Part shown: positions 1-64,000 of the stretch, piece after piece | How positions within the stretch are numbered: the stretch's first letter is position 1 | Layout of the letters: each line of letters begins with the position of its first letter | Source of the DNA: an uncultured Rubrobacteraceae bacterium | Lineage (GTDB): Bacteria > Actinomycetota > Rubrobacteria > Rubrobacterales > Rubrobacteraceae | DNA: 64,000 bases | NCBI GenBank assembly: GCA_902806085.1 | Contig: CADCVH010000098.1 | Coordinates: 1-64,000 of the forward strand | Reading direction: 5' to 3' | Made by a program: the position numbers and the translations under genes | The notes under the pieces: generated by a model | What the model saw: only the letters and a program-made list of their open reading frames with translations | Told to the model about the DNA's origin: nothing | Database searches by the model: none

Positions 1-76
1 CCCCGGACGTTTGTGTGGCGGTCGAGTATGGGTAGAAGGCGGGTGCAGACACACGAACCTAACGGAGGGACAAAAG

Positions 77-295
77 ATGTCCGAACAGTCTAGGCAGCCC
101 AAGGACAAGAACTACAACCTCATCGCCGTGCTCTACCAGTCTTCGGACAACGTCGAGTCGCTCAAGACCTACATCCAGGATGCCGAACAGGACGGCGACC
201 AGGAGCTCGCGCAGTTCTTCAACGGCATCCTCGAGAACAACTTGAAGGCAGCCCAGCAGGCCAAGGAGATGCTCGTGCCCCGCATCCAGGGCTAA
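77..295 (+). CDS. small hypothetical protein (73 aa)
   Basis: ORF with internal ATG at 77 after a purine-rich GGAGGGACAAAAG; terminator-like hairpin downstream. Confidence 0.6.
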   Translation: MSEQSRQPKDKNYNLIAVLYQSSDNVESLKTYIQDAEQDGDQELAQFFNGILENNLKAAQQAKEMLVPRIQG

Positions 296-321
296 CAAGA
301 GTAGTCTAGGTGGGTACTATC

Positions 322-349
322 GGGCCGAGGTCCTTCGGGGCTCCGGCCC
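322..349 (+). terminator. terminator-like hairpin with TTCG loop
   Basis: GGGCCGAGGTCC-TTCG-GGGCTCCGGCCC followed by TTCTC, just after the ORF ending at 295. Confidence 0.55.
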
Positions 350-409
350 TTCTCACACACACGCGTTCGGGGGTGCGCTCGGGGCGGGCCCGTGATCCGC
401 GCTGACGCC

Positions 410-436
410 CGCTCTCGTCGCAAGCCGACGAGAGCG
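410..436. other. perfect 11-bp-stem hairpin
   Basis: CGCTCTCGTCG-CAAGC-CGACGAGAGCG. Confidence 0.5.
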
Positions 437-510
437 CCGCTGACAGGAGCGACCATCCCGTCGAGGGGTTAACATGCAGCGGCGCGGGAAAGCGACTAGG
501 GAGGACGACG

Positions 511-798
511 ATGGCGAAACCCGATGATTGGATAGATCAGACCGTGATTATCGGAACCGACATGTACGGGGGGGACACGGTGGGTACGCTGGAGGAAGTG
601 AGCGACAGAGGCGTGGTCGTCCGGCACGGGATAGTCGAGGTCGAGTCTGAGGTGGCCGAGATCGAGGTGGCCGACTTCGAAGCCGATCCCGAGGGCGAGG
701 TGGTCGAGATCGAGTCCGAGATCGAATCCGAGCCCATGCTACAGTCCATCTTCTACCCTTGGGCCAAGATCAATTGGATGTACCGCCCGGAGGAGTAG
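511..798 (+). CDS. hypothetical acidic protein (95 aa)
   Basis: ORF with GGGAGGACGACG upstream of ATG; Glu/Val-rich middle. Confidence 0.6.
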   Translation: MAKPDDWIDQTVIIGTDMYGGDTVGTLEEVSDRGVVVRHGIVEVESEVAEIEVADFEADPEGEVVEIESEIESEPMLQSIFYPWAKINWMYRPEE

Positions 799-1152
799 CG
801 GGTAGGTCCCCAGACGGTGGGTGTAGAAGAGCGCGAATCTAGAGGAGCCGGTCAGCCTGGCAGCAGTCTCGTTCACCAATGGACGCAAGTGTCCGCGCGT
901 GCCTGGCACCTGCGTTACTAGCACCTCGAAGCATGCCACGCGACAAGGTCTGGCGCACCTCCAACGAATGCTGCTACACCCGACGCCTTACCTGCTCAGC
1001 ACTGCCCTCGGCGCCTCCGTTTCGTGCCCGCGTACCTCCATCGCGGGTACCACCCCGGCCAGCAGCTCCCCCCTCCCCCGCTCCTCCAAGACCTCGATCC
1101 GCGCGAGCACCTGCGCCCTTAGCCCCTTCGCGTCCAGGTCCGACCTCAGGGG

Positions 1153-2346
1153 CTACTCGGCCGCCCGCATCCCGAGTTCGCCCGCCCTGAGGTAGCACTG
1201 CAGGAGATGCACGACCTCGGCGAGCCGCTTGCGCACCGTGGCGGAAAGGCGCCCGGGGAACTGGCCGATGGGGATCAGCTCTGTTCCCGCTTCCCCCGCG
1301 GGGACGCCGGCGCCCGGTCCGCGGTCCGGGGAGAGGGCGGCCCGGATGGTCCCGACGACGAGCGGGTAGGCGGACCGGCCTCCGCGCAGCCGCACCGCGC
1401 TCTTGGCCGGGTGCACGTTCACGTCCACCTCGCCGGGGCCGAGATCCAGGCGCAAAAACGCCGCCGGATGCCGCCCCTTCGGGAGAAGGTCGGCGTAGGC
1501 CCTCGCCACCGCCGGGGCGAAGGAGTCGGCGTCCACGACCCGCCCGTTGACCGCGACGTGCAGGTGCCGACGGGTGGGAAAGCTCACCTCAAGCGGGCTC
1601 ACGAGCCCCCACACCACCGGGTCCTCCAGCGCGACGAGGCCCCGCGCGAGCGAGAGGCCGTGGACCTGAGAAACCCTCTCGCGCAGGTCCGCCGCCGCGG
1701 GCAGCGCCAGCACGCCGCGCCCGTCCGAGCGCAGGAAGAAGCCGACGTCGGGCCGGCCCAGGGCGAGGGACTGCACGACCGTGGCAACCGCGTTCGCCTC
1801 GGCCCTCACGGTCCCCAGAAAGCCGCGCCGCACCGGCAGGTTCAGGAACAGGTCGCGCGCCTCCACGGTCGTGCCGGGCGGGTGGGAGGCGGGCCCGGCC
1901 TCCAGGGTCTCCCCGGCCAGGACCCGGACGCGGAAGCCGGGGCCTTCGGCGCCAAGTGCGTTCGTCGTCAGGGTCAGGTGGGAGACCGAGCCGATGGCGT
2001 GGAGGGCCTCGCCGCGGAACCCGAGGGACTCGACGCGGGCCAGGTCGTCGGAGGTCCGGATCTTGCTGGTCGCGTGCTCGGCGACCGCGCGCTCGGCGTC
2101 CTCGGGGGGCATCCCGTGGCCGTCGTCCCTCACCCGGATCAGGGATACCCCGCCGTCCTCGATGTCCACCCCGACGCGCGTAGCCCCGGCATCAAGGGCG
2201 TTCTCGACCAACTCCTTCACGGCGCTCGCCGGACGCTCGATGACCTCGCCGGCGGCGATCCTGTGCGCCACCTCCGGCGGCAGGACACGCACCCGGCCTC
2301 CATACTCGATCGTCTCCTCTGCAACAAATCGGGGGAAGAGCTTCAT
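1153..2346 (-). CDS. mutL: DNA mismatch repair protein MutL, N-terminal ATPase part only
   Basis: GHKL motifs (VLPPEVAHRIAAGEVIERPASAVKELVENALDAGATRV, DDGHGM, TSKI, GFRGEAL, VDVNVHPAK); start at MKLFPRF overlaps the vapC stop. Confidence 0.88.
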   Translation of the reverse strand: MKLFPRFVAEETIEYGGRVRVLPPEVAHRIAAGEVIERPASAVKELVENALDAGATRVGVDIEDGGVSLIRVRDDGHGMPPEDAERAVAEHATSKIRTSDDLARVESLGFRGEALHAIGSVSHLTLTTNALGAEGPGFRVRVLAGETLEAGPASHPPGTTVEARDLFLNLPVRRGFLGTVRAEANAVATVVQSLALGRPDVGFFLRSDGRGVLALPAAADLRERVSQVHGLSLARGLVALEDPVVWGLVSPLEVSFPTRRHLHVAVNGRVVDADSFAPAVARAYADLLPKGRHPAAFLRLDLGPGEVDVNVHPAKSAVRLRGGRSAYPLVVGTIRAALSPDRGPGAGVPAGEAGTELIPIGQFPGRLSATVRKRLAEVVHLLQCYLRAGELGMRAAE

Positions 2347-2777
2347 CTGTACTCCATCGGCAGCACGACGAACCCTTCGTCTCGGGCGGCTTTGCGCAGG
2401 CGGTCGTCCAGGCACACGAACCCGGAACCGTCGACGTCTCCCTCGCACCAGCGGAGGGCAGCAGCGAGTTGGAAGCAGTCGGCGGCCTTCAATGGATGGT
2501 CTTTCGAGACAAACGAAGAAAGCAGGCGCAGGTCGTTCACGGGATCGACCTCCACCCATTCATCGGCCAGACGGTTCAGGCGGTTCCTTGCGGCATCCTC
2601 GGATTCTTCGTCCATCTCGCCCCCGCGCTTGAGCCGACTGATCGCAACCGCACATTCCGCCCATGTGCCCCACCGCACGGTCACCCCTGCATCTTCTCGC
2701 AAGAGGTCCCCGACGACCGTCGAAGGGACCTGCCGGGAGAGCGGGGGCACTACGGCCGAGCTATCCCAAAACCTCAA
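2343..2777 (-). CDS. PIN-domain VapC-like toxin
   Basis: N-terminal MRFWDSSAVVP, KAADCFQLAAAL and LDDRLRKAARDEGF motifs typical of PIN/VapC proteins. Confidence 0.8.
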   Translation of the reverse strand: MRFWDSSAVVPPLSRQVPSTVVGDLLREDAGVTVRWGTWAECAVAISRLKRGGEMDEESEDAARNRLNRLADEWVEVDPVNDLRLLSSFVSKDHPLKAADCFQLAAALRWCEGDVDGSGFVCLDDRLRKAARDEGFVVLPMEYR

Positions 2778-2783
2778 GTATCG

Positions 2784-2978
2784 CTAACGTCCTTGCTCTC
2801 GGTCTTCTAAGAGCGCTTTCAGGAGCAGGCCGTCGGGATCCTCCGGCCATGGTAGGTCCCAGAAGTCGTCCGAGATCCTGCCGGTTTTACCCCGCTTGGC
2901 ACCGCCCGAACGGATCAGGCGTCCTTTCAGACTCTGTTCTTCCGGCGTCGGGCGCGTTTCTCTCTTGGGCTGTTCCAT
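2784..2978 (-). CDS. probable VapB-like antitoxin (64 aa)
   Basis: Small charged ORF 6 bp upstream of the PIN gene; DFWDLPWPEDPDGLLLKALLEDREQGR tail. Confidence 0.65.
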   Translation of the reverse strand: MEQPKRETRPTPEEQSLKGRLIRSGGAKRGKTGRISDDFWDLPWPEDPDGLLLKALLEDREQGR

Positions 2979-3008
2979 GCTTCTATATTAGCATCGTCGG
3001 TAGCGATC

Positions 3009-5369
3009 TCACCCGGCAAAGTCTTTGACGCCCTCGGCTTCGAGGCGCGTCAGGATCTCACCGGCGCGGTCCGTCACCCGGCGCGGCAACCCGGCCAGCT
3101 TCGCCACGTGGACGCCGTAGGAGGAGGACTCGGCGCCCTCTTCTATCCGGTGCAGGAAGACTATCTCGCCGCCCACCTCCTCGACGCTCGCCTTGTAGTT
3201 GCGGCAGCCCGGGAGGAGCTCTTCCAGGCGCGTCAGCTCGTGGTAGTGGGTGGCGAAGAGGGTGAGGGACTGGACGTCGTCGTGCAGGTACTCGGCCATC
3301 GCCCAGGCGAGGCTCATCCCGTCGTAGGTCGAGGTGCCGCGGCCTACCTCGTCGAGGATCACGAGCGAGCGCTCCGTCGCCCCGTTGAGGATGCTCGCAG
3401 CCTCGGTCATCTCGACCATGAAGGTGGACTCGCCGCTGGCGAGCCGGTCCTCCGCCCCGACGCGGGTGAAGATGCGGTCGACGACGCCCAAGGTGGCCTC
3501 GTCGGCTGGGACGTAGGAGCCGGTCTGGGCCAGGAGGGCAACGAGGGCTACCTGGCGCAGGTAGACGGACTTGCCGGCCATGTTGGGGCCGGTGATGATC
3601 TGCAACCGCGAGTCGCCGTCCACCACCGAATCGTTCGGGACGAAGGGCGTTGCCGTGTTGTGCTCGACGACCGGGTGGCGTCCGCCCAGGACGCGGATTC
3701 CCCGCCTGTCCGTGACCTCCGGCCGGCAGTAGCGCAGCTCGGTCGCGGCGGCGGCGAAGGAGGAGACGACGTCGACGACTGCGACGGCGCGGGCGACCTT
3801 CTGGAGTTCGGGGGCGGCCTCTTTTACCGCGGCCCGGACCTCGCCGAGCACACCCCGCTCCAGCCGCTCGACCTCGTCGCGTGCGGTGAGCATCCTCGAC
3901 TCGTGCTCTTTGAGCTCCACGGTGACATATCGGGCGTTGTGCTTGAGCGCCTTGCGGTGCTGGTAGCGCTCCGGCACGGAGCCGGTGTCCTTGCCCGCCA
4001 CCTCTATAAAGTAGCCCTCGCCGTCCCGGTAGCCGACCTTCAGGCCCTTGAGACCGGTCTTCAGGCGCTCCCCGGCCTCGAAGCGGGTCAGCCACTCGTG
4101 GGCGCCGTCCCGGAAGCCCCTGGCCTCGTCGAGCTCGGCGGAGTAGCCGGGGCGTATGATCTCACCCGACTCCTCGCTGATGGCCGCCGCGATGAGCTCC
4201 CGCACCCCCGGCGGCTCCTCCATCGCCCCGAGGACGCGCCCCAGCAGGGAGCTGCCCTTCGCCGCCGGTGCCAGCGTCTCCTTTAGCGGTCCGATTGCCT
4301 CCAGCGCCCCGCGCAGCGAGAGCAGGTCGTTCGGGGAGGCCGAGAGGCGCACGATGCGCGTGGCGATGCGCTCCACGTCGGGGATGCCGCCGAGGTGCTC
4401 CCGCACCTCCTCGCGCAGCATGTAGTCCGGCACGAGCGTGTCCACGGCTTCGAGCCGCTGGCGAATGCGGCCCACCTCCAGCAGGGGACGCTCCAGCCAG
4501 CGACGCAGGGCCCGCTCGCCCATCGGGGTCTTCGTGCGGTCTACCGTCCCGATCAGCTCGTCCAGGCCGAGGTTGCGCCGCGTCGTGGCGTCCAGCACCA
4601 TCCCCGTGCCGGGGTCGTAGGGGCGGAAGGAGACGACCTGCTCCGGGGCGGCGCCCCCACGGAGGGAGCCGAGGTACTGGATCAGGGCCCCCGCGGCCCC
4701 CACGAGCGCCGGCCGCCCGTCCAACCCGAACCCCTTCAGCCCCGACACCCGGAAGTGCCTCTTGAGCGCCTGCTCCCCCGCCGACGGCTCGAACGTCCAG
4801 CGCGGGACCGGGCTTATGGTCGCCCGCACCTTCGGCAGGTTCTCGGCCGCGGTCCGCTCCGGCACGACGAGCTCCCGCGGCGCCCACCGCTCGAGCTCGC
4901 CGGCCAACTGCTCCTCGGGCACCTCGGTGCCCGTGAACTCGCCCGTGGACGCCTCGACGACCGCGACGCCGGCCCTCCCGTCGCGCACCACGAAGGCGGC
5001 CAGGTAGTTGGCCTGCCCGGCAGAGAGGACGTTGTCCTCGATCACCGTGCCAGGCGTGAGTATCCGGGTGACCTCCCGCGTGAACTGCTTGGGCTTCGTC
5101 GGGTGCTGGCGCTGCTCCGCCACCGCCACGGAATGCCCCTTGCGCAACAGCGTCGCCATATGCTCCTGCAGCGCGTGGTTGGGCACCCCGGCGAGCGGGA
5201 CACGGCCCCCCGCGTAGCCCGCGGCCTCGCGGCTGGTCAGGCGGATGGAGAGGGCCTGGGAGATCTTCTTCGCGTCCTCCTCGAAGGTCTCGAAGAAAGT
5301 CCCCACCTGGTAGAAGAGGATTGTCCCCGGCGGCAACTGCGCCTTCAACTCTGCGTAACGTCCCAGCAT
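3009..5369 (-). CDS. mutS: DNA mismatch repair protein MutS
   Basis: GTFFETF mismatch-recognition motif, Walker A TGPNMAGKSVYLRQ, DEVGRGTSTYDGMSLAWA, FATHYHELTRLE. Confidence 0.97.
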   Translation of the reverse strand: MLGRYAELKAQLPPGTILFYQVGTFFETFEEDAKKISQALSIRLTSREAAGYAGGRVPLAGVPNHALQEHMATLLRKGHSVAVAEQRQHPTKPKQFTREVTRILTPGTVIEDNVLSAGQANYLAAFVVRDGRAGVAVVEASTGEFTGTEVPEEQLAGELERWAPRELVVPERTAAENLPKVRATISPVPRWTFEPSAGEQALKRHFRVSGLKGFGLDGRPALVGAAGALIQYLGSLRGGAAPEQVVSFRPYDPGTGMVLDATTRRNLGLDELIGTVDRTKTPMGERALRRWLERPLLEVGRIRQRLEAVDTLVPDYMLREEVREHLGGIPDVERIATRIVRLSASPNDLLSLRGALEAIGPLKETLAPAAKGSSLLGRVLGAMEEPPGVRELIAAAISEESGEIIRPGYSAELDEARGFRDGAHEWLTRFEAGERLKTGLKGLKVGYRDGEGYFIEVAGKDTGSVPERYQHRKALKHNARYVTVELKEHESRMLTARDEVERLERGVLGEVRAAVKEAAPELQKVARAVAVVDVVSSFAAAATELRYCRPEVTDRRGIRVLGGRHPVVEHNTATPFVPNDSVVDGDSRLQIITGPNMAGKSVYLRQVALVALLAQTGSYVPADEATLGVVDRIFTRVGAEDRLASGESTFMVEMTEAASILNGATERSLVILDEVGRGTSTYDGMSLAWAMAEYLHDDVQSLTLFATHYHELTRLEELLPGCRNYKASVEEVGGEIVFLHRIEEGAESSSYGVHVAKLAGLPRRVTDRAGEILTRLEAEGVKDFAG

Positions 5370-5611
5370 AGGGCTATTCTACGGGGACGCTTCCTGTTCG
5401 TCAGCCCCGAAACGTCGGGCGTGGCGGGCGTGTATCCCGATCCCGTGAACGACGCCGACCCGAGGCTGTCCGGTATCCTGCTCGTCCACGCCTCCCTGGG
5501 CGCCCACCTCGCGGCGGCTGCCTGGGCACTGAGGAGGCGCAGGTTCCGGTATCTGCTGTATTCGGCCACGTTCCCGGTCGCGGTTGCCGCGTGGTTACGG
5601 AGGCCAGATCG

Positions 5612-6628
5612 CTAGGCCGGCCTTCCGCCGCGGGTCTTGTAGAGAGAGGCGGCGATGGAGACGGCGACGACCGTGGCGATGAAGGGCAGGGAGACCCAGA
5701 TCGGGACCTTCGCGTCGAAGAGGCCGGAGTAGAAGAACTTGGCGCCCACGAAGACGAGGACCACCGAGAGCCCGAGGCTCAGGTAGACGAAGCGGCTCAT
5801 CATGCCCGCGAGCATGAAGTAAAGGGGCCGCAAGCCCAGCACCGCGAAGGCGTTGGCGCTCCACACGACGAACACGCTCGACGTTATGGAGAAGATCGCC
5901 GGGATGGAGTCCACGGCGAAGACGACGTCCGTCGTGCCGACCATGATGATCACCGCGAAGAGCGGCGTCGCCATGAGCTTGCCGGCGTGGCGCACGAAGA
6001 ACCTGTCGCCCCTGAAGTCCTCCGTCATCGGTACGAGGCGCCGGACCAGGCGCAGGACCGGGTTGCGCTCCGGGTGGACCTCCGTGTCCCGGTGCAGGGC
6101 CATCCTGATGCCGGTGTAGATCAAGAACGCCCCGAAGACGTAGACCATCCAGCCGTAACGCTCCAGGAGCTCCGCCCCGATGGCGATAAAGAACCCGCGC
6201 AGCACGAGCGCCCCGACAATGCCCCACAAGAGCACCCTGTACTGGTAGCGCGCGGGCACCGCGAAGTACGAGAAGATCAGGGCGAACACGAACACGTTGT
6301 CCACGGACAGGCTCTTCTCGACGATGTAGCCGGTAAAGTACTCGCCCCCCCGCTCGGGTCCCGCCACCAGGAACACCAACACGCCGAAGAGCAGGGCCAG
6401 CCCGACCCAGAACCCGCTCAAAGCGGTAGCCCGCCGGAAGGAGATCTCGCGCTCCCCCCGCCCGAACACCAGCAGGTCCAGCACCAGTAAACCCACGATA
6501 AGGGCCGTGAACCCGACCCACGCCCAAAGGGGAAAAACGCTCAACGCGCCACCCCCGGACGGCGCGCTCCTCGTGGCGTTCTCGACGACCTCGCGTACCA
6601 CGGTGCTCCGGACAGCGTCATGGCCCAT
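5612..6628 (-). CDS. terC: TerC/Alx family integral membrane protein
   Basis: EKSLSVDNVFVFALIFSYF and GTTDVVFAVDSIPAIFSIT motifs; start chosen at ATG 6628 (supplied ORF begins at TTG 6655). Confidence 0.9.
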   Translation of the reverse strand: MGHDAVRSTVVREVVENATRSAPSGGGALSVFPLWAWVGFTALIVGLLVLDLLVFGRGEREISFRRATALSGFWVGLALLFGVLVFLVAGPERGGEYFTGYIVEKSLSVDNVFVFALIFSYFAVPARYQYRVLLWGIVGALVLRGFFIAIGAELLERYGWMVYVFGAFLIYTGIRMALHRDTEVHPERNPVLRLVRRLVPMTEDFRGDRFFVRHAGKLMATPLFAVIIMVGTTDVVFAVDSIPAIFSITSSVFVVWSANAFAVLGLRPLYFMLAGMMSRFVYLSLGLSVVLVFVGAKFFYSGLFDAKVPIWVSLPFIATVVAVSIAASLYKTRGGRPA

Positions 6629-6659
6629 CTCCCTTCGGACGGACCGTGGATGCAAGCGC

Positions 6660-6785
6660 GACCACGGTCAGGTTTCCCTGCGTGGTCTCGCCCGCCGCGC
6701 CGGTACGCGACTGCCCGGCCGGGAGCACTCGGCTCCGTAATGTCGACCGGGACCACCCGCTCAGAGCGGGAGGCTACTCCCCAAT
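6660..6785 (-). promoter_or_regulatory. yybP-ykoY (Mn2+) riboswitch
   Basis: Minus-strand GGGGAGTAGCC ... GCCGGGC ... GGCGAGACCACGCAGGGAAACCTGACCGTGGT, the signature segments of this class, directly upstream of terC. Confidence 0.82.
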
Positions 6786-6918
6786 GGCGACAATTTTACT
6801 TAAGAAACCCCGCACCGTCAACGGGGCGGCGGTCGTCCCGGGGACTTGGCCGCGGCGCTGTACGCGGGCCCCGAAAGCGGATAACTTATCGGGAGAACCG
6901 ACCAAGAGAGGGGGGCGC

Positions 6919-7848
6919 GTGGGCCCGAAGCCGGTGATCCTGGACGTAGACCCCGGCCACGACGACGCCGTGGCCCTGATGATGGCCTGCGGTTCGCCGG
7001 GGCTGGACCTCCTCGCGGTGACCACGGTCGCCGGCAACGCGCCGCTGGCGAAGACCACGCGCAACGCGCTGCGCGTCCTGTCCCTGATCGGGCACACCGG
7101 CGTGCCCGTCGCCGCCGGCGCCTCGAAGCCGCTCGGGCGCGCGCTCCGCACCGCCGAGGACATCCACGGCGAGAGCGGATTGGACGGGCCGGAGATACCG
7201 GAGGCTTCGTTCGAGCCCGACGAACGGAGTGCCGTGGAGCTCATCGCGGACACGCTCAGGGGGTCTGTGGAGCCGGTTGCCCTGATCCCGGTTGGACCGC
7301 TCACCAACGTCGCCGCGTTCCTGAAGGCGCATCCGGACCTGAAGGGCAAGATCTCGCGCGTCTCCCTCATGGGCGGCAGCATGGGCCTTGGCAACACGAC
7401 GCCGGCGGCCGAGTTCAACATCTACGTGGACCCCGAGGCCGCCCGCGAGGTCTTCGAGTCCGGCCTCCCCATTACGATGAGCGGCCTCGACGTCACCCAC
7501 CAGGCCGGCGCAGACAAAGCCCAGCGCGACCGCCTGCGGAATCTTGGGAACGTCGGGGAGGTGGTGGCCGGTTTCCTGGACTTCTTCGCCGGGACCTACG
7601 AGCGGGCCTTCGGCTTCGACGCCCCGCCCCTGCACGACCCCGTGGCGGTCGCCGCCATCCTGGAGCCGGCCCTGCTCCGGACGCGCACGATGCGCGTGGA
7701 CGTCGAGTGCAAGGGCGACCTCACCCGCGGCGAGACGGTCTGCGACGTCCGCGGCGTGACGGGCAAGCCCCCGAACGCGGACGTCGGCGTCGAGCTCGAC
7801 CGGGAGGGGTTCTTCGACCTGCTGCACGACTCGCTGAGACGCCTGTAG
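6919..7848 (+). CDS. inosine/uridine-preferring nucleoside hydrolase family protein
   Basis: VILDVDPGHDDAVALMMA and EFNIYVDPEAA motifs; GTG start after AGAGAGGGGGG. Confidence 0.9.
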   Translation: MGPKPVILDVDPGHDDAVALMMACGSPGLDLLAVTTVAGNAPLAKTTRNALRVLSLIGHTGVPVAAGASKPLGRALRTAEDIHGESGLDGPEIPEASFEPDERSAVELIADTLRGSVEPVALIPVGPLTNVAAFLKAHPDLKGKISRVSLMGGSMGLGNTTPAAEFNIYVDPEAAREVFESGLPITMSGLDVTHQAGADKAQRDRLRNLGNVGEVVAGFLDFFAGTYERAFGFDAPPLHDPVAVAAILEPALLRTRTMRVDVECKGDLTRGETVCDVRGVTGKPPNADVGVELDREGFFDLLHDSLRRL

Positions 7849-7898
7849 GGGCGTTTCGCGGAACGCCCCCGCGCGGGCCGACTACCCTGCGGAACCGC

Positions 7899-9077
7899 CT
7901 ATTCTTCCAGCCTCGCCTCCCGCAGCGAGCGGACGACGAAGGCGTCGAAGCCGGCAAAGGCGCCCGCGTCTTCGAGGGAGAGATCCAGATCTGCATGGTC
8001 GATGGCCGGCGTGACGGTTACGCGGAGATCCGGCGCGACGGCGTCCAGGTTGCGGGCCTCGGAGGCCGGGAAGTACTTGTCCTGCGGGCCGGTGGCGACC
8101 TCGACGGGGGCCTCTATACGTCCCGTCCCGGCCAGCGGCGAGAACGCCTCCATATCCTCTCTAACCCCCTGGGGCAGCGCCGAGTAGAGCTCATCGAAGC
8201 GGGCGGGGTCCCTGTTGGCGAGGAGCGCGAGCACCGCCGCGGCGTCCGGCCCGAGGTCTTCGGTCCGGCGCAGGCGGAGGCCGCCTAAGGGGTTCGGGTT
8301 CTCGCGGCCGACGCCCTCGATCTCCGCTGTCAGGTCCTGCCGGTCCCGGCCGGGGGGCAACGCGACCACGACGGAGCGGGCGACGACGTAGGAGAGGAAG
8401 GGGTCGGCGTCGTGGCGGGCGAAAGAGCCGTTTTCCTCCTCGTAACGGCCGGTGGTGGCGACGTTTATCACCGTCCGGATGTCCGAGTACGGGGCGACGC
8501 CGGCCACGAGGGAGACGCGGTCGCCCACGCCCGGCCTCTCGGCGGCGAGGAGGGCGAGGGTCGCGCCGGTCGAGATGCCCACCATGGACACCTCGCCGTC
8601 CGCGGCGTCCGGCCGGTCGGAGACCGCGCGGGCGACCTCGGCGGTCTCGGCGACCGTTTCGGGGGTGATCCTGTCCACCGTCAGCCCCGGGAGATCCGGC
8701 AAGACCACGAGGTATCCGGCCCTGGCGAACCCCTCGGCCAGCCGTCGCGCCTCGGGCAGCTCCCGGCCCTCGGGGACCGTCCCGTTGACGAAGAACACGG
8801 CAGGCCACGGGCCCTCCCCCGCGGGCCTCACGACGAGGGCGGGGTTTCCGCCAACGGTCTCCTCGCCGGGACGCGGCTCGCCGCTTACGGCCTCCGCGGC
8901 CGGCGTCAGTACCGGAACGTCTAGGACGGAGGAGATCAAGAGCGCGGCCCGCGCCTGCGCGTCAACCCACGGCCAGAAGACGAACAGGGGCGCCGCCAGC
9001 GCGCCGACGAGCACCAGGAGCAAGGCGCCCCGGCGCCTCCGCCTGAACTTCTTCTCCCTCCGGACCCGAACCCGCAA
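7899..9077 (-). CDS. alpha/beta hydrolase, N-terminal TM segment
   Basis: PAVFFVNGTVPEG, MVGISTGATLAL nucleophile-elbow-like motif; hydrophobic N-terminus. Confidence 0.75.
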   Translation of the reverse strand: MRVRVRREKKFRRRRRGALLLVLVGALAAPLFVFWPWVDAQARAALLISSVLDVPVLTPAAEAVSGEPRPGEETVGGNPALVVRPAGEGPWPAVFFVNGTVPEGRELPEARRLAEGFARAGYLVVLPDLPGLTVDRITPETVAETAEVARAVSDRPDAADGEVSMVGISTGATLALLAAERPGVGDRVSLVAGVAPYSDIRTVINVATTGRYEEENGSFARHDADPFLSYVVARSVVVALPPGRDRQDLTAEIEGVGRENPNPLGGLRLRRTEDLGPDAAAVLALLANRDPARFDELYSALPQGVREDMEAFSPLAGTGRIEAPVEVATGPQDKYFPASEARNLDAVAPDLRVTVTPAIDHADLDLSLEDAGAFAGFDAFVVRSLREARLEE

Positions 9078-9151
9078 AGCCCCTCCCGCCGGGGACGCCC
9101 CTTCCGGCGCTAACTATGCTACGGGATCCAACCCCTGTCTATCCCACGACC

Positions 9152-9670
9152 CTAGTACGGGGTCTTCGGGACTTCTTCGGCGGCGCGGGCGTCGTACTCC
9201 GCGGCGTCCACCCTGCCCCCGGTATGGGCGGCGAGCATAACGCCGGCGCTCGGGAGCGTCCGGCTCCCGACGAAACGGTCGGGGTTCCACAGGTCGGACC
9301 GGATCAGGGCGCGGGAGCACTGCATAAAGGCCTCCTCGACGCGGACGACGAGGACCGTCTTCGGGGGCTTGCCGCGCACGTCGAACCGGCGGAGCAGGCC
9401 CGGGGCCACGGACAGCCCGGCCCTGCCGTTGACGCGGAAGGTCTCGTCCGCGCCGGGGACCAGGAAGAGCAGGCCCACGTCCGGGTTCTTCACGACGTTG
9501 CGCAGGGAATCTATGCGATTGTTGCCCCGACGGTCGGGAACGAGGAGCGTCTTGTCGTCCGCCACCTCGACGAACCCGGGCGCGTCCCCCCTCGGGGAGC
9601 AGTCGGCGCCGGCCGGCTTGCCGAAGGTGTGCCCGGCGCTGCGGCCCACCGCCGCCACCAGCCCCGTCAT
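9152..9670 (-). CDS. pyridoxamine 5'-phosphate oxidase-like FMN-binding protein, N-terminally shortened
   Basis: DCSPRGDAPGFVEVADDKTLLVPDRRGNNRIDSLRNVVKNPDVGLLFLVPG motif; ATG overlaps the upstream stop. Confidence 0.65.
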   Translation of the reverse strand: MTGLVAAVGRSAGHTFGKPAGADCSPRGDAPGFVEVADDKTLLVPDRRGNNRIDSLRNVVKNPDVGLLFLVPGADETFRVNGRAGLSVAPGLLRRFDVRGKPPKTVLVVRVEEAFMQCSRALIRSDLWNPDRFVGSRTLPSAGVMLAAHTGGRVDAAEYDARAAEEVPKTPY

Positions 9671-10248
9671 CGGGGTGGGTTCTCGGACGCGGCGGGTCGG
9701 AGGCCGGGGAGGCCGTCGATGCTCGCGGCGTTCTTGCGCGCCCGGTAGGCGGCCATCTTTTCCGGGCCCTTGCGCCGGGCCGAGGCGACCAACTCTTCGC
9801 GGGGGCCCACGAACTCCATGAGCGGGACGCCGAACCCGCACGAGCTCGACACCCGGTCCACCGCCACGTCCACGACGGCGCGCGGCCCCGGCAGGTCGGG
9901 GAGGAGGCGGCGCAACCCGTCGTGGGCGTCATCGCCGGGTTCGCGCGCCGTGCCCCGGCCGTAGAGGCGCACCACCCTGGCCGGGCCGTCGAAGGCGCAG
10001 AACATCAGGGTGATGCGACCTCCGGCCTCACCGCCGGCCTTGAGGTGGGCTATGGTCTCCACGCCGCCGCCGGTCAGGTCGAGCCAGGCTACCCGGTTCG
10101 CGCCGATGACCCTGAAGGTGTCGAGGCCGCGGGGCGAGACGTTGACGTGGGTACCGGGATCCGCCGGGGCTGTGGCGACAAAGAAGACCGGCTGCCCCTC
10201 GATCCAGCCGACGAACTCGTCCGGGATCTTCCCGAAGGTCTGCGCCAT
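9667..10248 (-). CDS. pyridoxamine 5'-phosphate oxidase family protein
   Basis: FFVATAPADPGTHVNVSPRGLDTFRVIGANRVAWLDLTGGGVETIAHL. Confidence 0.8.
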   Translation of the reverse strand: MAQTFGKIPDEFVGWIEGQPVFFVATAPADPGTHVNVSPRGLDTFRVIGANRVAWLDLTGGGVETIAHLKAGGEAGGRITLMFCAFDGPARVVRLYGRGTAREPGDDAHDGLRRLLPDLPGPRAVVDVAVDRVSSSCGFGVPLMEFVGPREELVASARRKGPEKMAAYRARKNAASIDGLPGLRPAASENPPR

Positions 10249-10407
10249 TGACTGCTCCTCTTTTCGTTCAGGAACCGGCTCTCATGCCCTCCCAATCCGG
10301 GCAGCGGGTCAACGGCGCGCGCGTTCCCTGCCGGCCCGGGCCACCGCGGGGAGGCCGGGCCACGCCCGACGACGGGATCGGTCGCTGCAACCCGGGGCGG
10401 GTATATC

Positions 10408-11289
10408 CTAGCCGACCGCGAGGGCCACGATCCCTAAGACCATGCAAGAGGAGGACAGGAGGCGGCGCCCAAGGCCTCTCTCCGCCAGCAGGCCCCCGCC
10501 CAGAAGAGTCCCGAAGAGGATGCCGATCTCGCGGGCAGGGGCGACGCGGCTCACCGGGGCGAAGACCAGCGCCGTGAGCACAAGCAGGTACGCGATGGGG
10601 CTGAGCACAGCCACGCCCAAAGTCTCGGCCCGGCGGGCCCGCCAGGCGGCCCGGATCTCCCCCCTCCTGCGCAGCGCGACCGGCAGGAGGGCGACGGTCT
10701 GCACCAGCAGGGAGCCCCAGTAGTAGAGGACGGGCGAGAGCAAGAGCTCGCCCACGGCGTACTTGTCCCACAGGGTGTAGGCGGCGATAAAGGTGCCGGT
10801 CAGCAGGCCGAAGGTCACCCCAAGCCGCCTCTCCCCCTGCGACCTCCGTCCGCCGCCCGGTTCCCAGGCCAGCAGGAACACCCCGGCGACGATCAGGATG
10901 ATGCCCGCCACGGCGACCGGCCCCGCCCGCTCTCCCAAAAGGAGGATCGCGGCCCCGCTCGCGAGCAGGGGCCCCGTGCCCCGCGCCAGCGGGTAGACGA
11001 CCGAGAGGTCCCCCACCCCGTAGCCCTTCTGCAAGGAGAGAAAATACCCGATGTGCAAGATCCCCGTGCCGACCACGAAGAGCAGCCCCACGGCGCCCAC
11101 GCGCTCCCCCCCGAAGACGACGACGCCGGCGGCCAGCGGCGCGAAGATCGCCGTCGAGAGCGCGCTGTAGAGCCAGACGAAGGCGGGACCGCTGGCGTCG
11201 CCGCTGGCGCGCTTTGCGAGAAGGTTCCAGACGGCGTGCAGAAAGCCGGAGACCAGCACCAGGCCCAGGGCAAAGAGGGTCACGGTCAT
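10408..11289 (-). CDS. DMT/EamA family transporter
   Basis: About 10 TM segments with EamA-like repeats; ATG at 11289. Confidence 0.85.
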   Translation of the reverse strand: MTVTLFALGLVLVSGFLHAVWNLLAKRASGDASGPAFVWLYSALSTAIFAPLAAGVVVFGGERVGAVGLLFVVGTGILHIGYFLSLQKGYGVGDLSVVYPLARGTGPLLASGAAILLLGERAGPVAVAGIILIVAGVFLLAWEPGGGRRSQGERRLGVTFGLLTGTFIAAYTLWDKYAVGELLLSPVLYYWGSLLVQTVALLPVALRRRGEIRAAWRARRAETLGVAVLSPIAYLLVLTALVFAPVSRVAPAREIGILFGTLLGGGLLAERGLGRRLLSSSCMVLGIVALAVG

Positions 11290-11571
11290 GCTCCTTTCGG
11301 CCGGTCCCCGCCTCTGGGGAGGCGCCCTCGTCACAGCCTTTCGATCTTTCGTGTCCCCGGTGTATCGTCCCCCGAAGGTGGCTTCGGGCGGGACCGCCCC
11401 CGGTTCCCCCGTTGTCCGGCACCTTCGTCCGGGCTGGGACGGGGCCCCGCGCGGATCGAGCGCCTAGCATAGCAAGGCCGGGCAGGATCTCCCAATTACG
11501 GACCGGAGACCGCGAAAAAGACGTCGTCGGACCTCTCGTCGTCGGCCCGGTGTCGTCGCGCGACCCCGTCC

Positions 11572-11910
11572 TCACTCGTCCGCGCGGTTCGGGACCAGGG
11601 AGGCGAGCGCGGCCCCCACGAGGAGCGCGCCGGGCGGAACGAACTGCGCCGCGGAGCCCCCGAGGGACGTCTCGGTATCGTCCCGGATCCTCTCCGGCAG
11701 GCCGCGGTCGCCGGCCACGTCCACTAGGAAGGGCTGGGCGGCCACGGCCGCCGCGACGCCCAGGCCGGCGACGAGCACGAGCAGCGCACCGCGCCTCGGC
11801 TTGTCTCGGGTCCCGCCGCGCGTTCTGCCGGCGTAAACGAGCCACGCCCCTACGGCTCCCACGGCGCAGCACAGGGTCGCGGCGGCCAGGGGGCCGACGA
11901 AAGGCCACAT
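11572..11910 (-). CDS. hypothetical membrane protein
   Basis: Three hydrophobic stretches in a 112-aa ORF. Confidence 0.5.
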   Translation of the reverse strand: MWPFVGPLAAATLCCAVGAVGAWLVYAGRTRGGTRDKPRRGALLVLVAGLGVAAAVAAQPFLVDVAGDRGLPERIRDDTETSLGGSAAQFVPPGALLVGAALASLVPNRADE

Positions 11911-12265
11911 CTACGCGGGTTACCGGGGGAAAGAAGCCGGAGAGGGCCAAGATGGCGACCTAGAGGACGACGGCAAGGGGGTAGAGGAGCGCCCCGAGCG
12001 CCGCCCCCGCGCCCCCGATTACCGCTGCTGCCGTCCGCAAAATCGTCCTCCCGAGGCCGCCGTCCCGCAGTCGTTACAGTATCTTGCCTCGTTGCCGCCC
12101 GCGCATTCGTCAGAAGTATGAGAGGGACCGCCCGGAGGGATGAAAGCCCCCCGTCTGCGGCCTGCTCGGACCCCCACGTGACAGGGTTTATGTCTTAGTC
12201 TGCCCGTCCCTACGGTTATCCGCCGGCCCACACGTATACTCAGCGACCATGACCGGAGCAGAGAC

Positions 12266-13747
12266 ATGACGTTCGGCCCGTGGGGGGAGGCCGCGCTCGG
12301 GGCCCGGGAGGTGCTGGCGAGGGCGACCCGGCGCTCGGCGGCCGAGTGGCGCGACGCGGTGTCCGCCGGGGTGACCGATCCGGCCGCCCCCTTCCGCCTC
12401 GGCGACCTCTCGCGGGCGCAGTGGTTTCTGTGGGCGGGCGCCAACCTTGCCGCGCGGGAGCGTGCCGGCCGGGACGCGCCGCTTGGCGAGGTCCTCCCGT
12501 CGAGGGCGCTCGTGATCGGGACGCTGGCCGCCGACCTGTACCTGGGGTACGCAACGCTCGAGGAGCGGGGCAGGTGGCTGCCGGGGACCGTCAGGCAGGA
12601 GGACTGGGAGCTCGCCCACCGGCGGGGGTCCGGGCGTCTGCTCGACGCGGCGGAGGCCCTCGGGGGAACCCTGATCAAGGCCGGCCAGTTCGCCTCCTCC
12701 CGTCCCGACCTCCTCCCCGCCGCCTACATCGAAGAGCTCTCTTCCCTGCAAGACCGCGTCCCCCCGCAGCCGGCCGACGTCATAGAGGCGGCCGTGGCCC
12801 GCGAGCTGGGACGCCCGGTAGAGGAGGTCTTCTCCAGCTTCGATCGCGAGCCCGTCGCCGCCGCCTCCATCGCCCAGGTCCACCGCGCCACGCTGCGCGA
12901 CGGCCGCGCGGTGGCGGTCAAGGTCCAGTACCCGGGCATCCCCGCTCTCATCGAGGCCGACCTCGAAGCCCTTGAGTCCGTCTTCGACGCCATAGCCCGG
13001 CTGGAGCCCGACGTGCGCCTCCGGCCGATCGCGGACTACCTCCGCTGGACGCTGCCCCTGGAGCTCGACTTCGAACGCGAGGCGCGGGCCATGGCGGGCC
13101 TCCGGCGGGCGCTGGGCCACCGGGCCGACGTTGTCGTGCCGGGCGCGGTGGAGGGCATGGCCACCAGGCGCCTCCTCGTCATGGATTTTGTGGAGGGGAT
13201 CAGGATCTCCGACCGCGAAGCCATCGTCGCGGCCGGCATGGACCCCGGCGAGGTGGCCCAGCGGCTCAACGACGCCTTCGCGGAGGGGCTCTTCCGCCGG
13301 GGCGTCCTCCACGCCGACCCGCACCCGGGCAACCTCCTCGTCCAACCCGGCCCCAACGGCCCGCGCCTGGTCCTGCTGGACCACGGCCTCACCATGGACC
13401 TCGAACCGTCTTTCGTCGCCACCCTTGGAGAGACGGTCGGCGCCATGAGGGAAGGAGACATGGAAGCGTTGACCCGCTCCCTCGGCGAGACCGGGCTGCC
13501 GGTGGGCCCGGAGACCGACGTCGAAACGCTGCTCGGGGTCGTCGGCGTCCTGCTCGGCGGGGGCCGGGAAGAGGCCCGCCCGGAGCTCGGGGAGCTCGGG
13601 CGCGGCCTCGGGTCGAGCGTCGGGGATCTACCGCCCAGGCTGCTCCTCGTGGGACGCGCCATAGGCCTGCTCGACGGCATCACCCGCGCGCTCGACCCGG
13701 ACCTCGACGTGCTGGAGATCGTGGGCCGGCACACGGGGCGCTCGTAG
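12266..13747 (+). CDS. ABC1/AarF (UbiB-like) atypical kinase family protein
   Basis: GGTLIKAGQFASSRPDLLP, AAASIAQVHRATLRDGRAVAVKVQYPG, GVLHADPHPGNLLV, LLDHGLTMDL. Confidence 0.93.
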   Translation: MTFGPWGEAALGAREVLARATRRSAAEWRDAVSAGVTDPAAPFRLGDLSRAQWFLWAGANLAARERAGRDAPLGEVLPSRALVIGTLAADLYLGYATLEERGRWLPGTVRQEDWELAHRRGSGRLLDAAEALGGTLIKAGQFASSRPDLLPAAYIEELSSLQDRVPPQPADVIEAAVARELGRPVEEVFSSFDREPVAAASIAQVHRATLRDGRAVAVKVQYPGIPALIEADLEALESVFDAIARLEPDVRLRPIADYLRWTLPLELDFEREARAMAGLRRALGHRADVVVPGAVEGMATRRLLVMDFVEGIRISDREAIVAAGMDPGEVAQRLNDAFAEGLFRRGVLHADPHPGNLLVQPGPNGPRLVLLDHGLTMDLEPSFVATLGETVGAMREGDMEALTRSLGETGLPVGPETDVETLLGVVGVLLGGGREEARPELGELGRGLGSSVGDLPPRLLLVGRAIGLLDGITRALDPDLDVLEIVGRHTGRS

Positions 13748-13814
13748 CACGCTTTACAGGGGGTACAAAGTCCTCTAATCTCTGCCCAGGCTCCTGGAGG
13801 AGGGTGTGCTGGGA

Positions 13815-14792
13815 ATGGCGGTGGATCTCATCCTGTCCCGAACGGCCCGCGGCATCAAGTGGAACATCGCGCGGGCGTGGCGGAGAGCGTCGAGGGAAGT
13901 GCGGCGTATCGGCAAGGCCCCGGGCCGGTCTTCCGAAGGGGGCCCGGACCCGGCCAACCTCGTCTGGATCTTCGGCTCGGCGCGCACGGGCAGCACCTGG
14001 CTCGGGGCCATGATGGCCGACGTGAAGGGCCACTCCTGGTGGCACGAGCCGATGGTCGGCTACCTCTTCGGCCACCTCTACTTCGAGAGGTCCCGGGCGC
14101 GCAGAAGGGACGAGCACTTCGTCCTCGGCGGGGAGAGAGAGCTCTGGATAGGGCCGGTCCGCCGCTTCGTCCTCGACTCCGTGCAGACGAGGTTCCCCGG
14201 GATCGGGGGCGGCAAGTACCTGGTAGTAAAGGAGCCCCACGGCACCCTCGGCGCCCCCCTCCTGCTCCAGGCCCTGCCCGAGAGCCGCATGATCCTGCTC
14301 GTGCGCGACCCCCGGGACGTGATCTCCTCGAAGATGGACGCCGCCAGGGAGGGCAGTTGGGCGGAACGGGCCCAGAAGAGCCGCGGCCAGCAGAAAAAGA
14401 ACACCTCCGCGGACGACAGGCCGGACGCCTTCGTCAAGAGCCAGGCCAAACGCTACGTCCGTCTCATGGAGATCGCGCAGGGGGCCTTCGACGCCCACGA
14501 CGGGCCGAAGGTCCTGGTCCGCTACGAGGACCTCGTCGCCGACACCCTGAAGTCCATGCGCCGCGTCTACTCGACCCTAGGCATCCCGGCCGACGAGGCG
14601 GACCTCGCCCGTGTGGTCGAGAAGCACGCCTGGGAGAACATCCCCGCCAAGAAGAAGGGGGCCGGCACGTTCTACCGGAAGGGCGCCGCCGGCGGCTGGC
14701 GCGAGGACCTCTCCCCGGAACAGGCCAGGGTGGTCGAGAGCATAACCGCCCCCGTCATCGACCGGTACTACGCCAAAGACCGTATCCCGTAA
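13815..14792 (+). CDS. sulfotransferase family protein
   Basis: IFGSARTGSTWLGAMM (PAPS 5'-PSB-like), ILLVRDPRDVISSKM, VLVRYEDLVAD. Confidence 0.85.
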   Translation: MAVDLILSRTARGIKWNIARAWRRASREVRRIGKAPGRSSEGGPDPANLVWIFGSARTGSTWLGAMMADVKGHSWWHEPMVGYLFGHLYFERSRARRRDEHFVLGGERELWIGPVRRFVLDSVQTRFPGIGGGKYLVVKEPHGTLGAPLLLQALPESRMILLVRDPRDVISSKMDAAREGSWAERAQKSRGQQKKNTSADDRPDAFVKSQAKRYVRLMEIAQGAFDAHDGPKVLVRYEDLVADTLKSMRRVYSTLGIPADEADLARVVEKHAWENIPAKKKGAGTFYRKGAAGGWREDLSPEQARVVESITAPVIDRYYAKDRIP

Positions 14793-14975
14793 GGGAGGCG
14801 CGGACCCCGTAGTTCCCCCCGGCGGCTACGAGGCCGGCCGGGGCTTTGGCGATGAGATCGTCTGCGCCGGGCAAAGCGTAAGAGACCCGGAGACCGAAAG
14901 ACGGATCGCGGACCAGAACCTTACAAATCGCGCCCGTGGCAACCTCGACGCCTCCTGTTCCCCGGGTACCCGAGG

Positions 14976-15893
14976 TTACTGCGCGACGGCCTGCTGGCCG
15001 GAGAGCAGCTTCGAGCCGTCCATGGTCTGGTCCGGCGGTGGAGTCCGGACGTTTACCGGCGTGCCGAAGTCGTAGTACTCGGCGACCATCTGCGTGCGCA
15101 TCGTGGCGTTCTTCTTGGAAGCGGCGGGGGACGCGGCGTTCTCCGGCACGGGGAGGGTCATGTCCAGCGCGTAGCGGCGGATGCGGTTCTGGTCGTCGAG
15201 CCACACCTCGACGGGGAGCTTGCTCGTGCCGAGCTGTTTGACTACCTCGTCTTGCGCCTCTTGCACCTCGGCTCCATGCCCGGCGGCCTCTTTCTCCAGG
15301 TCCACGATGGCCTTGTAGCGGGTCGTCCGGACGCCGCGCACCTGTGCTGTTCCGGCCTTTTCGACGGACTCGGAGACGCTTCGCAGGTACTCTAGCTGGC
15401 GCGTGGGGTCCTGCGCTTCCCCTACCTGCATCTGGCCGGGGACCGCGCCGGGCTGCTGCCCGTGCACGTCGTCCAGGCTCATCTCCACCCAGGGTTTGGC
15501 GCCGGGCATCTGCGCCACGAAATCTTTCGGCATCTTCATGTAGATGGTGTCTTCTACCTGGCGCATCTGGAAGCTGCCCATCCCGAACATCTCCGTGGTC
15601 ATGCTCGAAGCCGCGCCGGAGAAGTCCACGACGCCTTGCCCCCGCATCGTGAAGGTCATGGGCTGGTTCTGTCCGGCGTTTTCGGGGCCCGCGAGCGGGG
15701 CCGTCGTCGTTACCTCGAAGGAGGTCTTGGCGGTCTGCTCGGCGGCCGTCTCCCTGTAGGCCACCTGCACCGTCTCGACGGCGGTAGGCTTCTGCGCCTT
15801 CTCTCCGGAGGAACCCTCGTCTTCGGAAGAGCCGCACGCGCCGGCGAGCGCGACCACCGCCGTAAGCGCCAACAGGATCAGAAGTTTTCTCAT
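14976..15893 (-). CDS. lipoprotein, LppX/LprG-like fold candidate
   Basis: MRKLLILLALTAVVALAGACGSS lipobox. Confidence 0.7.
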   Translation of the reverse strand: MRKLLILLALTAVVALAGACGSSEDEGSSGEKAQKPTAVETVQVAYRETAAEQTAKTSFEVTTTAPLAGPENAGQNQPMTFTMRGQGVVDFSGAASSMTTEMFGMGSFQMRQVEDTIYMKMPKDFVAQMPGAKPWVEMSLDDVHGQQPGAVPGQMQVGEAQDPTRQLEYLRSVSESVEKAGTAQVRGVRTTRYKAIVDLEKEAAGHGAEVQEAQDEVVKQLGTSKLPVEVWLDDQNRIRRYALDMTLPVPENAASPAASKKNATMRTQMVAEYYDFGTPVNVRTPPPDQTMDGSKLLSGQQAVAQ

Positions 15894-16093
15894 AGCGACC
15901 TCTCCCCTAGATCGGAGCCCGCACCGACGCCCCTTACCGGAATCAACTCTGTTCACTATCACAGATCACACCCCCAGGCGCATAGGACCAGGGGACTGAT
16001 TTTCCCGACCTCGGGTATGATCGTCCCTCCCCGCAACCGGCTTTAAATCCCGTAGACTTACCCCCGACGCGGAACCGAAGAAGGAGCCCACGC

Positions 16094-16546
16094 ATGGCAA
16101 ACCTACCGCAGCAGGGCCAGCCCCTCCCGGAGATGGACCTCACGGCGGAAGACGGGAGCCGCGTAGGCCCCGACGACCTCGCCGGCCAGAAGACCGTCCT
16201 CTACTTCTACCCGAAGGACGACACCCCCGGCTGCACCAAGGAGGCCTGCGCCTTCCGCGACCGCATGGGGGACTACGGCGAGGCCGGCATAAAGGTCTAC
16301 GGCGTCTCCCTGGACTCGCCCGAGTCTCACCGTGAGTTCCGGGAGAAGTACGACCTCAACTTTCCGCTCCTCACCGACGAGGACGGCCGCGCCGCGGAGG
16401 CCCTGGGCATACTTCGCGACAACGGGGAAGTGGCGAACCGCGTCACCTTCCTGCTCGCCCCGGACGGCCACATCGCGAAGGTCTACCCTGAGGTCTCCCC
16501 GGAGACCCACGCCGACGAGATCCTCGAAGACTCCGCGTCGCTGTAG
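16094..16546 (+). CDS. bcp: thioredoxin-dependent peroxiredoxin (BCP/PrxQ type)
   Basis: LYFYPKDDTPGCTKEACAFRD catalytic motif. Confidence 0.95.
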   Translation: MANLPQQGQPLPEMDLTAEDGSRVGPDDLAGQKTVLYFYPKDDTPGCTKEACAFRDRMGDYGEAGIKVYGVSLDSPESHREFREKYDLNFPLLTDEDGRAAEALGILRDNGEVANRVTFLLAPDGHIAKVYPEVSPETHADEILEDSASL

Positions 16547-16622
16547 GAAGCCCCCGGGTGGAATGGCCCGGCGCCGGGAAGGGTAAGCAGCATCCAGAGG
16601 GACAACAGAACGGGAGGCCGAG

Positions 16623-17312
16623 ATGAGCCAGAACAGCGGGGACCAGGGGCCGGGGACGGCCTATAAAGGCTACACCGTCTACGACCAACACTACGAGAAG
16701 GTCGGCAAGGTCGATGACCTGTTCGTGGACGAGAACGACCAGCCCGAGTACATCGGCGTCAAGATGGGCCTCCTGGGCACCAAGTCCACCCTGATCCCGA
16801 TAGAGCTCGTCCGGGTGAACGACCGCCGCCACCTCGTGGAGGTCGCCGCGGACGAGGCGACGATAAAGCACGCCCCGACCTTCGAAGACGACAAAGACAT
16901 CACGCCCGAGTACGAGCACGGGGTCTACGGCTACTTCGGGCTGGAGTCCCCGGTCTCGGGGCAGGAGAGGGGCACCTACGGGGGCTACTACGCCTCCGAC
17001 CCCTACCGGGACGAGGAGCTGCGGCGCTCCGTAGACACCGAATACGGGGAGCGCTCGGGGGACCCCGGTCGCCCGGCGGAGACCACCCCGCCGGGCACCT
17101 CGGGACGCAGGAACCTCGACGTCCCGCTCGACGAGCCGGGGGGCGCGGGGTCCGGGGCCAGGCCGGCGGGAGAGGGGGCCGCGGCGGCCCCCGGCGACCC
17201 GTTCGACGCCGACGCGGCGATACGCACCGGGGGGGAGAATCGCGAGGATATGGGGGTCCAGGAAGACAGGAACGTCAGGGTCTACAAGCGGGCGGCCCGC
17301 CCCGCCCGCTAG
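16623..17312 (+). CDS. PRC-barrel domain protein
   Basis: GYTVYDQHYEKVGKVDDLFVDENDQPEYIGVKMG. Confidence 0.8.
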   Translation: MSQNSGDQGPGTAYKGYTVYDQHYEKVGKVDDLFVDENDQPEYIGVKMGLLGTKSTLIPIELVRVNDRRHLVEVAADEATIKHAPTFEDDKDITPEYEHGVYGYFGLESPVSGQERGTYGGYYASDPYRDEELRRSVDTEYGERSGDPGRPAETTPPGTSGRRNLDVPLDEPGGAGSGARPAGEGAAAAPGDPFDADAAIRTGGENREDMGVQEDRNVRVYKRAARPAR

Positions 17313-17439
17313 CAGTGGCCACGGCGACCTTCCCGTCCTCCCCACAGGCTCCGGAACCCGGGTGCCGCCGCGCGTATAGAATGGGCCGAACGGTAGGGGT
17401 CCAGGCAACCGCGCTCGCGGTACGGGGAGGTCGCTGACG

Positions 17440-18720
17440 GTGGAAGCGCAACTGCAGTACGGGACGGGCAACCTCAGCGTCGAGGTGCCGTCCTCCAACG
17501 TGACCGTGCTGGCGCCCAGGCCCGAGAGGGGCCTGCCCGACGAGGCGGCGGCCTTCAGGGAGGCGGTGCGTAAGCCCATCGGCTCCGCCCCCTTGAAGGA
17601 GGTCGTGGGCGCCGGCGAACGGCTCGCCGTGGTGATCCCGGACATCACCCGCGCCCTGCCCCGCGAACGCCTCCTGCCCTGGCTCTTCGAGGAGCTTTCC
17701 CACGTCCCGCCCGGGAACGTCACCATCGTCAACGGCACCGGCTCCCACCGCGCCAACACCGAGGAAGAGCTGGTGGCGATGGTCGGGCGGGATGTCTACG
17801 CCCACTACCGCGTCGTCAACCACGACGCCCACGACCCTGAAACGCTCCTCTTCGCCGGCCGGACGCCGGAGGGGCTGGACGTGTACATGAACCGCGAGTA
17901 CGTCGAGGCCGACAGGCGCGTCGTGCTCGGCTTTATCGAGCCGCACTTCATGGCCGGGTTCAGCGGCGGGTACAAGGGCGTCTTCCCGGCGGTGGCCGAC
18001 GTCGGCTCGATCATGCACTACCACAGGGCCGCGGTTATCGGCCACGAGCGCAGCACCTGGGGCGTGCTGGAAGACAACCCGACGCAGGACCAGATCCGAC
18101 AAAACGGCTCCCTCCTCCCCCTCGACTTCTGCATAAACGTGACCCTCAACCGCGAACGCGAGATCACCGGCTTCTACTGCGGCGACCCCCTCGCGGCCCA
18201 CGAGATAGGCTGCGAGGCGAGCAAATCTTCGGTGATGGTCCCCTGCGGGCACGAGTACCCCATCGTCGTCGCCACCAACGGCGGCTACCCGCTGGACCAG
18301 AACCTCTACCAGGCCGTCAAGGGCATGTCCGCGGCGGCCCAGATCGTCTCCGACGGCGGCCTCATCATCTCCGTCGCCCGCTGCAACGACGGCTTCCCCG
18401 CCCACGGCAACTTCCGAGACATGCTCCTCGAGCACGACTCCCCCGAAGCCATGCTCGAAACCATCTACGCGCCCGGCTTCTCCAAGTACGACCAGTGGCA
18501 GGTCCAGCTCTTCGCCCACATCCTGCAAAGGGCCCGCGTCGCCCTCCACAGCGAGATAGAGCCGGAAGACGTCCGCAACGTCCATCTCGAGCCCGTCGAA
18601 GACATCGCCGCCAGGATCTCCGAAGAGTTGGAGAGCATCGGCCCTGACGCACCCATAGCCATCCTCCCCGAGGGCCCGATGACCGTTCCTTACCTGGAGC
18701 ACGCGCCCGTCGGGGCGTGA
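17440..18720 (+). CDS. larA: LarA-like nickel-dependent lactate racemase family protein (DUF2088)
   Basis: VIPDITRALPRERLLPWL, GTGSHRANTEEEL, SGGYKGVFPAVADVGSIMHYH. Confidence 0.85.
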   Translation: MEAQLQYGTGNLSVEVPSSNVTVLAPRPERGLPDEAAAFREAVRKPIGSAPLKEVVGAGERLAVVIPDITRALPRERLLPWLFEELSHVPPGNVTIVNGTGSHRANTEEELVAMVGRDVYAHYRVVNHDAHDPETLLFAGRTPEGLDVYMNREYVEADRRVVLGFIEPHFMAGFSGGYKGVFPAVADVGSIMHYHRAAVIGHERSTWGVLEDNPTQDQIRQNGSLLPLDFCINVTLNREREITGFYCGDPLAAHEIGCEASKSSVMVPCGHEYPIVVATNGGYPLDQNLYQAVKGMSAAAQIVSDGGLIISVARCNDGFPAHGNFRDMLLEHDSPEAMLETIYAPGFSKYDQWQVQLFAHILQRARVALHSEIEPEDVRNVHLEPVEDIAARISEELESIGPDAPIAILPEGPMTVPYLEHAPVGA

Positions 18721-18782
18721 AACTCACTTTACGTTGCGTCTTACTCCACCATCTCCCTACGCGAGGGTAAGATTCGGGACGG

Positions 18783-19946
18783 TCACATGAGACCGAGAAA
18801 CGCCATCAACTCTCTTGCCGCGACCGCGCCGGCGCGATTCGCGCCGATGGTGGACGCGGAGGGGCCGTAGCCGACCAGATGGACCCTCGGGTCTTTCGAA
18901 ACCTGTGTGGCTAATTTGCCGGTCATGGTTACGCCGCCGCCGGGCTCGCCCAGCATGAGCGGCGCCAGATGGTCGAGGGAGCTGCGAAAACCGGTGCACC
19001 AGAGGATGACGTCGGCACGAACAACGGTACCGTCGGGCCAGCGGACGCCGTCTTCGAGGATTTCGTCAAACATCGGCAGCCGGTTCAGCGCCCCCCTGGC
19101 TTGCATGGCCTCGATCGCGGGGGTGATCGGCAGCCCCGTTACGGAGACGACGGAATCGGGCGGCAAGCCACGACGCACCCGGTCTTCGACCATCGCCACG
19201 GCGGCGCGGCCTCGTTCCTCGGTAAAGGGGCCGGCGCGGAACTCGGGGGGCCTCCGGGTGACCCAGGTCGTGGTGGTGACGCGCGAGACCTCGTCGAGCA
19301 ACTGTACCGCCGAGATACCGCCGCCGACGACGATCACGTGCCGGCCGGCGAACTCCTCCGCCGTTCGATAATCCCTGGTGTGCAGCTGCCTGCCCCTGAA
19401 TCGGCCCGCGCCGGGATATTCCGGGATGTACGCGGTTTCCCAGGTGCCCGTGGCGTTGATCACCCCGCGGGCCGAGAAGCCGCCCCTATCCGTTTCGATC
19501 CTCAACCGCCCGCCGCGATCGCAAACGACCTTGACCTTCAGCGGCCGATACACGGGGAGGCCGAAAGCCTCCTCGTAGGCCGCGAAATACCGCGGCACCG
19601 CGACGCTTGCCTCCACCTCCGCGGCATCGGTGTCGACCGCCTCGGAAAACCGCATCCCCGGCAGATCGTGGATGCGGTTGACGGTGCTCAGCTTCAGCGA
19701 GGGCCAGCGGAACTGCCAGGCGCCGCCCGCCCGTGGCGACTGATCCAGCACGACGAATCCCCGGTTCGGCGCCAGCCCGCGCTTCTGGAGGTGGTACGCC
19801 GAGGACAGGCCGGCCTGGCCGGCCCCGATGACGACGATGTCGGTCTTGAGCGCCAGATGTGATGCTTGTGATGCCGGCGTGGGCGTAGAGGTAGGCCCGG
19901 GCGGCCTCGAGGTATTGGCGTCGTCTGAAGGGTTCCTCGTGCCCAT
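18783..19946 (-). CDS. flavin-containing monooxygenase-like FAD/NAD(P)-binding oxidoreductase
   Basis: VVIGAGQAGLSSAYHLQKRGL, VIVVGGGISAVQLLDEVS, ATGTWE. Confidence 0.88.
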   Translation of the reverse strand: MGTRNPSDDANTSRPPGPTSTPTPASQASHLALKTDIVVIGAGQAGLSSAYHLQKRGLAPNRGFVVLDQSPRAGGAWQFRWPSLKLSTVNRIHDLPGMRFSEAVDTDAAEVEASVAVPRYFAAYEEAFGLPVYRPLKVKVVCDRGGRLRIETDRGGFSARGVINATGTWETAYIPEYPGAGRFRGRQLHTRDYRTAEEFAGRHVIVVGGGISAVQLLDEVSRVTTTTWVTRRPPEFRAGPFTEERGRAAVAMVEDRVRRGLPPDSVVSVTGLPITPAIEAMQARGALNRLPMFDEILEDGVRWPDGTVVRADVILWCTGFRSSLDHLAPLMLGEPGGGVTMTGKLATQVSKDPRVHLVGYGPSASTIGANRAGAVAARELMAFLGLM

Positions 19947-19967
19947 CGTAATGCGGCCCGACCGTGC

Positions 19968-21083
19968 TCAGCCGCTGACGCCTCCCTCCAAGAATCGCGT
20001 CAGGCGCAGGTGAACGCCCTCGTCCTCGTCGATGACGTAGTAGGCGCGGTCGTTGTCCGCGATGGCGAGCCCCTCGACGCGCGGCAGGCCCGGGAACTCG
20101 CGGACGAACTCGCCCCTTAGCTCCCCGGAGTGGGCGTCCTGGGGCATGGCGCAGCGGAAGTGGGTGGCGACGGTCTCCCGGCCGCCGGGGTAGTCCTCGA
20201 TGAGGACGCTCTGCTTGTCGCGGCTGTCCACGTTGCCGGTTACCAGGTGCAACTCTTCGCCGTCTTCGGTGGGATGTAGGGCGAGGTCGCGGACGCCGGC
20301 GATGTCGCCGCCCTTGCCGACCGCGTCCACGGTCCAGAAGCCCAGGATCTCGGGCAAGCCGTCCCTCTCGAAGAGGCGGTCGATGCCTTCGATCTCTGCG
20401 AGGACGGGGCGGCCGTTCGCGGCGGTCGGGAAGCGGAGGCCGAGGAGCAGGGAGCCGTCCTGCCGGAAGGCGGCGCCTTCTACGTTGATGGGGTAATCGT
20501 CCTCGCGCACGAGGCCCGACCACTTCTTTTCCTCCTTCTTGCCGCGCTTTATGGTGGCGTCTATGAGGGCCTCGCGGGCCTTTTTACCCAGCGGGACGAG
20601 CTCGATCCCGTGTTCTTTGAAGGCGTCGTTGACGACGCGGTGGAGGGCAAAGCTGCGGCGGGCGACCTCCAGGTCCATCGCCGGGTCTTCTGTGACCTGC
20701 TCGACCTCGGCCTCGTGGAAGCGGGCGACGAAGCCCCTCTTGGGTTGCAGGGGGCCGGACTTGCTGCCGAAGTGGGAGCCAAGGATGTAGACCGTGCCGC
20801 TTGCGTGGTCCCGCGTGATCGCCTCCGCGTCCTCGGTCTTGCCGGCGTCCCCGGTCACGCGGGCGTGCAGGCGCTCTATCTCCCAGCCCTCGTCCTGCGG
20901 GGAACCGCGGCGGTGGCCGATGGCGGCGACGCAGTCCTCGATCTTGCCCTCGTCCAACACCGCCCAGAACCCGAGGTCCCACCCCTGGGACTCCAGCAAC
21001 GCCTCGTCCTCCATGGCCAGCAACCCCGAAGCCTCGTTCGGGTGCAAATTGAGGTCCATCTGAAACAGCCCGTCGTCCGCCAC
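19968..21083 (-). CDS. conserved hypothetical protein (DUF3616/phytase-like beta-propeller possible)
   Basis: Long ORF; NEASGLLAMED..., VEGLAIADNDRAYYVIDEDEG; GTG start at 21083 inferred. Confidence 0.6.
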   Translation of the reverse strand: MADDGLFQMDLNLHPNEASGLLAMEDEALLESQGWDLGFWAVLDEGKIEDCVAAIGHRRGSPQDEGWEIERLHARVTGDAGKTEDAEAITRDHASGTVYILGSHFGSKSGPLQPKRGFVARFHEAEVEQVTEDPAMDLEVARRSFALHRVVNDAFKEHGIELVPLGKKAREALIDATIKRGKKEEKKWSGLVREDDYPINVEGAAFRQDGSLLLGLRFPTAANGRPVLAEIEGIDRLFERDGLPEILGFWTVDAVGKGGDIAGVRDLALHPTEDGEELHLVTGNVDSRDKQSVLIEDYPGGRETVATHFRCAMPQDAHSGELRGEFVREFPGLPRVEGLAIADNDRAYYVIDEDEGVHLRLTRFLEGGVSG

Positions 21084-21218
21084 GCATATCCTCCCTGTAC
21101 AAACAGTCCCCCATACTACGCGAACGGGGCAGCAGAGTTCCGCCACTGATTACCGTCACGGGGTTCCGGGGTTACAGAATGTTGCAATAGTGTTTCGGCG
21201 TGTTACATTCTCCTGATC

Positions 21219-21686
21219 TTGTTAAAGCTTCTCTCCAACAAGGCTTTCGTGGCCGCGTTTCTCGGGTTGCTGGTAGCCGTGCTCGCATTGTTCTTGCTAG
21301 AGGACAGGGCGGAGCCGCCGGAGGCCGTGGCAGATGTCGTCCCCGTGCGGCACTCGGACATAACGGAGACCCCTCGGGTTCCTAACGGTGGTTCGGGGAG
21401 AACGGACGCGCGCAGCATGGTCGCCTCGTACTACGCGAGCGTGCTCGAGGGGAACCCGACGGCCAGCGGCGAGCCATACGAGCCGCAGCGGTACACGGCG
21501 GCGCACAAGGGCCTGCCCCTGGGCACGGAGTTGAGGGTGGCCTACGGCGGCGAGGCCGTGGAGGTAGTCGTCAACGACCGGGGGCCTTACGTCGAGGGGC
21601 GGGATATCGACCTGTCGCTGGCGGCGGCAGAGGAGATCGGGCTGACCGCCTCCGGCATCGCCCCGGTCCGGGTAACGGTGCTCTAG
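21219..21686 (+). CDS. RlpA-like double-psi beta-barrel protein
   Basis: ASYYASVLEGNPTASGEPYEPQRYTAAHKGLPLGTELRV...VNDRGPYVEGRDIDLSLAAAEEIGL. Confidence 0.85.
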   Translation: MLKLLSNKAFVAAFLGLLVAVLALFLLEDRAEPPEAVADVVPVRHSDITETPRVPNGGSGRTDARSMVASYYASVLEGNPTASGEPYEPQRYTAAHKGLPLGTELRVAYGGEAVEVVVNDRGPYVEGRDIDLSLAAAEEIGLTASGIAPVRVTVL

Positions 21687-21724
21687 AGCTTTCGGCACGC
21701 TTCGAGCCTTTGGCCCTCGCTTTC

Positions 21725-22190
21725 AGTTTTTCAGAAAGTCGAGCACGAGGCCGTTGAACACCCCGGGCCGTTCCATGTTTGGCAGATGGGCCGTGCCGGC
21801 CATCACGGTCTTTCGCGCGTCGGGTAGTTCTCTCTCGAGCAGGTCGGCGGCGGCCAGGATCCTCGGCCGGTCTCCCTCGCCGACGAGGACGAGGGTGGGG
21901 ACTTGTACCTGTGAGAGGCGGGAGACGGCCGGTCTCTCGGGTTCCAGTTCCTCGCCCAGCTCGAGGGTCGAGGGCTTCGTTCTTCAGGGCGATCAGGTTC
22001 ATCTCCCTTACGAGGTCGCGCACGGCCGGGGCCGCGGCGTCGGGGCCGCGGCGGGGCCCTTCCACCCACATCCTGACCTCCAGCTCCGAGACCCTTTCGA
22101 GGTCTCCGGCCCCGTCGGCGGCGACCAGCTCGTCCCACTCCTCGGGCGGTCCTTCGTCGAACTCGAAGCCGCCGATCTCGCCTCGTCTCG
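21725..22190 (-). pseudogene. alpha/beta hydrolase remnant, frameshifted and N-terminally truncated
   Basis: Minus strand encodes EIGGFEFDEGPPEEWDELVAADG...NEALDP in one frame and LELGEELEPERPAVSRLSQVQVPTLVLVGEGDRPRILAAADLLERELPDARKTVMAGTAHLPNMERPGVFNGLVLDFLKN* in another. Confidence 0.75.
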
Positions 22191-22274
22191 TATGGCAATG
22201 CTAAGCCCGCCTCAAGAGTAAATCCAACGAATTTTCGTGATCTCTGGCATCTCGAATGGTGACGGAGGAATCGT

Positions 22275-22661
22275 ATGGAACACGGGCAACTCGGGACGTT
22301 TACGGCGGTGGCGAGGGATCTCAGCTTCGCCCGCGCGGCCGGCGAGTTGGGTTACGTGCAGTCGGCGGTGACGGCCCAGGTGAAGGCCCTGGAGAAGGAA
22401 CTCGGCGTGCCGCTCTTCGACCGGCTGGGCCGGCGGGTCGTGCTCACGGAGGCGGGGAAGGACCTGCATGGCTACGCGGCGAAGATGTTGGACCTCTCCG
22501 AGGAGGCGCGGGCCGCGGTCTCGCGGGGGAGCGGCGGGGTGTCCGGCACGCCCTCGGGTAACGGTACCGTTATAGAAAAATCGTACTGCGAGAATATGAG
22601 CGGCGGTTGCCCTCCCGGTCGGCCTGACCCGAAAATCGTAGGGTCTTCGGTGCCTTCCTAG
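22275..22661 (+). pseudogene. LysR-family regulator fragment (N-terminal HTH only)
   Basis: LGTFTAVARDLSFARAAGELGYVQSAVTAQVKALEKELGVPLFDRLGRRVVLTEAG, then unrelated tail; no effector domain. Confidence 0.75.
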
Positions 22662-22746
22662 CGAACCGTCGCCAAGGGCCCACGCAACACACAGGTCTAC
22701 CGTGTGCCAGGGGTCTTCTTCGGAGACCGCTTTTCGGAAGTCGGCG

Positions 22747-23958
22747 TCAGCGGGCGGGCGCCCCGCCCGCCGGGAGGCTCACCTCGACGCGCGTCCCCTC
22801 GCCCGGGGACGAGTCCACCGAGCAGATCCCGCCCAACAACGACGCGCGTTCGGCCATGTGGGCGAGCCCCCCGCTTTCCTCCGGGCCCGTCGACTTCTCA
22901 AAACCCCGCCCGTCGTCCTCGACGGCCCCCACGACCCTCTCCCCCTCGACGACCACCGACACGCTTATCTTGGCCGCCCCGGAGTGGGAGGCGGCGTTGC
23001 GCACCGCCTCGCGCAGCACGAGGAACAGCTGCTCGCGCGCCTCGTCGGGGATCGCCCCCTCGTCGCCCGCCACGCTCAGCCCGCGGGCCACCCCAGGCGG
23101 GACCAGATCCGAGAGCATCTCGGAGAGCGCCGCCCTGAGATCCTCCCCGACCTCCTCGCCCCTCAGCGCCCGGGAGAGGTCGCGGGTCTGGCCCATGGCC
23201 TCCAGGGTCATCCGCTTGGCGAGCCCCAGCTTCTCGGCCGCCCTCTCGGGGTCGTGGTCCTTGAGGGCCTCGTGGAGCTGGAGGCTCTGGTGGACCACGG
23301 CCATGGCGTGGGCGACCCGGTCGTGCAGCTCGCGGCTTATGACCCTGCGCTCGTGGGCCCTGACGCGCGCCTCGGCCTCGCGGCGGCGGGAGCGCTCGTG
23401 CTCGATCTGGTCGGCCACCAGGCGCGCGAGCACCGCCACGAAGCGGGCGTCATGTTCCCGGAGGGTGGGGTCGGGGGAATGGCTCAGGGCGCACAGCGTG
23501 CCGTAGAGGCTGCCGTCGGAGAACCGGATGGGCACCCCCACGTAGGAGCCGATGCGCGCCTCGCCGGTCACGTCGAGGCCCCTCACCCGCCCGTCGGCGC
23601 CGGCGTCGGGGACGACGCTCGGGAGACGCCCCTCCGTCAGCAGCCGGCAGAAGGTGTTGTCCAGCGGTATGCTCCCGCCCTCCCGCCAGCCGAAGGAACC
23701 GCCGTCGCCGACCAGCCTGCGGAACACCATCCGCCGCCGGTCGAACTGCGAGACGAAGGCGACGTCCATACCCAGTTCGTCCTTGACAGCCGCCAGCGCC
23801 CGCCCCAGGGTCTCCGGGGTGCGCTCGGAAGCGACACCGAAGGCGACATCCGAGAGCCTGGCCAGCTTCTCGGCGTCTCCGTCGTGGTCTAGCTGCAAGG
23901 CGGTCCCCCTTTCCCGAGCATTACCAGGCGCGAGCCTCTTCCACTCGCGCGTAAGCAT
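22747..23958 (-). CDS. GAF-domain sensor histidine kinase (HisKA_3/NarX-like)
   Basis: GAF-like N-terminus; ERRVISRELHDRVAHAMAVVHQSLQL H-box; VEDDGRGFEKS and GLAHMAERASLLGG. Confidence 0.9.
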   Translation of the reverse strand: MLTREWKRLAPGNARERGTALQLDHDGDAEKLARLSDVAFGVASERTPETLGRALAAVKDELGMDVAFVSQFDRRRMVFRRLVGDGGSFGWREGGSIPLDNTFCRLLTEGRLPSVVPDAGADGRVRGLDVTGEARIGSYVGVPIRFSDGSLYGTLCALSHSPDPTLREHDARFVAVLARLVADQIEHERSRRREAEARVRAHERRVISRELHDRVAHAMAVVHQSLQLHEALKDHDPERAAEKLGLAKRMTLEAMGQTRDLSRALRGEEVGEDLRAALSEMLSDLVPPGVARGLSVAGDEGAIPDEAREQLFLVLREAVRNAASHSGAAKISVSVVVEGERVVGAVEDDGRGFEKSTGPEESGGLAHMAERASLLGGICSVDSSPGEGTRVEVSLPAGGAPAR

Positions 23959-24093
23959 CCTACTAGAAAACCGCCCCTTGCTTCCTATTCACCGGGGTGC
24001 GCGGAGGGCCCTTCCAGGACGTGCGGTAAAGAGGGCAAAGATGGGGGCCGGGGCATGGCGGCCCGATCGAGGGGCATCCCGCGGACCGGTCGT

Positions 24094-24111
24094 CCGCCCT
24101 CTTGAGGGCGG
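24094..24111. terminator. hairpin, 8-bp stem
   Basis: CCGCCCTC-TT-GAGGGCGG between the L11-paralog gene and the histidine kinase gene. Confidence 0.45.
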
Positions 24112-24166
24112 CTAGAGAGCACGACCCTTCGACGATTTCCCGCCAGGGGACGTACGTGGCCTCCGT

Positions 24167-24200
24167 GGCCTGCCGCCCGGTGCGCCCCAGGCGGCAGGCC
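24167..24200 (-). terminator. 11-bp-stem hairpin just past the stop codon of the L11 paralog
   Basis: GGCCTGCCGCC-N12-GGCGGCAGGCC, immediately downstream (minus strand) of 24210. Confidence 0.5.
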
Positions 24201-24209
24201 GCCGGCGGC

Positions 24210-24653
24210 CTACCCTCGGCCGTCCACCCGGATGCCCATGCTCCTCGCCGTGCCCGCGACCACCCTCATCGCGCCCTCCAGGTCGGCGGCGTTCAGGTCG
24301 GGCATCTTGGCCTCGGCCACCCTCCTGAGTTGCTCCGCGGTGACGGAGCCCGCGGCCTCGCGCCCCGGCTCCCCGGACCCCTTCCCGAGCCCGGCAGCCT
24401 CGCGCAGCAGGGCCGCCGTGGGCGGGGTCTTGGTCACGAAGGAGAACGTGCGGTCCTCGTAGACGGTGACCTCGGCGGGTACGATCGTGCCCGCCTTATC
24501 CCTCGTGGCGTCGTTGTACTGCCTCACGAACTCGCCGAGGCTCAAGCCGTAGGGCCCGAGCCTCGTGCCCACCGGGGGCGCGGGCGTCGCCCTCCCGGCC
24601 TCGAGCTCCATCTTCACCTTCGCGAGCACCCTCTTGCCCCTGCGCCTTCCCAT
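24210..24653 (-). CDS. ribosomal protein L11 paralog, stand-alone
   Basis: KMELEAGRATPAPPVGTRLGPYGLSLGEFVRQYN...KAGTIVPAEVTVYEDRTFSFVTKTPP...GSGEPG...KMPDLNAADLEGAMRVVAGTARSMGI; ATG at 24653 or GTG at 24680. Confidence 0.92.
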   Translation of the reverse strand: MGRRRGKRVLAKVKMELEAGRATPAPPVGTRLGPYGLSLGEFVRQYNDATRDKAGTIVPAEVTVYEDRTFSFVTKTPPTAALLREAAGLGKGSGEPGREAAGSVTAEQLRRVAEAKMPDLNAADLEGAMRVVAGTARSMGIRVDGRG

Positions 24654-24707
24654 CTTCTCTCCGATCCTTTCGGGGTCCACAACCGGCGTGGACGAACGTC
24701 CGAAGAG

Positions 24708-24738
24708 AGCGTAGAGTCTCCGGTAACCGGAGAGTCAA
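24708..24738 (-). promoter_or_regulatory. MerR-type promoter/operator oriented toward the L11 paralog
   Basis: Minus strand TTGACT-[CTCCGGTTACCGGAGACTC, 19 nt]-TACGCT; palindrome TCTCCGGTAACCGGAGA at 24717-24733. Confidence 0.75.
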
Positions 24739-24751
24739 GCGAAAGGCCGCC

Positions 24752-25744
24752 GTGGAGGAAAAAGAAGACGGTCTGTACAAGATTGGGGAGATCTCGCGGT
24801 TGAGCGGCGTCTCGGTGAAGACCATCCGCCACTACTCCGATGTGGGCGTGCTCCCTCCTTCGGGGGTTACCGAGGCGGGCTACCGGATGTACTCGGGGGC
24901 GGATCGCTCGCGATTGGAGCTGGTGCGCACCTTGAGGGCCGCGGGGTTCGACCTGCCGACCGTAAGGCGCCTCCTCGAGGGGGACGTGGACCCTTCGGAG
25001 GCGCTCGGGCTCCAGGCGGAGGCCGTGGACCTCCAGCTCAGAACCCTGACGCGCCGCCGCGCGCTCCTGCGGTCCGCCCTGGGCGGGGTAGGAGGCCCGG
25101 GCGCCTCCTACCCCGACCGGGCGCGGGCGCTGGGTCTGCTGGAGGCGAGGGAGCGGGAGGCCTTCCTGGCCGAGCACCTGAGGAGGGGCTTCGACGGGGC
25201 GCCCTTGGACCCGGACACGGAAGCCTGGTTCTGGCGGGGGATCGTCTCGGGGATGCCCGACGAGTTGGACGAGGGGCAACTGGAGGCGTGGGCGGAGCTG
25301 GCGCGGCTCGCCTCCGACGGGACATTCGTCGAGGCGATCCAAAAGCAGACGCAACCGGTCCGGGAGGCGGCCGAGGGGGGTTTCGATCCCGCCGGTTGGA
25401 ACAGGGCCACGAAAGCCGCGTTCGACGAAGCCGCGCGGGCCGTGCGGGAGGGACGCCCGCCGACCGGGGCGCGCGAGCAAGGCGTGGTGGCGGACTGGGT
25501 CGGGGCCTCAGCGCGGGCCTTGGGCAGGCAAGACGACCCGCGCTTTGCCGGGTGGATTCTCTCCCACTACGAGCGGACCCACGATCCGCGCATGGAGCGC
25601 TACTGGGAGCTGATGGCCACCATCAAGAGGTGGGAGTACGACCCGGCCGTCGCGGAGGCCTACCGGTGGCTCATCGAGGGACTGCGCCGGCGGATCGCGG
25701 AAAGCCGGCGCGCCGACGCCGAGGGGCGTGCGACCCCCGACTAG
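24752..25744 (+). CDS. MerR-family transcriptional regulator with large helical C-terminal domain
   Basis: LYKIGEISRLSGVSVKTIRHYSDVGVLPPSGVTEAGYRMYS. Confidence 0.92.
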   Translation: MEEKEDGLYKIGEISRLSGVSVKTIRHYSDVGVLPPSGVTEAGYRMYSGADRSRLELVRTLRAAGFDLPTVRRLLEGDVDPSEALGLQAEAVDLQLRTLTRRRALLRSALGGVGGPGASYPDRARALGLLEAREREAFLAEHLRRGFDGAPLDPDTEAWFWRGIVSGMPDELDEGQLEAWAELARLASDGTFVEAIQKQTQPVREAAEGGFDPAGWNRATKAAFDEAARAVREGRPPTGAREQGVVADWVGASARALGRQDDPRFAGWILSHYERTHDPRMERYWELMATIKRWEYDPAVAEAYRWLIEGLRRRIAESRRADAEGRATPD

Positions 25745-26493
25745 ATTCGCGGACAGCCCTAGACGGATCCGCCGGCCGGGGGTACCGCCCTGCGCGCCCG
25801 TTACGAGGCTGCGCCGATCGTCTTTGAGGTCTTGCACGCTGAACCTGATGACGACGAACTCCTCCTCGATGTCGACGCCGTCGAGGGTAATCGTCGCGTC
25901 GTCCGTTGTCTGGGTCCGGTTCACCTTCTCTCCCGAGCCGGGTTCCTACGGGCCGCTCGTCGACACTATTGTAATCTCCGTAGCATCCCCTACCTCCCGC
26001 GGCGTGCCCCGTAGCACTTTGGGTGCCAACGCACCTACCGTTGTCAAACGCACTTGTTCACCCGAGCGCGGAAGGCACAAAAGGGCCGCCGAGTATGCGA
26101 AATGGGCCGATGTCGCGAGGCCGCACAATTCGCTTCGGCCCATCCTCGCAGCGCCGAAGGCTCCGGGATCGGCAACCCGATCGGTGACGATCGCGGGACG
26201 TTTTCTGCCACCCGGGCGTCGGATATGTGTGGTGTCGGCTATGGCTAGGTTTGGCCTGCACGACCTGAGCGCCCCTTTCCGCCACCCTCATTGTCAGACG
26301 TTGCCCGACGAAGGAGACCGCTCGCGGACCGCGCCGCCGGGTAAGGATGCCTGAGCCTTGGGGCGAACCTTGCGGCTCTGGAGGCTAATCGGCTATTGCG
26401 CCGCCTGTTAGGTTGGCGACCGTGGCCCGAGGATCTGGCCCTCCGACGCTGCACGCGAGGACGCTCGTCGGCGTATCCGCCTCCGTTTCGTCG

Positions 26494-26511
26494 CCGGAGA
26501 TGGGTCTCCGG
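26494..26511. other. hairpin CCGGAGA-TGGG-TCTCCGG
   Basis: Perfect 7-bp stem downstream of the minus-strand AraC-type gene. Confidence 0.35.
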
Positions 26512-26533
26512 AGGAAGTCCGCGCGGGTCTTCT

Positions 26534-26563
26534 TTAAAGACCCTAGTCTTAAAGACCCTAGTC
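26534..26563. repeat. tandem 15-bp direct repeat
   Basis: TTAAAGACCCTAGTC repeated twice exactly. Confidence 0.9.
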
Positions 26564-26601
26564 GCGCGGCGAATCGGCGTTGGCCGCTTCGATCTCCTCG
26601 T

Positions 26602-27501
26602 TCAGGCTCCTTGCCGCAGGAGGGAAGCCTTGAGGTTTTCGGCGTCGCGAAGGGGCGGCGCGCCGAAGAGGCGTCCGTACTCGCGGCTGAACTGAGAAGG
26701 GCTCTCGTAGCCGACGCTGAAGCCCGCTGCGGCGGCGTCGAGCGAGGAGCCCAGGATCAGGCGCCGGGCCTCCTGCAGCCTGAGGCGCTTCTGGTACTGC
26801 AGCGGGCTCATGGAGGTGACGGCCTTGAAGTGGTGGTGCAGCGCCGAAGAGCTCATGCGGGCCTCCGACGCCACGGTCTCCGCGCGGAACGGCTCGCGGT
26901 AGTGGGTCTTGATCCAGCCGATCGCCCGGTTGACCTGTCCCAGTTTGCCGTCGGTGAGGGCGATCTGCCTTAGCGTCCGGGCCTGCTCCCCGGTCAGAAG
27001 CCGGTAGAGGATCTCGCGCTCCACGAGGGGCGCCAGGACGCCCACGTCCCGTGGCGCCGCGAGCAGCCGGAGGAGCCGGACGGCCGCGTCCAGAAGGTCT
27101 GGGTCGGCCGGGCTCAACGTCAGGCCCGGACCCGAACGCCGGCCGTTCGGCGCGTCCAGGCCCGCTTCGACCAGCAACTCGCCGAGCACGGCCACGTCGA
27201 GATCTAGCCGGAAGCACAAATAGGGTGTCTGCGGGTCGGCCTCCAAGACCTGGCCGACCACCGGCAGGTCGACCGAGACGACCAGGTACTGGTCCCGGTC
27301 GTAGAGGTAGACCTCTTCGTCCAGCAGCACGCGCTTCTTGCCCTGGGCGACGATACAGAGGGCCGGCTCGTGGAGCGTGTGCAGGGGTTCTGTCGGGTGC
27401 GAGGCACGGATCACGGAAAGTCGCGGTATCTCCGTCGGGCGGACGCCGTCTTCGGTGGCGTACCGGCCGAGCAGCGAGGCCAGCTCGTCTTGTTGGTTCA
27501 T
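26602..27501 (-). CDS. AraC-family transcriptional regulator with AraC_N-type domain
   Basis: HEPALCIVAQGKKRVLLDEEVYLYDRDQYLVVSVDLPVVGQV; MSSSALHHHFKAVTSMSPLQYQKRLRLQEARRL. Confidence 0.92.
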   Translation of the reverse strand: MNQQDELASLLGRYATEDGVRPTEIPRLSVIRASHPTEPLHTLHEPALCIVAQGKKRVLLDEEVYLYDRDQYLVVSVDLPVVGQVLEADPQTPYLCFRLDLDVAVLGELLVEAGLDAPNGRRSGPGLTLSPADPDLLDAAVRLLRLLAAPRDVGVLAPLVEREILYRLLTGEQARTLRQIALTDGKLGQVNRAIGWIKTHYREPFRAETVASEARMSSSALHHHFKAVTSMSPLQYQKRLRLQEARRLILGSSLDAAAAGFSVGYESPSQFSREYGRLFGAPPLRDAENLKASLLRQGA

Positions 27502-27840
27502 TCTCCCTCTCCCGTCAGGCGCGAAAACGTCGTGATCACGATCCTAATGTAACGTCTCTGGACCCAACGCAGCCGTCCAAACACCGCAATACCGGAAAAT
27601 CGTGCAAGAATCGCGCAACTTTGATCGATCCCTCGCCGCCTTCGGGACCTATCGTAAGGCTCGTGACCGATTTCTACCGGCGCCGAAGAGAGGGGACGCC
27701 ACTAGAAGCAAAGGTGCGGTTGCCGGGCCCTGTCGCGTTTCCCGAAGCGCTCCCGTCGCACCCCTTCCACGCCCCGATGCAACCTTCGAAAGCGGTAACA
27801 CCGGGGAAAACGAGCAAACCGGCCAAGGAAGAAGGCAAAG

Positions 27841-28575
27841 ATGCCAGATACAGAAGGAAAAGTCGTGGTCGTCACGGGTGCCAGCAGCGGGATCGGCGAG
27901 GCCATCGCCACCGAGCTCGGCAAGGCCGGAGCTACGGTGGTGCTCGGGGCGCGTCGGCTCGACCGGCTCGGGGCGACGGTCGCGGGGATAGAGGCCGCGG
28001 GCGGGACGGCGCGCGCCCGCAAGCTCGACGTCACCGTACGCGAGGACGTGGAGGCTCTCGTCGCCGAAGCCAACGAAGAGTTCGGCCGCGTGGACGTCTT
28101 GGTCAACAACGCCGGGGTTATGCCCCTCTCGCCCCTGCGGGAGCTCAAGGTCGACGAGTGGGACCGCATGATCGACGTCAACGTGCGCGGCGTCCTGTAC
28201 GGTATCGCAGCCGTCCTGCCCATCATGGAGAAGCAGGGGCACGGCCACGTGATCAACATCGCCTCGATCGGCGCCCACAGGGTCTCGCCGACCGCCGCCG
28301 TCTATTCCGGGACCAAGTTCGCCGTCTGGGCGATCTCAGACGGGCTGCAGCAGGAGACGGACACGCTCAGGGTCACGGTCGTCTCGCCCGGGGTGGTTAC
28401 CTCAGAACTCGCCGAAAGCATCACCGACGAGGCGACCCGCGGCGTGATGGCCGAGTACCGCCGGGTCGCCATAGGACCGGACGCGATCGCCCGGGCCGTG
28501 ATCTACGCCATGGAGCAACCCGAGGACGTGGACGTGCGCGAGATCATCATCGGCCCGACGGCCAGCTCCAACTGA
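27841..28575 (+). CDS. short-chain dehydrogenase/reductase
   Basis: VVVTGASSGIGEAIATEL, NNAGVMPLSPL, YSGTKFAV. Confidence 0.93.
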   Translation: MPDTEGKVVVVTGASSGIGEAIATELGKAGATVVLGARRLDRLGATVAGIEAAGGTARARKLDVTVREDVEALVAEANEEFGRVDVLVNNAGVMPLSPLRELKVDEWDRMIDVNVRGVLYGIAAVLPIMEKQGHGHVINIASIGAHRVSPTAAVYSGTKFAVWAISDGLQQETDTLRVTVVSPGVVTSELAESITDEATRGVMAEYRRVAIGPDAIARAVIYAMEQPEDVDVREIIIGPTASSN

Positions 28576-28622
28576 TTTCCGACGATCAGGCCCCAAGGGC
28601 AACTCGTAGAAGGGCCTGCATG

Positions 28623-29426
28623 CTAGCTCAACACGTCCCGACGGACGAAGACGGCCCACGCGGCCAGTAGGGAGACGCCGGCCCAGGCGGCGCTGACCCA
28701 CACGGACGCGACGATCGGGGCCCAATCGATGGGCTCGCGCATGAGGTTCAGCCAGGCGGAGAACTGCTCCGTCAGGAGGTAGGGGTCCAAGACGCCGCCG
28801 AGGCCCAAAGAGGAGACGAGTTGCAAAAGCAGGATGAGCACCACGCCGCCGACCACGGAGGCGACGCTGTTCTGGGTTGCGACGGAGAGCAGGAGGGCGA
28901 AGGCGGCGAGGGCCAGCAGGGGCAGCGCCACGAGGCCGGCTCCGAGCACGATCAGGGCGAGCACCTGACCTACCGGGATCGGCGCCCCCCCGAGCCCCGC
29001 GAGCGGCCGGAACCCAATGGCCAGCCACCCGGCCGCCAACCCCACCCCGACGAACACCCCGACCACGGCCAGGGTGTAGAGTCCCACCGCCGCCGCCTTC
29101 GACCAGAACAGCCCCGAGCGCCCCACGCTGCGCCCCAGAATCGTCTTTAGCGTGCCACCCGAGACCTCGCCGGCGACGGCGTCCCCGGCCACGAGCACCG
29201 TCAGCAGCGGCAGTAGCACCACCGACCCGAACGCCAGGGTGACGAGCGGTATTACCAGCCCGTTCCCAAGCAATTGGGCGGCGAACGGCGCCTCCCCCGC
29301 CTCCGGCCCGCCCCCGATGATCTCCACGGCGGCCAGAAAGACGAGCGGCACCAGCGCCGCCGACCCGAGCCCGAGAAACGTCCGCCGCTGGCGCAGCAGC
29401 TTGAAGACTTCCCAACGGACCATCAT
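28623..29426 (-). CDS. ABC transporter permease (ABC-2 type)
   Basis: MMVRWEVFKLLRQRRTFLGL then about 6 TM segments; start overlaps the ATPase stop. Confidence 0.85.
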   Translation of the reverse strand: MMVRWEVFKLLRQRRTFLGLGSAALVPLVFLAAVEIIGGGPEAGEAPFAAQLLGNGLVIPLVTLAFGSVVLLPLLTVLVAGDAVAGEVSGGTLKTILGRSVGRSGLFWSKAAAVGLYTLAVVGVFVGVGLAAGWLAIGFRPLAGLGGAPIPVGQVLALIVLGAGLVALPLLALAAFALLLSVATQNSVASVVGGVVLILLLQLVSSLGLGGVLDPYLLTEQFSAWLNLMREPIDWAPIVASVWVSAAWAGVSLLAAWAVFVRRDVLS

Positions 29427-30409
29427 TCCCCGCCACCTCCGGGGGACCCGCCCTCCGTGAGCCGCAGGAAGAGGTCCTCCAGGCCGGCCCGCTCGGGTAC
29501 CAGGGCCCGCACCTCGACGCCCGCCTCGACGAGGGCGCGCACCACCGGTCCCGCGCCCTCCGGCCCGGTCGTCAGCCGGATCTCTCCGGGCTCCCCTTCG
29601 CCGTCGGCGTTGCGTATCTCGGCGCCCAGGCCGGGGGCCATCAGCGCCCGGCGCGCCGCTTCGGGGTCGTCGGTGAGGAGCCGGTATCCCGGGCGGCCCT
29701 TGGCCCCTTCGAGGACCTCCCGCAGGCCGCCTTCGGCCACCAGGCGGCCCCGGCTTACCACGGCGACCCGGTTGCACAGTTGCTCGATCTCGGACAGCAG
29801 GTGGCTGGAGAGGAAGATGGTCAGCCCCTCCCCGGAGAGCCTGCGCACCAGGGCCCGTATGTCGCGCATCCCCGCCGGGTCCAGGCCGTTCGTCGGCTCG
29901 TCTAGTACGAGGAACTCCGGCTCCCGCAGGAGCGCGGCGGCTATCGCCAGCCGCTGCTTCATCCCCTGGGAGTAGGCCCTTACTTTGTCTTTGGCCCGCC
30001 CCGTAAGCCCCACGGTCTCAAGGACGCCTTCTATCGGCGGGCTGCCCTTCTTGCGCCGGTCGGCGGCGGCCAGGAGCCGCAAATTATCGCGGGCGGAGAG
30101 GTACTCGTAGAGCCCCGGGGCCTCGACGGAGCCCGCCACGCCCGCGCGCGTCTGCGGGCCCGCGGCGGGCCGGCCGAAGAGCCGGATCTCCCCCGAAGTC
30201 GGGCGGACGAGGCCGAGAACAGCGCGTATCGTCGTGCTCTTCCCGCTCCCGTTGGGCCCGAGAAAGCCGTACACGTCGCCCCTGTTTACGGTAAGGCTCA
30301 GGTTCTCGACCGCGACGAAGGAGCCGAACCGCTTGGTAAGCCCGCGCACCTCCAGGGCCGGGGCCCCGGAGGTCGCCGGGGCCCCTTCGGGTTCGGGCGC
30401 CGCGCTCAA
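29423..30409 (-). CDS. ABC transporter ATP-binding protein
   Basis: Walker A GPNGSGKSTT, YSQGMKQRLAIAAALL signature, LVLDEPTNGLDP; TTG start inferred. Confidence 0.92.
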   Translation of the reverse strand: MSAAPEPEGAPATSGAPALEVRGLTKRFGSFVAVENLSLTVNRGDVYGFLGPNGSGKSTTIRAVLGLVRPTSGEIRLFGRPAAGPQTRAGVAGSVEAPGLYEYLSARDNLRLLAAADRRKKGSPPIEGVLETVGLTGRAKDKVRAYSQGMKQRLAIAAALLREPEFLVLDEPTNGLDPAGMRDIRALVRRLSGEGLTIFLSSHLLSEIEQLCNRVAVVSRGRLVAEGGLREVLEGAKGRPGYRLLTDDPEAARRALMAPGLGAEIRNADGEGEPGEIRLTTGPEGAGPVVRALVEAGVEVRALVPERAGLEDLFLRLTEGGSPGGGGE

Positions 30410-30413
30410 AGGG

Positions 30414-31691
30414 CTACCGGAGTCCCCGGGCCGCCCGCTCGAGCTCCGGGGCCGGGATGCTGCCGGCGAGGGCGTACGAGACCCCGTTATCGCTCCACAC
30501 CAGCGCCGTCCCGACCGGGGTCGAAAACTCCCGCGCCTCAACCCCGCCGCCGAGGTCCACGGTCGGGAGCTGCAGGGCGTCGCCCGTCCCACCCATCTCG
30601 CCGCCCTCGGGTATCGCCGCCCCCGGTATCGCCTGCGGTGTCGCGGCGCCCTCACCGGGCTCCTGCGACAGGACTATCGTTCCCCAGCCCGAGCCGTAGG
30701 CGAGAACCACCCCGCCGCCGGGCGTCAGGTACGTGCCCTCCAGGGAGCGCTCACCCGGCACCTCCCCGAGCCGTCGCACCCCGAAGTTCACGGACTCCCG
30801 GGCTTTCCCGACGCCCGCGACCTCCCGAACCCCGCCGGCCGGGCCGCCTTCGCGCTCCCCGTTCGGGGCCCGGAACTCCGGGTGCTCGCGGTCCGGCTTG
30901 AGGGGCAGCACCTCCGCGCCCGGCGGGGTTTGCAGCTCGAAGCGTTCGGCGGGGACGGGCCCGGGGTCGAAGCCGGAGACCTCGTAGGAGAGCACCGGCT
31001 CCTCCCTCCCGTCGGCGAAGAGCAGGAACCGCAGCGGCAGGTAGGTTTCGGAGTCTACGAGCGCCTGCGCCCGTGAGACCAGCGTGGAGTTCGGCTGCTT
31101 CGGGGTGAGGGTGAGGACGTGGGCCCCGCGGCCTTCCAAGGTCGTCGGCTCCGCCTGGTCGAGGTTGCTCGTCTCCCCGAGTTTGGCGAGCATCTTGTCG
31201 ACCTCCGCCGGGCTCACCGCCTCCCCTGTCTCCTCGGGCCGCGGGTCGCCGTCCGCCCTGCCGGCGCGCAGGGTGTTCGTCGCGCCGTCGTAGAAGGAGA
31301 CCTTCTCGCCGTCCTTGACGAAGACCTTGTCGCCGTTCTCTCCGAGGAGATCGGCCCGGGCGCGGTCCTCGCCGCCGTACCACACGCGGGCGGTCCGCGG
31401 CGCGGAGGCGAGGGCAGGGCCGCTCTCTGCCCCGCCCGCCATCGAGTCGAGGAGTTGCGTGGGGACGAGTTCCTGCTCGACCGTCACGGTGGCGCCGAAC
31501 TCGGGGGGGTCGTCGGCGGCCAGGGCAACCCTGGCGAGGAGCTCGGCGTCCGAGAGCTCCTCCGGCGCGGCCTGGGACGCGGAGATCCGCGTCCCGAGAA
31601 ACACGGCCGCCAACGTCACCAAAGCCGCGACCCCAAGGACCAACACCAACAACCGAGCCGGCTTCCGCCCTGCCCTCGCGTCACTCGCCAT
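30414..31691 (-). CDS. LolA-like/DUF4367-type exported protein in operon with the ABC transporter
   Basis: N-terminal TM RLLVLVLGVAALVTLAAVFL, beta-rich middle; 4 bp from the ATPase start. Confidence 0.65.
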   Translation of the reverse strand: MASDARAGRKPARLLVLVLGVAALVTLAAVFLGTRISASQAAPEELSDAELLARVALAADDPPEFGATVTVEQELVPTQLLDSMAGGAESGPALASAPRTARVWYGGEDRARADLLGENGDKVFVKDGEKVSFYDGATNTLRAGRADGDPRPEETGEAVSPAEVDKMLAKLGETSNLDQAEPTTLEGRGAHVLTLTPKQPNSTLVSRAQALVDSETYLPLRFLLFADGREEPVLSYEVSGFDPGPVPAERFELQTPPGAEVLPLKPDREHPEFRAPNGEREGGPAGGVREVAGVGKARESVNFGVRRLGEVPGERSLEGTYLTPGGGVVLAYGSGWGTIVLSQEPGEGAATPQAIPGAAIPEGGEMGGTGDALQLPTVDLGGGVEAREFSTPVGTALVWSDNGVSYALAGSIPAPELERAARGLR

Positions 31692-31889
31692 CCGTGATCC
31701 TCCTAGCCGACGGCCCCAACCAGGGGCACGCCCGACACGTTTAATTTCCGGTATGCGTGTATACGCGCGGTGACGGACGTGGGTTTCGCCAGCGGGCCCA
31801 GCGACCCGAAAACCCATACGGTCCAGGGCTCCACGTCGGCGTTCGTCCACAGGGAAAGGACGGTCTCGATCGAGAGGCTCATCGCGTAT

Positions 31890-32119
31890 CCTTCTTGCGC
31901 TTCCGCGAGCAGACCGGCACGACCCCGCTGCGATGGCTGCACGGCGCCCGAATACGCCAGGCCCAACACCCGCTCGAAACCACGGGCCATCCCGTCGAGC
32001 GGATCGCTGCCCGGGTAGGGTTCGGCTCCCAGACGACCTTCCGCGACCGTTTTAAGAGGATCGTCGGCACCAGCCCGCAGGCCTACCGCCGCGCGTTTCG
32101 GGGTTCACCAGCGCGCTGA
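31890..32119 (+). pseudogene. AraC/GlxA-type regulator C-terminal HTH fragment
   Basis: RFREQTGTTPLRWLHGARIRQAQHPLETTGHPVERIAARVGFGSQTTFRDRFKRIVGTSPQAYRRAF; no N-terminal domain. Confidence 0.75.
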
Positions 32120-32302
32120 CCTTGCGATCCGTTGTGCGTGGCAGGCGACGGGTACTGCGACAACTCGGCCTACTCCCGTCGCGAAGCAGCCCGCGGTAGG
32201 GGACGCACAGACGTAACCCGGCGCTAGGAATTCCGGGAACCCTCTCGGGGCAAAGCTCCGAGAACTCCTACCTTCTCCGAGCTTCGGTGGATAAGGACGC
32301 GC

Positions 32303-33097
32303 TTACGGTCTTGGCGCCCAGGCGCCCACCATCTCGGGGGCCTTGCCCACCCCGCCTGAGGCCACCATCTCCTCGCGCAGCCTCCCGGCCAGGGTCTCGA
32401 CGCCCACCTCCTCGGCCGTGGCGATGCCGAACCTTTCCACCAGCGGCAGGAGTGTCCTCAGCGTCTCGGCGGCGAACTCGTACCCGCCCCACCGCGGCTC
32501 CCCGCCCACCGGCGCGTTCAGCTCCATCCTCGGTTCCGGCAGCCCCGCTTCCAGGAACGCGCCGCGGAGCTTGAAGCCCATCTCGGTCTCCACGCCCGCC
32601 CGCTCCAGGGCGGCCGCGATCCAGCCGAGCGCGTTATCCCACAGCGGCGTGGGCGGGAAGGCGACCATCGAGCGGGACGTGACGTTGTACTCCTGGCAAG
32701 CGACGATGCCGCCGCCTCGCACCATGGCGGCCACCGAGCGCAGCGTTTCGGCCGGCTCCGGCTGGTGCATGAGCACGAGGCGACCGCGGCGTCGAAGCCG
32801 CGGTCCGGCCCCAGCGCGCCGGCGTCGCCCTCGACGAACGTGACGTTGGTCGAGCCGGCCTGGAGGGCACGGGCGCGCCCTCTCGAGCACCTCGGGGTTG
32901 CTGTCGACCCCGACCACGCTGCCCGAAGGTCCCACCATCTCGGCGGCCAGGAGCGCCACGCCACCCGCCCCTGCGCCGACGTCGAGGACCCTCATGCCCG
33001 GCCCGAGACCCGCCTGCTCGAACAGGCGCCGCGTGAAAGGCGCGTAGAGGCCGGACTGGCGGATAAGGCGCTCGATCTCGGCCTCGCTCCGGCCCAT
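32303..33097 (-). pseudogene. SAM-dependent methyltransferase with two compensating frameshifts
   Basis: MRVLDVGAGAGGVALLAAEMVG in the main frame; ALQAGSTNVTFVEGDAGALGPDRGFDAAV in a second frame; RLVLMHQPEPAETLRSV back in the main frame. Confidence 0.75.
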
Positions 33098-33285
33098 AGC
33101 GCAAGCATCGCCCGTTCTCCCGACCGTCGGCCCGGTCCCCCCGGCCGGTGCGCCTTCGTCCGCGTTCAATACCCTGCCCTTCCCTAGCCATCGGGGCAGC
33201 CTACCCTCGAGGTGGGGCGCGGCGTATCGTCCAAAGAGCGTATTCTTGGAACCTCCTCGGCGAACTTCCGATAACGGCCCTTCTC

Positions 33286-33417
33286 TAGGGCTTGTCCGCA
33301 AAGCCTCTAACAGTGGCGTCGGGTGGCGACCAGGTACGAAAAGCGGGCCGAGAATTGCCCAGCTATGCTGGTGTTGGCCGTCACCATTCTATGGCTGCGG
33401 TTTGCGGACACGTCCTA
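33286..33417 (+). mobile_element. 132-bp IS relic / MITE-like element
   Basis: Imperfect IRs TAGGGCTTGTCCGCAAAGCC / TAGGACGTGTCCGCAAACCG (16/20, core TGTCCGCAAA); interior reads LVLAVTILWLRFADTS*, plausible transposase tail. Confidence 0.55.
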
Positions 33418-33497
33418 GGACGTACGGTGAATAGGGGCGGGAGGGAGGCCCGAGGCGCTCCCGAAGGACGCCCAGGCCCGTGTTCCTTCTACTGGCT

Positions 33498-34070
33498 CTA
33501 GGAGCGGGCGACGGCGCTTTCCTCCGCCGCCTCCTCCTCCGGGGCGCTCTCCGGCACCCCCACGAACGTCACCTGCAGCGTCGCCCACAGCGACGAAAGC
33601 ATGAAGGCGAAGGCCCCGATCGTCGCGGCCAAAAGCGCTATCTGCACCACGATGAGGGCCGGAATCAACAGGCCTTCCCGGGCCACGGAGGTGGTGGTGA
33701 TCTTCAGCGCGTCGAAGAGGACGGCCGGCGCTATGGCGGCGAAGCCCCCGAGGGCGGTGAGGCGGATCAGGGAGATGAAGTGCGGCCCCTCGACCCCCCG
33801 CTGGATCCTCTCGCCCAGGCCGACGGCCGCCAGAAGTAGCGCCAGGATCCCGGCCGACGCCTCTATCACGGACATCGTGAGCCACACCCCGGCGGTGTTG
33901 ATGGCCTCGAGGTGAGCGAGGGTCCCGAAGTCCCTGCCCAGGATGCCGAAGGCCAGCATGCCCACGAACGCCGCCAGCCCCACCGCGACCCCGAACCACG
34001 GACGCAGCCGGTCGGCGGGATGGACGTACTTCATGATCGGCTGGTCCGGCAGGTGCGAACTCCGGGGCAT
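33498..34070 (-). CDS. hypothetical membrane protein
   Basis: Four hydrophobic segments; ATG at 34070. Confidence 0.65.
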   Translation of the reverse strand: MPRSSHLPDQPIMKYVHPADRLRPWFGVAVGLAAFVGMLAFGILGRDFGTLAHLEAINTAGVWLTMSVIEASAGILALLLAAVGLGERIQRGVEGPHFISLIRLTALGGFAAIAPAVLFDALKITTTSVAREGLLIPALIVVQIALLAATIGAFAFMLSSLWATLQVTFVGVPESAPEEEAAEESAVARS

Positions 34071-34156
34071 GCTTCCCTCCTCGAAAGGCGAATATTTGAA
34101 CGCGCTTGGGCGGATCGGCAACCGAGAGGCCGAAACGGGAGCTACGGTAGGCCCCC

Positions 34157-34687
34157 TCAGTCGACGGCGCCGGCCCCGGAGCCCGGCTCCTTGGCCGGCA
34201 GGCCGCGGTCCGTGGCCTCCAAGCCCGGGATCAGCCCCTGGCTCGCCGAGACCCCGAACATCATCGCCACCACCGTGAAGACGATGGCCACCCTCCCCAT
34301 CCTCCGCGCCCCCAAGACGTACGCGATGATCCCAAGGAACGCCCCCAGGGAGGCCATGGGGATGGTGTTGAGGTAGGTGGGGTCCCCCGCGATGCCCGTG
34401 GCGAGGACCGCGCCGACGAGGCCCATGAGGATCCCCGTCACCGCCGCGGCCCCCCCGAACAACGGGCCCGTGCGCTTGAGCGCCTCGGCCTCCTCGCGCA
34501 CCTCCTCGCCGCCCGGCCGCCCCTGTGCGCTCCCGTCTTCGTCCCCGCCCCCTGGCCGGTCCGCGTTGCGGCGCGTGGCCTCGCCCGTGACGCGGGCGAA
34601 GACCGGCACCGCCACGAGCGCCACTATCGCCATAAGGACCAGAGACACCACCGCTATGCTCAAAACAGATCTTCCTCCATCACCCAC
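34157..34687 (-). CDS. hypothetical membrane protein
   Basis: Hydrophobic segments including IAVVSLVLMAIVALVAVPVF and FGGAAAVTGILMGLVGAVLA. Confidence 0.6.
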   Translation of the reverse strand: MGDGGRSVLSIAVVSLVLMAIVALVAVPVFARVTGEATRRNADRPGGGDEDGSAQGRPGGEEVREEAEALKRTGPLFGGAAAVTGILMGLVGAVLATGIAGDPTYLNTIPMASLGAFLGIIAYVLGARRMGRVAIVFTVVAMMFGVSASQGLIPGLEATDRGLPAKEPGSGAGAVD

Positions 34688-34764
34688 TCCTTCGCCCGAA
34701 AGTTCGGCCGGTTACCGAGCATCCGGCGTCGCCATCTCCACAACAGGCGCCCTCTTTCCAAAGC

Positions 34765-35022
34765 CTAAACGCCGCCCGTGGACGGATGAGACCGAGAGGC
34801 GGCATCTACCTCGAACGCGACCTCTTCCAGCACCGCTTCCAGATACCCCGCAACCTTCGCCCGTCCCTCGAGGCGCGCCCGTTCCGCCGCGTCCCTCAGC
34901 CACGCGAGGCAGGCCTCGTTCTCCGGGCTCAAAAACTCGGCCCCTTCAAGCTTCCCAAGGACGGCACCCTTCTCCCATCTGCCGCGGCCTGCCCGCAGCT
35001 TGGCCTCTCTTGCATCCACCAC
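34765..35022 (-). CDS. hypothetical protein (85 aa)
   Basis: Charged helical ORF divergent from the HTH gene across an AT-rich spacer. Confidence 0.5.
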   Translation of the reverse strand: MVDAREAKLRAGRGRWEKGAVLGKLEGAEFLSPENEACLAWLRDAAERARLEGRAKVAGYLEAVLEEVAFEVDAASRSHPSTGGV

Positions 35023-35174
35023 AATATGACAAAATGATTCAAAATCAACAAAACTAAAGTGAAATGTGTCAGAATTGGGCCGAAAGGTGCAGCGAGCTCT
35101 CCGAAAGAGAAAGACGTATCCTGGGGCGCATCGGGCGCGGCAGGGTCATCCTAAGAGGCGGGAACGGAGGAAAC

Positions 35175-35939
35175 ATGGAAAACGCCGGAGGCACGGCGCG
35201 GGAGCCGGGGCTGTTGGGGGCCGAAGACGTCGCGGGCCTGGTGGGGGTCAAGGAGACCACCGTCTACAGGTGGTGCAGGGAGGGGAAGCTTCCGTGCCTG
35301 AAGGTCGGCAAGCACTGGCGCGTCAGACGCGAGGCGCTGGAGGACTTCCTCAAGAGCAGCGAGCGCGGGGTGACGTTGGCCGGGCAGCTGGGCTCCTTCT
35401 TGCGCGTGCCCGACAGCGTGCTGGCCATAGCCCAGAACGTCGACATTCTGCGCCGTCTCGACGCCGCCTTCTTCCGGGTCGGGGAGGCGGGGGGCGGGTT
35501 GCTGGTCAAGTTCTACGGCGGGGAGAAGGATCCCGCTGACGAATTGCGCGCCAGCCTGGAGGAGAACGGCCTCGGGGCCGGCCGCCTGGAGCGGGAGGGG
35601 CGTTTTCTCATGCGGCCCGAGACGGATCCCCTAGAGGGCGGGCGGGGAGACGCGCTGGGTCGGATTCTCGAGGAGGAGACCGAGAAGGGCCGCACCGTGT
35701 GGGCCTCCTTCGACTGGGCGTTACAGGTCGACTTGGAGACTGCCTTGGAGCAGAAAGGGAGGCTAAACGAGCTCGTAGACGCCCGCCAGCTGGTGGTAAA
35801 GACGGCGGCCATAGAGGAGGCGATAGACGAGTGGGGGCCGGCCCAGCTCAGGCGGGCCCAGTCTGCGCACGCGGCGATCATCCTGGCCTCCGAAAGCGGG
35901 CTTTTCTTGAGCCGCGCGACGCCGATGCCGCCCTCTTGA
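35175..35939 (+). CDS. excisionase-type HTH regulator with DcmR/MEDS-like sensory domain
   Basis: LLGAEDVAGLVGVKETTVYRWCREGKLPCLKVGKHWRVRREALEDFL; C-terminal FLMRPETDPLEGGRGDALGRILEEE..TVWASFDWALQVDLE. Confidence 0.7.
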   Translation: MENAGGTAREPGLLGAEDVAGLVGVKETTVYRWCREGKLPCLKVGKHWRVRREALEDFLKSSERGVTLAGQLGSFLRVPDSVLAIAQNVDILRRLDAAFFRVGEAGGGLLVKFYGGEKDPADELRASLEENGLGAGRLEREGRFLMRPETDPLEGGRGDALGRILEEETEKGRTVWASFDWALQVDLETALEQKGRLNELVDARQLVVKTAAIEEAIDEWGPAQLRRAQSAHAAIILASESGLFLSRATPMPPS

Positions 35940-35997
35940 GGGTCTGGAGAGAAACACGATCCCGGCGAGGCGCGACCTTCGTAGAAGCCCCTCAGGA

Positions 35998-36160
35998 GAG
36001 ACTGCCTGAAAAAGGCGTGGGCTGCCGGTTACGCTCCGCGGCATAGGAAGCAGAAGGTACCCGACCGACCTGTCCGACGGGAGAAGCGTTCATCCACGCT
36101 GCGATGAGGCGGCTGATGGCGAGGAGGCTGGCGCGTGCGTGAGAATTTTCAGACGGTCTC
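35998..36160 (+). mobile_element. 163-bp internally deleted IS5-family element
   Basis: IRL GAGACTGCCTGAAAA and IRR (revcomp) GAGACCGTCTGAAAA (13/15); interior frame PTGEAFIHAAMRRLMARRLARA* (stop 36140-36142) resembles an IS5-family transposase C-terminus. Confidence 0.75.
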
Positions 36161-36186
36161 AGGACGAAGTTCGCGGGATCGTTCCT

Positions 36187-36576
36187 CTACGACGTTCGGT
36201 TAATAGAGGACCGGTCGAAGGTCCTGCCGACGGCGAGCCCCGCCAGCGCGCCGACGCCGAGCATGCCGAAGGCGGGCGCGCCGAGCAACAGGACGGGCAC
36301 CACGCCCGCCACGAGGCCGGCGAGAGCCCCCCTGGTGGCGCCCTTCCCCCGGCGGGAGGGCACGGAGACACCCCCCTGCCCGAGCAGCACCGCCCCGAGC
36401 AGGACGCCGGCGACGATGCCGAGGGCCGAATCCAGCAGGAAGGGCACGAAGCCGATCCCGGTAAAGAAGGAAAACCCGAACAGCAGGCTCGGCACCGTCT
36501 CGAACCCCAGCAGGACACAGGCGGCCAACGTCACGACGGCCTCCCTGCTGCCAACCCCTGAACTCCCGGTATTCAC
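36187..36576 (-). CDS. hypothetical membrane protein
   Basis: VTLAACVLLGFETVPSLLFGFSFFTGIGFVPFLLDSALG and GALAGLVAGVVPVLLLGAPAFGMLG; GTG start inferred. Confidence 0.5.
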   Translation of the reverse strand: MNTGSSGVGSREAVVTLAACVLLGFETVPSLLFGFSFFTGIGFVPFLLDSALGIVAGVLLGAVLLGQGGVSVPSRRGKGATRGALAGLVAGVVPVLLLGAPAFGMLGVGALAGLAVGRTFDRSSINRTS

Positions 36577-36886
36577 TTCGACGGCAGTGTATAGCCGATG
36601 ATCGCCAACTTCTGAGCACTTCGTACGCAAGGCCTCCCGAAAAGGCCCCTTCAAGGACGTACGGTGAGTAGGCTCGGTCAGCCGCCACGGAGATACGGCG
36701 ACTACTCGGGATTCGTTATGTACCTGGGCGTCCCCCGGGAGGTCGTGGCCCCTTCGACAGGTCGATGCGCCGCACCCTCTCGTTCTCTTGCAGCTGACCG
36801 ACCACCCGGGAGGACGATTCTTCCCCCGCCTTCGTCCCCCCGGCCGGTAAATCGTACGACGGCCATGCTCCTCGAACCCGCGGTTC

Positions 36887-36915
36887 TTTACATACCTAGT
36901 GTTGCTATGTATAAT
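36887..36915 (+). promoter_or_regulatory. sigma70/SigA-like promoter for the PadR operon
   Basis: TTTACA-N17-TATAAT with overlapping TGCTATG direct repeats. Confidence 0.7.
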
Positions 36916-36979
36916 GCTGCTATGCACACTCGGACGAGTTCATTAGCGCCGCGCGACGCGTGAAATGGTGGAGAAAATC

Positions 36980-37366
36980 ATGGAGATCAACAAGGACCTG
37001 ATGGCCGCTTCCTCGACCCCGATCGTGCTGGCGATCCTGGCCGAAGAGGACAGCTACGGCTACGCGATTCTCCAGCGAGTTCGGGAGTTGTCCGGGGGGC
37101 GCATGGAGTGGACGGACGGGATGCTCTACCCCGTTCTGCATCGGCTCGAGCGGCTCGGCCACGTCGAGGCGCGGTGGGAGGTCGCGGAGAGCGGTCGTCG
37201 TCGCAAGTACTACCGGATCACGTCCCGGGGCCGGGCTCAGCTCGCGGAGGAACGCAGGCAGTGGCAAGCGGTGGACGCCACGCTACGGGGCATCTGGCAG
37301 GCGCTCTCCCCATCCGCTCCGGCCGGCCACCCGGCGTCGGCCGCGCAACCGCCGCAGGGAGCCTGA
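36980..37366 (+). CDS. PadR-family transcriptional regulator
   Basis: IVLAILAEEDSYGYAILQRVRELSGGRMEWTDGMLYPVLHRLERLGHVEARWE. Confidence 0.93.
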   Translation: MEINKDLMAASSTPIVLAILAEEDSYGYAILQRVRELSGGRMEWTDGMLYPVLHRLERLGHVEARWEVAESGRRRKYYRITSRGRAQLAEERRQWQAVDATLRGIWQALSPSAPAGHPASAAQPPQGA

Positions 37367-37368
37367 CG

Positions 37369-38748
37369 ATGCCGGATCCAGGTGACGGGGTATCGCTCGA
37401 GGAGCAGATCGACCAGTGGCGGGGCTACCTCCGCCGCCGGCAGGCGATCCACCCCGTCGATGTGGCGGAGCTGGAAGACCATCTGCGCGAGCAGGTGGCG
37501 GTCCTGGCCGACGCGGGGCTCGCCACCGATGAAGCGTTCCTGGTGGCGGTGAAGCGCATGGGCGACCTCGACGCCCTCTCGCGGGAGTTCGCGCGCGAGC
37601 ACTCGGACCGCCTCTGGAAGCAGCTCGTCGTCGTCCCTTCTCACGATTCCGGGGACAAACGGGCGCGGGCCCGAACGGATGCCATCGTCGCCTTCTGTCT
37701 TGCGGGGGCGGCGGCCGCGGTCATCAAGGTGCCGGCGCTCTTCGGGATCCAATTGGACGGGAACGACGGCTTCTACGCCCGCAATCTGAGCCTCTTCGTG
37801 CTGCCCCTCCTTACCGGCTATTTCGTCTGGAAACGGCGGGTCGGCACCGGTACCCTGCGCTGGCTGGCCTTGGCGTTCGTCGCGGCGGGTGTATTCGCCA
37901 ACGTCTATCCCTTCGGAGGTAACCTGGGCGGCAACACCGAGGCGCTCACGGCGCTGCACCTGCCGATCGCGCTCTGGCTGGTGGTGGGCATCGGGTACGC
38001 CGGCGGCCGCTGGAGCCAGGTCGGGGGCCGCATGGACTTCATCCGGTTCTCGGGCGAGCTGTTCATCTACTACGTCCTGATCGCCCTCGGCGGCGGCGTT
38101 CTCACGGCGTTCATGGCGATGATCTTCCAGTCCATCGGGATCGACGTCGAGCCCTTCTTCGAGTCGTGGCTGCTGCCGTGCGGCGCTATAGGGGCCGTCG
38201 TGGTCGCCTCCTGGCTGGTGGAGGCCAAGCAAAGCGTGATCGAGAACATGGCGCCCGTGTTGACGCGCCTCTTCGCACCCCTTTTCGCCGCCGTGCTGGT
38301 CACGTTTCTGGGGACCATGCTGTGGACCGGAAGCGGGGTCGGTATCGAGCGGAACGTGCTCATCGCCTTCGACCTGCTCCTGGTGGTGGTCCTCGGCCTT
38401 CTGCTCTATTCCGTCTCCGCCCGGGACCCCCGGTCGCCCCCCGGCGCCTTCGACGTGGTGCAGGTCGTGCTGGTGGTCAGCGCGCTACTAGCCGACGCGG
38501 TGGCGCTGTGGGCCATCGCCGCGCGCATCACCGAGTTCGGCTTCAGCCCGAACCGCGTGGCCGCCCTGGGCGAGAACGTGATCCTTCTGGTCAACCTGGC
38601 GTGGTCCGCCGTGCTCTACATCCGCTTTCTGAGGGGGCGCGGATCGTTCACGAGCCTCGAACGGTGGCAGACGGATTACTTGCCGGTCTACGCCGTGTGG
38701 GCGGCGATCGTCGTGATCGTCTTTCCGCCGGTGTTCGGGTACACCTGA
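37369..38748 (+). CDS. membrane protein with N-terminal permease-prefix-like helical domain
   Basis: IDQWRGYLRRRQAIHPVDVAELEDHLREQVAVLADAGLATDEAFLVAVKRMGDLDALSREF then about 11 TM segments; 2 bp after the PadR stop. Confidence 0.8.
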   Translation: MPDPGDGVSLEEQIDQWRGYLRRRQAIHPVDVAELEDHLREQVAVLADAGLATDEAFLVAVKRMGDLDALSREFAREHSDRLWKQLVVVPSHDSGDKRARARTDAIVAFCLAGAAAAVIKVPALFGIQLDGNDGFYARNLSLFVLPLLTGYFVWKRRVGTGTLRWLALAFVAAGVFANVYPFGGNLGGNTEALTALHLPIALWLVVGIGYAGGRWSQVGGRMDFIRFSGELFIYYVLIALGGGVLTAFMAMIFQSIGIDVEPFFESWLLPCGAIGAVVVASWLVEAKQSVIENMAPVLTRLFAPLFAAVLVTFLGTMLWTGSGVGIERNVLIAFDLLLVVVLGLLLYSVSARDPRSPPGAFDVVQVVLVVSALLADAVALWAIAARITEFGFSPNRVAALGENVILLVNLAWSAVLYIRFLRGRGSFTSLERWQTDYLPVYAVWAAIVVIVFPPVFGYT

Positions 38749-38792
38749 TCTCCTCCGCCGTTGTCGGGAGGAGCGAAGATAAGGAGATAACG

Positions 38793-39197
38793 ATGAGGGA
38801 CCACAAGTACCGATTCGCCGTCGGCGTTGCGCTCGCGGCGGCATTCATACTCGCCTGGCTGAGCCTCGGCGTTGGCGTCATCGGGAAGGACGGGGACCCC
38901 GCCAACCTGATGTATTTCGGGGTGCTCGCCGTCGGGCTCATCGGTGCCGTCGTCGCGCGCTTCCGGCCACACGGAATGGCACGCGCGTTGTTCGCGACGG
39001 CGCTCGCCCAGGGGTTGGTCGCCGCGATCGCGCTGGCCCTCGGGTTGGGCCTCCCGTGGAGCCCGCCGGTCGAGATCTTGGGGTTGAATGGGTTCTTCGT
39101 CGCGCTGTTTCTTGGATCGGCCTGGCTGTTTCGGAATGCCGCGCGGGAGCACCCCCCCGCGGGCGCAGGGCCGGAGGACGGAAGAATAGCAGGCTAG
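38793..39197 (+). CDS. hypothetical membrane protein
   Basis: Four TM segments; AAGGAGATAACG RBS. Confidence 0.7.
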   Translation: MRDHKYRFAVGVALAAAFILAWLSLGVGVIGKDGDPANLMYFGVLAVGLIGAVVARFRPHGMARALFATALAQGLVAAIALALGLGLPWSPPVEILGLNGFFVALFLGSAWLFRNAAREHPPAGAGPEDGRIAG

Positions 39198-39672
39198 ACC
39201 GTCAGCTTCTCGTGTGGGCCGGGGCACCGATCCACCCTGACTTTACACAAGAAGGCCGCTCGGCATAGGACCGAGGCAATGCGTACCTGCGAGAACCGAA
39301 CCAGCGCGAAGTTACTGGCCCGTCCGTGGCGTCCGCGGGGACCGCAGGGGGAGCGGTACGGGCTACAACGTCTTCGAACGTCCCCTTCTTCCGGGACCCT
39401 TCGCGGATGGGAGGTTCGGCGTGCCCGACGAGACGACGTCCGCGGCGGGCGGATAGCCCCCTGGCTGCCCCCGCGGCCGAACCGCGCGGCCAGGGCGGCC
39501 TTTCGTCTGCCCGTGTACCTCTACCGGACATCTCGCGCCCGGCTCCGTCGGCTGTCGAGAGACCCTCCCTTGAGCCCGCCATCCGCGACCGGGGTGGGTT
39601 TACGGTCTGGTCCTGAGGCCCGGTAGTGAGATAGGAGAGGCAGCGCGCCGGATGGCATCGAGAACCAACCGC

Positions 39673-40130
39673 CTACCTGGCCCCGCGGTAGGTGAGGTCG
39701 AAATCGGTCTCCCACGTCAGCCCGTCCGGCGCCTTCTCCCAGCGGCCGGAGATCGTGTCGCCGTCGACGCCGATCGTCGCGGTGAAGCGCTGCGCGAACG
39801 GCTCACCCTCGCGCCAGAGCTTCCACCGCCCGTCTCCGATGCTCATCTGGTATACGCGGCAGACGCCACGCTCGTCGGAGCAGAGTTGGAAGTAGGTCCC
39901 GTTCGCCGCGTCGCAGCCCATGATCGAGCCGCCGTCGGGCGCCCCGGGCGTGTTCACCGTCGAGCGCTGCACCAGGTGCGCCCCCGAGTCGTGCCATTCG
40001 ATCGTCGCCCGGGCCTCGCCCGGGCCTCGCCCGGCCACGGCGGCCCGTCCGGGGGCTTGGCCTCGAGGGTCCACTCGCCGACCAGCGGCTCGAGCCGCTT
40101 GAGCGCCCCCTGTGCGGTTGGCTGGCCCAT
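39673..40130 (-). pseudogene. DUF1579-like protein disrupted by an 11-bp tandem duplication
   Basis: MGQPTAQGALKRLEPLVGEWTLEAKPPDGPPWPGEARA in one frame, RATIEWHDSGAHLVQRSTVNTPGAPDGGSIMGCDAANGTYFQLCSDERGV... in another; removing 11 bp restores the frame. Confidence 0.8.
40010..40038. repeat. 11-bp tandem repeat (2 copies plus partial third)
   Basis: CGCCCGGGCCT CGCCCGGGCCT CGCCCGG. Confidence 0.9.
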
Positions 40131-40535
40131 CGCATCGCTCCTCTCCCGTCGGCGATCGTGCGGTGCTGACGCCCGTGCAAGGTTCGTAGCGCCCATACGG
40201 GACATGGTTCGAGGAACCGGTCCGTTCCCGTCGGCGCGGCCGCAACGCCTCGCGGAACAAGCGCGCGGCGTTGCCTATCTCGTACCCTCATCGTGGCACG
40301 CCCGGCACCTTCCAACCATCGCGCCGGCGCCAAGGCGGCCGAAGGCCGCCGGGCCAGAGGAGGAAGGTGATCGGGGCGCCCAGCCGGAACCAGGGGGAAG
40401 CGTCGCTGCCGGGTTTCCGCTCCGCCGTAGCGCCCGCCCTCCCCCTCGCCGCCCTACCCAGCGCCCGTATCCTACAAGCCCGTCCCCTACCGGACCGGGG
40501 CCGGGCGGACTTGCGAAAACCTACCTTCCACGAGG

Positions 40536-41570
40536 TTGGTCGAACAGGGGCAAGGGAAACTCGGAGCCCACAAGGATGATGGGCGCAAAGGGAACTATCT
40601 TGACGCGAGGCGTCGGGCGGCGTTACGCTGCACACGCCAAAGGCGGGAAGGCCCCTCGGGCGGGCCGAGCGGGGAGGAAACGGCGACGAAGACGGGCTGC
40701 AAACTCTGGGCGGCGATCCTCGCGCTCGCGTTGGGCGTCCTCGCCCCGGCGGGCTGCGGCCTCCCCGGTCAGGACGAGGTGCTCAGGCTCGGCAACATAG
40801 GCTGGGACGAGAACGTGGCCGTCTCGAACCTGACGAAGGTCCTCCTCGAGGACGAGCTCGATCACGAGGTCGTCGAGATCCGCACGTCGGAGGACCTAGA
40901 CTCGACGTACCGGGACGTGGCGAGCGGCGAGCTGGACGCGTTCCAGGATGTGTGGCTGCCCAACCAGGATGCCCTGCTCGACCGGGCCGCCGAAGACGTG
41001 GAGCACCTCGACCCATGGTTCCTGGGCGAGACCAAGCAGGGCATGGCGGTCCCGGCCTACATGGACGTGAGGAGCATCGACCAGCTCGACGGCACCGAGG
41101 CGCGGTTCATCCTGGGCATCGAGGGGAGCTCGGTGATGATGCGGGAGGTCGGTGGGGAGGTCATCGCGGCTTATGGCCTCGAGCAGAGGCTCGTGGAGGG
41201 TCCCACCGCGGGCATGCTCGCCGAGGTCGAGCGCCTGTACACCTTCAGGGAGGATTTCGTCTTCCTCGCCTGGTCGCCGCACTGGATGAACCTGAGGTAC
41301 GAGATCAGGTACCTGGAGGACCCCAAGGGCGCCATGGACAAGACCAACAACCCGGCCGAGTGCTCGACGATCGTGAGCGAGGATCTGCGGGAGGAGGACC
41401 CCGTGGCCTACGCGCTCATGGACGCGGTGGCCCTCACCGAGGATCAGATCAACGGCCTGGAGCAGGCGATCAACGAGGACGGCGACCCGCTCGCGGGCGC
41501 GAGGCGGTGGGCCTCGAAGAACCGGAAGGTCGTGCGGCCCTGGATCGAGGCCGCGAGGAACGCCCGGTAA
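40536..41570 (+). CDS. glycine-betaine/choline-type ABC transporter substrate-binding protein (OpuAC family)
   Basis: Lipobox-like VLAPAGCG; LGNIGWDENVAVSNLTKVLLEDELDHEV, FQDVWLPNQD, FVFLAWSPHWMNLRYEIRYLEDPK; exact start uncertain. Confidence 0.85.
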   Translation: MVEQGQGKLGAHKDDGRKGNYLDARRRAALRCTRQRREGPSGGPSGEETATKTGCKLWAAILALALGVLAPAGCGLPGQDEVLRLGNIGWDENVAVSNLTKVLLEDELDHEVVEIRTSEDLDSTYRDVASGELDAFQDVWLPNQDALLDRAAEDVEHLDPWFLGETKQGMAVPAYMDVRSIDQLDGTEARFILGIEGSSVMMREVGGEVIAAYGLEQRLVEGPTAGMLAEVERLYTFREDFVFLAWSPHWMNLRYEIRYLEDPKGAMDKTNNPAECSTIVSEDLREEDPVAYALMDAVALTEDQINGLEQAINEDGDPLAGARRWASKNRKVVRPWIEAARNAR

Positions 41571-41755
41571 CCCCCGCGCGCCATGAAACAAGGCGCCACA
41601 GAGGCATCGGGCCACCTTCGGTCCGATCGCGTATCGTCCCGGGTATGATCCCAGCAAACCCCGCCACAGACCCCGCGACCCGTAGGCAGCATCTGGCTGG
41701 CGGAAGATAGCCGCCTCAATATGTTTTGTGGTAGAAGCGGTCTTCGGCGGGCCGG

Positions 41756-42397
41756 TCACCGCGCGAGGCTCCTGACGGCGACGACGTTGTCGGTGACGGT
41801 GACCCTCTGTCCGTTCGGGCCGGTTGCCTCGCGCTCGCGGGCTTCGAGCCTTTCGGTGCGCCATCCGTCGGGGCTCAGGTCGAGCGGGGCCAACGTCTCC
41901 TCGGGGTAGGCCCACGAGCTGGGGCTGACCGAGGCGTGGTCGACGATCAGCAGGAGGCCACCGGGCGTCACAGCGCCCGCCGCCTTTTGCAGGACTCGGA
42001 CGCGTGGAAACTCAATCGGCGAGTGCAGGTACTGGGCGGAGACCAGGTCGAAGGCGCCCGGGGGGAGGGCGACGGCGAGGTCGTGCCGCCGGAAGTCGAT
42101 GCGGTCGGCGACGCCGGCCGTGGCCGCGTCCGCCGCCGCCCTATCGAGGGCCGTGGTGGATACGTCGACGGCGGTCACCCTCCAGCCCCGCCGGGCGAGC
42201 CAGATCGCGTCGCCCCCTTCGCCGCAGCCGAGGTCCAACGCGGTGCCCGGACGCAGGCTTCCCGCGATGTCGACCAGGACGGGGTTCGGCCTCCCGCTCC
42301 ACACGCGTTCGCGCCCGCGGTAATGGTCCTCCCAGAACCGCTCGGCCTCCACGTCGCCACGGCCTTCTCGATGCTCTGCGTGAAGCTCGTCGCCCAA
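41756..42397 (-). CDS. class I SAM-dependent methyltransferase
   Basis: FWEDHYRGRERVWSGRPNPVLVDIAGSLRPGTALDLGCGEGGDAIWLARRGW. Confidence 0.92.
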   Translation of the reverse strand: MGDELHAEHREGRGDVEAERFWEDHYRGRERVWSGRPNPVLVDIAGSLRPGTALDLGCGEGGDAIWLARRGWRVTAVDVSTTALDRAAADAATAGVADRIDFRRHDLAVALPPGAFDLVSAQYLHSPIEFPRVRVLQKAAGAVTPGGLLLIVDHASVSPSSWAYPEETLAPLDLSPDGWRTERLEAREREATGPNGQRVTVTDNVVAVRSLAR

Positions 42398-42527
42398 CGT
42401 TGTGCCTCCTCTGCATCGCTGTCCTTCTCTGCTGTTTCGTGCCGGGGGCGGGGCCTAGGGGCGGAGGAGCGCCGCACGACGGCTGCGCGCCCGCGGACCG
42501 TGACGGCGTTCGCCGAGCACCCACGCG

Positions 42528-42553
42528 CCGTGGCCGCGGGCCGTGGCCGCGGG
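42528..42553. repeat. 13-bp tandem repeat
   Basis: CCGTGGCCGCGGG repeated twice exactly. Confidence 0.85.
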
Positions 42554-42737
42554 CCTTCTCCCGCCCTACCCGCAGCAGCTCTGCCGGGTCCGTGCCGTCG
42601 CGGGTGAGGAACCCGTGGACCCCCGAGGCGGGCGCGTTGCGCGGCAGGCCGGCATCGACGACCAGCGCCGAGCGCCGCGTCCGAACCGGCATCAGCGCGC
42701 CGCCGAACACCACGACGTCGTACGTTGCGGGACCTCA
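42540..42737 (-). pseudogene. thioredoxin-reductase-like FAD oxidoreductase N-terminal remnant
   Basis: ATYDVVVFGGALMPVRTRRSALVVDAGLPRNAPASGVHGFLTRDGTDPAELLRVGREKA; dinucleotide-binding loop missing, homology stops. Confidence 0.65.
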
Positions 42738-43009
42738 TCCTTCCGTAGTGCCCGTCCTTCCTTTTGCGCCCCTGGGACGATGTTTTGTCGCGTATCCAGT
42801 ATCGAGGGTAGGTATCGACCCGCAAAGTGTGGATATTCGGGTTTTGTGGGACGATCTTCGGTAGTATCACGGGCGAAAGGCCGTCGGCGTCGGTCGCCGC
42901 GGCCGCCCACCGAAGCAAGGAACGGGTTTTGGGCGCGAGAAGGGTTCCGGGCGGACGGGACGGCGGGCTGCCCGTCCGCACATTCGAGGCGGTGCCAGGG
43001 GTGCCGCCC

Positions 43010-43837
43010 GTGAGCGTTCTGAGGTCCCCCCGCCATGGGCCTCACCGGGGCGAGCCGCCGGGACGAGCCCACACCCACGACTTCCTAACACTCGCCTACT
43101 TCGATGGGGGCGGCGGTTCGCTGCGGCTGGGGCGGCGGGAATGGGTGGTGGAGGCGGGGGACGCGTACGTTATCGCCCCGGGCGAGGTAATAGGGGGCGG
43201 CTTCGAGGGGGTCGAGGGTTGGAGGGTATTCTTCCCGGCCGAGGTCCTGGGGGACCGGGCCCCGGGCGCCTTCCTCTCCTGGCGCGCCCACCCGCTGCTC
43301 TTCCCCTTCGTGGGGGGCGAGGCCGGGGGGGCGCAGCGCCTGAAGGTGCCGCCCGAGGATCGGGCCTCGTGGTCCGGACGCTTCGCGGCCCTCGACGCCG
43401 AGCTCCGCGCAAGGCGGGACGGCTACCGGGAGGCGGTCCTCTCGCACCTGACGCTGCTCCTCGTGGAGGTGTCGCGCCTCGCGGCGGACGTCGTGGGCGA
43501 CCTCAGGCTCAGGGACGAACCCCTGCTCGCCGGTGTCTTCGGCTTCATCGAGGAGCGCTACCGGGAGCGGATCTCGCTCAGGGACGTGGCCAGGGCGGTA
43601 GGCCTCTCGCCGGGGCACCTCACCACGGTCGTCGGGCGCAAGACGGGGAGGACGGTCCTTGGGTGGATCACCGAGCGCCGCATGGCCGAGGCGCGGCGCC
43701 TCCTGGTCGAGACCGACCTGTCGGTGGAGGAGGTCGGTCGCAGGGTGGGATACGGGGACGCTGGCTACTTCGCGAGGACCTTCGGGCGCGCCCACGGCAC
43801 CACCCCGCTCGGCTGGCGTCGCGCCGCCCGCCCGTGA
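43010..43837 (+). CDS. AraC-family transcriptional regulator
   Basis: Cupin-like N-terminus (HTHDFLTLAYFDGGGGSLRLG..) and ISLRDVARAVGLSPGHLTTVVGRKTGRTVLGWITERRMAEARRLL; GTG start inferred. Confidence 0.88.
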   Translation: MSVLRSPRHGPHRGEPPGRAHTHDFLTLAYFDGGGGSLRLGRREWVVEAGDAYVIAPGEVIGGGFEGVEGWRVFFPAEVLGDRAPGAFLSWRAHPLLFPFVGGEAGGAQRLKVPPEDRASWSGRFAALDAELRARRDGYREAVLSHLTLLLVEVSRLAADVVGDLRLRDEPLLAGVFGFIEERYRERISLRDVARAVGLSPGHLTTVVGRKTGRTVLGWITERRMAEARRLLVETDLSVEEVGRRVGYGDAGYFARTFGRAHGTTPLGWRRAARP

Positions 43838-44346
43838 ACCGGGGTGCCGGGCTTCCCTCTAGCCGGCGGCCCTCGCCCGTAAAGGGCCGCCATCCCGAGG
43901 TGAGGGCGGGGCCTGCGAGTCGATCGGGCCCCTCTCACCAGGAGACGATGTCCTCGCCGCGGGAGAGGAGCCAGGCGACCGCAAGCCGCCGTTACCGATG
44001 GTTGTTCTTATCGTTACCTGATCGTCACCCGGTCTCCGCATGGTGCCAACCACAGAGCAACCGGGGAGTCCGGGGGCCAAGACGAAAGGGGCAGGCGATG
44101 AGACGGACGGCGATCTTGGTTATGACGGGGACGGCAGCAACGTACTTACCGTCCACAGAGACCACCACTCGGCATCTTGCCTACCACCGGGAGCATCTCG
44201 CCGTAGTCCCGATGGCCCCCTGAACGCTAGCTTTAGCGTAGACGCTCTGGCAGCGGCACAGGTGTTCCTCGTCGATTACCCGTCGCCGTGGGCTTTCGAC
44301 AGCCCCGGTCCACTGGCCGGGTAATGGGCCCCAGCCTCCAGAGATC

Positions 44347-44772
44347 TCACCGCCCCGCCGCAGCCTCCACGTCCTTGACGAGGACGCGCCCACCGGAGCC
44401 GGTGCCCTCCACGCCCGTTGGGTCCACGCCCAACTCCTTCGCCCGACGTTTCGCTGCGTCGGTTACCTCAGGTTCTTCCTGATGGTCCTGCCGGGCCTCC
44501 GTCGAGGCTTCCGGGACGTCGCCGTCGCCGCCTTCCGCCGTCTCGGCGGTCACGAAGCCCCCGTTCTCGTCGTGGGGGTGGTCTTCGGCCTCGTCTGGGC
44601 CGGCGTCGGGCGTCGCCAGCCGTTCTTCGAGGAGGGCCAAGACCTCTCGGTTCGATTCTGCCTGGTCCTCGCGCGCCTGCTCCACGGCCCTGGCGAGCTT
44701 CTCGTTCTCTTTGCGGAGCTTCTTTAGTTCTTTGGCAAGCTCATTTACGGCCTTGTCCATCTTTTTCGCCAC
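44347..44772 (-). CDS. coiled-coil protein with C-terminal E3-binding (PSBD-like) domain
   Basis: N-terminal coiled coil VNELAKELKKLRKENEKLARAVEQ; C-terminal VTDAAKRRAKELGVDPTGVEGTGSGGRVLVKDVEAAAGR. Confidence 0.8.
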   Translation of the reverse strand: MAKKMDKAVNELAKELKKLRKENEKLARAVEQAREDQAESNREVLALLEERLATPDAGPDEAEDHPHDENGGFVTAETAEGGDGDVPEASTEARQDHQEEPEVTDAAKRRAKELGVDPTGVEGTGSGGRVLVKDVEAAAGR

Positions 44773-44835
44773 GCCCTCAACCGCCTCTCGTAGACCGGCA
44801 ACGCCCGGAAGGATGACACAGCCGGGGCGCCGGGG

Positions 44836-45423
44836 CTACAGCACGCTCGGCAGGTACGAGGGCCTGGACTTCTCGAAGGCTTCGAGGTCCTCCTCGTGGG
44901 TGAGCGTCAACCCGATGTCGTCGAGGCCGTTGAGCAGGCGGTAGCGGGCGAAGTTGTCGAAGGCGAAGGGCTCCTCGAAGCCGGGGGCCTTCACGACGCG
45001 GCCTTCGAGGTCGACGAAGACCTCCGTCTCGGGGTCCTCGCGAGCCTGTTCTAGCAGCTCCTCTACGGCGTCCTCGGAGAGTTCCACGGCCAGCAGGCCG
45101 ATCTTGGCGCAGTTGTTTTTGAAGATGTCGGCGAAGGACGGGGCTATGACGGCGCCGAAGCCGTAGTCCTGGATGGCCCAGGGGGCGTGCTCCCGGCTGG
45201 AGCCGCTCCCGAAGTTCTGGCCGGCGAGGAGGACGACCGCGCCCTCGTGCTCGGGCTTGTTGAGGACGAAGTCCGGGTCCTCGCGCCAGGCGGAGAACAG
45301 GAACTGGCCGAAGCCGGTCCGCTCTATGCGCTTGAGGGCGTCGCTAGGCACGATCTGGTCGGTATCGACGTCGTCCCACCCGAGCGGCAACGCCTTGCCT
45401 TCTACCTTCTTTACGGCCTCCAT
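44836..45423 (-). CDS. leuD: 3-isopropylmalate dehydratase small subunit
   Basis: DDVDTDQIVPSDALKRIERTGFG, NFGSGSSREHAPWAIQDYGFGAVIAPSFADIFKNNCAKIGLL. Confidence 0.95.
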   Translation of the reverse strand: MEAVKKVEGKALPLGWDDVDTDQIVPSDALKRIERTGFGQFLFSAWREDPDFVLNKPEHEGAVVLLAGQNFGSGSSREHAPWAIQDYGFGAVIAPSFADIFKNNCAKIGLLAVELSEDAVEELLEQAREDPETEVFVDLEGRVVKAPGFEEPFAFDNFARYRLLNGLDDIGLTLTHEEDLEAFEKSRPSYLPSVL

Positions 45424-46826
45424 TAGAGCACCTCCACGGGTACGCCGAGTTCGGACGGGGAGGCGAACCTTCCCATTACGGCCGTCGCCGCGGCCACGGC
45501 CGGGCTGACCAGGTGTGTCCTGCCGCCCTTGCCCTGGCGTCCCTCGAAGTTGCGGTTGCTCGTCGAGGCGCAGCGCTCGCCGGGCTGCAGGATGTCCGGG
45601 TTCATCCCGAGGCACATCGAACACCCCGCGTTGCGCCAGTCGAAGCCGGCCTGCGTGAAGACCTCCATGAGGCCCTCCTCCTCGGCCTGCTTTTTGACGC
45701 GCATCGAGCCAGGCACGACCATCGCCCTGATGCCCTCTTTCACCTTCTGGCCCTCCAGCACCTTCGCGGCGGCGCGCAGGTCCTCTATGCGGGCGTTTGT
45801 GCAGGAGCCGAGGAAGACGGTGTCCACCTCTATCTCCCTGATCGGGGTCCCGGGTTCGAGGTCCATGTACTTGAGCGCGCGCCGGTGGCCGTCGTTCTGG
45901 GGCTCCGGGACGGCGTCGTCGAGGCCGACGGTCTGGGCCGGGTTCGTCCCCCAGGAGACGTAGGGCGCGAGCTCCTCGGCCCGAATCACGACCTCCTTGT
46001 CGTACCCGGCGCCCTCGTCGGTGCGCAAAGCCTTCCACTCCTCGACGGCCCGGTCCCACTCCTCGCCCTTCGGGGCGTACTCGCGGCCCTCGAGGTACTC
46101 GAAGGTGGTCTCGTCGGGGGCGACGAGGCCGGCCCTCGCACCCCCCTCTATGGACATGTTGCAGACGGTCATGCGGCCCTCCATCGAGAGCGAGCGGACC
46201 GCCTCGCCCCGGTACTCGATGACGTGCCCGACCCCGCCGCCCGTGCCGATCCTGTTCAGGATGCCGAGCATGAGGTCCTTGGCCGTCACGTCCGCCGGCA
46301 GCTCGCCCTCGACGGTTACCGCCATCGTCTTCGGGCGGCTCTGGGGGAGGGTCTGGGTCGCCAGGACGTGCTCGACCTCGCTCGTGCCGATGCCGAACGC
46401 CAATGCTCCGAAAGCGCCGTGGGTCGCCGTGTGGGAGTCGCCGCAGACGATGACGAGGCCCGGCTGGGTGAGGCCCGTCTCGGGGCCTATGATGTGGACG
46501 ATGCCCTGGCCGAGGGCGCCCCACTTGTTGAGTGTGACGCCGAACTCCTCGCAGTTGTTCTCGAGCGCCTCCATCTGCTTTTTGGAGACCTCGTCCTCTA
46601 TGGGCATACCTACGGGCGTGGTCGGCACGTTGTGGTCCATGGTGGCGTAGGTGAGGTCGGGCCTACGCACCTTGCGCCCCGCGAGCCTCAGGCCCTCAAA
46701 GGCCTGCGGGCTCGTCACCTCGTGGACGAGGTGCAGGTCCACGTAGAGCAGGTCGGGCTCCCCTTCCGCGCTCCTGACGACGTGCTTTTCCCATACTTTC
46801 TCTACGAGCGTCTTCGGCCTGTCCAT
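45423..46826 (-). CDS. leuC: 3-isopropylmalate dehydratase large subunit
   Basis: [68 protein letters not shown]. Confidence 0.97.
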
Positions 46827-46845
46827 CGCGTTCCTTCCCGTCGTA

Positions 46846-47532
46846 TTAATATTCTGCCTTCTTGCGGCCCCCGTAGACCGCGAAGCGGTGGTCCTCGTGC
46901 CGGCATCGGACGCCCTCGAACCCGGCGTCCTTCAGCCAACGTAGCTGGTCGGCCAGGGTCGCGTTCTTGTCCGCCCTCATGCGCCTGAACGCGGCGGCGA
47001 GGTCCTCCTCCGAGGCGCCGGCCTCGCGCACGCGCCGGAGCCACCACTCCTCGTAGCGCGCCTCCTCCTGTGGCGTCCCGCCGAGCACCTGGTCCATGTT
47101 GACGAAGTGGCCGCCCTCGACGAGCGAGCCGTGGACCTTCTCGAAGGTCTCGCGCTTGTCCCCGTCCGTGAGGTGGTGGATGGAGAGCGCCGAGGCGACG
47201 AGGTCGTAGCCGGCGGGGAGGTCCTTGCGGGCAAAGTCCATCACGCGGAACTCGAAGCGTCCCGGCTCGTGGGCGAAGCGCCGGCGCGCGACGCGCAGCA
47301 TCTCCACGGAGAGGTCGACGAGCGTGACCTTCGCCCGCGGAAACCGGCCCGCGATCACGGCACTCAAGAGCCCCGTCCCGGCCCCGAGATCCAGGACCCT
47401 TACCGGCTCATCCTCCCCGAACGGTAAGCCCTCCAGCAGGGCGGCGTAGAGCGCGTCGAGGCCCGGCACGAGCCGCCGGCGGGCCCCGTCGTAGCCGCCG
47501 GCCGCCTCGTCGAAGAGGGCCCCGACGCTCAC
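46846..47532 (-). CDS. class I SAM-dependent methyltransferase
   Basis: [35 protein letters not shown]. Confidence 0.92.
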
Positions 47533-48314
47533 CCGGCCCCCCCGGAACGGGCCGCCGTCATGTTCAACCTTACGTAGTCGAGGAGCGGGTCGCCGTCTAC
47601 GGACGAGATCTCCTCCGCCACCGCTCCCGCGAAAGGCTCCCTCTCAACCTCCGGCAACTTCTCCAGATGCCCCCCGAGGACGACGGTCGCGAGGAAACGC
47701 GCCAGCTCCCCGACCGACCCGAACCGCGTCGGCTCCTCGTGCAGCCAGGTCTCGACGCCCTCGAACCCGGCGGCCTCCAGCCGCTCCCTCGTCTCGCCGG
47801 CCCCGGCGTAGTTCTTGTCGTCGTCCCAGCCCTCGAAAGAGGAACGGAAACGCTCCCGCGACATGACCTCCCGCGTGGCGCGGGTCGCCCTGGAGATGTT
47901 CCCCTCGCCGCCGCACTGGGCCGCCAGCCGCCCACCCGGCTTCAGGGCGCCCGCGAGGCGCCCGAAGAGGCGGCGGTGGTCTTTTATCCAGTGGAACGTG
48001 GCGGTAGAGAAGACCAGATCCACGGGCTCCTCGACCTCCAGCTCCAGCAAATCCTGGTGCTCCACCCGCACCCGCGACTCCCCCGCGAACCTCCCGCCCG
48101 CAGCCTCCACCATCGCCCGCGACCCGTCGACCGCCAGCACCGTCCCCCGCGGCAACCTCTCCAACAGAAGCCCCGTCACCTTCCCCGTCCCGCACCCCGC
48201 GTCGATAACGTCCTCGTCGCCCCTCAAGTCCACGTGCCCCAGGAACTCGGCCCCCCACCGCGTCTGCGGGGAAGAGAGCCCCTCGTACGCGACGGCGTTC
48301 CACTCGCGCGCCAA
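47529..48314 (-). CDS. class I SAM-dependent methyltransferase (Tam-like)
   Basis: DVIDAGCGTGKVTGLLLERLPRGTVLAVDGSRAMVEAA; ATFHWIKDHRRLF. Confidence 0.92.
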   Translation of the reverse strand: MAREWNAVAYEGLSSPQTRWGAEFLGHVDLRGDEDVIDAGCGTGKVTGLLLERLPRGTVLAVDGSRAMVEAAGGRFAGESRVRVEHQDLLELEVEEPVDLVFSTATFHWIKDHRRLFGRLAGALKPGGRLAAQCGGEGNISRATRATREVMSRERFRSSFEGWDDDKNYAGAGETRERLEAAGFEGVETWLHEEPTRFGSVGELARFLATVVLGGHLEKLPEVEREPFAGAVAEEISSVDGDPLLDYVRLNMTAARSGGAG

Positions 48315-48334
48315 GCTAGGGCCGCCCCTTGTTT

Positions 48335-48365
48335 TGTTTCAACATGTGAGACACAATGTTTAACA
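48335..48365 (+). promoter_or_regulatory. candidate IclR-type operator
   Basis: Two short palindromes TGTTTCAACA and TGTTTAACA in an AT-rich pocket immediately upstream of the IclR gene. Confidence 0.45.
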
Positions 48366-48366
48366 T

Positions 48367-49071
48367 ATGGACAGTATAGGAGAAGCGCGGGTTGGGGGCA
48401 AGAGCGGGGTTGGGGTTTTGGACAAGGCGGTTGGGATTCTATCCTTTCTGGCCGAGGGCGGGCCGGCGACTCTGGCGGGGGTGGTGCGGGGGACGGGGTT
48501 GGCGCGTCCGACGGCGTACCGGCTGTTGTCGGCGCTGGAGGCGCACGGGCTGGTGGCGCGGGAGGAGGGGCGGTACTACCTCGGGCTGCGGCTCTTGAGT
48601 TGGGGGGGAAGGGCGGTGGGGTCGGCGCTGGTCGGGGCCGCCATGCCGGTGCTCGAGGCGCTGCGGGACAGGACCGGGGAGAGCACGCAGCTCTACGTGA
48701 AAGAGGGGGACCGCCGGGTGTGCGTGGCCTCGGTGGAGCGGACGGGCGGGGGGCTGCGGGACGCGGTGCCCGTGGGGGCGGTGCTGCCGCTGGGGCACGG
48801 TTCCGGGGGTAGGGTGCTTCTGGCGTGGTCGGAGGGTGCGGAAGCGCCGGATCTCGCGGAGACCCGGGCCCTGGGGTGGGCGGAGAGCGTGGCCGAGCGG
48901 GAGGCCGGCGTGGCGAGCGTCAGCGCGCCCGTCCTCGGCCCCGACGGGGGCTTGAGGGCGGCGGTGTGCGCCAGCGGCCCGGTCTCGCGGCTCGGCGAGC
49001 ACCCGGGGGAGAGGCTGGCGGGGCTGGTGGTGGAGGCGGCGCGGGAGATACAGGAGGCCGGGGTCCGCTAG
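48367..49071 (+). CDS. IclR-family transcriptional regulator
   Basis: VLDKAVGILSFLAEGGPATLAGVVRGTGLARPTAYRLLSALEAHGLVAREEGRYYLGLRLL. Confidence 0.95.
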   Translation: MDSIGEARVGGKSGVGVLDKAVGILSFLAEGGPATLAGVVRGTGLARPTAYRLLSALEAHGLVAREEGRYYLGLRLLSWGGRAVGSALVGAAMPVLEALRDRTGESTQLYVKEGDRRVCVASVERTGGGLRDAVPVGAVLPLGHGSGGRVLLAWSEGAEAPDLAETRALGWAESVAEREAGVASVSAPVLGPDGGLRAAVCASGPVSRLGEHPGERLAGLVVEAAREIQEAGVR

Positions 49072-49279
49072 GGCGGTATGCGGGGGTGCCGGGTGCCTGC
49101 GAACCGCGCGGTCTCGCCGCGACGGCCGGGGTTTGTGGGCCGTCGCTGGCGGCGTGTGCTACGGCGGCGGGCGCTTACGGTCGCGCTGCGCAGCAAGAAG
49201 GAGATCTCGGGCCTCAGGCGGGCGGGGGACCTCGTCGCCCGTGCTCTCGCCCTGATCCGCCCCCGCGTTCGCGCCGGGG

Positions 49280-49412
49280 TCGGGCTCGGCTCAAGGTGCT
49301 CGGCCAGGAACGCTTCGGTCGGCGCCCATCCCGGTACGACGGCGGCGGGGTGCAGGTTGACGAGGTCCAGCAGGGCCGGCAGATGGGTCCGCTCGTAGGG
49401 TAGTACGCGCAA
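49280..49412 (-). pseudogene. N-terminal fragment of a GNAT-like protein
   Basis: MRVLPYERTHLPALLDLVNLHPAAVVPGWAPTEAFLAEHLE then low-complexity frame. Confidence 0.5.
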
Positions 49413-49546
49413 GATAAGTTCCCCTTCCCGGTAACGGTCGGAGTCCAGGCCGCACCGGGGGAGGACGCGCGTGTTCGATGGTGCCGCGTCAGATCACGCC
49501 GGCATCCTAACCCCCGTCCCCGCGGGCACAACCCGCGCGAGGGGCG

Positions 49547-51190
49547 TCACGCCAGGCGGCGTTGGTACAGCCTCTCAAGGGCCGGCTCCCCTGAGCCGTC
49601 GAGGGTCGCCTTCTCGAAGGTGATGGTGGCGCCCGGGCCGTCGAGCTCCAGGGTGGCGACCTGGTTGTCGAAGAAGGGGGCGTCGTGGGTGAGACGCCAG
49701 TTGAGGTCTTCCCTCCCGACCCCGGCCAGGCGGGCGAGCAGGCGCCCGGCGAGGGCGGCACCGCCGTTCCAGGCGGCGGACTGGAGGCGGGACTTTTTGC
49801 CGGGGAGGGCGTTGCGCAGGGGGGAGCAGACGGCCTGGTAGATCCGGCTGATGGCCTTCGTGTTCTGGAAGCCCGCTTCGGCGAGGTAGCCGTGGTGGAC
49901 GTCGCCGGAGAGCACCTGGACGGTCGAGGGCGGGTCGCCCTTGCGGCCGGCGGCGACGCTCTTCAGGAGTTCGGCCATCTTCGTGAAAGAGTCGTGGAAC
50001 GAGGCCCAGTGGTCGAGGTCCTGGGAGCGGCGGAGGTCTTCGGCCCACTTCGCGGCGCGTTCGCCCCAGGCGCCGGCGCAGAGCCTCTCGTTCCAGGCCT
50101 GGAGGTGGTGCATGCCGGGTCCGAGCATCACGGGGAGGGAGGTGCCGAGGAGGAGGTGGTCGAAACCGCCGGTTGCCCTGTCCTCTATCCAGGACCATTC
50201 TTCCGCGTCGACCATGGAGCGGTTCCCCTCTTCCAGCACCCTTCCGCCCCGGGAGTCTACGACGAGCAGCCTGACGTTACCGAAGTCGCGGCAGAAGCTC
50301 CAGCGCGCCACCGTGGAGTCCCGGTGGGATCGGTGGGCGGCTTCCCGCAGGAGCGGCCAGGCGTCGTCCGCGGCCACTATATCGGCGTACAGGTCGTTGT
50401 CCTGCAACTCCCCCGGGGGCAGGTTTCCGAGGTGCTGGTAGACCAGGTACGAGACGTGGCCGCCGGCGATCTGGTCGTTCCAGTAGGGTCGGTGGCGTAT
50501 CTCTTCCAACCAGGCGGCCGAGACGTTCCAGTCGTCGCCTACCTCGTGGTCGTCGAAGACCATGGCCGAGGGGACGGTGGAGAGTAGCCAGCGGATCGCG
50601 GGGTCCCCCCAGACGTCCCGGTACAGACGGGCGTACTCCTCGAAGTCCGCGACGACCTCGCCCGGGGCGTGGTTAGTGTCGCGCCGGGAGCGGATGAACT
50701 CCAGGGCGTCGAAGGGGGGTTTGTGAGCGTAGATCTGGTCCCCCAGCAACACCAGGGCCTGGGGCAACTCTTCGGCCGGCTCGTCGCGCAGCCTCATCGC
50801 CGTGGCGTACAGGGCGTCCACCCCAAGGCCCCTGGAATCTTTCGAGAGGTCCAGGGTGTACGGCGCCTCGTGGGGTGCTGCGATGCGGCACGAGCCGAAG
50901 ACGAGCTTTACAACCTCGCCGTCTTCCGCCGTGCGGACGACGCTCGGCGGGAAGGGGGAACCGGGCTCCGGCCAGGCCTTTCTCCCGTCGAGCCCGACCT
51001 CGTACTCGTAGGTCTTCCCGGGATCCAGGCCCGTTACGTGGACCAGGGCGTAGTGGTGGTCCCCGACGCGGAAGGTGGGCGTCGAGCAGCCCGGGACCTC
51101 GACCTGGCAGGGCGCGTCCGTCTCGACCCAGACGGTTGCCTCGGACGCGTCGGCGTGGCGCAGCAGGGGTCCCAGGACGAGCTCAGGCAC
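49547..51190 (-). CDS. PhoD-like metallophosphatase
   Basis: Fn3-like N-terminus (ATVWVETDAPCQVEV), FGSCRIAAPHE, LLGDQIYAHKPP, AMVFDDHEVGDDWNVS, VLSGDVHHGYLAE. Confidence 0.92.
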   Translation of the reverse strand: MPELVLGPLLRHADASEATVWVETDAPCQVEVPGCSTPTFRVGDHHYALVHVTGLDPGKTYEYEVGLDGRKAWPEPGSPFPPSVVRTAEDGEVVKLVFGSCRIAAPHEAPYTLDLSKDSRGLGVDALYATAMRLRDEPAEELPQALVLLGDQIYAHKPPFDALEFIRSRRDTNHAPGEVVADFEEYARLYRDVWGDPAIRWLLSTVPSAMVFDDHEVGDDWNVSAAWLEEIRHRPYWNDQIAGGHVSYLVYQHLGNLPPGELQDNDLYADIVAADDAWPLLREAAHRSHRDSTVARWSFCRDFGNVRLLVVDSRGGRVLEEGNRSMVDAEEWSWIEDRATGGFDHLLLGTSLPVMLGPGMHHLQAWNERLCAGAWGERAAKWAEDLRRSQDLDHWASFHDSFTKMAELLKSVAAGRKGDPPSTVQVLSGDVHHGYLAEAGFQNTKAISRIYQAVCSPLRNALPGKKSRLQSAAWNGGAALAGRLLARLAGVGREDLNWRLTHDAPFFDNQVATLELDGPGATITFEKATLDGSGEPALERLYQRRLA

Positions 51191-51370
51191 CCGCGCCGCC
51201 GCGGATCCCTACGCCATCTACGCTTCCCACCCGCGCCCTCCTTCCCATCGCAGGCCGCAAGCATACACCGTCCGGCCCGCCTCACCCACGCTCCCGTATA
51301 GAATTGCGCCGCTGGGTCGAACCCGGGCGGCGGTGGCGCCGGGGTTCGGCGGGGGTCACCGACGGGGAGG

Positions 51371-52123
51371 ATGCAGATGCCTGACACCAGGCTGGCTGTC
51401 GTTACGGGGGCGTCGTCCGGGATCGGGGCGGCGACGGCGCGGGCGCTGGCACGGGGCGGCTTCGAGGTCGCCCTCGGCGCCCGGCGCGGGGACCGCATCG
51501 AGGCCCTGGCCGCCGAGATCGGGGGGCACGCCAGGGAGCTCGACGTAACGGACGCCGGCTCGGTAGAAGGGTTCGCCGCGTGGACGGAGGGGCTCGGCGG
51601 CGCGTCGGTGCTCGTCAACAACGCGGGCGGGGCGAAGGGGCTCGAGCCGGTAGCGGAGATGCACGAGGAGCGCTGGCGCTGGATGTACGAGGTAAACGTG
51701 CTCGGCCTCGCGATGATGACGAAGGCGCTCCTGCCGCAGGTCCTCAGGTCCGGCAGCGGCCACGTGGTCATCATCGGCTCGGCGGCGGGGACCGAGGCTT
51801 ACGCCAGGGGCGCCGGCTACGCCGCGGCCAAGTTCGGGGCCCACGCCGTCTTCGGCAGCCTGAGGCTGGAGCTCCTCGGCGAGGACGTGCGGGTCACCGA
51901 GGTCATGCCGGGGGCGGTGCGCACCGAGTTCGGCCTCGTGCGCTTCGAGGGCGACGAGGAGAAGGCCGAGGCGCCGTACAAGGGCATCACGCCGCTCACC
52001 CCCGACGACGTCGCCGAGTGCGTGCGCTGGGCCGTCACCCTCCCCCCGCACGTCAACGTGGACCGCCTCGACGTGAGGCCGGTGCGGCAGGGCGCCGTCA
52101 CCCTCTTCGCCCGCGACGAATGA
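51371..52123 (+). CDS. short-chain dehydrogenase/reductase (YdfG-like)
   Basis: AVVTGASSGIGAATARAL, VNNAGGAKGLEP, YAAAKFGAHAVFGSLRLELLGEDVRVTEVMPGAVRTEF. Confidence 0.93.
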   Translation: MQMPDTRLAVVTGASSGIGAATARALARGGFEVALGARRGDRIEALAAEIGGHARELDVTDAGSVEGFAAWTEGLGGASVLVNNAGGAKGLEPVAEMHEERWRWMYEVNVLGLAMMTKALLPQVLRSGSGHVVIIGSAAGTEAYARGAGYAAAKFGAHAVFGSLRLELLGEDVRVTEVMPGAVRTEFGLVRFEGDEEKAEAPYKGITPLTPDDVAECVRWAVTLPPHVNVDRLDVRPVRQGAVTLFARDE

Positions 52124-52181
52124 GAAAGGGGGCGGCGGGGCCACGGGTGGGACCGGGGGCCCCGTTTGCTAGAATCGGGCG

Positions 52182-53174
52182 ATGCGGGGCAGACAGAGAG
52201 TATTCAGCGGGACACAGCCGAGCGGCAGGTCCCACCTGGGGACGTACCTGGGGGCCTTGAAGAACTGGGTCTCTGTGCAGGATGACTACGACTGCTTTTT
52301 CTGCATCGTGGATCTGCACGCGCTGACCGTGCCGCAGGACCCCAAAGTCTTGCGGGCGAACGTGCGCGAGATGGCGGCCCTCTACATGGCGGTCGGCCTC
52401 GACCCGGAGAAGTCCATCATTTTCCGCCAGAGCCGGGTCTCCGAGCATGCGGAGCTCTCCTGGCTCCTAAACTGCGTGGCGAGGGTCGGCGAGCTCTCGC
52501 GCATGACGCAGTTCAAGGACAAGGCGCAGAAGGGCGGGGCCGACTCCGCGAGCGTCGGGCTCTACGACTACCCCGTGCTCCAGGCCGCCGACGTCCTCCT
52601 GTACAACGCCCACCTCGTGCCCGTGGGGGAAGACCAACGCCAGCACCTGGAGCTCATGCGGACGCTCGCCCGGCGCTTCAACGGGCTCTACGGCGAGACC
52701 TTCGTGGTGCCGGAGCCCATGATCCTGGACGTCGGGGCCAGGGTGATGGCCCTCGACGACCCCACGAGCAAGATGAGCAAGAGCGCGCCCACCCCGGCGG
52801 GCTACGTGGAGCTATTGGACGAGCCCGACATCATACGGCGCAAGATCCGCCGCGCCAGGACAGACTCGGGCTCCGGGGTGGTTGCCTCCCCGGAGAAGCC
52901 CGCGATAGCGAACCTGCTGAACATCTACGCCGGGCTTACGGGCCTCCCCGTCCCCGAGATCGAGGAGCGATACCGCGGCAAGGGCTACGGCGACTTCAAG
53001 AAGGACCTCGGCGAGGTCGTCGTGGAGACCCTGGCCCCCATCCGGGAGCGCGCGCTCGAACTCCTGGACGACCCCAAAGAGCTCGACAGCCTCCTGGAGT
53101 CCGGCGCCGAGAGGGCCCGCGAGGTCGCCCACGCCACCCTGCGCGACGCCTGGACCAGGATGGGCCTGGACTAG
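52182..53174 (+). CDS. trpS: tryptophan--tRNA ligase
   Basis: VFSGTQPSGRSHLGTYLGALKNW, LYDYPVLQAADVLLYNAHLVPVGEDQRQHLEL, SKMSKS. Confidence 0.97.
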   Translation: MRGRQRVFSGTQPSGRSHLGTYLGALKNWVSVQDDYDCFFCIVDLHALTVPQDPKVLRANVREMAALYMAVGLDPEKSIIFRQSRVSEHAELSWLLNCVARVGELSRMTQFKDKAQKGGADSASVGLYDYPVLQAADVLLYNAHLVPVGEDQRQHLELMRTLARRFNGLYGETFVVPEPMILDVGARVMALDDPTSKMSKSAPTPAGYVELLDEPDIIRRKIRRARTDSGSGVVASPEKPAIANLLNIYAGLTGLPVPEIEERYRGKGYGDFKKDLGEVVVETLAPIRERALELLDDPKELDSLLESGAERAREVAHATLRDAWTRMGLD

Positions 53175-53205
53175 TGGACCGTAAGGGCCGGGTGCCGGGA
53201 AGACT

Positions 53206-53949
53206 TTGACGCCCCTCGTCCTCGTGCCGGGGCTCCTGTGCGACGGGCGGCTGTGGCGCCACCAGGTCGAGGGCCTCGCGGACCTCGCGGGCCGGGTCTT
53301 GGCTCCCGAGGTAACCGGCCAGGACTCCATAGCGGGGATGGCGCGCGGCATCCTCGAAGCCGCCCCCGAACGGTTCTCGCTCGCGGGCCTCTCGATGGGG
53401 GGCTACGTCGCTTTGGAGGTCGTGCGGCAGGCGCCGGACCGCGTCGAGGCGCTCGCCCTGCTCGACACCTCGGCCAGGCCCGACACCCCGGGGCAAACCG
53501 GGGCGCGGCTCGCGCTCATCGAGCTTGCCCGGGCCGGCCGGTTCGACGAGGTGTGGCGCGCGCTCCTGCCGAAGATAGTCCACCCCGACCGGGTCGGGGA
53601 CCCCGGGATCCGGCTCGCCGTCAGGGAGATGGCCCACGCCGTCGGCCCGGGGGGTTTCGAGCGGCAGGAGCGCGCGATCATCGGCCGTCCCGACAGTCGC
53701 CCCAGCCTGCCGGCCATCTCCTGCCCGACCCTCGTCCTGTGCGGGCGGGACGACGCCCTCACGCCCCCGCACCTGCACAAAGAGATCGCCGACGGGATAC
53801 CGGGGGCACGCCTCTGCCAGATCGACCGCTGCGGCCACCTCTCCACCCTCGAACGCCCGGAAGCCGTCACGCGCGCCATGCGCTCGTGGCTCGAATCCCC
53901 CCGGCTCGACCCACGAGCGCCTGCTAAGAGTCGAGGGGTGCTGGGGTAG
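53206..53949 (+). CDS. alpha/beta hydrolase
   Basis: LAGLSMGGYVALEVVRQAPDRVEALALLDTSAR; TTG start. Confidence 0.9.
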   Translation: MTPLVLVPGLLCDGRLWRHQVEGLADLAGRVLAPEVTGQDSIAGMARGILEAAPERFSLAGLSMGGYVALEVVRQAPDRVEALALLDTSARPDTPGQTGARLALIELARAGRFDEVWRALLPKIVHPDRVGDPGIRLAVREMAHAVGPGGFERQERAIIGRPDSRPSLPAISCPTLVLCGRDDALTPPHLHKEIADGIPGARLCQIDRCGHLSTLERPEAVTRAMRSWLESPRLDPRAPAKSRGVLG

Positions 53950-54006
53950 GCCCCGGGACGACGGCTATACTGCGGGCGACGCAGGCCATCCGGCACCAGG
54001 GGACAG

Positions 54007-55692
54007 ATGCGACGCCTCAGAACCACGCTCGACCGCATAGACCGCAAGGGCTACGGCGCGTACAAGGACCTCGCCGGCTCCTTCGAGTTCGACGGCTTCA
54101 CGCTGTTTATCGACAGGGTGCAGCGCGACCCGTTCGCCCCGCCGTCCCTGATCCGGGTCCGGACGAAGGGGAACCGCTTCGATCTCTCCCTCTTCGAGAA
54201 CCCTGTTCGGCGGGTCGCTTTCGAGGACTTCCTGACGCGGGGGGTGGACCGGGCCGTCCGCGAGGTCGTGCGCGGCGATCGCGGCTCGGGCGGCAGCGGG
54301 AGGGTCGAGATACAGACCCCCTCCCAGAAGATCCTCCCCCGCACCTCGATGGTCGTGGCGAGGGATTTCGTCGAGGCGAGGATGGCCGTCGGTCTTCCGG
54401 CCCGGGGACGGAGCGTTGACGGCAGGGCGGCCCGCGCCGTGCTGCTCGAAGAGCTGCCTGAGGTCATCGGGCGGGTGCTGACGCCGGAGAGCCTCGATGG
54501 GGATAGGGCGAGGCTGCACGTCGAAACGGTGGAAGACGCGAACCACCTGCGGGGCTTCCTCCCCTCCCTCGGCCTCGTGGCGTTCGTGGCGGACGGGGCG
54601 GTGCTGCCGCGGGAGAGCGGGGCGAGCGACCGGCCGTTGGGGGAGGGCGCGGTGCGTTTCGAGAGCCCGGCGCCATTCCGGGTCGGGGTGGAGCTTCCCA
54701 ACCGGGGCGCGGTAACCGGCATGGGGATACCGGAGGGCGTTACGCTCATCGTCGGGGGCGGGTTTCATGGGAAGAGCACGCTGCTTTCGGCGCTTTCTTG
54801 GGGGGTATACGACCACGTACCGGGGGACGGGCGGGAGCTCGTGGTGGCGCGGCCCGACGCGGTAAAGGTCAGGGCCGAGGACGGCAGAAGTGTCGCGGGG
54901 GTGGACATCTCGGCCATGATCGGGGAGCTGCCGGGTGGAAGGTCTACCGGGGGTTTCTCCACCCCGAACGCCTCCGGCTCGACCTCCCAGGCGGCGAACA
55001 TCGCGGAGGCGTTGGAGGTCGGCACCTCCCTGCTCCTGGTGGACGAGGACACGAGCGCCACGAACTTCATGATCCGGGACGAGCGCATGCGCGAGCTCGT
55101 CCGCCGCGAGCCCATCACCCCGTTTATAGACCTCGTGCGCCCGCTGCACGCAGCGATGGGCGTCTCCACCATAGTCGTCGTCGGCGGGGTCGGCGACTAC
55201 CTGGAGGTGGCGGACCGCGTGATCCTGCTAGAAGACTACGCCGCCTCGGACGCCACCCAGCGGGCGCGCGAGGTCGTCGGGCGCTTCCCGCCCCGCGCCC
55301 CCCTCGAAGACAAGAAGATGCGCAGGCCGAAGCCCCGCCGCCTGCGGGCCTCGTCCCTGGACCTCCGTCGCGGGAAGCGGGAGGCGGCCAGGGGCCGGGG
55401 CCTCCACACGGTCGAGCTCGGGCGGGAGCGGGTGGACCTGTCCTCCGTGGAGCAGCTCGCCGAAGCGGGCCAGACGGAGGCCGCGGCCCGCATCATCGGC
55501 CGGTTCGCGAACGGCGGCGACAGGGAGATCGGGGGGGCGGTCGGGGAGGCGTTGGCGGGCGTTTCGGGGGACGGCCTAGAGGCTTTGGGCCAGTTCCGGG
55601 GGCATCCGGGGGAGATGAGCCTGCCGCGGGCGCAGGAGGTGGCGGCGGTGTTGAACAGGTTTCGCGGGCTCGCAGTGAACCCGGAGACGTAG
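54007..55692 (+). CDS. ABC_ATPase-domain P-loop protein (MRB1590/PF09818-like)
   Basis: GMGIPEGVTLIVGGGFHGKSTLLSALSWGVYDHVPGDGRE, FSTPNASGSTSQAANIAEALEVGTSLLLVDEDTSATNFMIRD. Confidence 0.92.
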   Translation: MRRLRTTLDRIDRKGYGAYKDLAGSFEFDGFTLFIDRVQRDPFAPPSLIRVRTKGNRFDLSLFENPVRRVAFEDFLTRGVDRAVREVVRGDRGSGGSGRVEIQTPSQKILPRTSMVVARDFVEARMAVGLPARGRSVDGRAARAVLLEELPEVIGRVLTPESLDGDRARLHVETVEDANHLRGFLPSLGLVAFVADGAVLPRESGASDRPLGEGAVRFESPAPFRVGVELPNRGAVTGMGIPEGVTLIVGGGFHGKSTLLSALSWGVYDHVPGDGRELVVARPDAVKVRAEDGRSVAGVDISAMIGELPGGRSTGGFSTPNASGSTSQAANIAEALEVGTSLLLVDEDTSATNFMIRDERMRELVRREPITPFIDLVRPLHAAMGVSTIVVVGGVGDYLEVADRVILLEDYAASDATQRAREVVGRFPPRAPLEDKKMRRPKPRRLRASSLDLRRGKREAARGRGLHTVELGRERVDLSSVEQLAEAGQTEAAARIIGRFANGGDREIGGAVGEALAGVSGDGLEALGQFRGHPGEMSLPRAQEVAAVLNRFRGLAVNPET

Positions 55693-55752
55693 CAGACGGC
55701 GGCGGCTGTTATTATTAACAGGATTTTCTAAGGGAGGATCCGCGGAAGCCAG

Positions 55753-56523
55753 ATGAGCGAACACGGTATCGAAGAGACCGGTAGCGAGGAGACCACGCCG
55801 TCCTGGTTCAGGATGAAGGCCGTGTTCGTGCACCTGTACACGGCCAGCGGGGCCGTGCTAGCGCTCCTGATGCTCGTCGCCGCCTTCCAGGGCGAGGCCG
55901 TCGAGGCTTTGTGGCTTATGTTCTTCTCCCTCCTGATAGACAGCACGGACGGCCTGCTCGCGAGGCGTTTTCGGGTCAGCGAGGCGCTCCCCTTCTTCGA
56001 CGGGGCGCTCCTGGACAACATCGTGGACTACATGACCTACGTCTTCGCCCCGATCGTGCTGCTGTGGAGCGAGGGCTACCTGCCCGACGGGAACGCCGGC
56101 ATCGTGCTCGCCTCGCTGCCGCTCTTGGCGTCGAGCTACCAGTTCTGCCGGGTGGACGCCAAGACCGACGACCACTTCTTCCTGGGCTTCCCGAGCTACT
56201 TCAACGTCGTGGCGTTCTACGCGATCGTGTTCGGGCCGGGGCCGGGGGCGCTGGCGGCGGTGCTCGTGGCGTGCTCGTTCCTGGTCTTCGTGCCCATCCG
56301 TTACGTCTACCCGACGCGCACGGCGGTCTTCAGGAGGCTCTCGCTCACCCTCACCGCGCTCTGGCTGGGGAGCTACGCGGCGATCCTGTGGCAGATGCCC
56401 GACCCGCACCCGCTGATCCTGGCCTTCTCGCTGCTCTACCTGTTCTACTACTTCGGCCTCTCCCTCTACCTCTCGGCCAAGATGCTCGAAGCCCGCCGCA
56501 TGGAGGAGCAGCCCGAGGGGTAA
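55753..56523 (+). CDS. phosphatidylcholine synthase-like CDP-alcohol phosphatidyltransferase
   Basis: VHLYTASGAVLALLMLVA, DSTDGLLARRFRVSEALPFFDGALLDNIVDYMTYVFAP, KTDDHFFLGFPSYFNVVAFY. Confidence 0.85.
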   Translation: MSEHGIEETGSEETTPSWFRMKAVFVHLYTASGAVLALLMLVAAFQGEAVEALWLMFFSLLIDSTDGLLARRFRVSEALPFFDGALLDNIVDYMTYVFAPIVLLWSEGYLPDGNAGIVLASLPLLASSYQFCRVDAKTDDHFFLGFPSYFNVVAFYAIVFGPGPGALAAVLVACSFLVFVPIRYVYPTRTAVFRRLSLTLTALWLGSYAAILWQMPDPHPLILAFSLLYLFYYFGLSLYLSAKMLEARRMEEQPEG

Positions 56524-56664
56524 ACCCGGTCACGCCGCTTCGCGGCCTTCTCTGCACGCCCCGGCCTCGCCCCCGCTCCCTGCATTCTGGCTTCTTGGTG
56601 CCGCTGACAGCCGGCGGCTGATAACCTTTTCGGGAAGATTCGAATAGATACAGGAGGAGCAGGC

Positions 56665-57714
56665 ATGGCGTTGAACGAGGCGTTGTTGAAGCGTTTGATC
56701 GAGACGCCCGGGGTGCCGGGGCGGGAGGAGCAGCAAAGGGCCATAGCCCGCGAGGAGCTCGGCGCCCTCACCGACGAGGTCCGCACGGACCCCATGGGCA
56801 GCGTCATCGGCACCAAGAACGGCGACGACGACGTGCGCGTCATGGTCGCCGCCCACACCGACGAGATCGGCTTCCTCGTCAAGCACGTCGACGATAAGGG
56901 CTTCCTGAGGTTGCAGACTCTGGGCGGGCACGACCCGGCGAACATGGTCTCCCAGCGCGTCGTCGTCACGACCGCGAACGGCGAGACGTTCAGGGGCGCG
57001 CTCCAGCCCCAGCGCAAGCCGCCCCACATCGCCACCGAGGCGGACAAGAAGCCGCCCAAGGCGGACGAGTTTTTCGTCGACCTCGGGATGCCGGCCGACG
57101 AGGTAAAGGAGAAGGTCCGCGTCGGGGACTACGCGGTCATGGACCGCACCCTGGAGAAGACCGGGGCCAACTACGTCGGCAAGGCGATGGACGACCGGGT
57201 CGGGGTCTTCGTCATGTACGAGGCGCTCCGGGCCATGGGCGGCCACGAGGCGACCGTGTACGCCGCGGCGACCTCCCAGGAGGAGGTGGGCCTGCGCGGG
57301 GCCGCCGCGAGCGGGTCGGCGCTTCAGCCCACCGTCGTCGTGGCGCTCGACGTGACGCTGGCGATGGACATACCCGGCGGGGGGAACGAGAACGAGATCA
57401 GCGCTTTAGGCAAGGGCGTGGCGCTCAAGATCATGGACGGCTACTCCATAAGCCACCCGAAGCTCGTCGAGCACTTCCGAAGCATCGCCGAGCGCGAGGG
57501 CATCCCGCACCAGATGGAGATACTCCCCTTCGGCGGCACCGACGCCGGCGGCGTCCAGCGCCTGCACGGCGGCATCCCGGCCATCACCCTCTCCATCCCC
57601 TGCCGCTACGTCCACACCCCGAACGAGATGGTGAACGAGGAAGACGTCCAGGCCGCCATAACCCTCCTCGCCCGTTTCCTGGAGGAGGCCCACACCGGGG
57701 ACTACGCGCTCTAG
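56665..57714 (+). CDS. M42-family metallopeptidase
   Basis: VMVAAHTDEIGFLVKHVDDKGFL, KAMDDRVGVFVMYEALR, AATSQEEVGLRGAAAS, IPCRYVHTPNEMVNEEDVQA. Confidence 0.95.
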   Translation: MALNEALLKRLIETPGVPGREEQQRAIAREELGALTDEVRTDPMGSVIGTKNGDDDVRVMVAAHTDEIGFLVKHVDDKGFLRLQTLGGHDPANMVSQRVVVTTANGETFRGALQPQRKPPHIATEADKKPPKADEFFVDLGMPADEVKEKVRVGDYAVMDRTLEKTGANYVGKAMDDRVGVFVMYEALRAMGGHEATVYAAATSQEEVGLRGAAASGSALQPTVVVALDVTLAMDIPGGGNENEISALGKGVALKIMDGYSISHPKLVEHFRSIAEREGIPHQMEILPFGGTDAGGVQRLHGGIPAITLSIPCRYVHTPNEMVNEEDVQAAITLLARFLEEAHTGDYAL

Positions 57715-57724
57715 GGCCCGTCCC

Positions 57725-58507
57725 GTGGACCCCGCGCGCGCCGTAGAATAGAACGGGACGGAGTTCCTGCTCGCCCTCGGCCGCGCGGCGGGTGCCGGGG
57801 AGCGCGACGACGGACGCGTCCGGTGGGTTATCGGCAACTGCCCCATCGACTACCACAACGCCGTCGTCGCGGCCGACCTGTCACCGGGGGAGGCCGACGG
57901 CGCGGTCCTGGCCTCCAGGGAGAAGATGCGGGAGCTCGGCGTGCCGGGCTCCTGGCACGTCGGGCCCTCGATGCGGCCCGCGGACCTCGGCGACCGGCTC
58001 GTCGCCCGCGGCTTCGAGTACGCCGGCGACGACATCGGGATGGCGATGGACCTCTCCGCCCTCCCCGAAGCGGCGACGCCGGACGGGTTCGTCGTCGAGC
58101 GGGTGCGGGACGAGGCGGGGCTCGCGGCTTGGGTCGAGACGCTCGGCTCCGGGTTCGGGGAGAGGCCCGTCGAAGCCGGGTGGGTCGGGGAGGCGTACCG
58201 CCGGATCGGCTTCGACGATGAGGGGCCGCTGCGCCACTTCCTCGGGCGGCTGGACGGCGAGCCCGTCGCGACCTCGACGCTCTTCCTCGGGGCCGGGGTC
58301 GCCGGGGTCTACTTCGTCTTCACGGTGGAGGGGGCGCGGCGGCGCGGTGTAGGGGCGGCGATCACCCTCGCGGCGCTAAAGGAGGCCGGGAATCTCGGGT
58401 ACGATATGGGGGTGCTGGGCTCTTCGCCGATGGGTTACCGGGTGTACCGCGGGCTCGGTTTCGAGGAATTCTGCAGGATCGGGATCTACGAGTGGCGACC
58501 GTCGTAA
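57725..58507 (+). pseudogene. GNAT N-acetyltransferase with in-frame TAG at codon 9 (ORF call begins at 57926)
   Basis: GTG frame: VDPARAVE[TAG]NGTEFLLALGRAAGAGERDDGRVRWVIGNCPIDYHNAVVAADL...; C-terminal GVYFVFTVEGARRRGVGAAITLAALKEA acetyl-CoA motif. Confidence 0.65.
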
Positions 58508-58556
58508 CGCGCCCCGGCACGGGCGCGTCAGTGGTTCGACATAGTGGGGTGATAGC

Positions 58557-60035
58557 GTGGGCGACGAACCGAACCTCTCACCGGCCGCCTTCGGGCGGTC
58601 TTTCCGGGCCTTCCTGGAGGCGGCGGTGGCGGGGCAGGAGGTCGAGGAGCCGCCCTTCGTCGTCCGCCTGAGGGGCCATCTCGGCGCCGATCCCCGGGGG
58701 CTGCCGATCCTGTCGGAGCAGTTCTCCGCCATAGAGCACCCGAACGTGCAGGCCGCGCTCGACGCCTGGGTCTCCGCGGACGGACGCTCGGCGGACCTCC
58801 TAGGCATGTCGGCGGAGCAGAAACGCTACCAGGGGCTCGGGTTCTCCGACCTGATCACGCCCCCGGGCGGCGGCCTCATGGGCGACCGCGCCCCGCGGCC
58901 CGGCCCCGTGGACTACGTGAACGTGCCCGTCGCCCACGGCCGGGTTCGGGCCTGCGTGCAGCACGGTCTGTACCTGCTCGGCGACGGCGAAGGACCGCTC
59001 GCCGTCCTCGTGAGGAGCACGGGAGAGCACCACGGCCCCGTGCCCCAGATCCACATCGAGGTGATGTCCGCCGAGCCTGAGACGGCGTCGGCGTTCCTGG
59101 CCGAGATCCGCGCCGGCATGCTCCTGCACAACGTCTACCGGGGCCAGTTGCTCTCTTTGGGAAACCCGCACGGGCCCTTCGGCGAGGGCGGGGCGATGGT
59201 CGAGTTTCTGGCCATCCCGGAGATAGAGCGGGACGCGGTCGTCCTTCCCGAAGGGGTGCTCGAACGCGTCGAGCGCCACACGGCCGGTTTCGCCGCCCAC
59301 GCAGGCAAGCTCCTGGCAGCGGGCAGGCACCTAAAGCGCGGCCTGCTGCTCCACGGCCCGCCCGGCACCGGCAAGACGCTGACGGCCATGTACCTCGTCG
59401 GACGGATGCCGGGCCGGACGACGCTCGTGCTCTCGGGCGGCAGCTACGGCCTCGTCTCCCCCACCTGCGAGCTCGCCCGGAACCTGCAGCCGTCCATGGT
59501 CATCCTCGAAGACGTGGACCTCGTCGCCGAAGAGCGCGGCATGGGGCCGATGGGCGAGAACCCGCTCCTCTACGAGCTCCTCAACGAGATGGACGGCCTC
59601 GCCGAGGACGCGGACGTGATCTTCGCCCTCACCACCAACCGTCCCGACCTGCTCGAACCCGCCCTCGCCGCGCGTCCGGGGCGCATAGACCAGGCTACCG
59701 AGATACCGCTCCCGGACGCCGGGTGCCGGCGGCGCCTGATCTGGCTCTACGCCAAGGGCCTCGACCTGCGCCTGGAAGACGCAAAGACGGTCATCGACCG
59801 CACCGAAGGCGTGAGCGCCTCCTTCATAAAGGAACTCCTCCGCCGCGCCACGCTCTTCTCCGCGGAAGCGGGCGAAGACCTCGTCGTGACGGACGCCCAC
59901 GTCTCCGAAGCCTTAGACGAGATGCTCCTGGCCGGAGGCACGCTCACCGTGCGCCTCCTCGGCGGCGGGCCACCGCCGTCCGAAGCCTCGCCGGAATGGT
60001 ACGAGGAAGGGCCGCCTGGCGGTGGCCTCGGGTAA
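58557..60035 (+). CDS. AAA+ ATPase
   Basis: LLLHGPPGTGKTLTAMYLVGRM, MVILEDVDLVAEER, ALTTNRPDLLEPALAARPGRIDQATEIPLPD. Confidence 0.93.
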   Translation: MGDEPNLSPAAFGRSFRAFLEAAVAGQEVEEPPFVVRLRGHLGADPRGLPILSEQFSAIEHPNVQAALDAWVSADGRSADLLGMSAEQKRYQGLGFSDLITPPGGGLMGDRAPRPGPVDYVNVPVAHGRVRACVQHGLYLLGDGEGPLAVLVRSTGEHHGPVPQIHIEVMSAEPETASAFLAEIRAGMLLHNVYRGQLLSLGNPHGPFGEGGAMVEFLAIPEIERDAVVLPEGVLERVERHTAGFAAHAGKLLAAGRHLKRGLLLHGPPGTGKTLTAMYLVGRMPGRTTLVLSGGSYGLVSPTCELARNLQPSMVILEDVDLVAEERGMGPMGENPLLYELLNEMDGLAEDADVIFALTTNRPDLLEPALAARPGRIDQATEIPLPDAGCRRRLIWLYAKGLDLRLEDAKTVIDRTEGVSASFIKELLRRATLFSAEAGEDLVVTDAHVSEALDEMLLAGGTLTVRLLGGGPPPSEASPEWYEEGPPGGGLG

Positions 60036-60126
60036 GCAGGACACCAGACCAGCCCGAAGGCCCGCGCTACGCCTATCGGCCGATACGGTAGCATAGGTGC
60101 TTCGGCAAGCGAACGAGGGGAAACGC

Positions 60127-60648
60127 ATGGCCCAGAAAAGCTACGACAGCCCGCCGGAGATGGCGCTAAAGCCGGGCTACGACTACCACGCCGTCATCGT
60201 CACGAGCAAGGGAACCGTGAGGGTGCGGCTCTTCGCGGAGGAGGCCCCCGAGACGGTGAACAACTTCGTCTTTCTAGCGCGGGACGGCTACTTCGACGGG
60301 ACGACCTTCCACCGGGTCATCAAGGACTTCATGGTGCAGGGCGGGGACCCGACGGGGACGGGCGCGGGCGGGCCCGGGTACAAGATCCCGGACGAGTTCC
60401 ACGCCGAGCTCAGGCACGACAGGCCTGGCGTCCTCTCGATGGCGAACGCGGGGCCGAACACGGGCGGCTCGCAGTTCTTCATCACGCACGTGGCGACGCC
60501 GTGGCTCGACGACCGGCACGCCGTCTTCGGCGAGGTCGTCGAGGGGATGGACGCGGTGAACTCCGTTCCGGAGCGGGACCCGCAGCGCGCCCGGGAGCCG
60601 GGCGAGACGATCGAGCGCGTCGAGATCGAAGAGGTCCCGAAGGGCTGA
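60127..60648 (+). CDS. cyclophilin-type peptidylprolyl isomerase
   Basis: [55 protein letters not shown]. Confidence 0.96.
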
Positions 60649-60742
60649 GGCCCCTTCTCCCGCGTGGGTGCGGATTTACAGCCAGCCCCCGCGGGTAAGC
60701 ACTACCCTCGCCGGAGACCGTAACCCCAACGAGGAGGGTCGC

Positions 60743-61126
60743 ATGTCCAAAGAAGTGGCGGACAAGTTCGTCGAGGCCCTGTGGAAGCTCGAGGAGGACA
60801 GGGACGTCGAGGCCCTGGTCGAGTTGCACACCGAGGACTGCGACGTGGGCAACGTAGCGGTGCCCCGGACCTTCTCGGGCCACGACGGCCTGCGCCAGTT
60901 CTGGACGAGCTACCGCGACACCTTCGGCAGCATGAAGAGCGAGTTCCGCAACGTCTTCGCCGACGACGCCGGCCACGCCGCCCTGGAATGGACCACCTCA
61001 GGCGACGCCAACGGCAAGGACGTCTCCTACGACGGCGTGAGCCTGCTGGAGATAGAAGACGGCAAGGTCAGCCGCTTCCGCGCCTACTTCGACCCCCGCA
61101 CCGTCACCGAACAGGTGGTCAGTTAG
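60743..61126 (+). CDS. SnoaL/NTF2-like nuclear transport factor 2 family protein
   Basis: KFVEALWKLEEDRDVEALVELHTEDCDV... fold-typical pattern. Confidence 0.8.
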   Translation: MSKEVADKFVEALWKLEEDRDVEALVELHTEDCDVGNVAVPRTFSGHDGLRQFWTSYRDTFGSMKSEFRNVFADDAGHAALEWTTSGDANGKDVSYDGVSLLEIEDGKVSRFRAYFDPRTVTEQVVS

Positions 61127-61225
61127 CACGCCGCTTCGCGGCTTTCAGCACGCCGCCTCTCGCCGCGGTTGTTCTGGTAGCCGCGGAGCGCCGGGCTGAC
61201 AAGCGGAGGCGTCAGCCGGAGCGTA

Positions 61226-61843
61226 CTACGCGGGCCCGCCGGCCCGCGCCGGGGGCCAGAAGCGGACGAGGGCTTCGCCGATGATGTCGTCCTCCGGGAC
61301 GGGGCCGAAGAAGCGGGAGTCGAAGGAGCCGGTACGGTTGTCGCCCATCATGAAGTAGTGGTTTTTGGGGACGGTCACGGGGCCGAACGAGCAGGTCTTC
61401 GGGTAACCGGGCTTGCAGGGGTCGTTCTTTACGTAGGGCTCTTCGAAGGGTTTGCCGTTGATGGAGAGCTCTCCGTTGCGCAGCTTTAGTTCGTCTCCGG
61501 GGAGGCCGATCACGCGCTTTATCAGAGGTTCTTCGCCGGCTTGTTGGTTTTCGAAGAGGGGTGTGTCGGCCTGCTGGGGCTCGAAGAGGGCTATGTCGCC
61601 GCGTTCGGGGTCTTTTATGTCGTAGGCGAGCTTGTTTATTAGCAGCCGGTCGTTGGTGCATCCCTTGCAGCCGTGCAGCGTGGGATCCATGCTCGAAGAG
61701 CCGACGAAAAAGGGGGCCGCCACCACCGGGCGGACGAAGCCGAAGACGAGGGCGAAGGAGATCAGGAGTATCACCGGTATCTCCAGGACGGTCCTCAGCG
61801 CGGCCTTTCGCCGGTCGGCCCGGGTCTCGCGCTGCCCGCTCAA
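61226..61843 (-). CDS. lepB: signal peptidase I
   Basis: FVGSSSMDPTLHGCKGCTNDRLLINKLAYDIKDPERGDIALFEP, LIKRVIGLPGDEL, GDNRTGSFDSRFFG. Confidence 0.95.
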   Translation of the reverse strand: MSGQRETRADRRKAALRTVLEIPVILLISFALVFGFVRPVVAAPFFVGSSSMDPTLHGCKGCTNDRLLINKLAYDIKDPERGDIALFEPQQADTPLFENQQAGEEPLIKRVIGLPGDELKLRNGELSINGKPFEEPYVKNDPCKPGYPKTCSFGPVTVPKNHYFMMGDNRTGSFDSRFFGPVPEDDIIGEALVRFWPPARAGGPA

Positions 61844-61844
61844 G

Positions 61845-62429
61845 CTACAGCAGCCCGATCCTGTCGAGCGGCCAGAAGCGCAAGAATGCTTCGCCTTCTA
61901 TGTTCTCCTTCGGAAGGGGCCCGAAGACCCGGGAGTCCGCGGAGTTGGCGCGGTTGTCCCCCATCACCCAGACGTGATCCTTCGGGACCGTGACCGGGGC
62001 GAAGAAGCTCCTGTCGGGGAACTTCTTGTTCGTGAAGGGCTCCCTCTGGCGTTCCCCGTCGACGATGAGGCGGCCGTTGCGGACCGAGACCCTGTCCCCG
62101 GCGACGGCGACGACGCGTTTGATGAGGTCCTCGTCCTCGTTGTCGACGCTCTGGAAGACGACGATGTCGCCGGGTTTCGGCTCCGTAAAGCGGTAAATGA
62201 ACTTGTTGACCAGCACGCGGTCGTTGATCTGGAGCGTCGGGATCATGCTCCCCGAGGGGATCCAGAAGGCCTCGACGACGAACGGCCGCACGAAGCCGAA
62301 GACGAGGGCGAAGGAGACGAGCAGGATGACCAGGTACTCGAGGGCCCCGCCGCCCTTTTTCTTGGGGGTCCGGCGCTCCTCTTCTGAGGTCCGGAATTGC
62401 TCATCTTCGTAGTACGGCTTCTCGGGCAT
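61845..62429 (-). CDS. lepB: signal peptidase I (second copy)
   Basis: WIPSGSMIPTLQINDRVLVNKFIYRFTEPKPGDIVVFQS, LIKRVVAVAGDRV, MGDNRANSADSRVFG. Confidence 0.95.
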   Translation of the reverse strand: MPEKPYYEDEQFRTSEEERRTPKKKGGGALEYLVILLVSFALVFGFVRPFVVEAFWIPSGSMIPTLQINDRVLVNKFIYRFTEPKPGDIVVFQSVDNEDEDLIKRVVAVAGDRVSVRNGRLIVDGERQREPFTNKKFPDRSFFAPVTVPKDHVWVMGDNRANSADSRVFGPLPKENIEGEAFLRFWPLDRIGLL

Positions 62430-62481
62430 GAACACTAAGAATAACCCACGGGGCAAGGAACGTCGGAAAACCCAGTGCCCG

Positions 62482-63249
62482 CTAGAAGAGGCCGAGGGCC
62501 TCGGAGAAGAGGCGCAGGGCGACGACCACCATGAAGACCCCGAACCCGACCCGCAGCTTGCCCTCCGGCATCCAGTCGCGCAGGCGGACGCCCAGGGGAG
62601 CCCCGACCATCGACCCGACGATAAGCGGCGGCAGGCTCAGGAGCTGCTCGGGATCGCGGAAGCCCGTGGCTATGTAGCCCGCCGCCCCGACCAGGCCGGT
62701 GAACATCACGACCGCGAGGCTCGTCGAGACGGCCCCCTTCGTGGTGAGCCCCATCCCGAGCACCATCAGGGGGACCATCATCACCCCGCCCCCCACCCCG
62801 ACCAGCCCCGAGAGCGCCCCGATAAAGATCCCGGCCAGAAAGACGAGCGGGAGCGCCACCTTTCTGCCGGATTCGAGGTTCCCGCGGCCCTTGGCCGTGG
62901 GGTAGGCGAGCGCTATGAGGAGCGTGGCGAAGGAGATCTGGACCACCGTCTCCGGGGAGACGCGGCTTATCGCCACCCCGATCAGGGACGAGGGCGCCAC
63001 CGTAAGGGACAGGATGCCGGCCGTTCTCCAGTTCACCGGGTCGTCGCTCCTGGCGTTGCGGATGGTGCCCGAGAGCGAGCTGAAGACGATGATGACCAGG
63101 CTCGCGGCGACGGCCTCCTGGATCTCCCACCCCCCCGCGTACACCAGCCCCGGCACGAACACGATCCCGCCGCCCACCCCGACGAGCCCGGAGAGGACCC
63201 CGCCGACGACCCCGATCACGCCCAGGAGCAACAACTGCAAGATATCCAC
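62482..63249 (-). CDS. TauE/SafE family sulfite exporter-like protein
   Basis: VGGVLSGLVGVGGGIVFVPGLVY and IGALSGLVGVGGGVMMVPLMVL repeats. Confidence 0.93.
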   Translation of the reverse strand: MDILQLLLLGVIGVVGGVLSGLVGVGGGIVFVPGLVYAGGWEIQEAVAASLVIIVFSSLSGTIRNARSDDPVNWRTAGILSLTVAPSSLIGVAISRVSPETVVQISFATLLIALAYPTAKGRGNLESGRKVALPLVFLAGIFIGALSGLVGVGGGVMMVPLMVLGMGLTTKGAVSTSLAVVMFTGLVGAAGYIATGFRDPEQLLSLPPLIVGSMVGAPLGVRLRDWMPEGKLRVGFGVFMVVVALRLFSEALGLF

Positions 63250-63286
63250 CGCCCCATTCTAGCGAAGGATTCCCGGGCCGCTCTCT

Positions 63287-63907
63287 CTAGGCCGCGGAGC
63301 GGGACCTCCGCCAGCGCCAGAAGAGGTAAACCACGGCGACGATGAACGCCAAGGCGACCGCGTAGTCCAAGTAGTGGAGAAAGTCCCCGATCCTCTCCCA
63401 GTTCTCCCCGAGCACGTACCCGAGGTAGGTCAGCGCGAAGACCCACGGGACGCACCCGAGAAAGGTGTAGACGCTGAACTTGGCGAAGTTCATCCTGGCC
63501 GTCCCCGCCGGGAAGGAGATGAACGTGCGCACGACGGGCAAACAGCGGGAGACGAAGACCGTGAACTCGCCGTATTTGTCGAACCACCCCTCTGCTATGT
63601 CCAGGTGGTGCGCCCTCACGCCGACGTACTTGCCGTAGCGGAACCACAGCTCGCGCCCGCCCCACAGCCCGATAAAGTACGCCACCCACGAGCCGACCAG
63701 GTTGCCCAAGACCCCGGCGGCGACGGCGGCGGTCAGGGTCATCCTGCCCTCGGAGACGAGGTAGCCGGCGAAGGGCGATATGGCCTCGGACGGTATCAGG
63801 ATGCCCATGCTCTCGAGCAGCATCAGCACGAAGACCGCCGGGACGCCGTAGCCGCCGATGGTCTCCGTCACGAAGTGTATGAGCGGTGCGAGGATCGCTT
63901 CGAGCAC
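63287..63907 (-). CDS. DedA family membrane protein
   Basis: YGVPAVFVLMLLESMGILIPSEAISPFAGYL, RCLPVVRTFISFPAGTARMNFAKF. Confidence 0.94.
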   Translation of the reverse strand: MLEAILAPLIHFVTETIGGYGVPAVFVLMLLESMGILIPSEAISPFAGYLVSEGRMTLTAAVAAGVLGNLVGSWVAYFIGLWGGRELWFRYGKYVGVRAHHLDIAEGWFDKYGEFTVFVSRCLPVVRTFISFPAGTARMNFAKFSVYTFLGCVPWVFALTYLGYVLGENWERIGDFLHYLDYAVALAFIVAVVYLFWRWRRSRSAA

Positions 63908-63963
63908 GAGGGGGAAGCTAACACCTACCCGGCAAGATTTCCACCGGCGGGCTCCGCCGGCTG

Positions 63964-63997
63964 CCCCCCCGGCTACCCCCCCGGCTACCCCCCCCGG
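63964..63997. repeat. C-tract/GGCTA tandem repeat at window edge
   Basis: C7-GGCTA-C7-GGCTA-C8-GG; minus strand is G-tract rich upstream of dedA. Confidence 0.85.
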
Positions 63998-64000
63998 CGC

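Follow-up and report, generated by a model that had tools for sequence, protein, structure and literature searches.

Gene organization and neighbourhood

The window, that is the whole 64-kb stretch of DNA analysed, carries on the minus strand, from 44772 down to 44347, a gene for a 141-aa protein. This had been described in the initial annotation as a free-standing coiled coil followed by an E3-binding domain, similar to the peripheral subunit-binding domain (PSBD) of 2-oxo-acid dehydrogenase E2 enzymes. The ORF has been confirmed, and the locus is organized as follows.

44836..46826, minus strand: co-directional leuC and leuD, upstream of the PSBD gene (sequence and ORFs); leuC spans 45423-46826; the end of leuD, 44836, and the GTG of the PSBD gene are 63 bp apart
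44347..44772, minus strand: gene for the coiled-coil/PSBD protein, 141 aa, GTG start at 44772 (ORF list, dN/dS)
44614..44769, minus strand: N-terminal helix, residues 2-53 (AlphaFold pLDDT 91-98; heptad test)
44467..44613, minus strand: acidic disordered linker, residues 54-102 (pLDDT below 50 at 59-99; charge -16 over 53-102)
44353..44466, minus strand: PSBD-like module, residues 103-140, Pfam match 106-136 (PF02817, fold match to 1w85_I, log-odds -26.8)

Both leu genes have been named by sequence resemblance rather than by a profile search, and any functional link to the PSBD gene would be putative. The order leuC-leuD-PSBD gene is repeated in genomes G004 and G006, and the PSBD gene directly follows leuCD in three same-genus genomes. 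In other genomes it lies near genes resembling those for LLM-type oxidoreductases, VOC and DUF427 proteins and peroxiredoxins. A link to leucine synthesis was considered and rejected, because direct adjacency to leuD is limited to the three genomes of the same genus. As far as can be judged from gene calls made by a simple codon-position script, and hence approximate, the neighbourhood gives no pointer to function. Scanning of the region 44200-45000 for promoters and terminators returned nothing.

The PSBD gene of G006 and G004 faces a convergent, unidentified ORF of 298-348 aa (L043:10004-10900, L044:4621-5667). In the window, nothing comparable appears in the ORF list for 43860-44340, and this ORF may therefore have been lost there.

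A subunit-binding domain without an E2 enzyme

The stretch in which the initial annotation recognised a PSBD corresponds to residues 103-141; a profile search finding no significant PSBD match would, according to that annotation, have refuted the claim. The claim survives this check. The E3_binding profile PF02817 scores 38.2 bits (E=1.6e-9) over residues 106-136, the curated cut-off being 23.7, and the domain is recovered independently in a six-frame search of the genome (40.9 bits). Top phmmer matches in the PDB are PSBDs as well (1w4j, E=1.8e-5). AlphaFold predicts a helix at residues 2-53, disorder at 59-99, and a C-terminal two-helix domain at 103-140 with pLDDT of about 85. When the model is compared to the PDB by Foldseek, the 35 matches comprise PSBD chains and two integrative models of the E2 type; the isolated domain fitting the C-terminal module best is chain I of 1w85 (TM 0.86, 1.1 A). 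Pfam and NCBIfam searches detected neither a lipoyl domain, all 141 aa being accounted for in the AlphaFold model, nor an acyltransferase or acyltransferase-like core domain, and no phasin family is among their matches. Profile, fold and domain searches thus bear out the proposed anatomy, a PSBD devoid of its E2 enzyme and placed behind a coiled coil. No other PSBD is encoded in the 64 kb.

Full-length orthologues have been identified in 9 of 40 Rubrobacteraceae genomes, a low figure to which the incompleteness of many other assemblies contributes. A wide gap in E-values (1e-41 to 5e-20) sets them clearly apart from paralogous modules. They too start V/L/M-[AG]-K-K, and those of two same-genus genomes are about 80% identical to the window protein. 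Comparison with the same-genus orthologues reveals purifying selection (dN 0.12, dS 0.52, dN/dS about 0.22), third-position changes being dominant; with high probability, then, the gene is functional. An E2 fragment or pseudogene was discarded in view of this selection, and because nine genomes have full-length orthologues. In a named genome collection, relatives aligning over most of the protein belong to Rubrobacter or related actinobacterial MAGs; more distant matches in Planctomycetes, Chloroflexi and archaea (L061, L062, L063, L065) were set aside as ordinary lipoyl-bearing E2s. Phage and plasmid collections gave no match, so a mobile-element origin is not supported.

The coil and the linker

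Residues M5, V9, L12, L16, L19, N23, L26 and V30 occupy the a/d heptad positions of the N-terminal helix. The pattern is centred in the nine orthologues on V-L-[LV]-[LA]-N-[LF]-[ILV], the first residue being I in one and L in another; N23 and L26 are invariant, the core Asn being kept in 9/9. According to a simple in-house scoring scheme, based on 500 shuffles per protein, the heptad score was reached by no shuffle of the window protein, and by no more than 3 of 500 in each of the nine orthologues. The heptad coil is more than chance. In leucine zippers, a buried Asn at the a position is typical of parallel dimers. On the basis of heptads and core Asn the 141-aa protein is therefore most simply a dimer, in which each of the two PSBDs would hang from an acidic tether some 50 residues long.

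Expansion of PSBDs in Rubrobacteraceae

PSBDs are unusually abundant in this family. Their median number per genome is 7 (range 2-15) in the 40 Rubrobacteraceae and 1 (range 0-5) in 109 other Actinomycetota; a few of the counts may be too low, as the candidates scored per genome were capped in part of the survey. The genome to which the window belongs has 12 PF02817 domains, and only three reside in E2s. The nine others are distributed among PhaE (one), ribosomal protein L20 (two), phasin-like proteins (three, in two proteins), a protein marked by the motif LDIPMLN (one), a protein of contig C20 (one) and the 141-aa protein. The hosts found outside the window are encoded at the following loci.

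L041:8711-9496 (G000:C10:118710-119495): L20 with a 150-residue acidic C-terminal tail carrying two PSBD-like modules
L042:7729-9885 (G000:C79): polyhydroxyalkanoate (PHA) synthase subunit PhaE, PhaR-like according to NCBIfam, whose C-terminus bears a PSBD-like module; class III phaC lies downstream
L039:9851-18490 (G000:C51): Ala/Gln-rich phasin- or apolipoprotein-like proteins with one or two modules; LDIPMLN protein with one module; ParA-like ATPase
L040:9145-9528 (G000:C20): 127-aa protein ending in a PSBD-like module; a long ORF (1097 aa, product unidentified) is adjacent

The surplus domains are thus found at the C-terminus of unrelated proteins (L20, PhaE, two phasin-like families, an uncharacterised protein, and the coiled-coil protein). 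The same hosts recur across relatives, with 1-4 modules per protein. The module is present in all the PhaE proteins legible in full (13/13, from 13 genomes of the family), and no PhaE orthologue was detected at E<=1e-8 outside Rubrobacteraceae in a sample of 150 genomes. Clusters similar to that of contig C51 occur in G006, G012, G030 and other genomes; the phasin-like annotation is sub-threshold, as Phasin_2 is matched with E=1e-4, under the Pfam cut-off. Extended L20 proteins carry one to three modules in relatives, but several other genomes of the family have an L20 of normal length: L20 frames measure 197-311 aa in the window's genome, G012, G019 and G024, and 123-135 aa in G009, G011, G016, G018, G021 and G027. 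The PSBD is an expanded module, shared by proteins of the whole Rubrobacteraceae family. A protein of more than 880 aa, starting with MAKKPSVHVVAREDGW, hosts four PSBD-like modules (L028:1-2652, G001:C29).

A remodelled subfamily

The loose modules can be told apart from the PSBDs of E2 enzymes. In a set including 46 E2 PSBDs, from Rubrobacteraceae and other Actinomycetota, and 87 loose modules, leave-one-out separation was complete (0/133 misclassified). Pro is found at module position 3 in 46/46 E2 PSBDs and 2/87 loose modules, a hydrophobic residue at position 8 in 46/46 and 1/87, V or I at position 30 in 1/46 and 81/87, respectively. The window module has D3, R8 and V30, and its log-odds of -26.8 places it with the loose subfamily. 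The module plausibly derives from an E2 PSBD, yet forms a separate, repurposed subfamily which has spread within Rubrobacteraceae.

Loose modules might be neutral passengers, small stable domains which duplicate and are tolerated as solubility or stability caps with no specific partner. Functionally unrelated hosts, the variable copy number, a patchy presence, and differences in charge and surface residues between host families are all in line with such drift. Still, residues not needed by E2 PSBDs are conserved in the subfamily (K/R/E at position 8, V/I at 30, E at 11, D at 15), selection acts across the gene of the 141-aa protein, and no legible PhaE lacks the module. We consider neutral spreading unlikely.

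Binding of PSBDs to E3 depends on charged side chains of helix 1 (PMC9974300, PMC6270654). The initial annotation had proposed that the protein may be an adaptor for E1/E3-type enzymes. In such a model the module would dock E3 (dihydrolipoyl dehydrogenase) or E1, and the dimer would tether enzymes onto, or keep them off, a 2-oxo-acid dehydrogenase complex. The residue numbering used here, and the role of Arg135 and Arg139, are those of the B. stearothermophilus E2. The PSBD fold is preserved, and in the window copy the zipper positions 135 and 139 are both Lys and Arg occupies 156; most PhaE and phasin-like A modules retain Arg135, and R or K stands at this position in 46/46 E2 PSBDs. A stand-alone E3 adaptor, MRPS36, is moreover known in eukaryotes (PMC9974300). 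Among the nine orthologues, in contrast, the helix-1 hot-spot is not conserved, being K in four, E in two, A in two and Q in one, and on L20 usually E. An acidic or small residue prevails at position 139, and both Pro132 and the helix-1 hydrophobic residue have been lost. Variation of the Arg135 equivalent among orthologues implies that canonical docking is not what this branch conserves. The window copy, judging from its two Lys residues, might still bind E3. Canonical E3/E1 docking is possible, yet improbable, and less likely than a linker built on a repurposed PSBD.

The same annotation had alternatively envisaged a DNA-associated use of the fold. A nucleoid-type linker interacting with DNA or RNA would suit a small helical fold, the Lys-rich extreme N-terminus, and the finding that one of the sister hosts is a ribosomal protein. 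However, the features of a basic nucleic-acid-binding domain are missing: the protein has a pI of 4.66, the charge of the linker is -16, and that of the module is about +1 in the window, on average -2.3 in the orthologues, and -6.3 on L20. Association with nucleic acids is accordingly very unlikely.

A proposed bivalent linker

The picture that we tentatively favour, at somewhat less than even chances, is that of a dimeric, bivalent linker whose repurposed PSBDs bind a partner common to PHA, phasin-like and L20 proteins. The leucine-zipper-like coil would dimerise, and the dimer would present two C-terminal modules on long, acidic, flexible tethers. Each module may dock onto a partner surface which is also recognised by the other module-bearing proteins, and the linker could thereby cross-link, or recruit, the members of a single assembly inside the cell, for which the best candidate is the PHA granule/phasin network. 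In support, the subfamily is also represented on L20, on phasin-like proteins and on PhaE, which is encoded beside class III PhaC; against the proposal, none of the genes neighbouring that of the 141-aa protein is a PHA gene, the phasin annotations are sub-threshold, and orthologues occur in only 9 of 40 genomes, in part owing to incomplete assemblies. A role restricted to granules accommodates L20 poorly, the main weak point of the granule hypothesis. In two Rubrobacter species PHA is reported to account for as much as 50% of dry mass (PMC8146576).

More speculatively, and with lower probability, the E2 docking domain may have become a general recruitment tag. According to this hypothesis, one hub protein or surface would recognise the modules on PHA synthase, phasin-like proteins, L20 and coiled-coil linkers, and organise an undescribed ribosome/PHA-granule assembly or condensate.

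Relation to known systems

The PSBD is a textbook domain, to our knowledge known almost only from E2 and E3BP. Searches of the open-access literature, which leave most subscription journals outside, revealed no report of a PSBD expansion in Rubrobacteraceae, or of its C-terminal use on L20, PhaE, phasin-like or coiled-coil proteins; no relevant paper joining phasins with an E3-binding domain was retrieved from it, nor one for PF02817. The passages of the Rubrobacter PHA study dealing with PhaE, PhaR and phasins term the identification of PhaE problematic, and do not mention PSBDs (PMC8146576). While the fold is already known, its promiscuous use at the C-terminus of these hosts is apparently new. 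Here the face of the PSBD has been remodelled in one lineage, and the proteins to which it is fused include a universal ribosomal protein and the synthase by which PHA-accumulating extremophiles make their bioplastic. Identification of its partner would reveal how such a domain switches its docking target, and could offer a new handle on the organization of PHA granules. In the meantime, Rubrobacter proteins annotated as "E3-binding domain" need not be dehydrogenase components.

The 141-aa protein resembles the PSBDs of E2 enzymes (PF02817; 1w85, 1ebd, 1w4j) in profile, predicted fold, GTG..GR loop and Arg156 equivalent. It differs from E2s because it has no lipoyl or catalytic domain, and from their PSBDs because Pro132 is missing, Leu/Tyr of helix 1 are replaced by Arg/Lys, Lys159 by Val, and Arg135 is not conserved among orthologues. 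MRPS36/KGD4, the eukaryotic E3 adaptor of OGDHC, illustrates the same idea, a small stand-alone protein replacing or mimicking PSBD docking, but is not a PSBD, prokaryotic orthologues are absent (PMC9974300), and E3 binding by the 141-aa protein is only putative. The mammalian E3BP is likewise a PSBD-bearing protein outside E2 proper, yet keeps a lipoyl and an inactive catalytic domain, neither of which is found here. The PhaE and phasin-like proteins of Rubrobacter have a C-terminal module belonging to the same subfamily; their N-terminal parts are PhaE/PhaR-like or phasin-like, in place of the short, Asn-containing zipper of the 141-aa protein.
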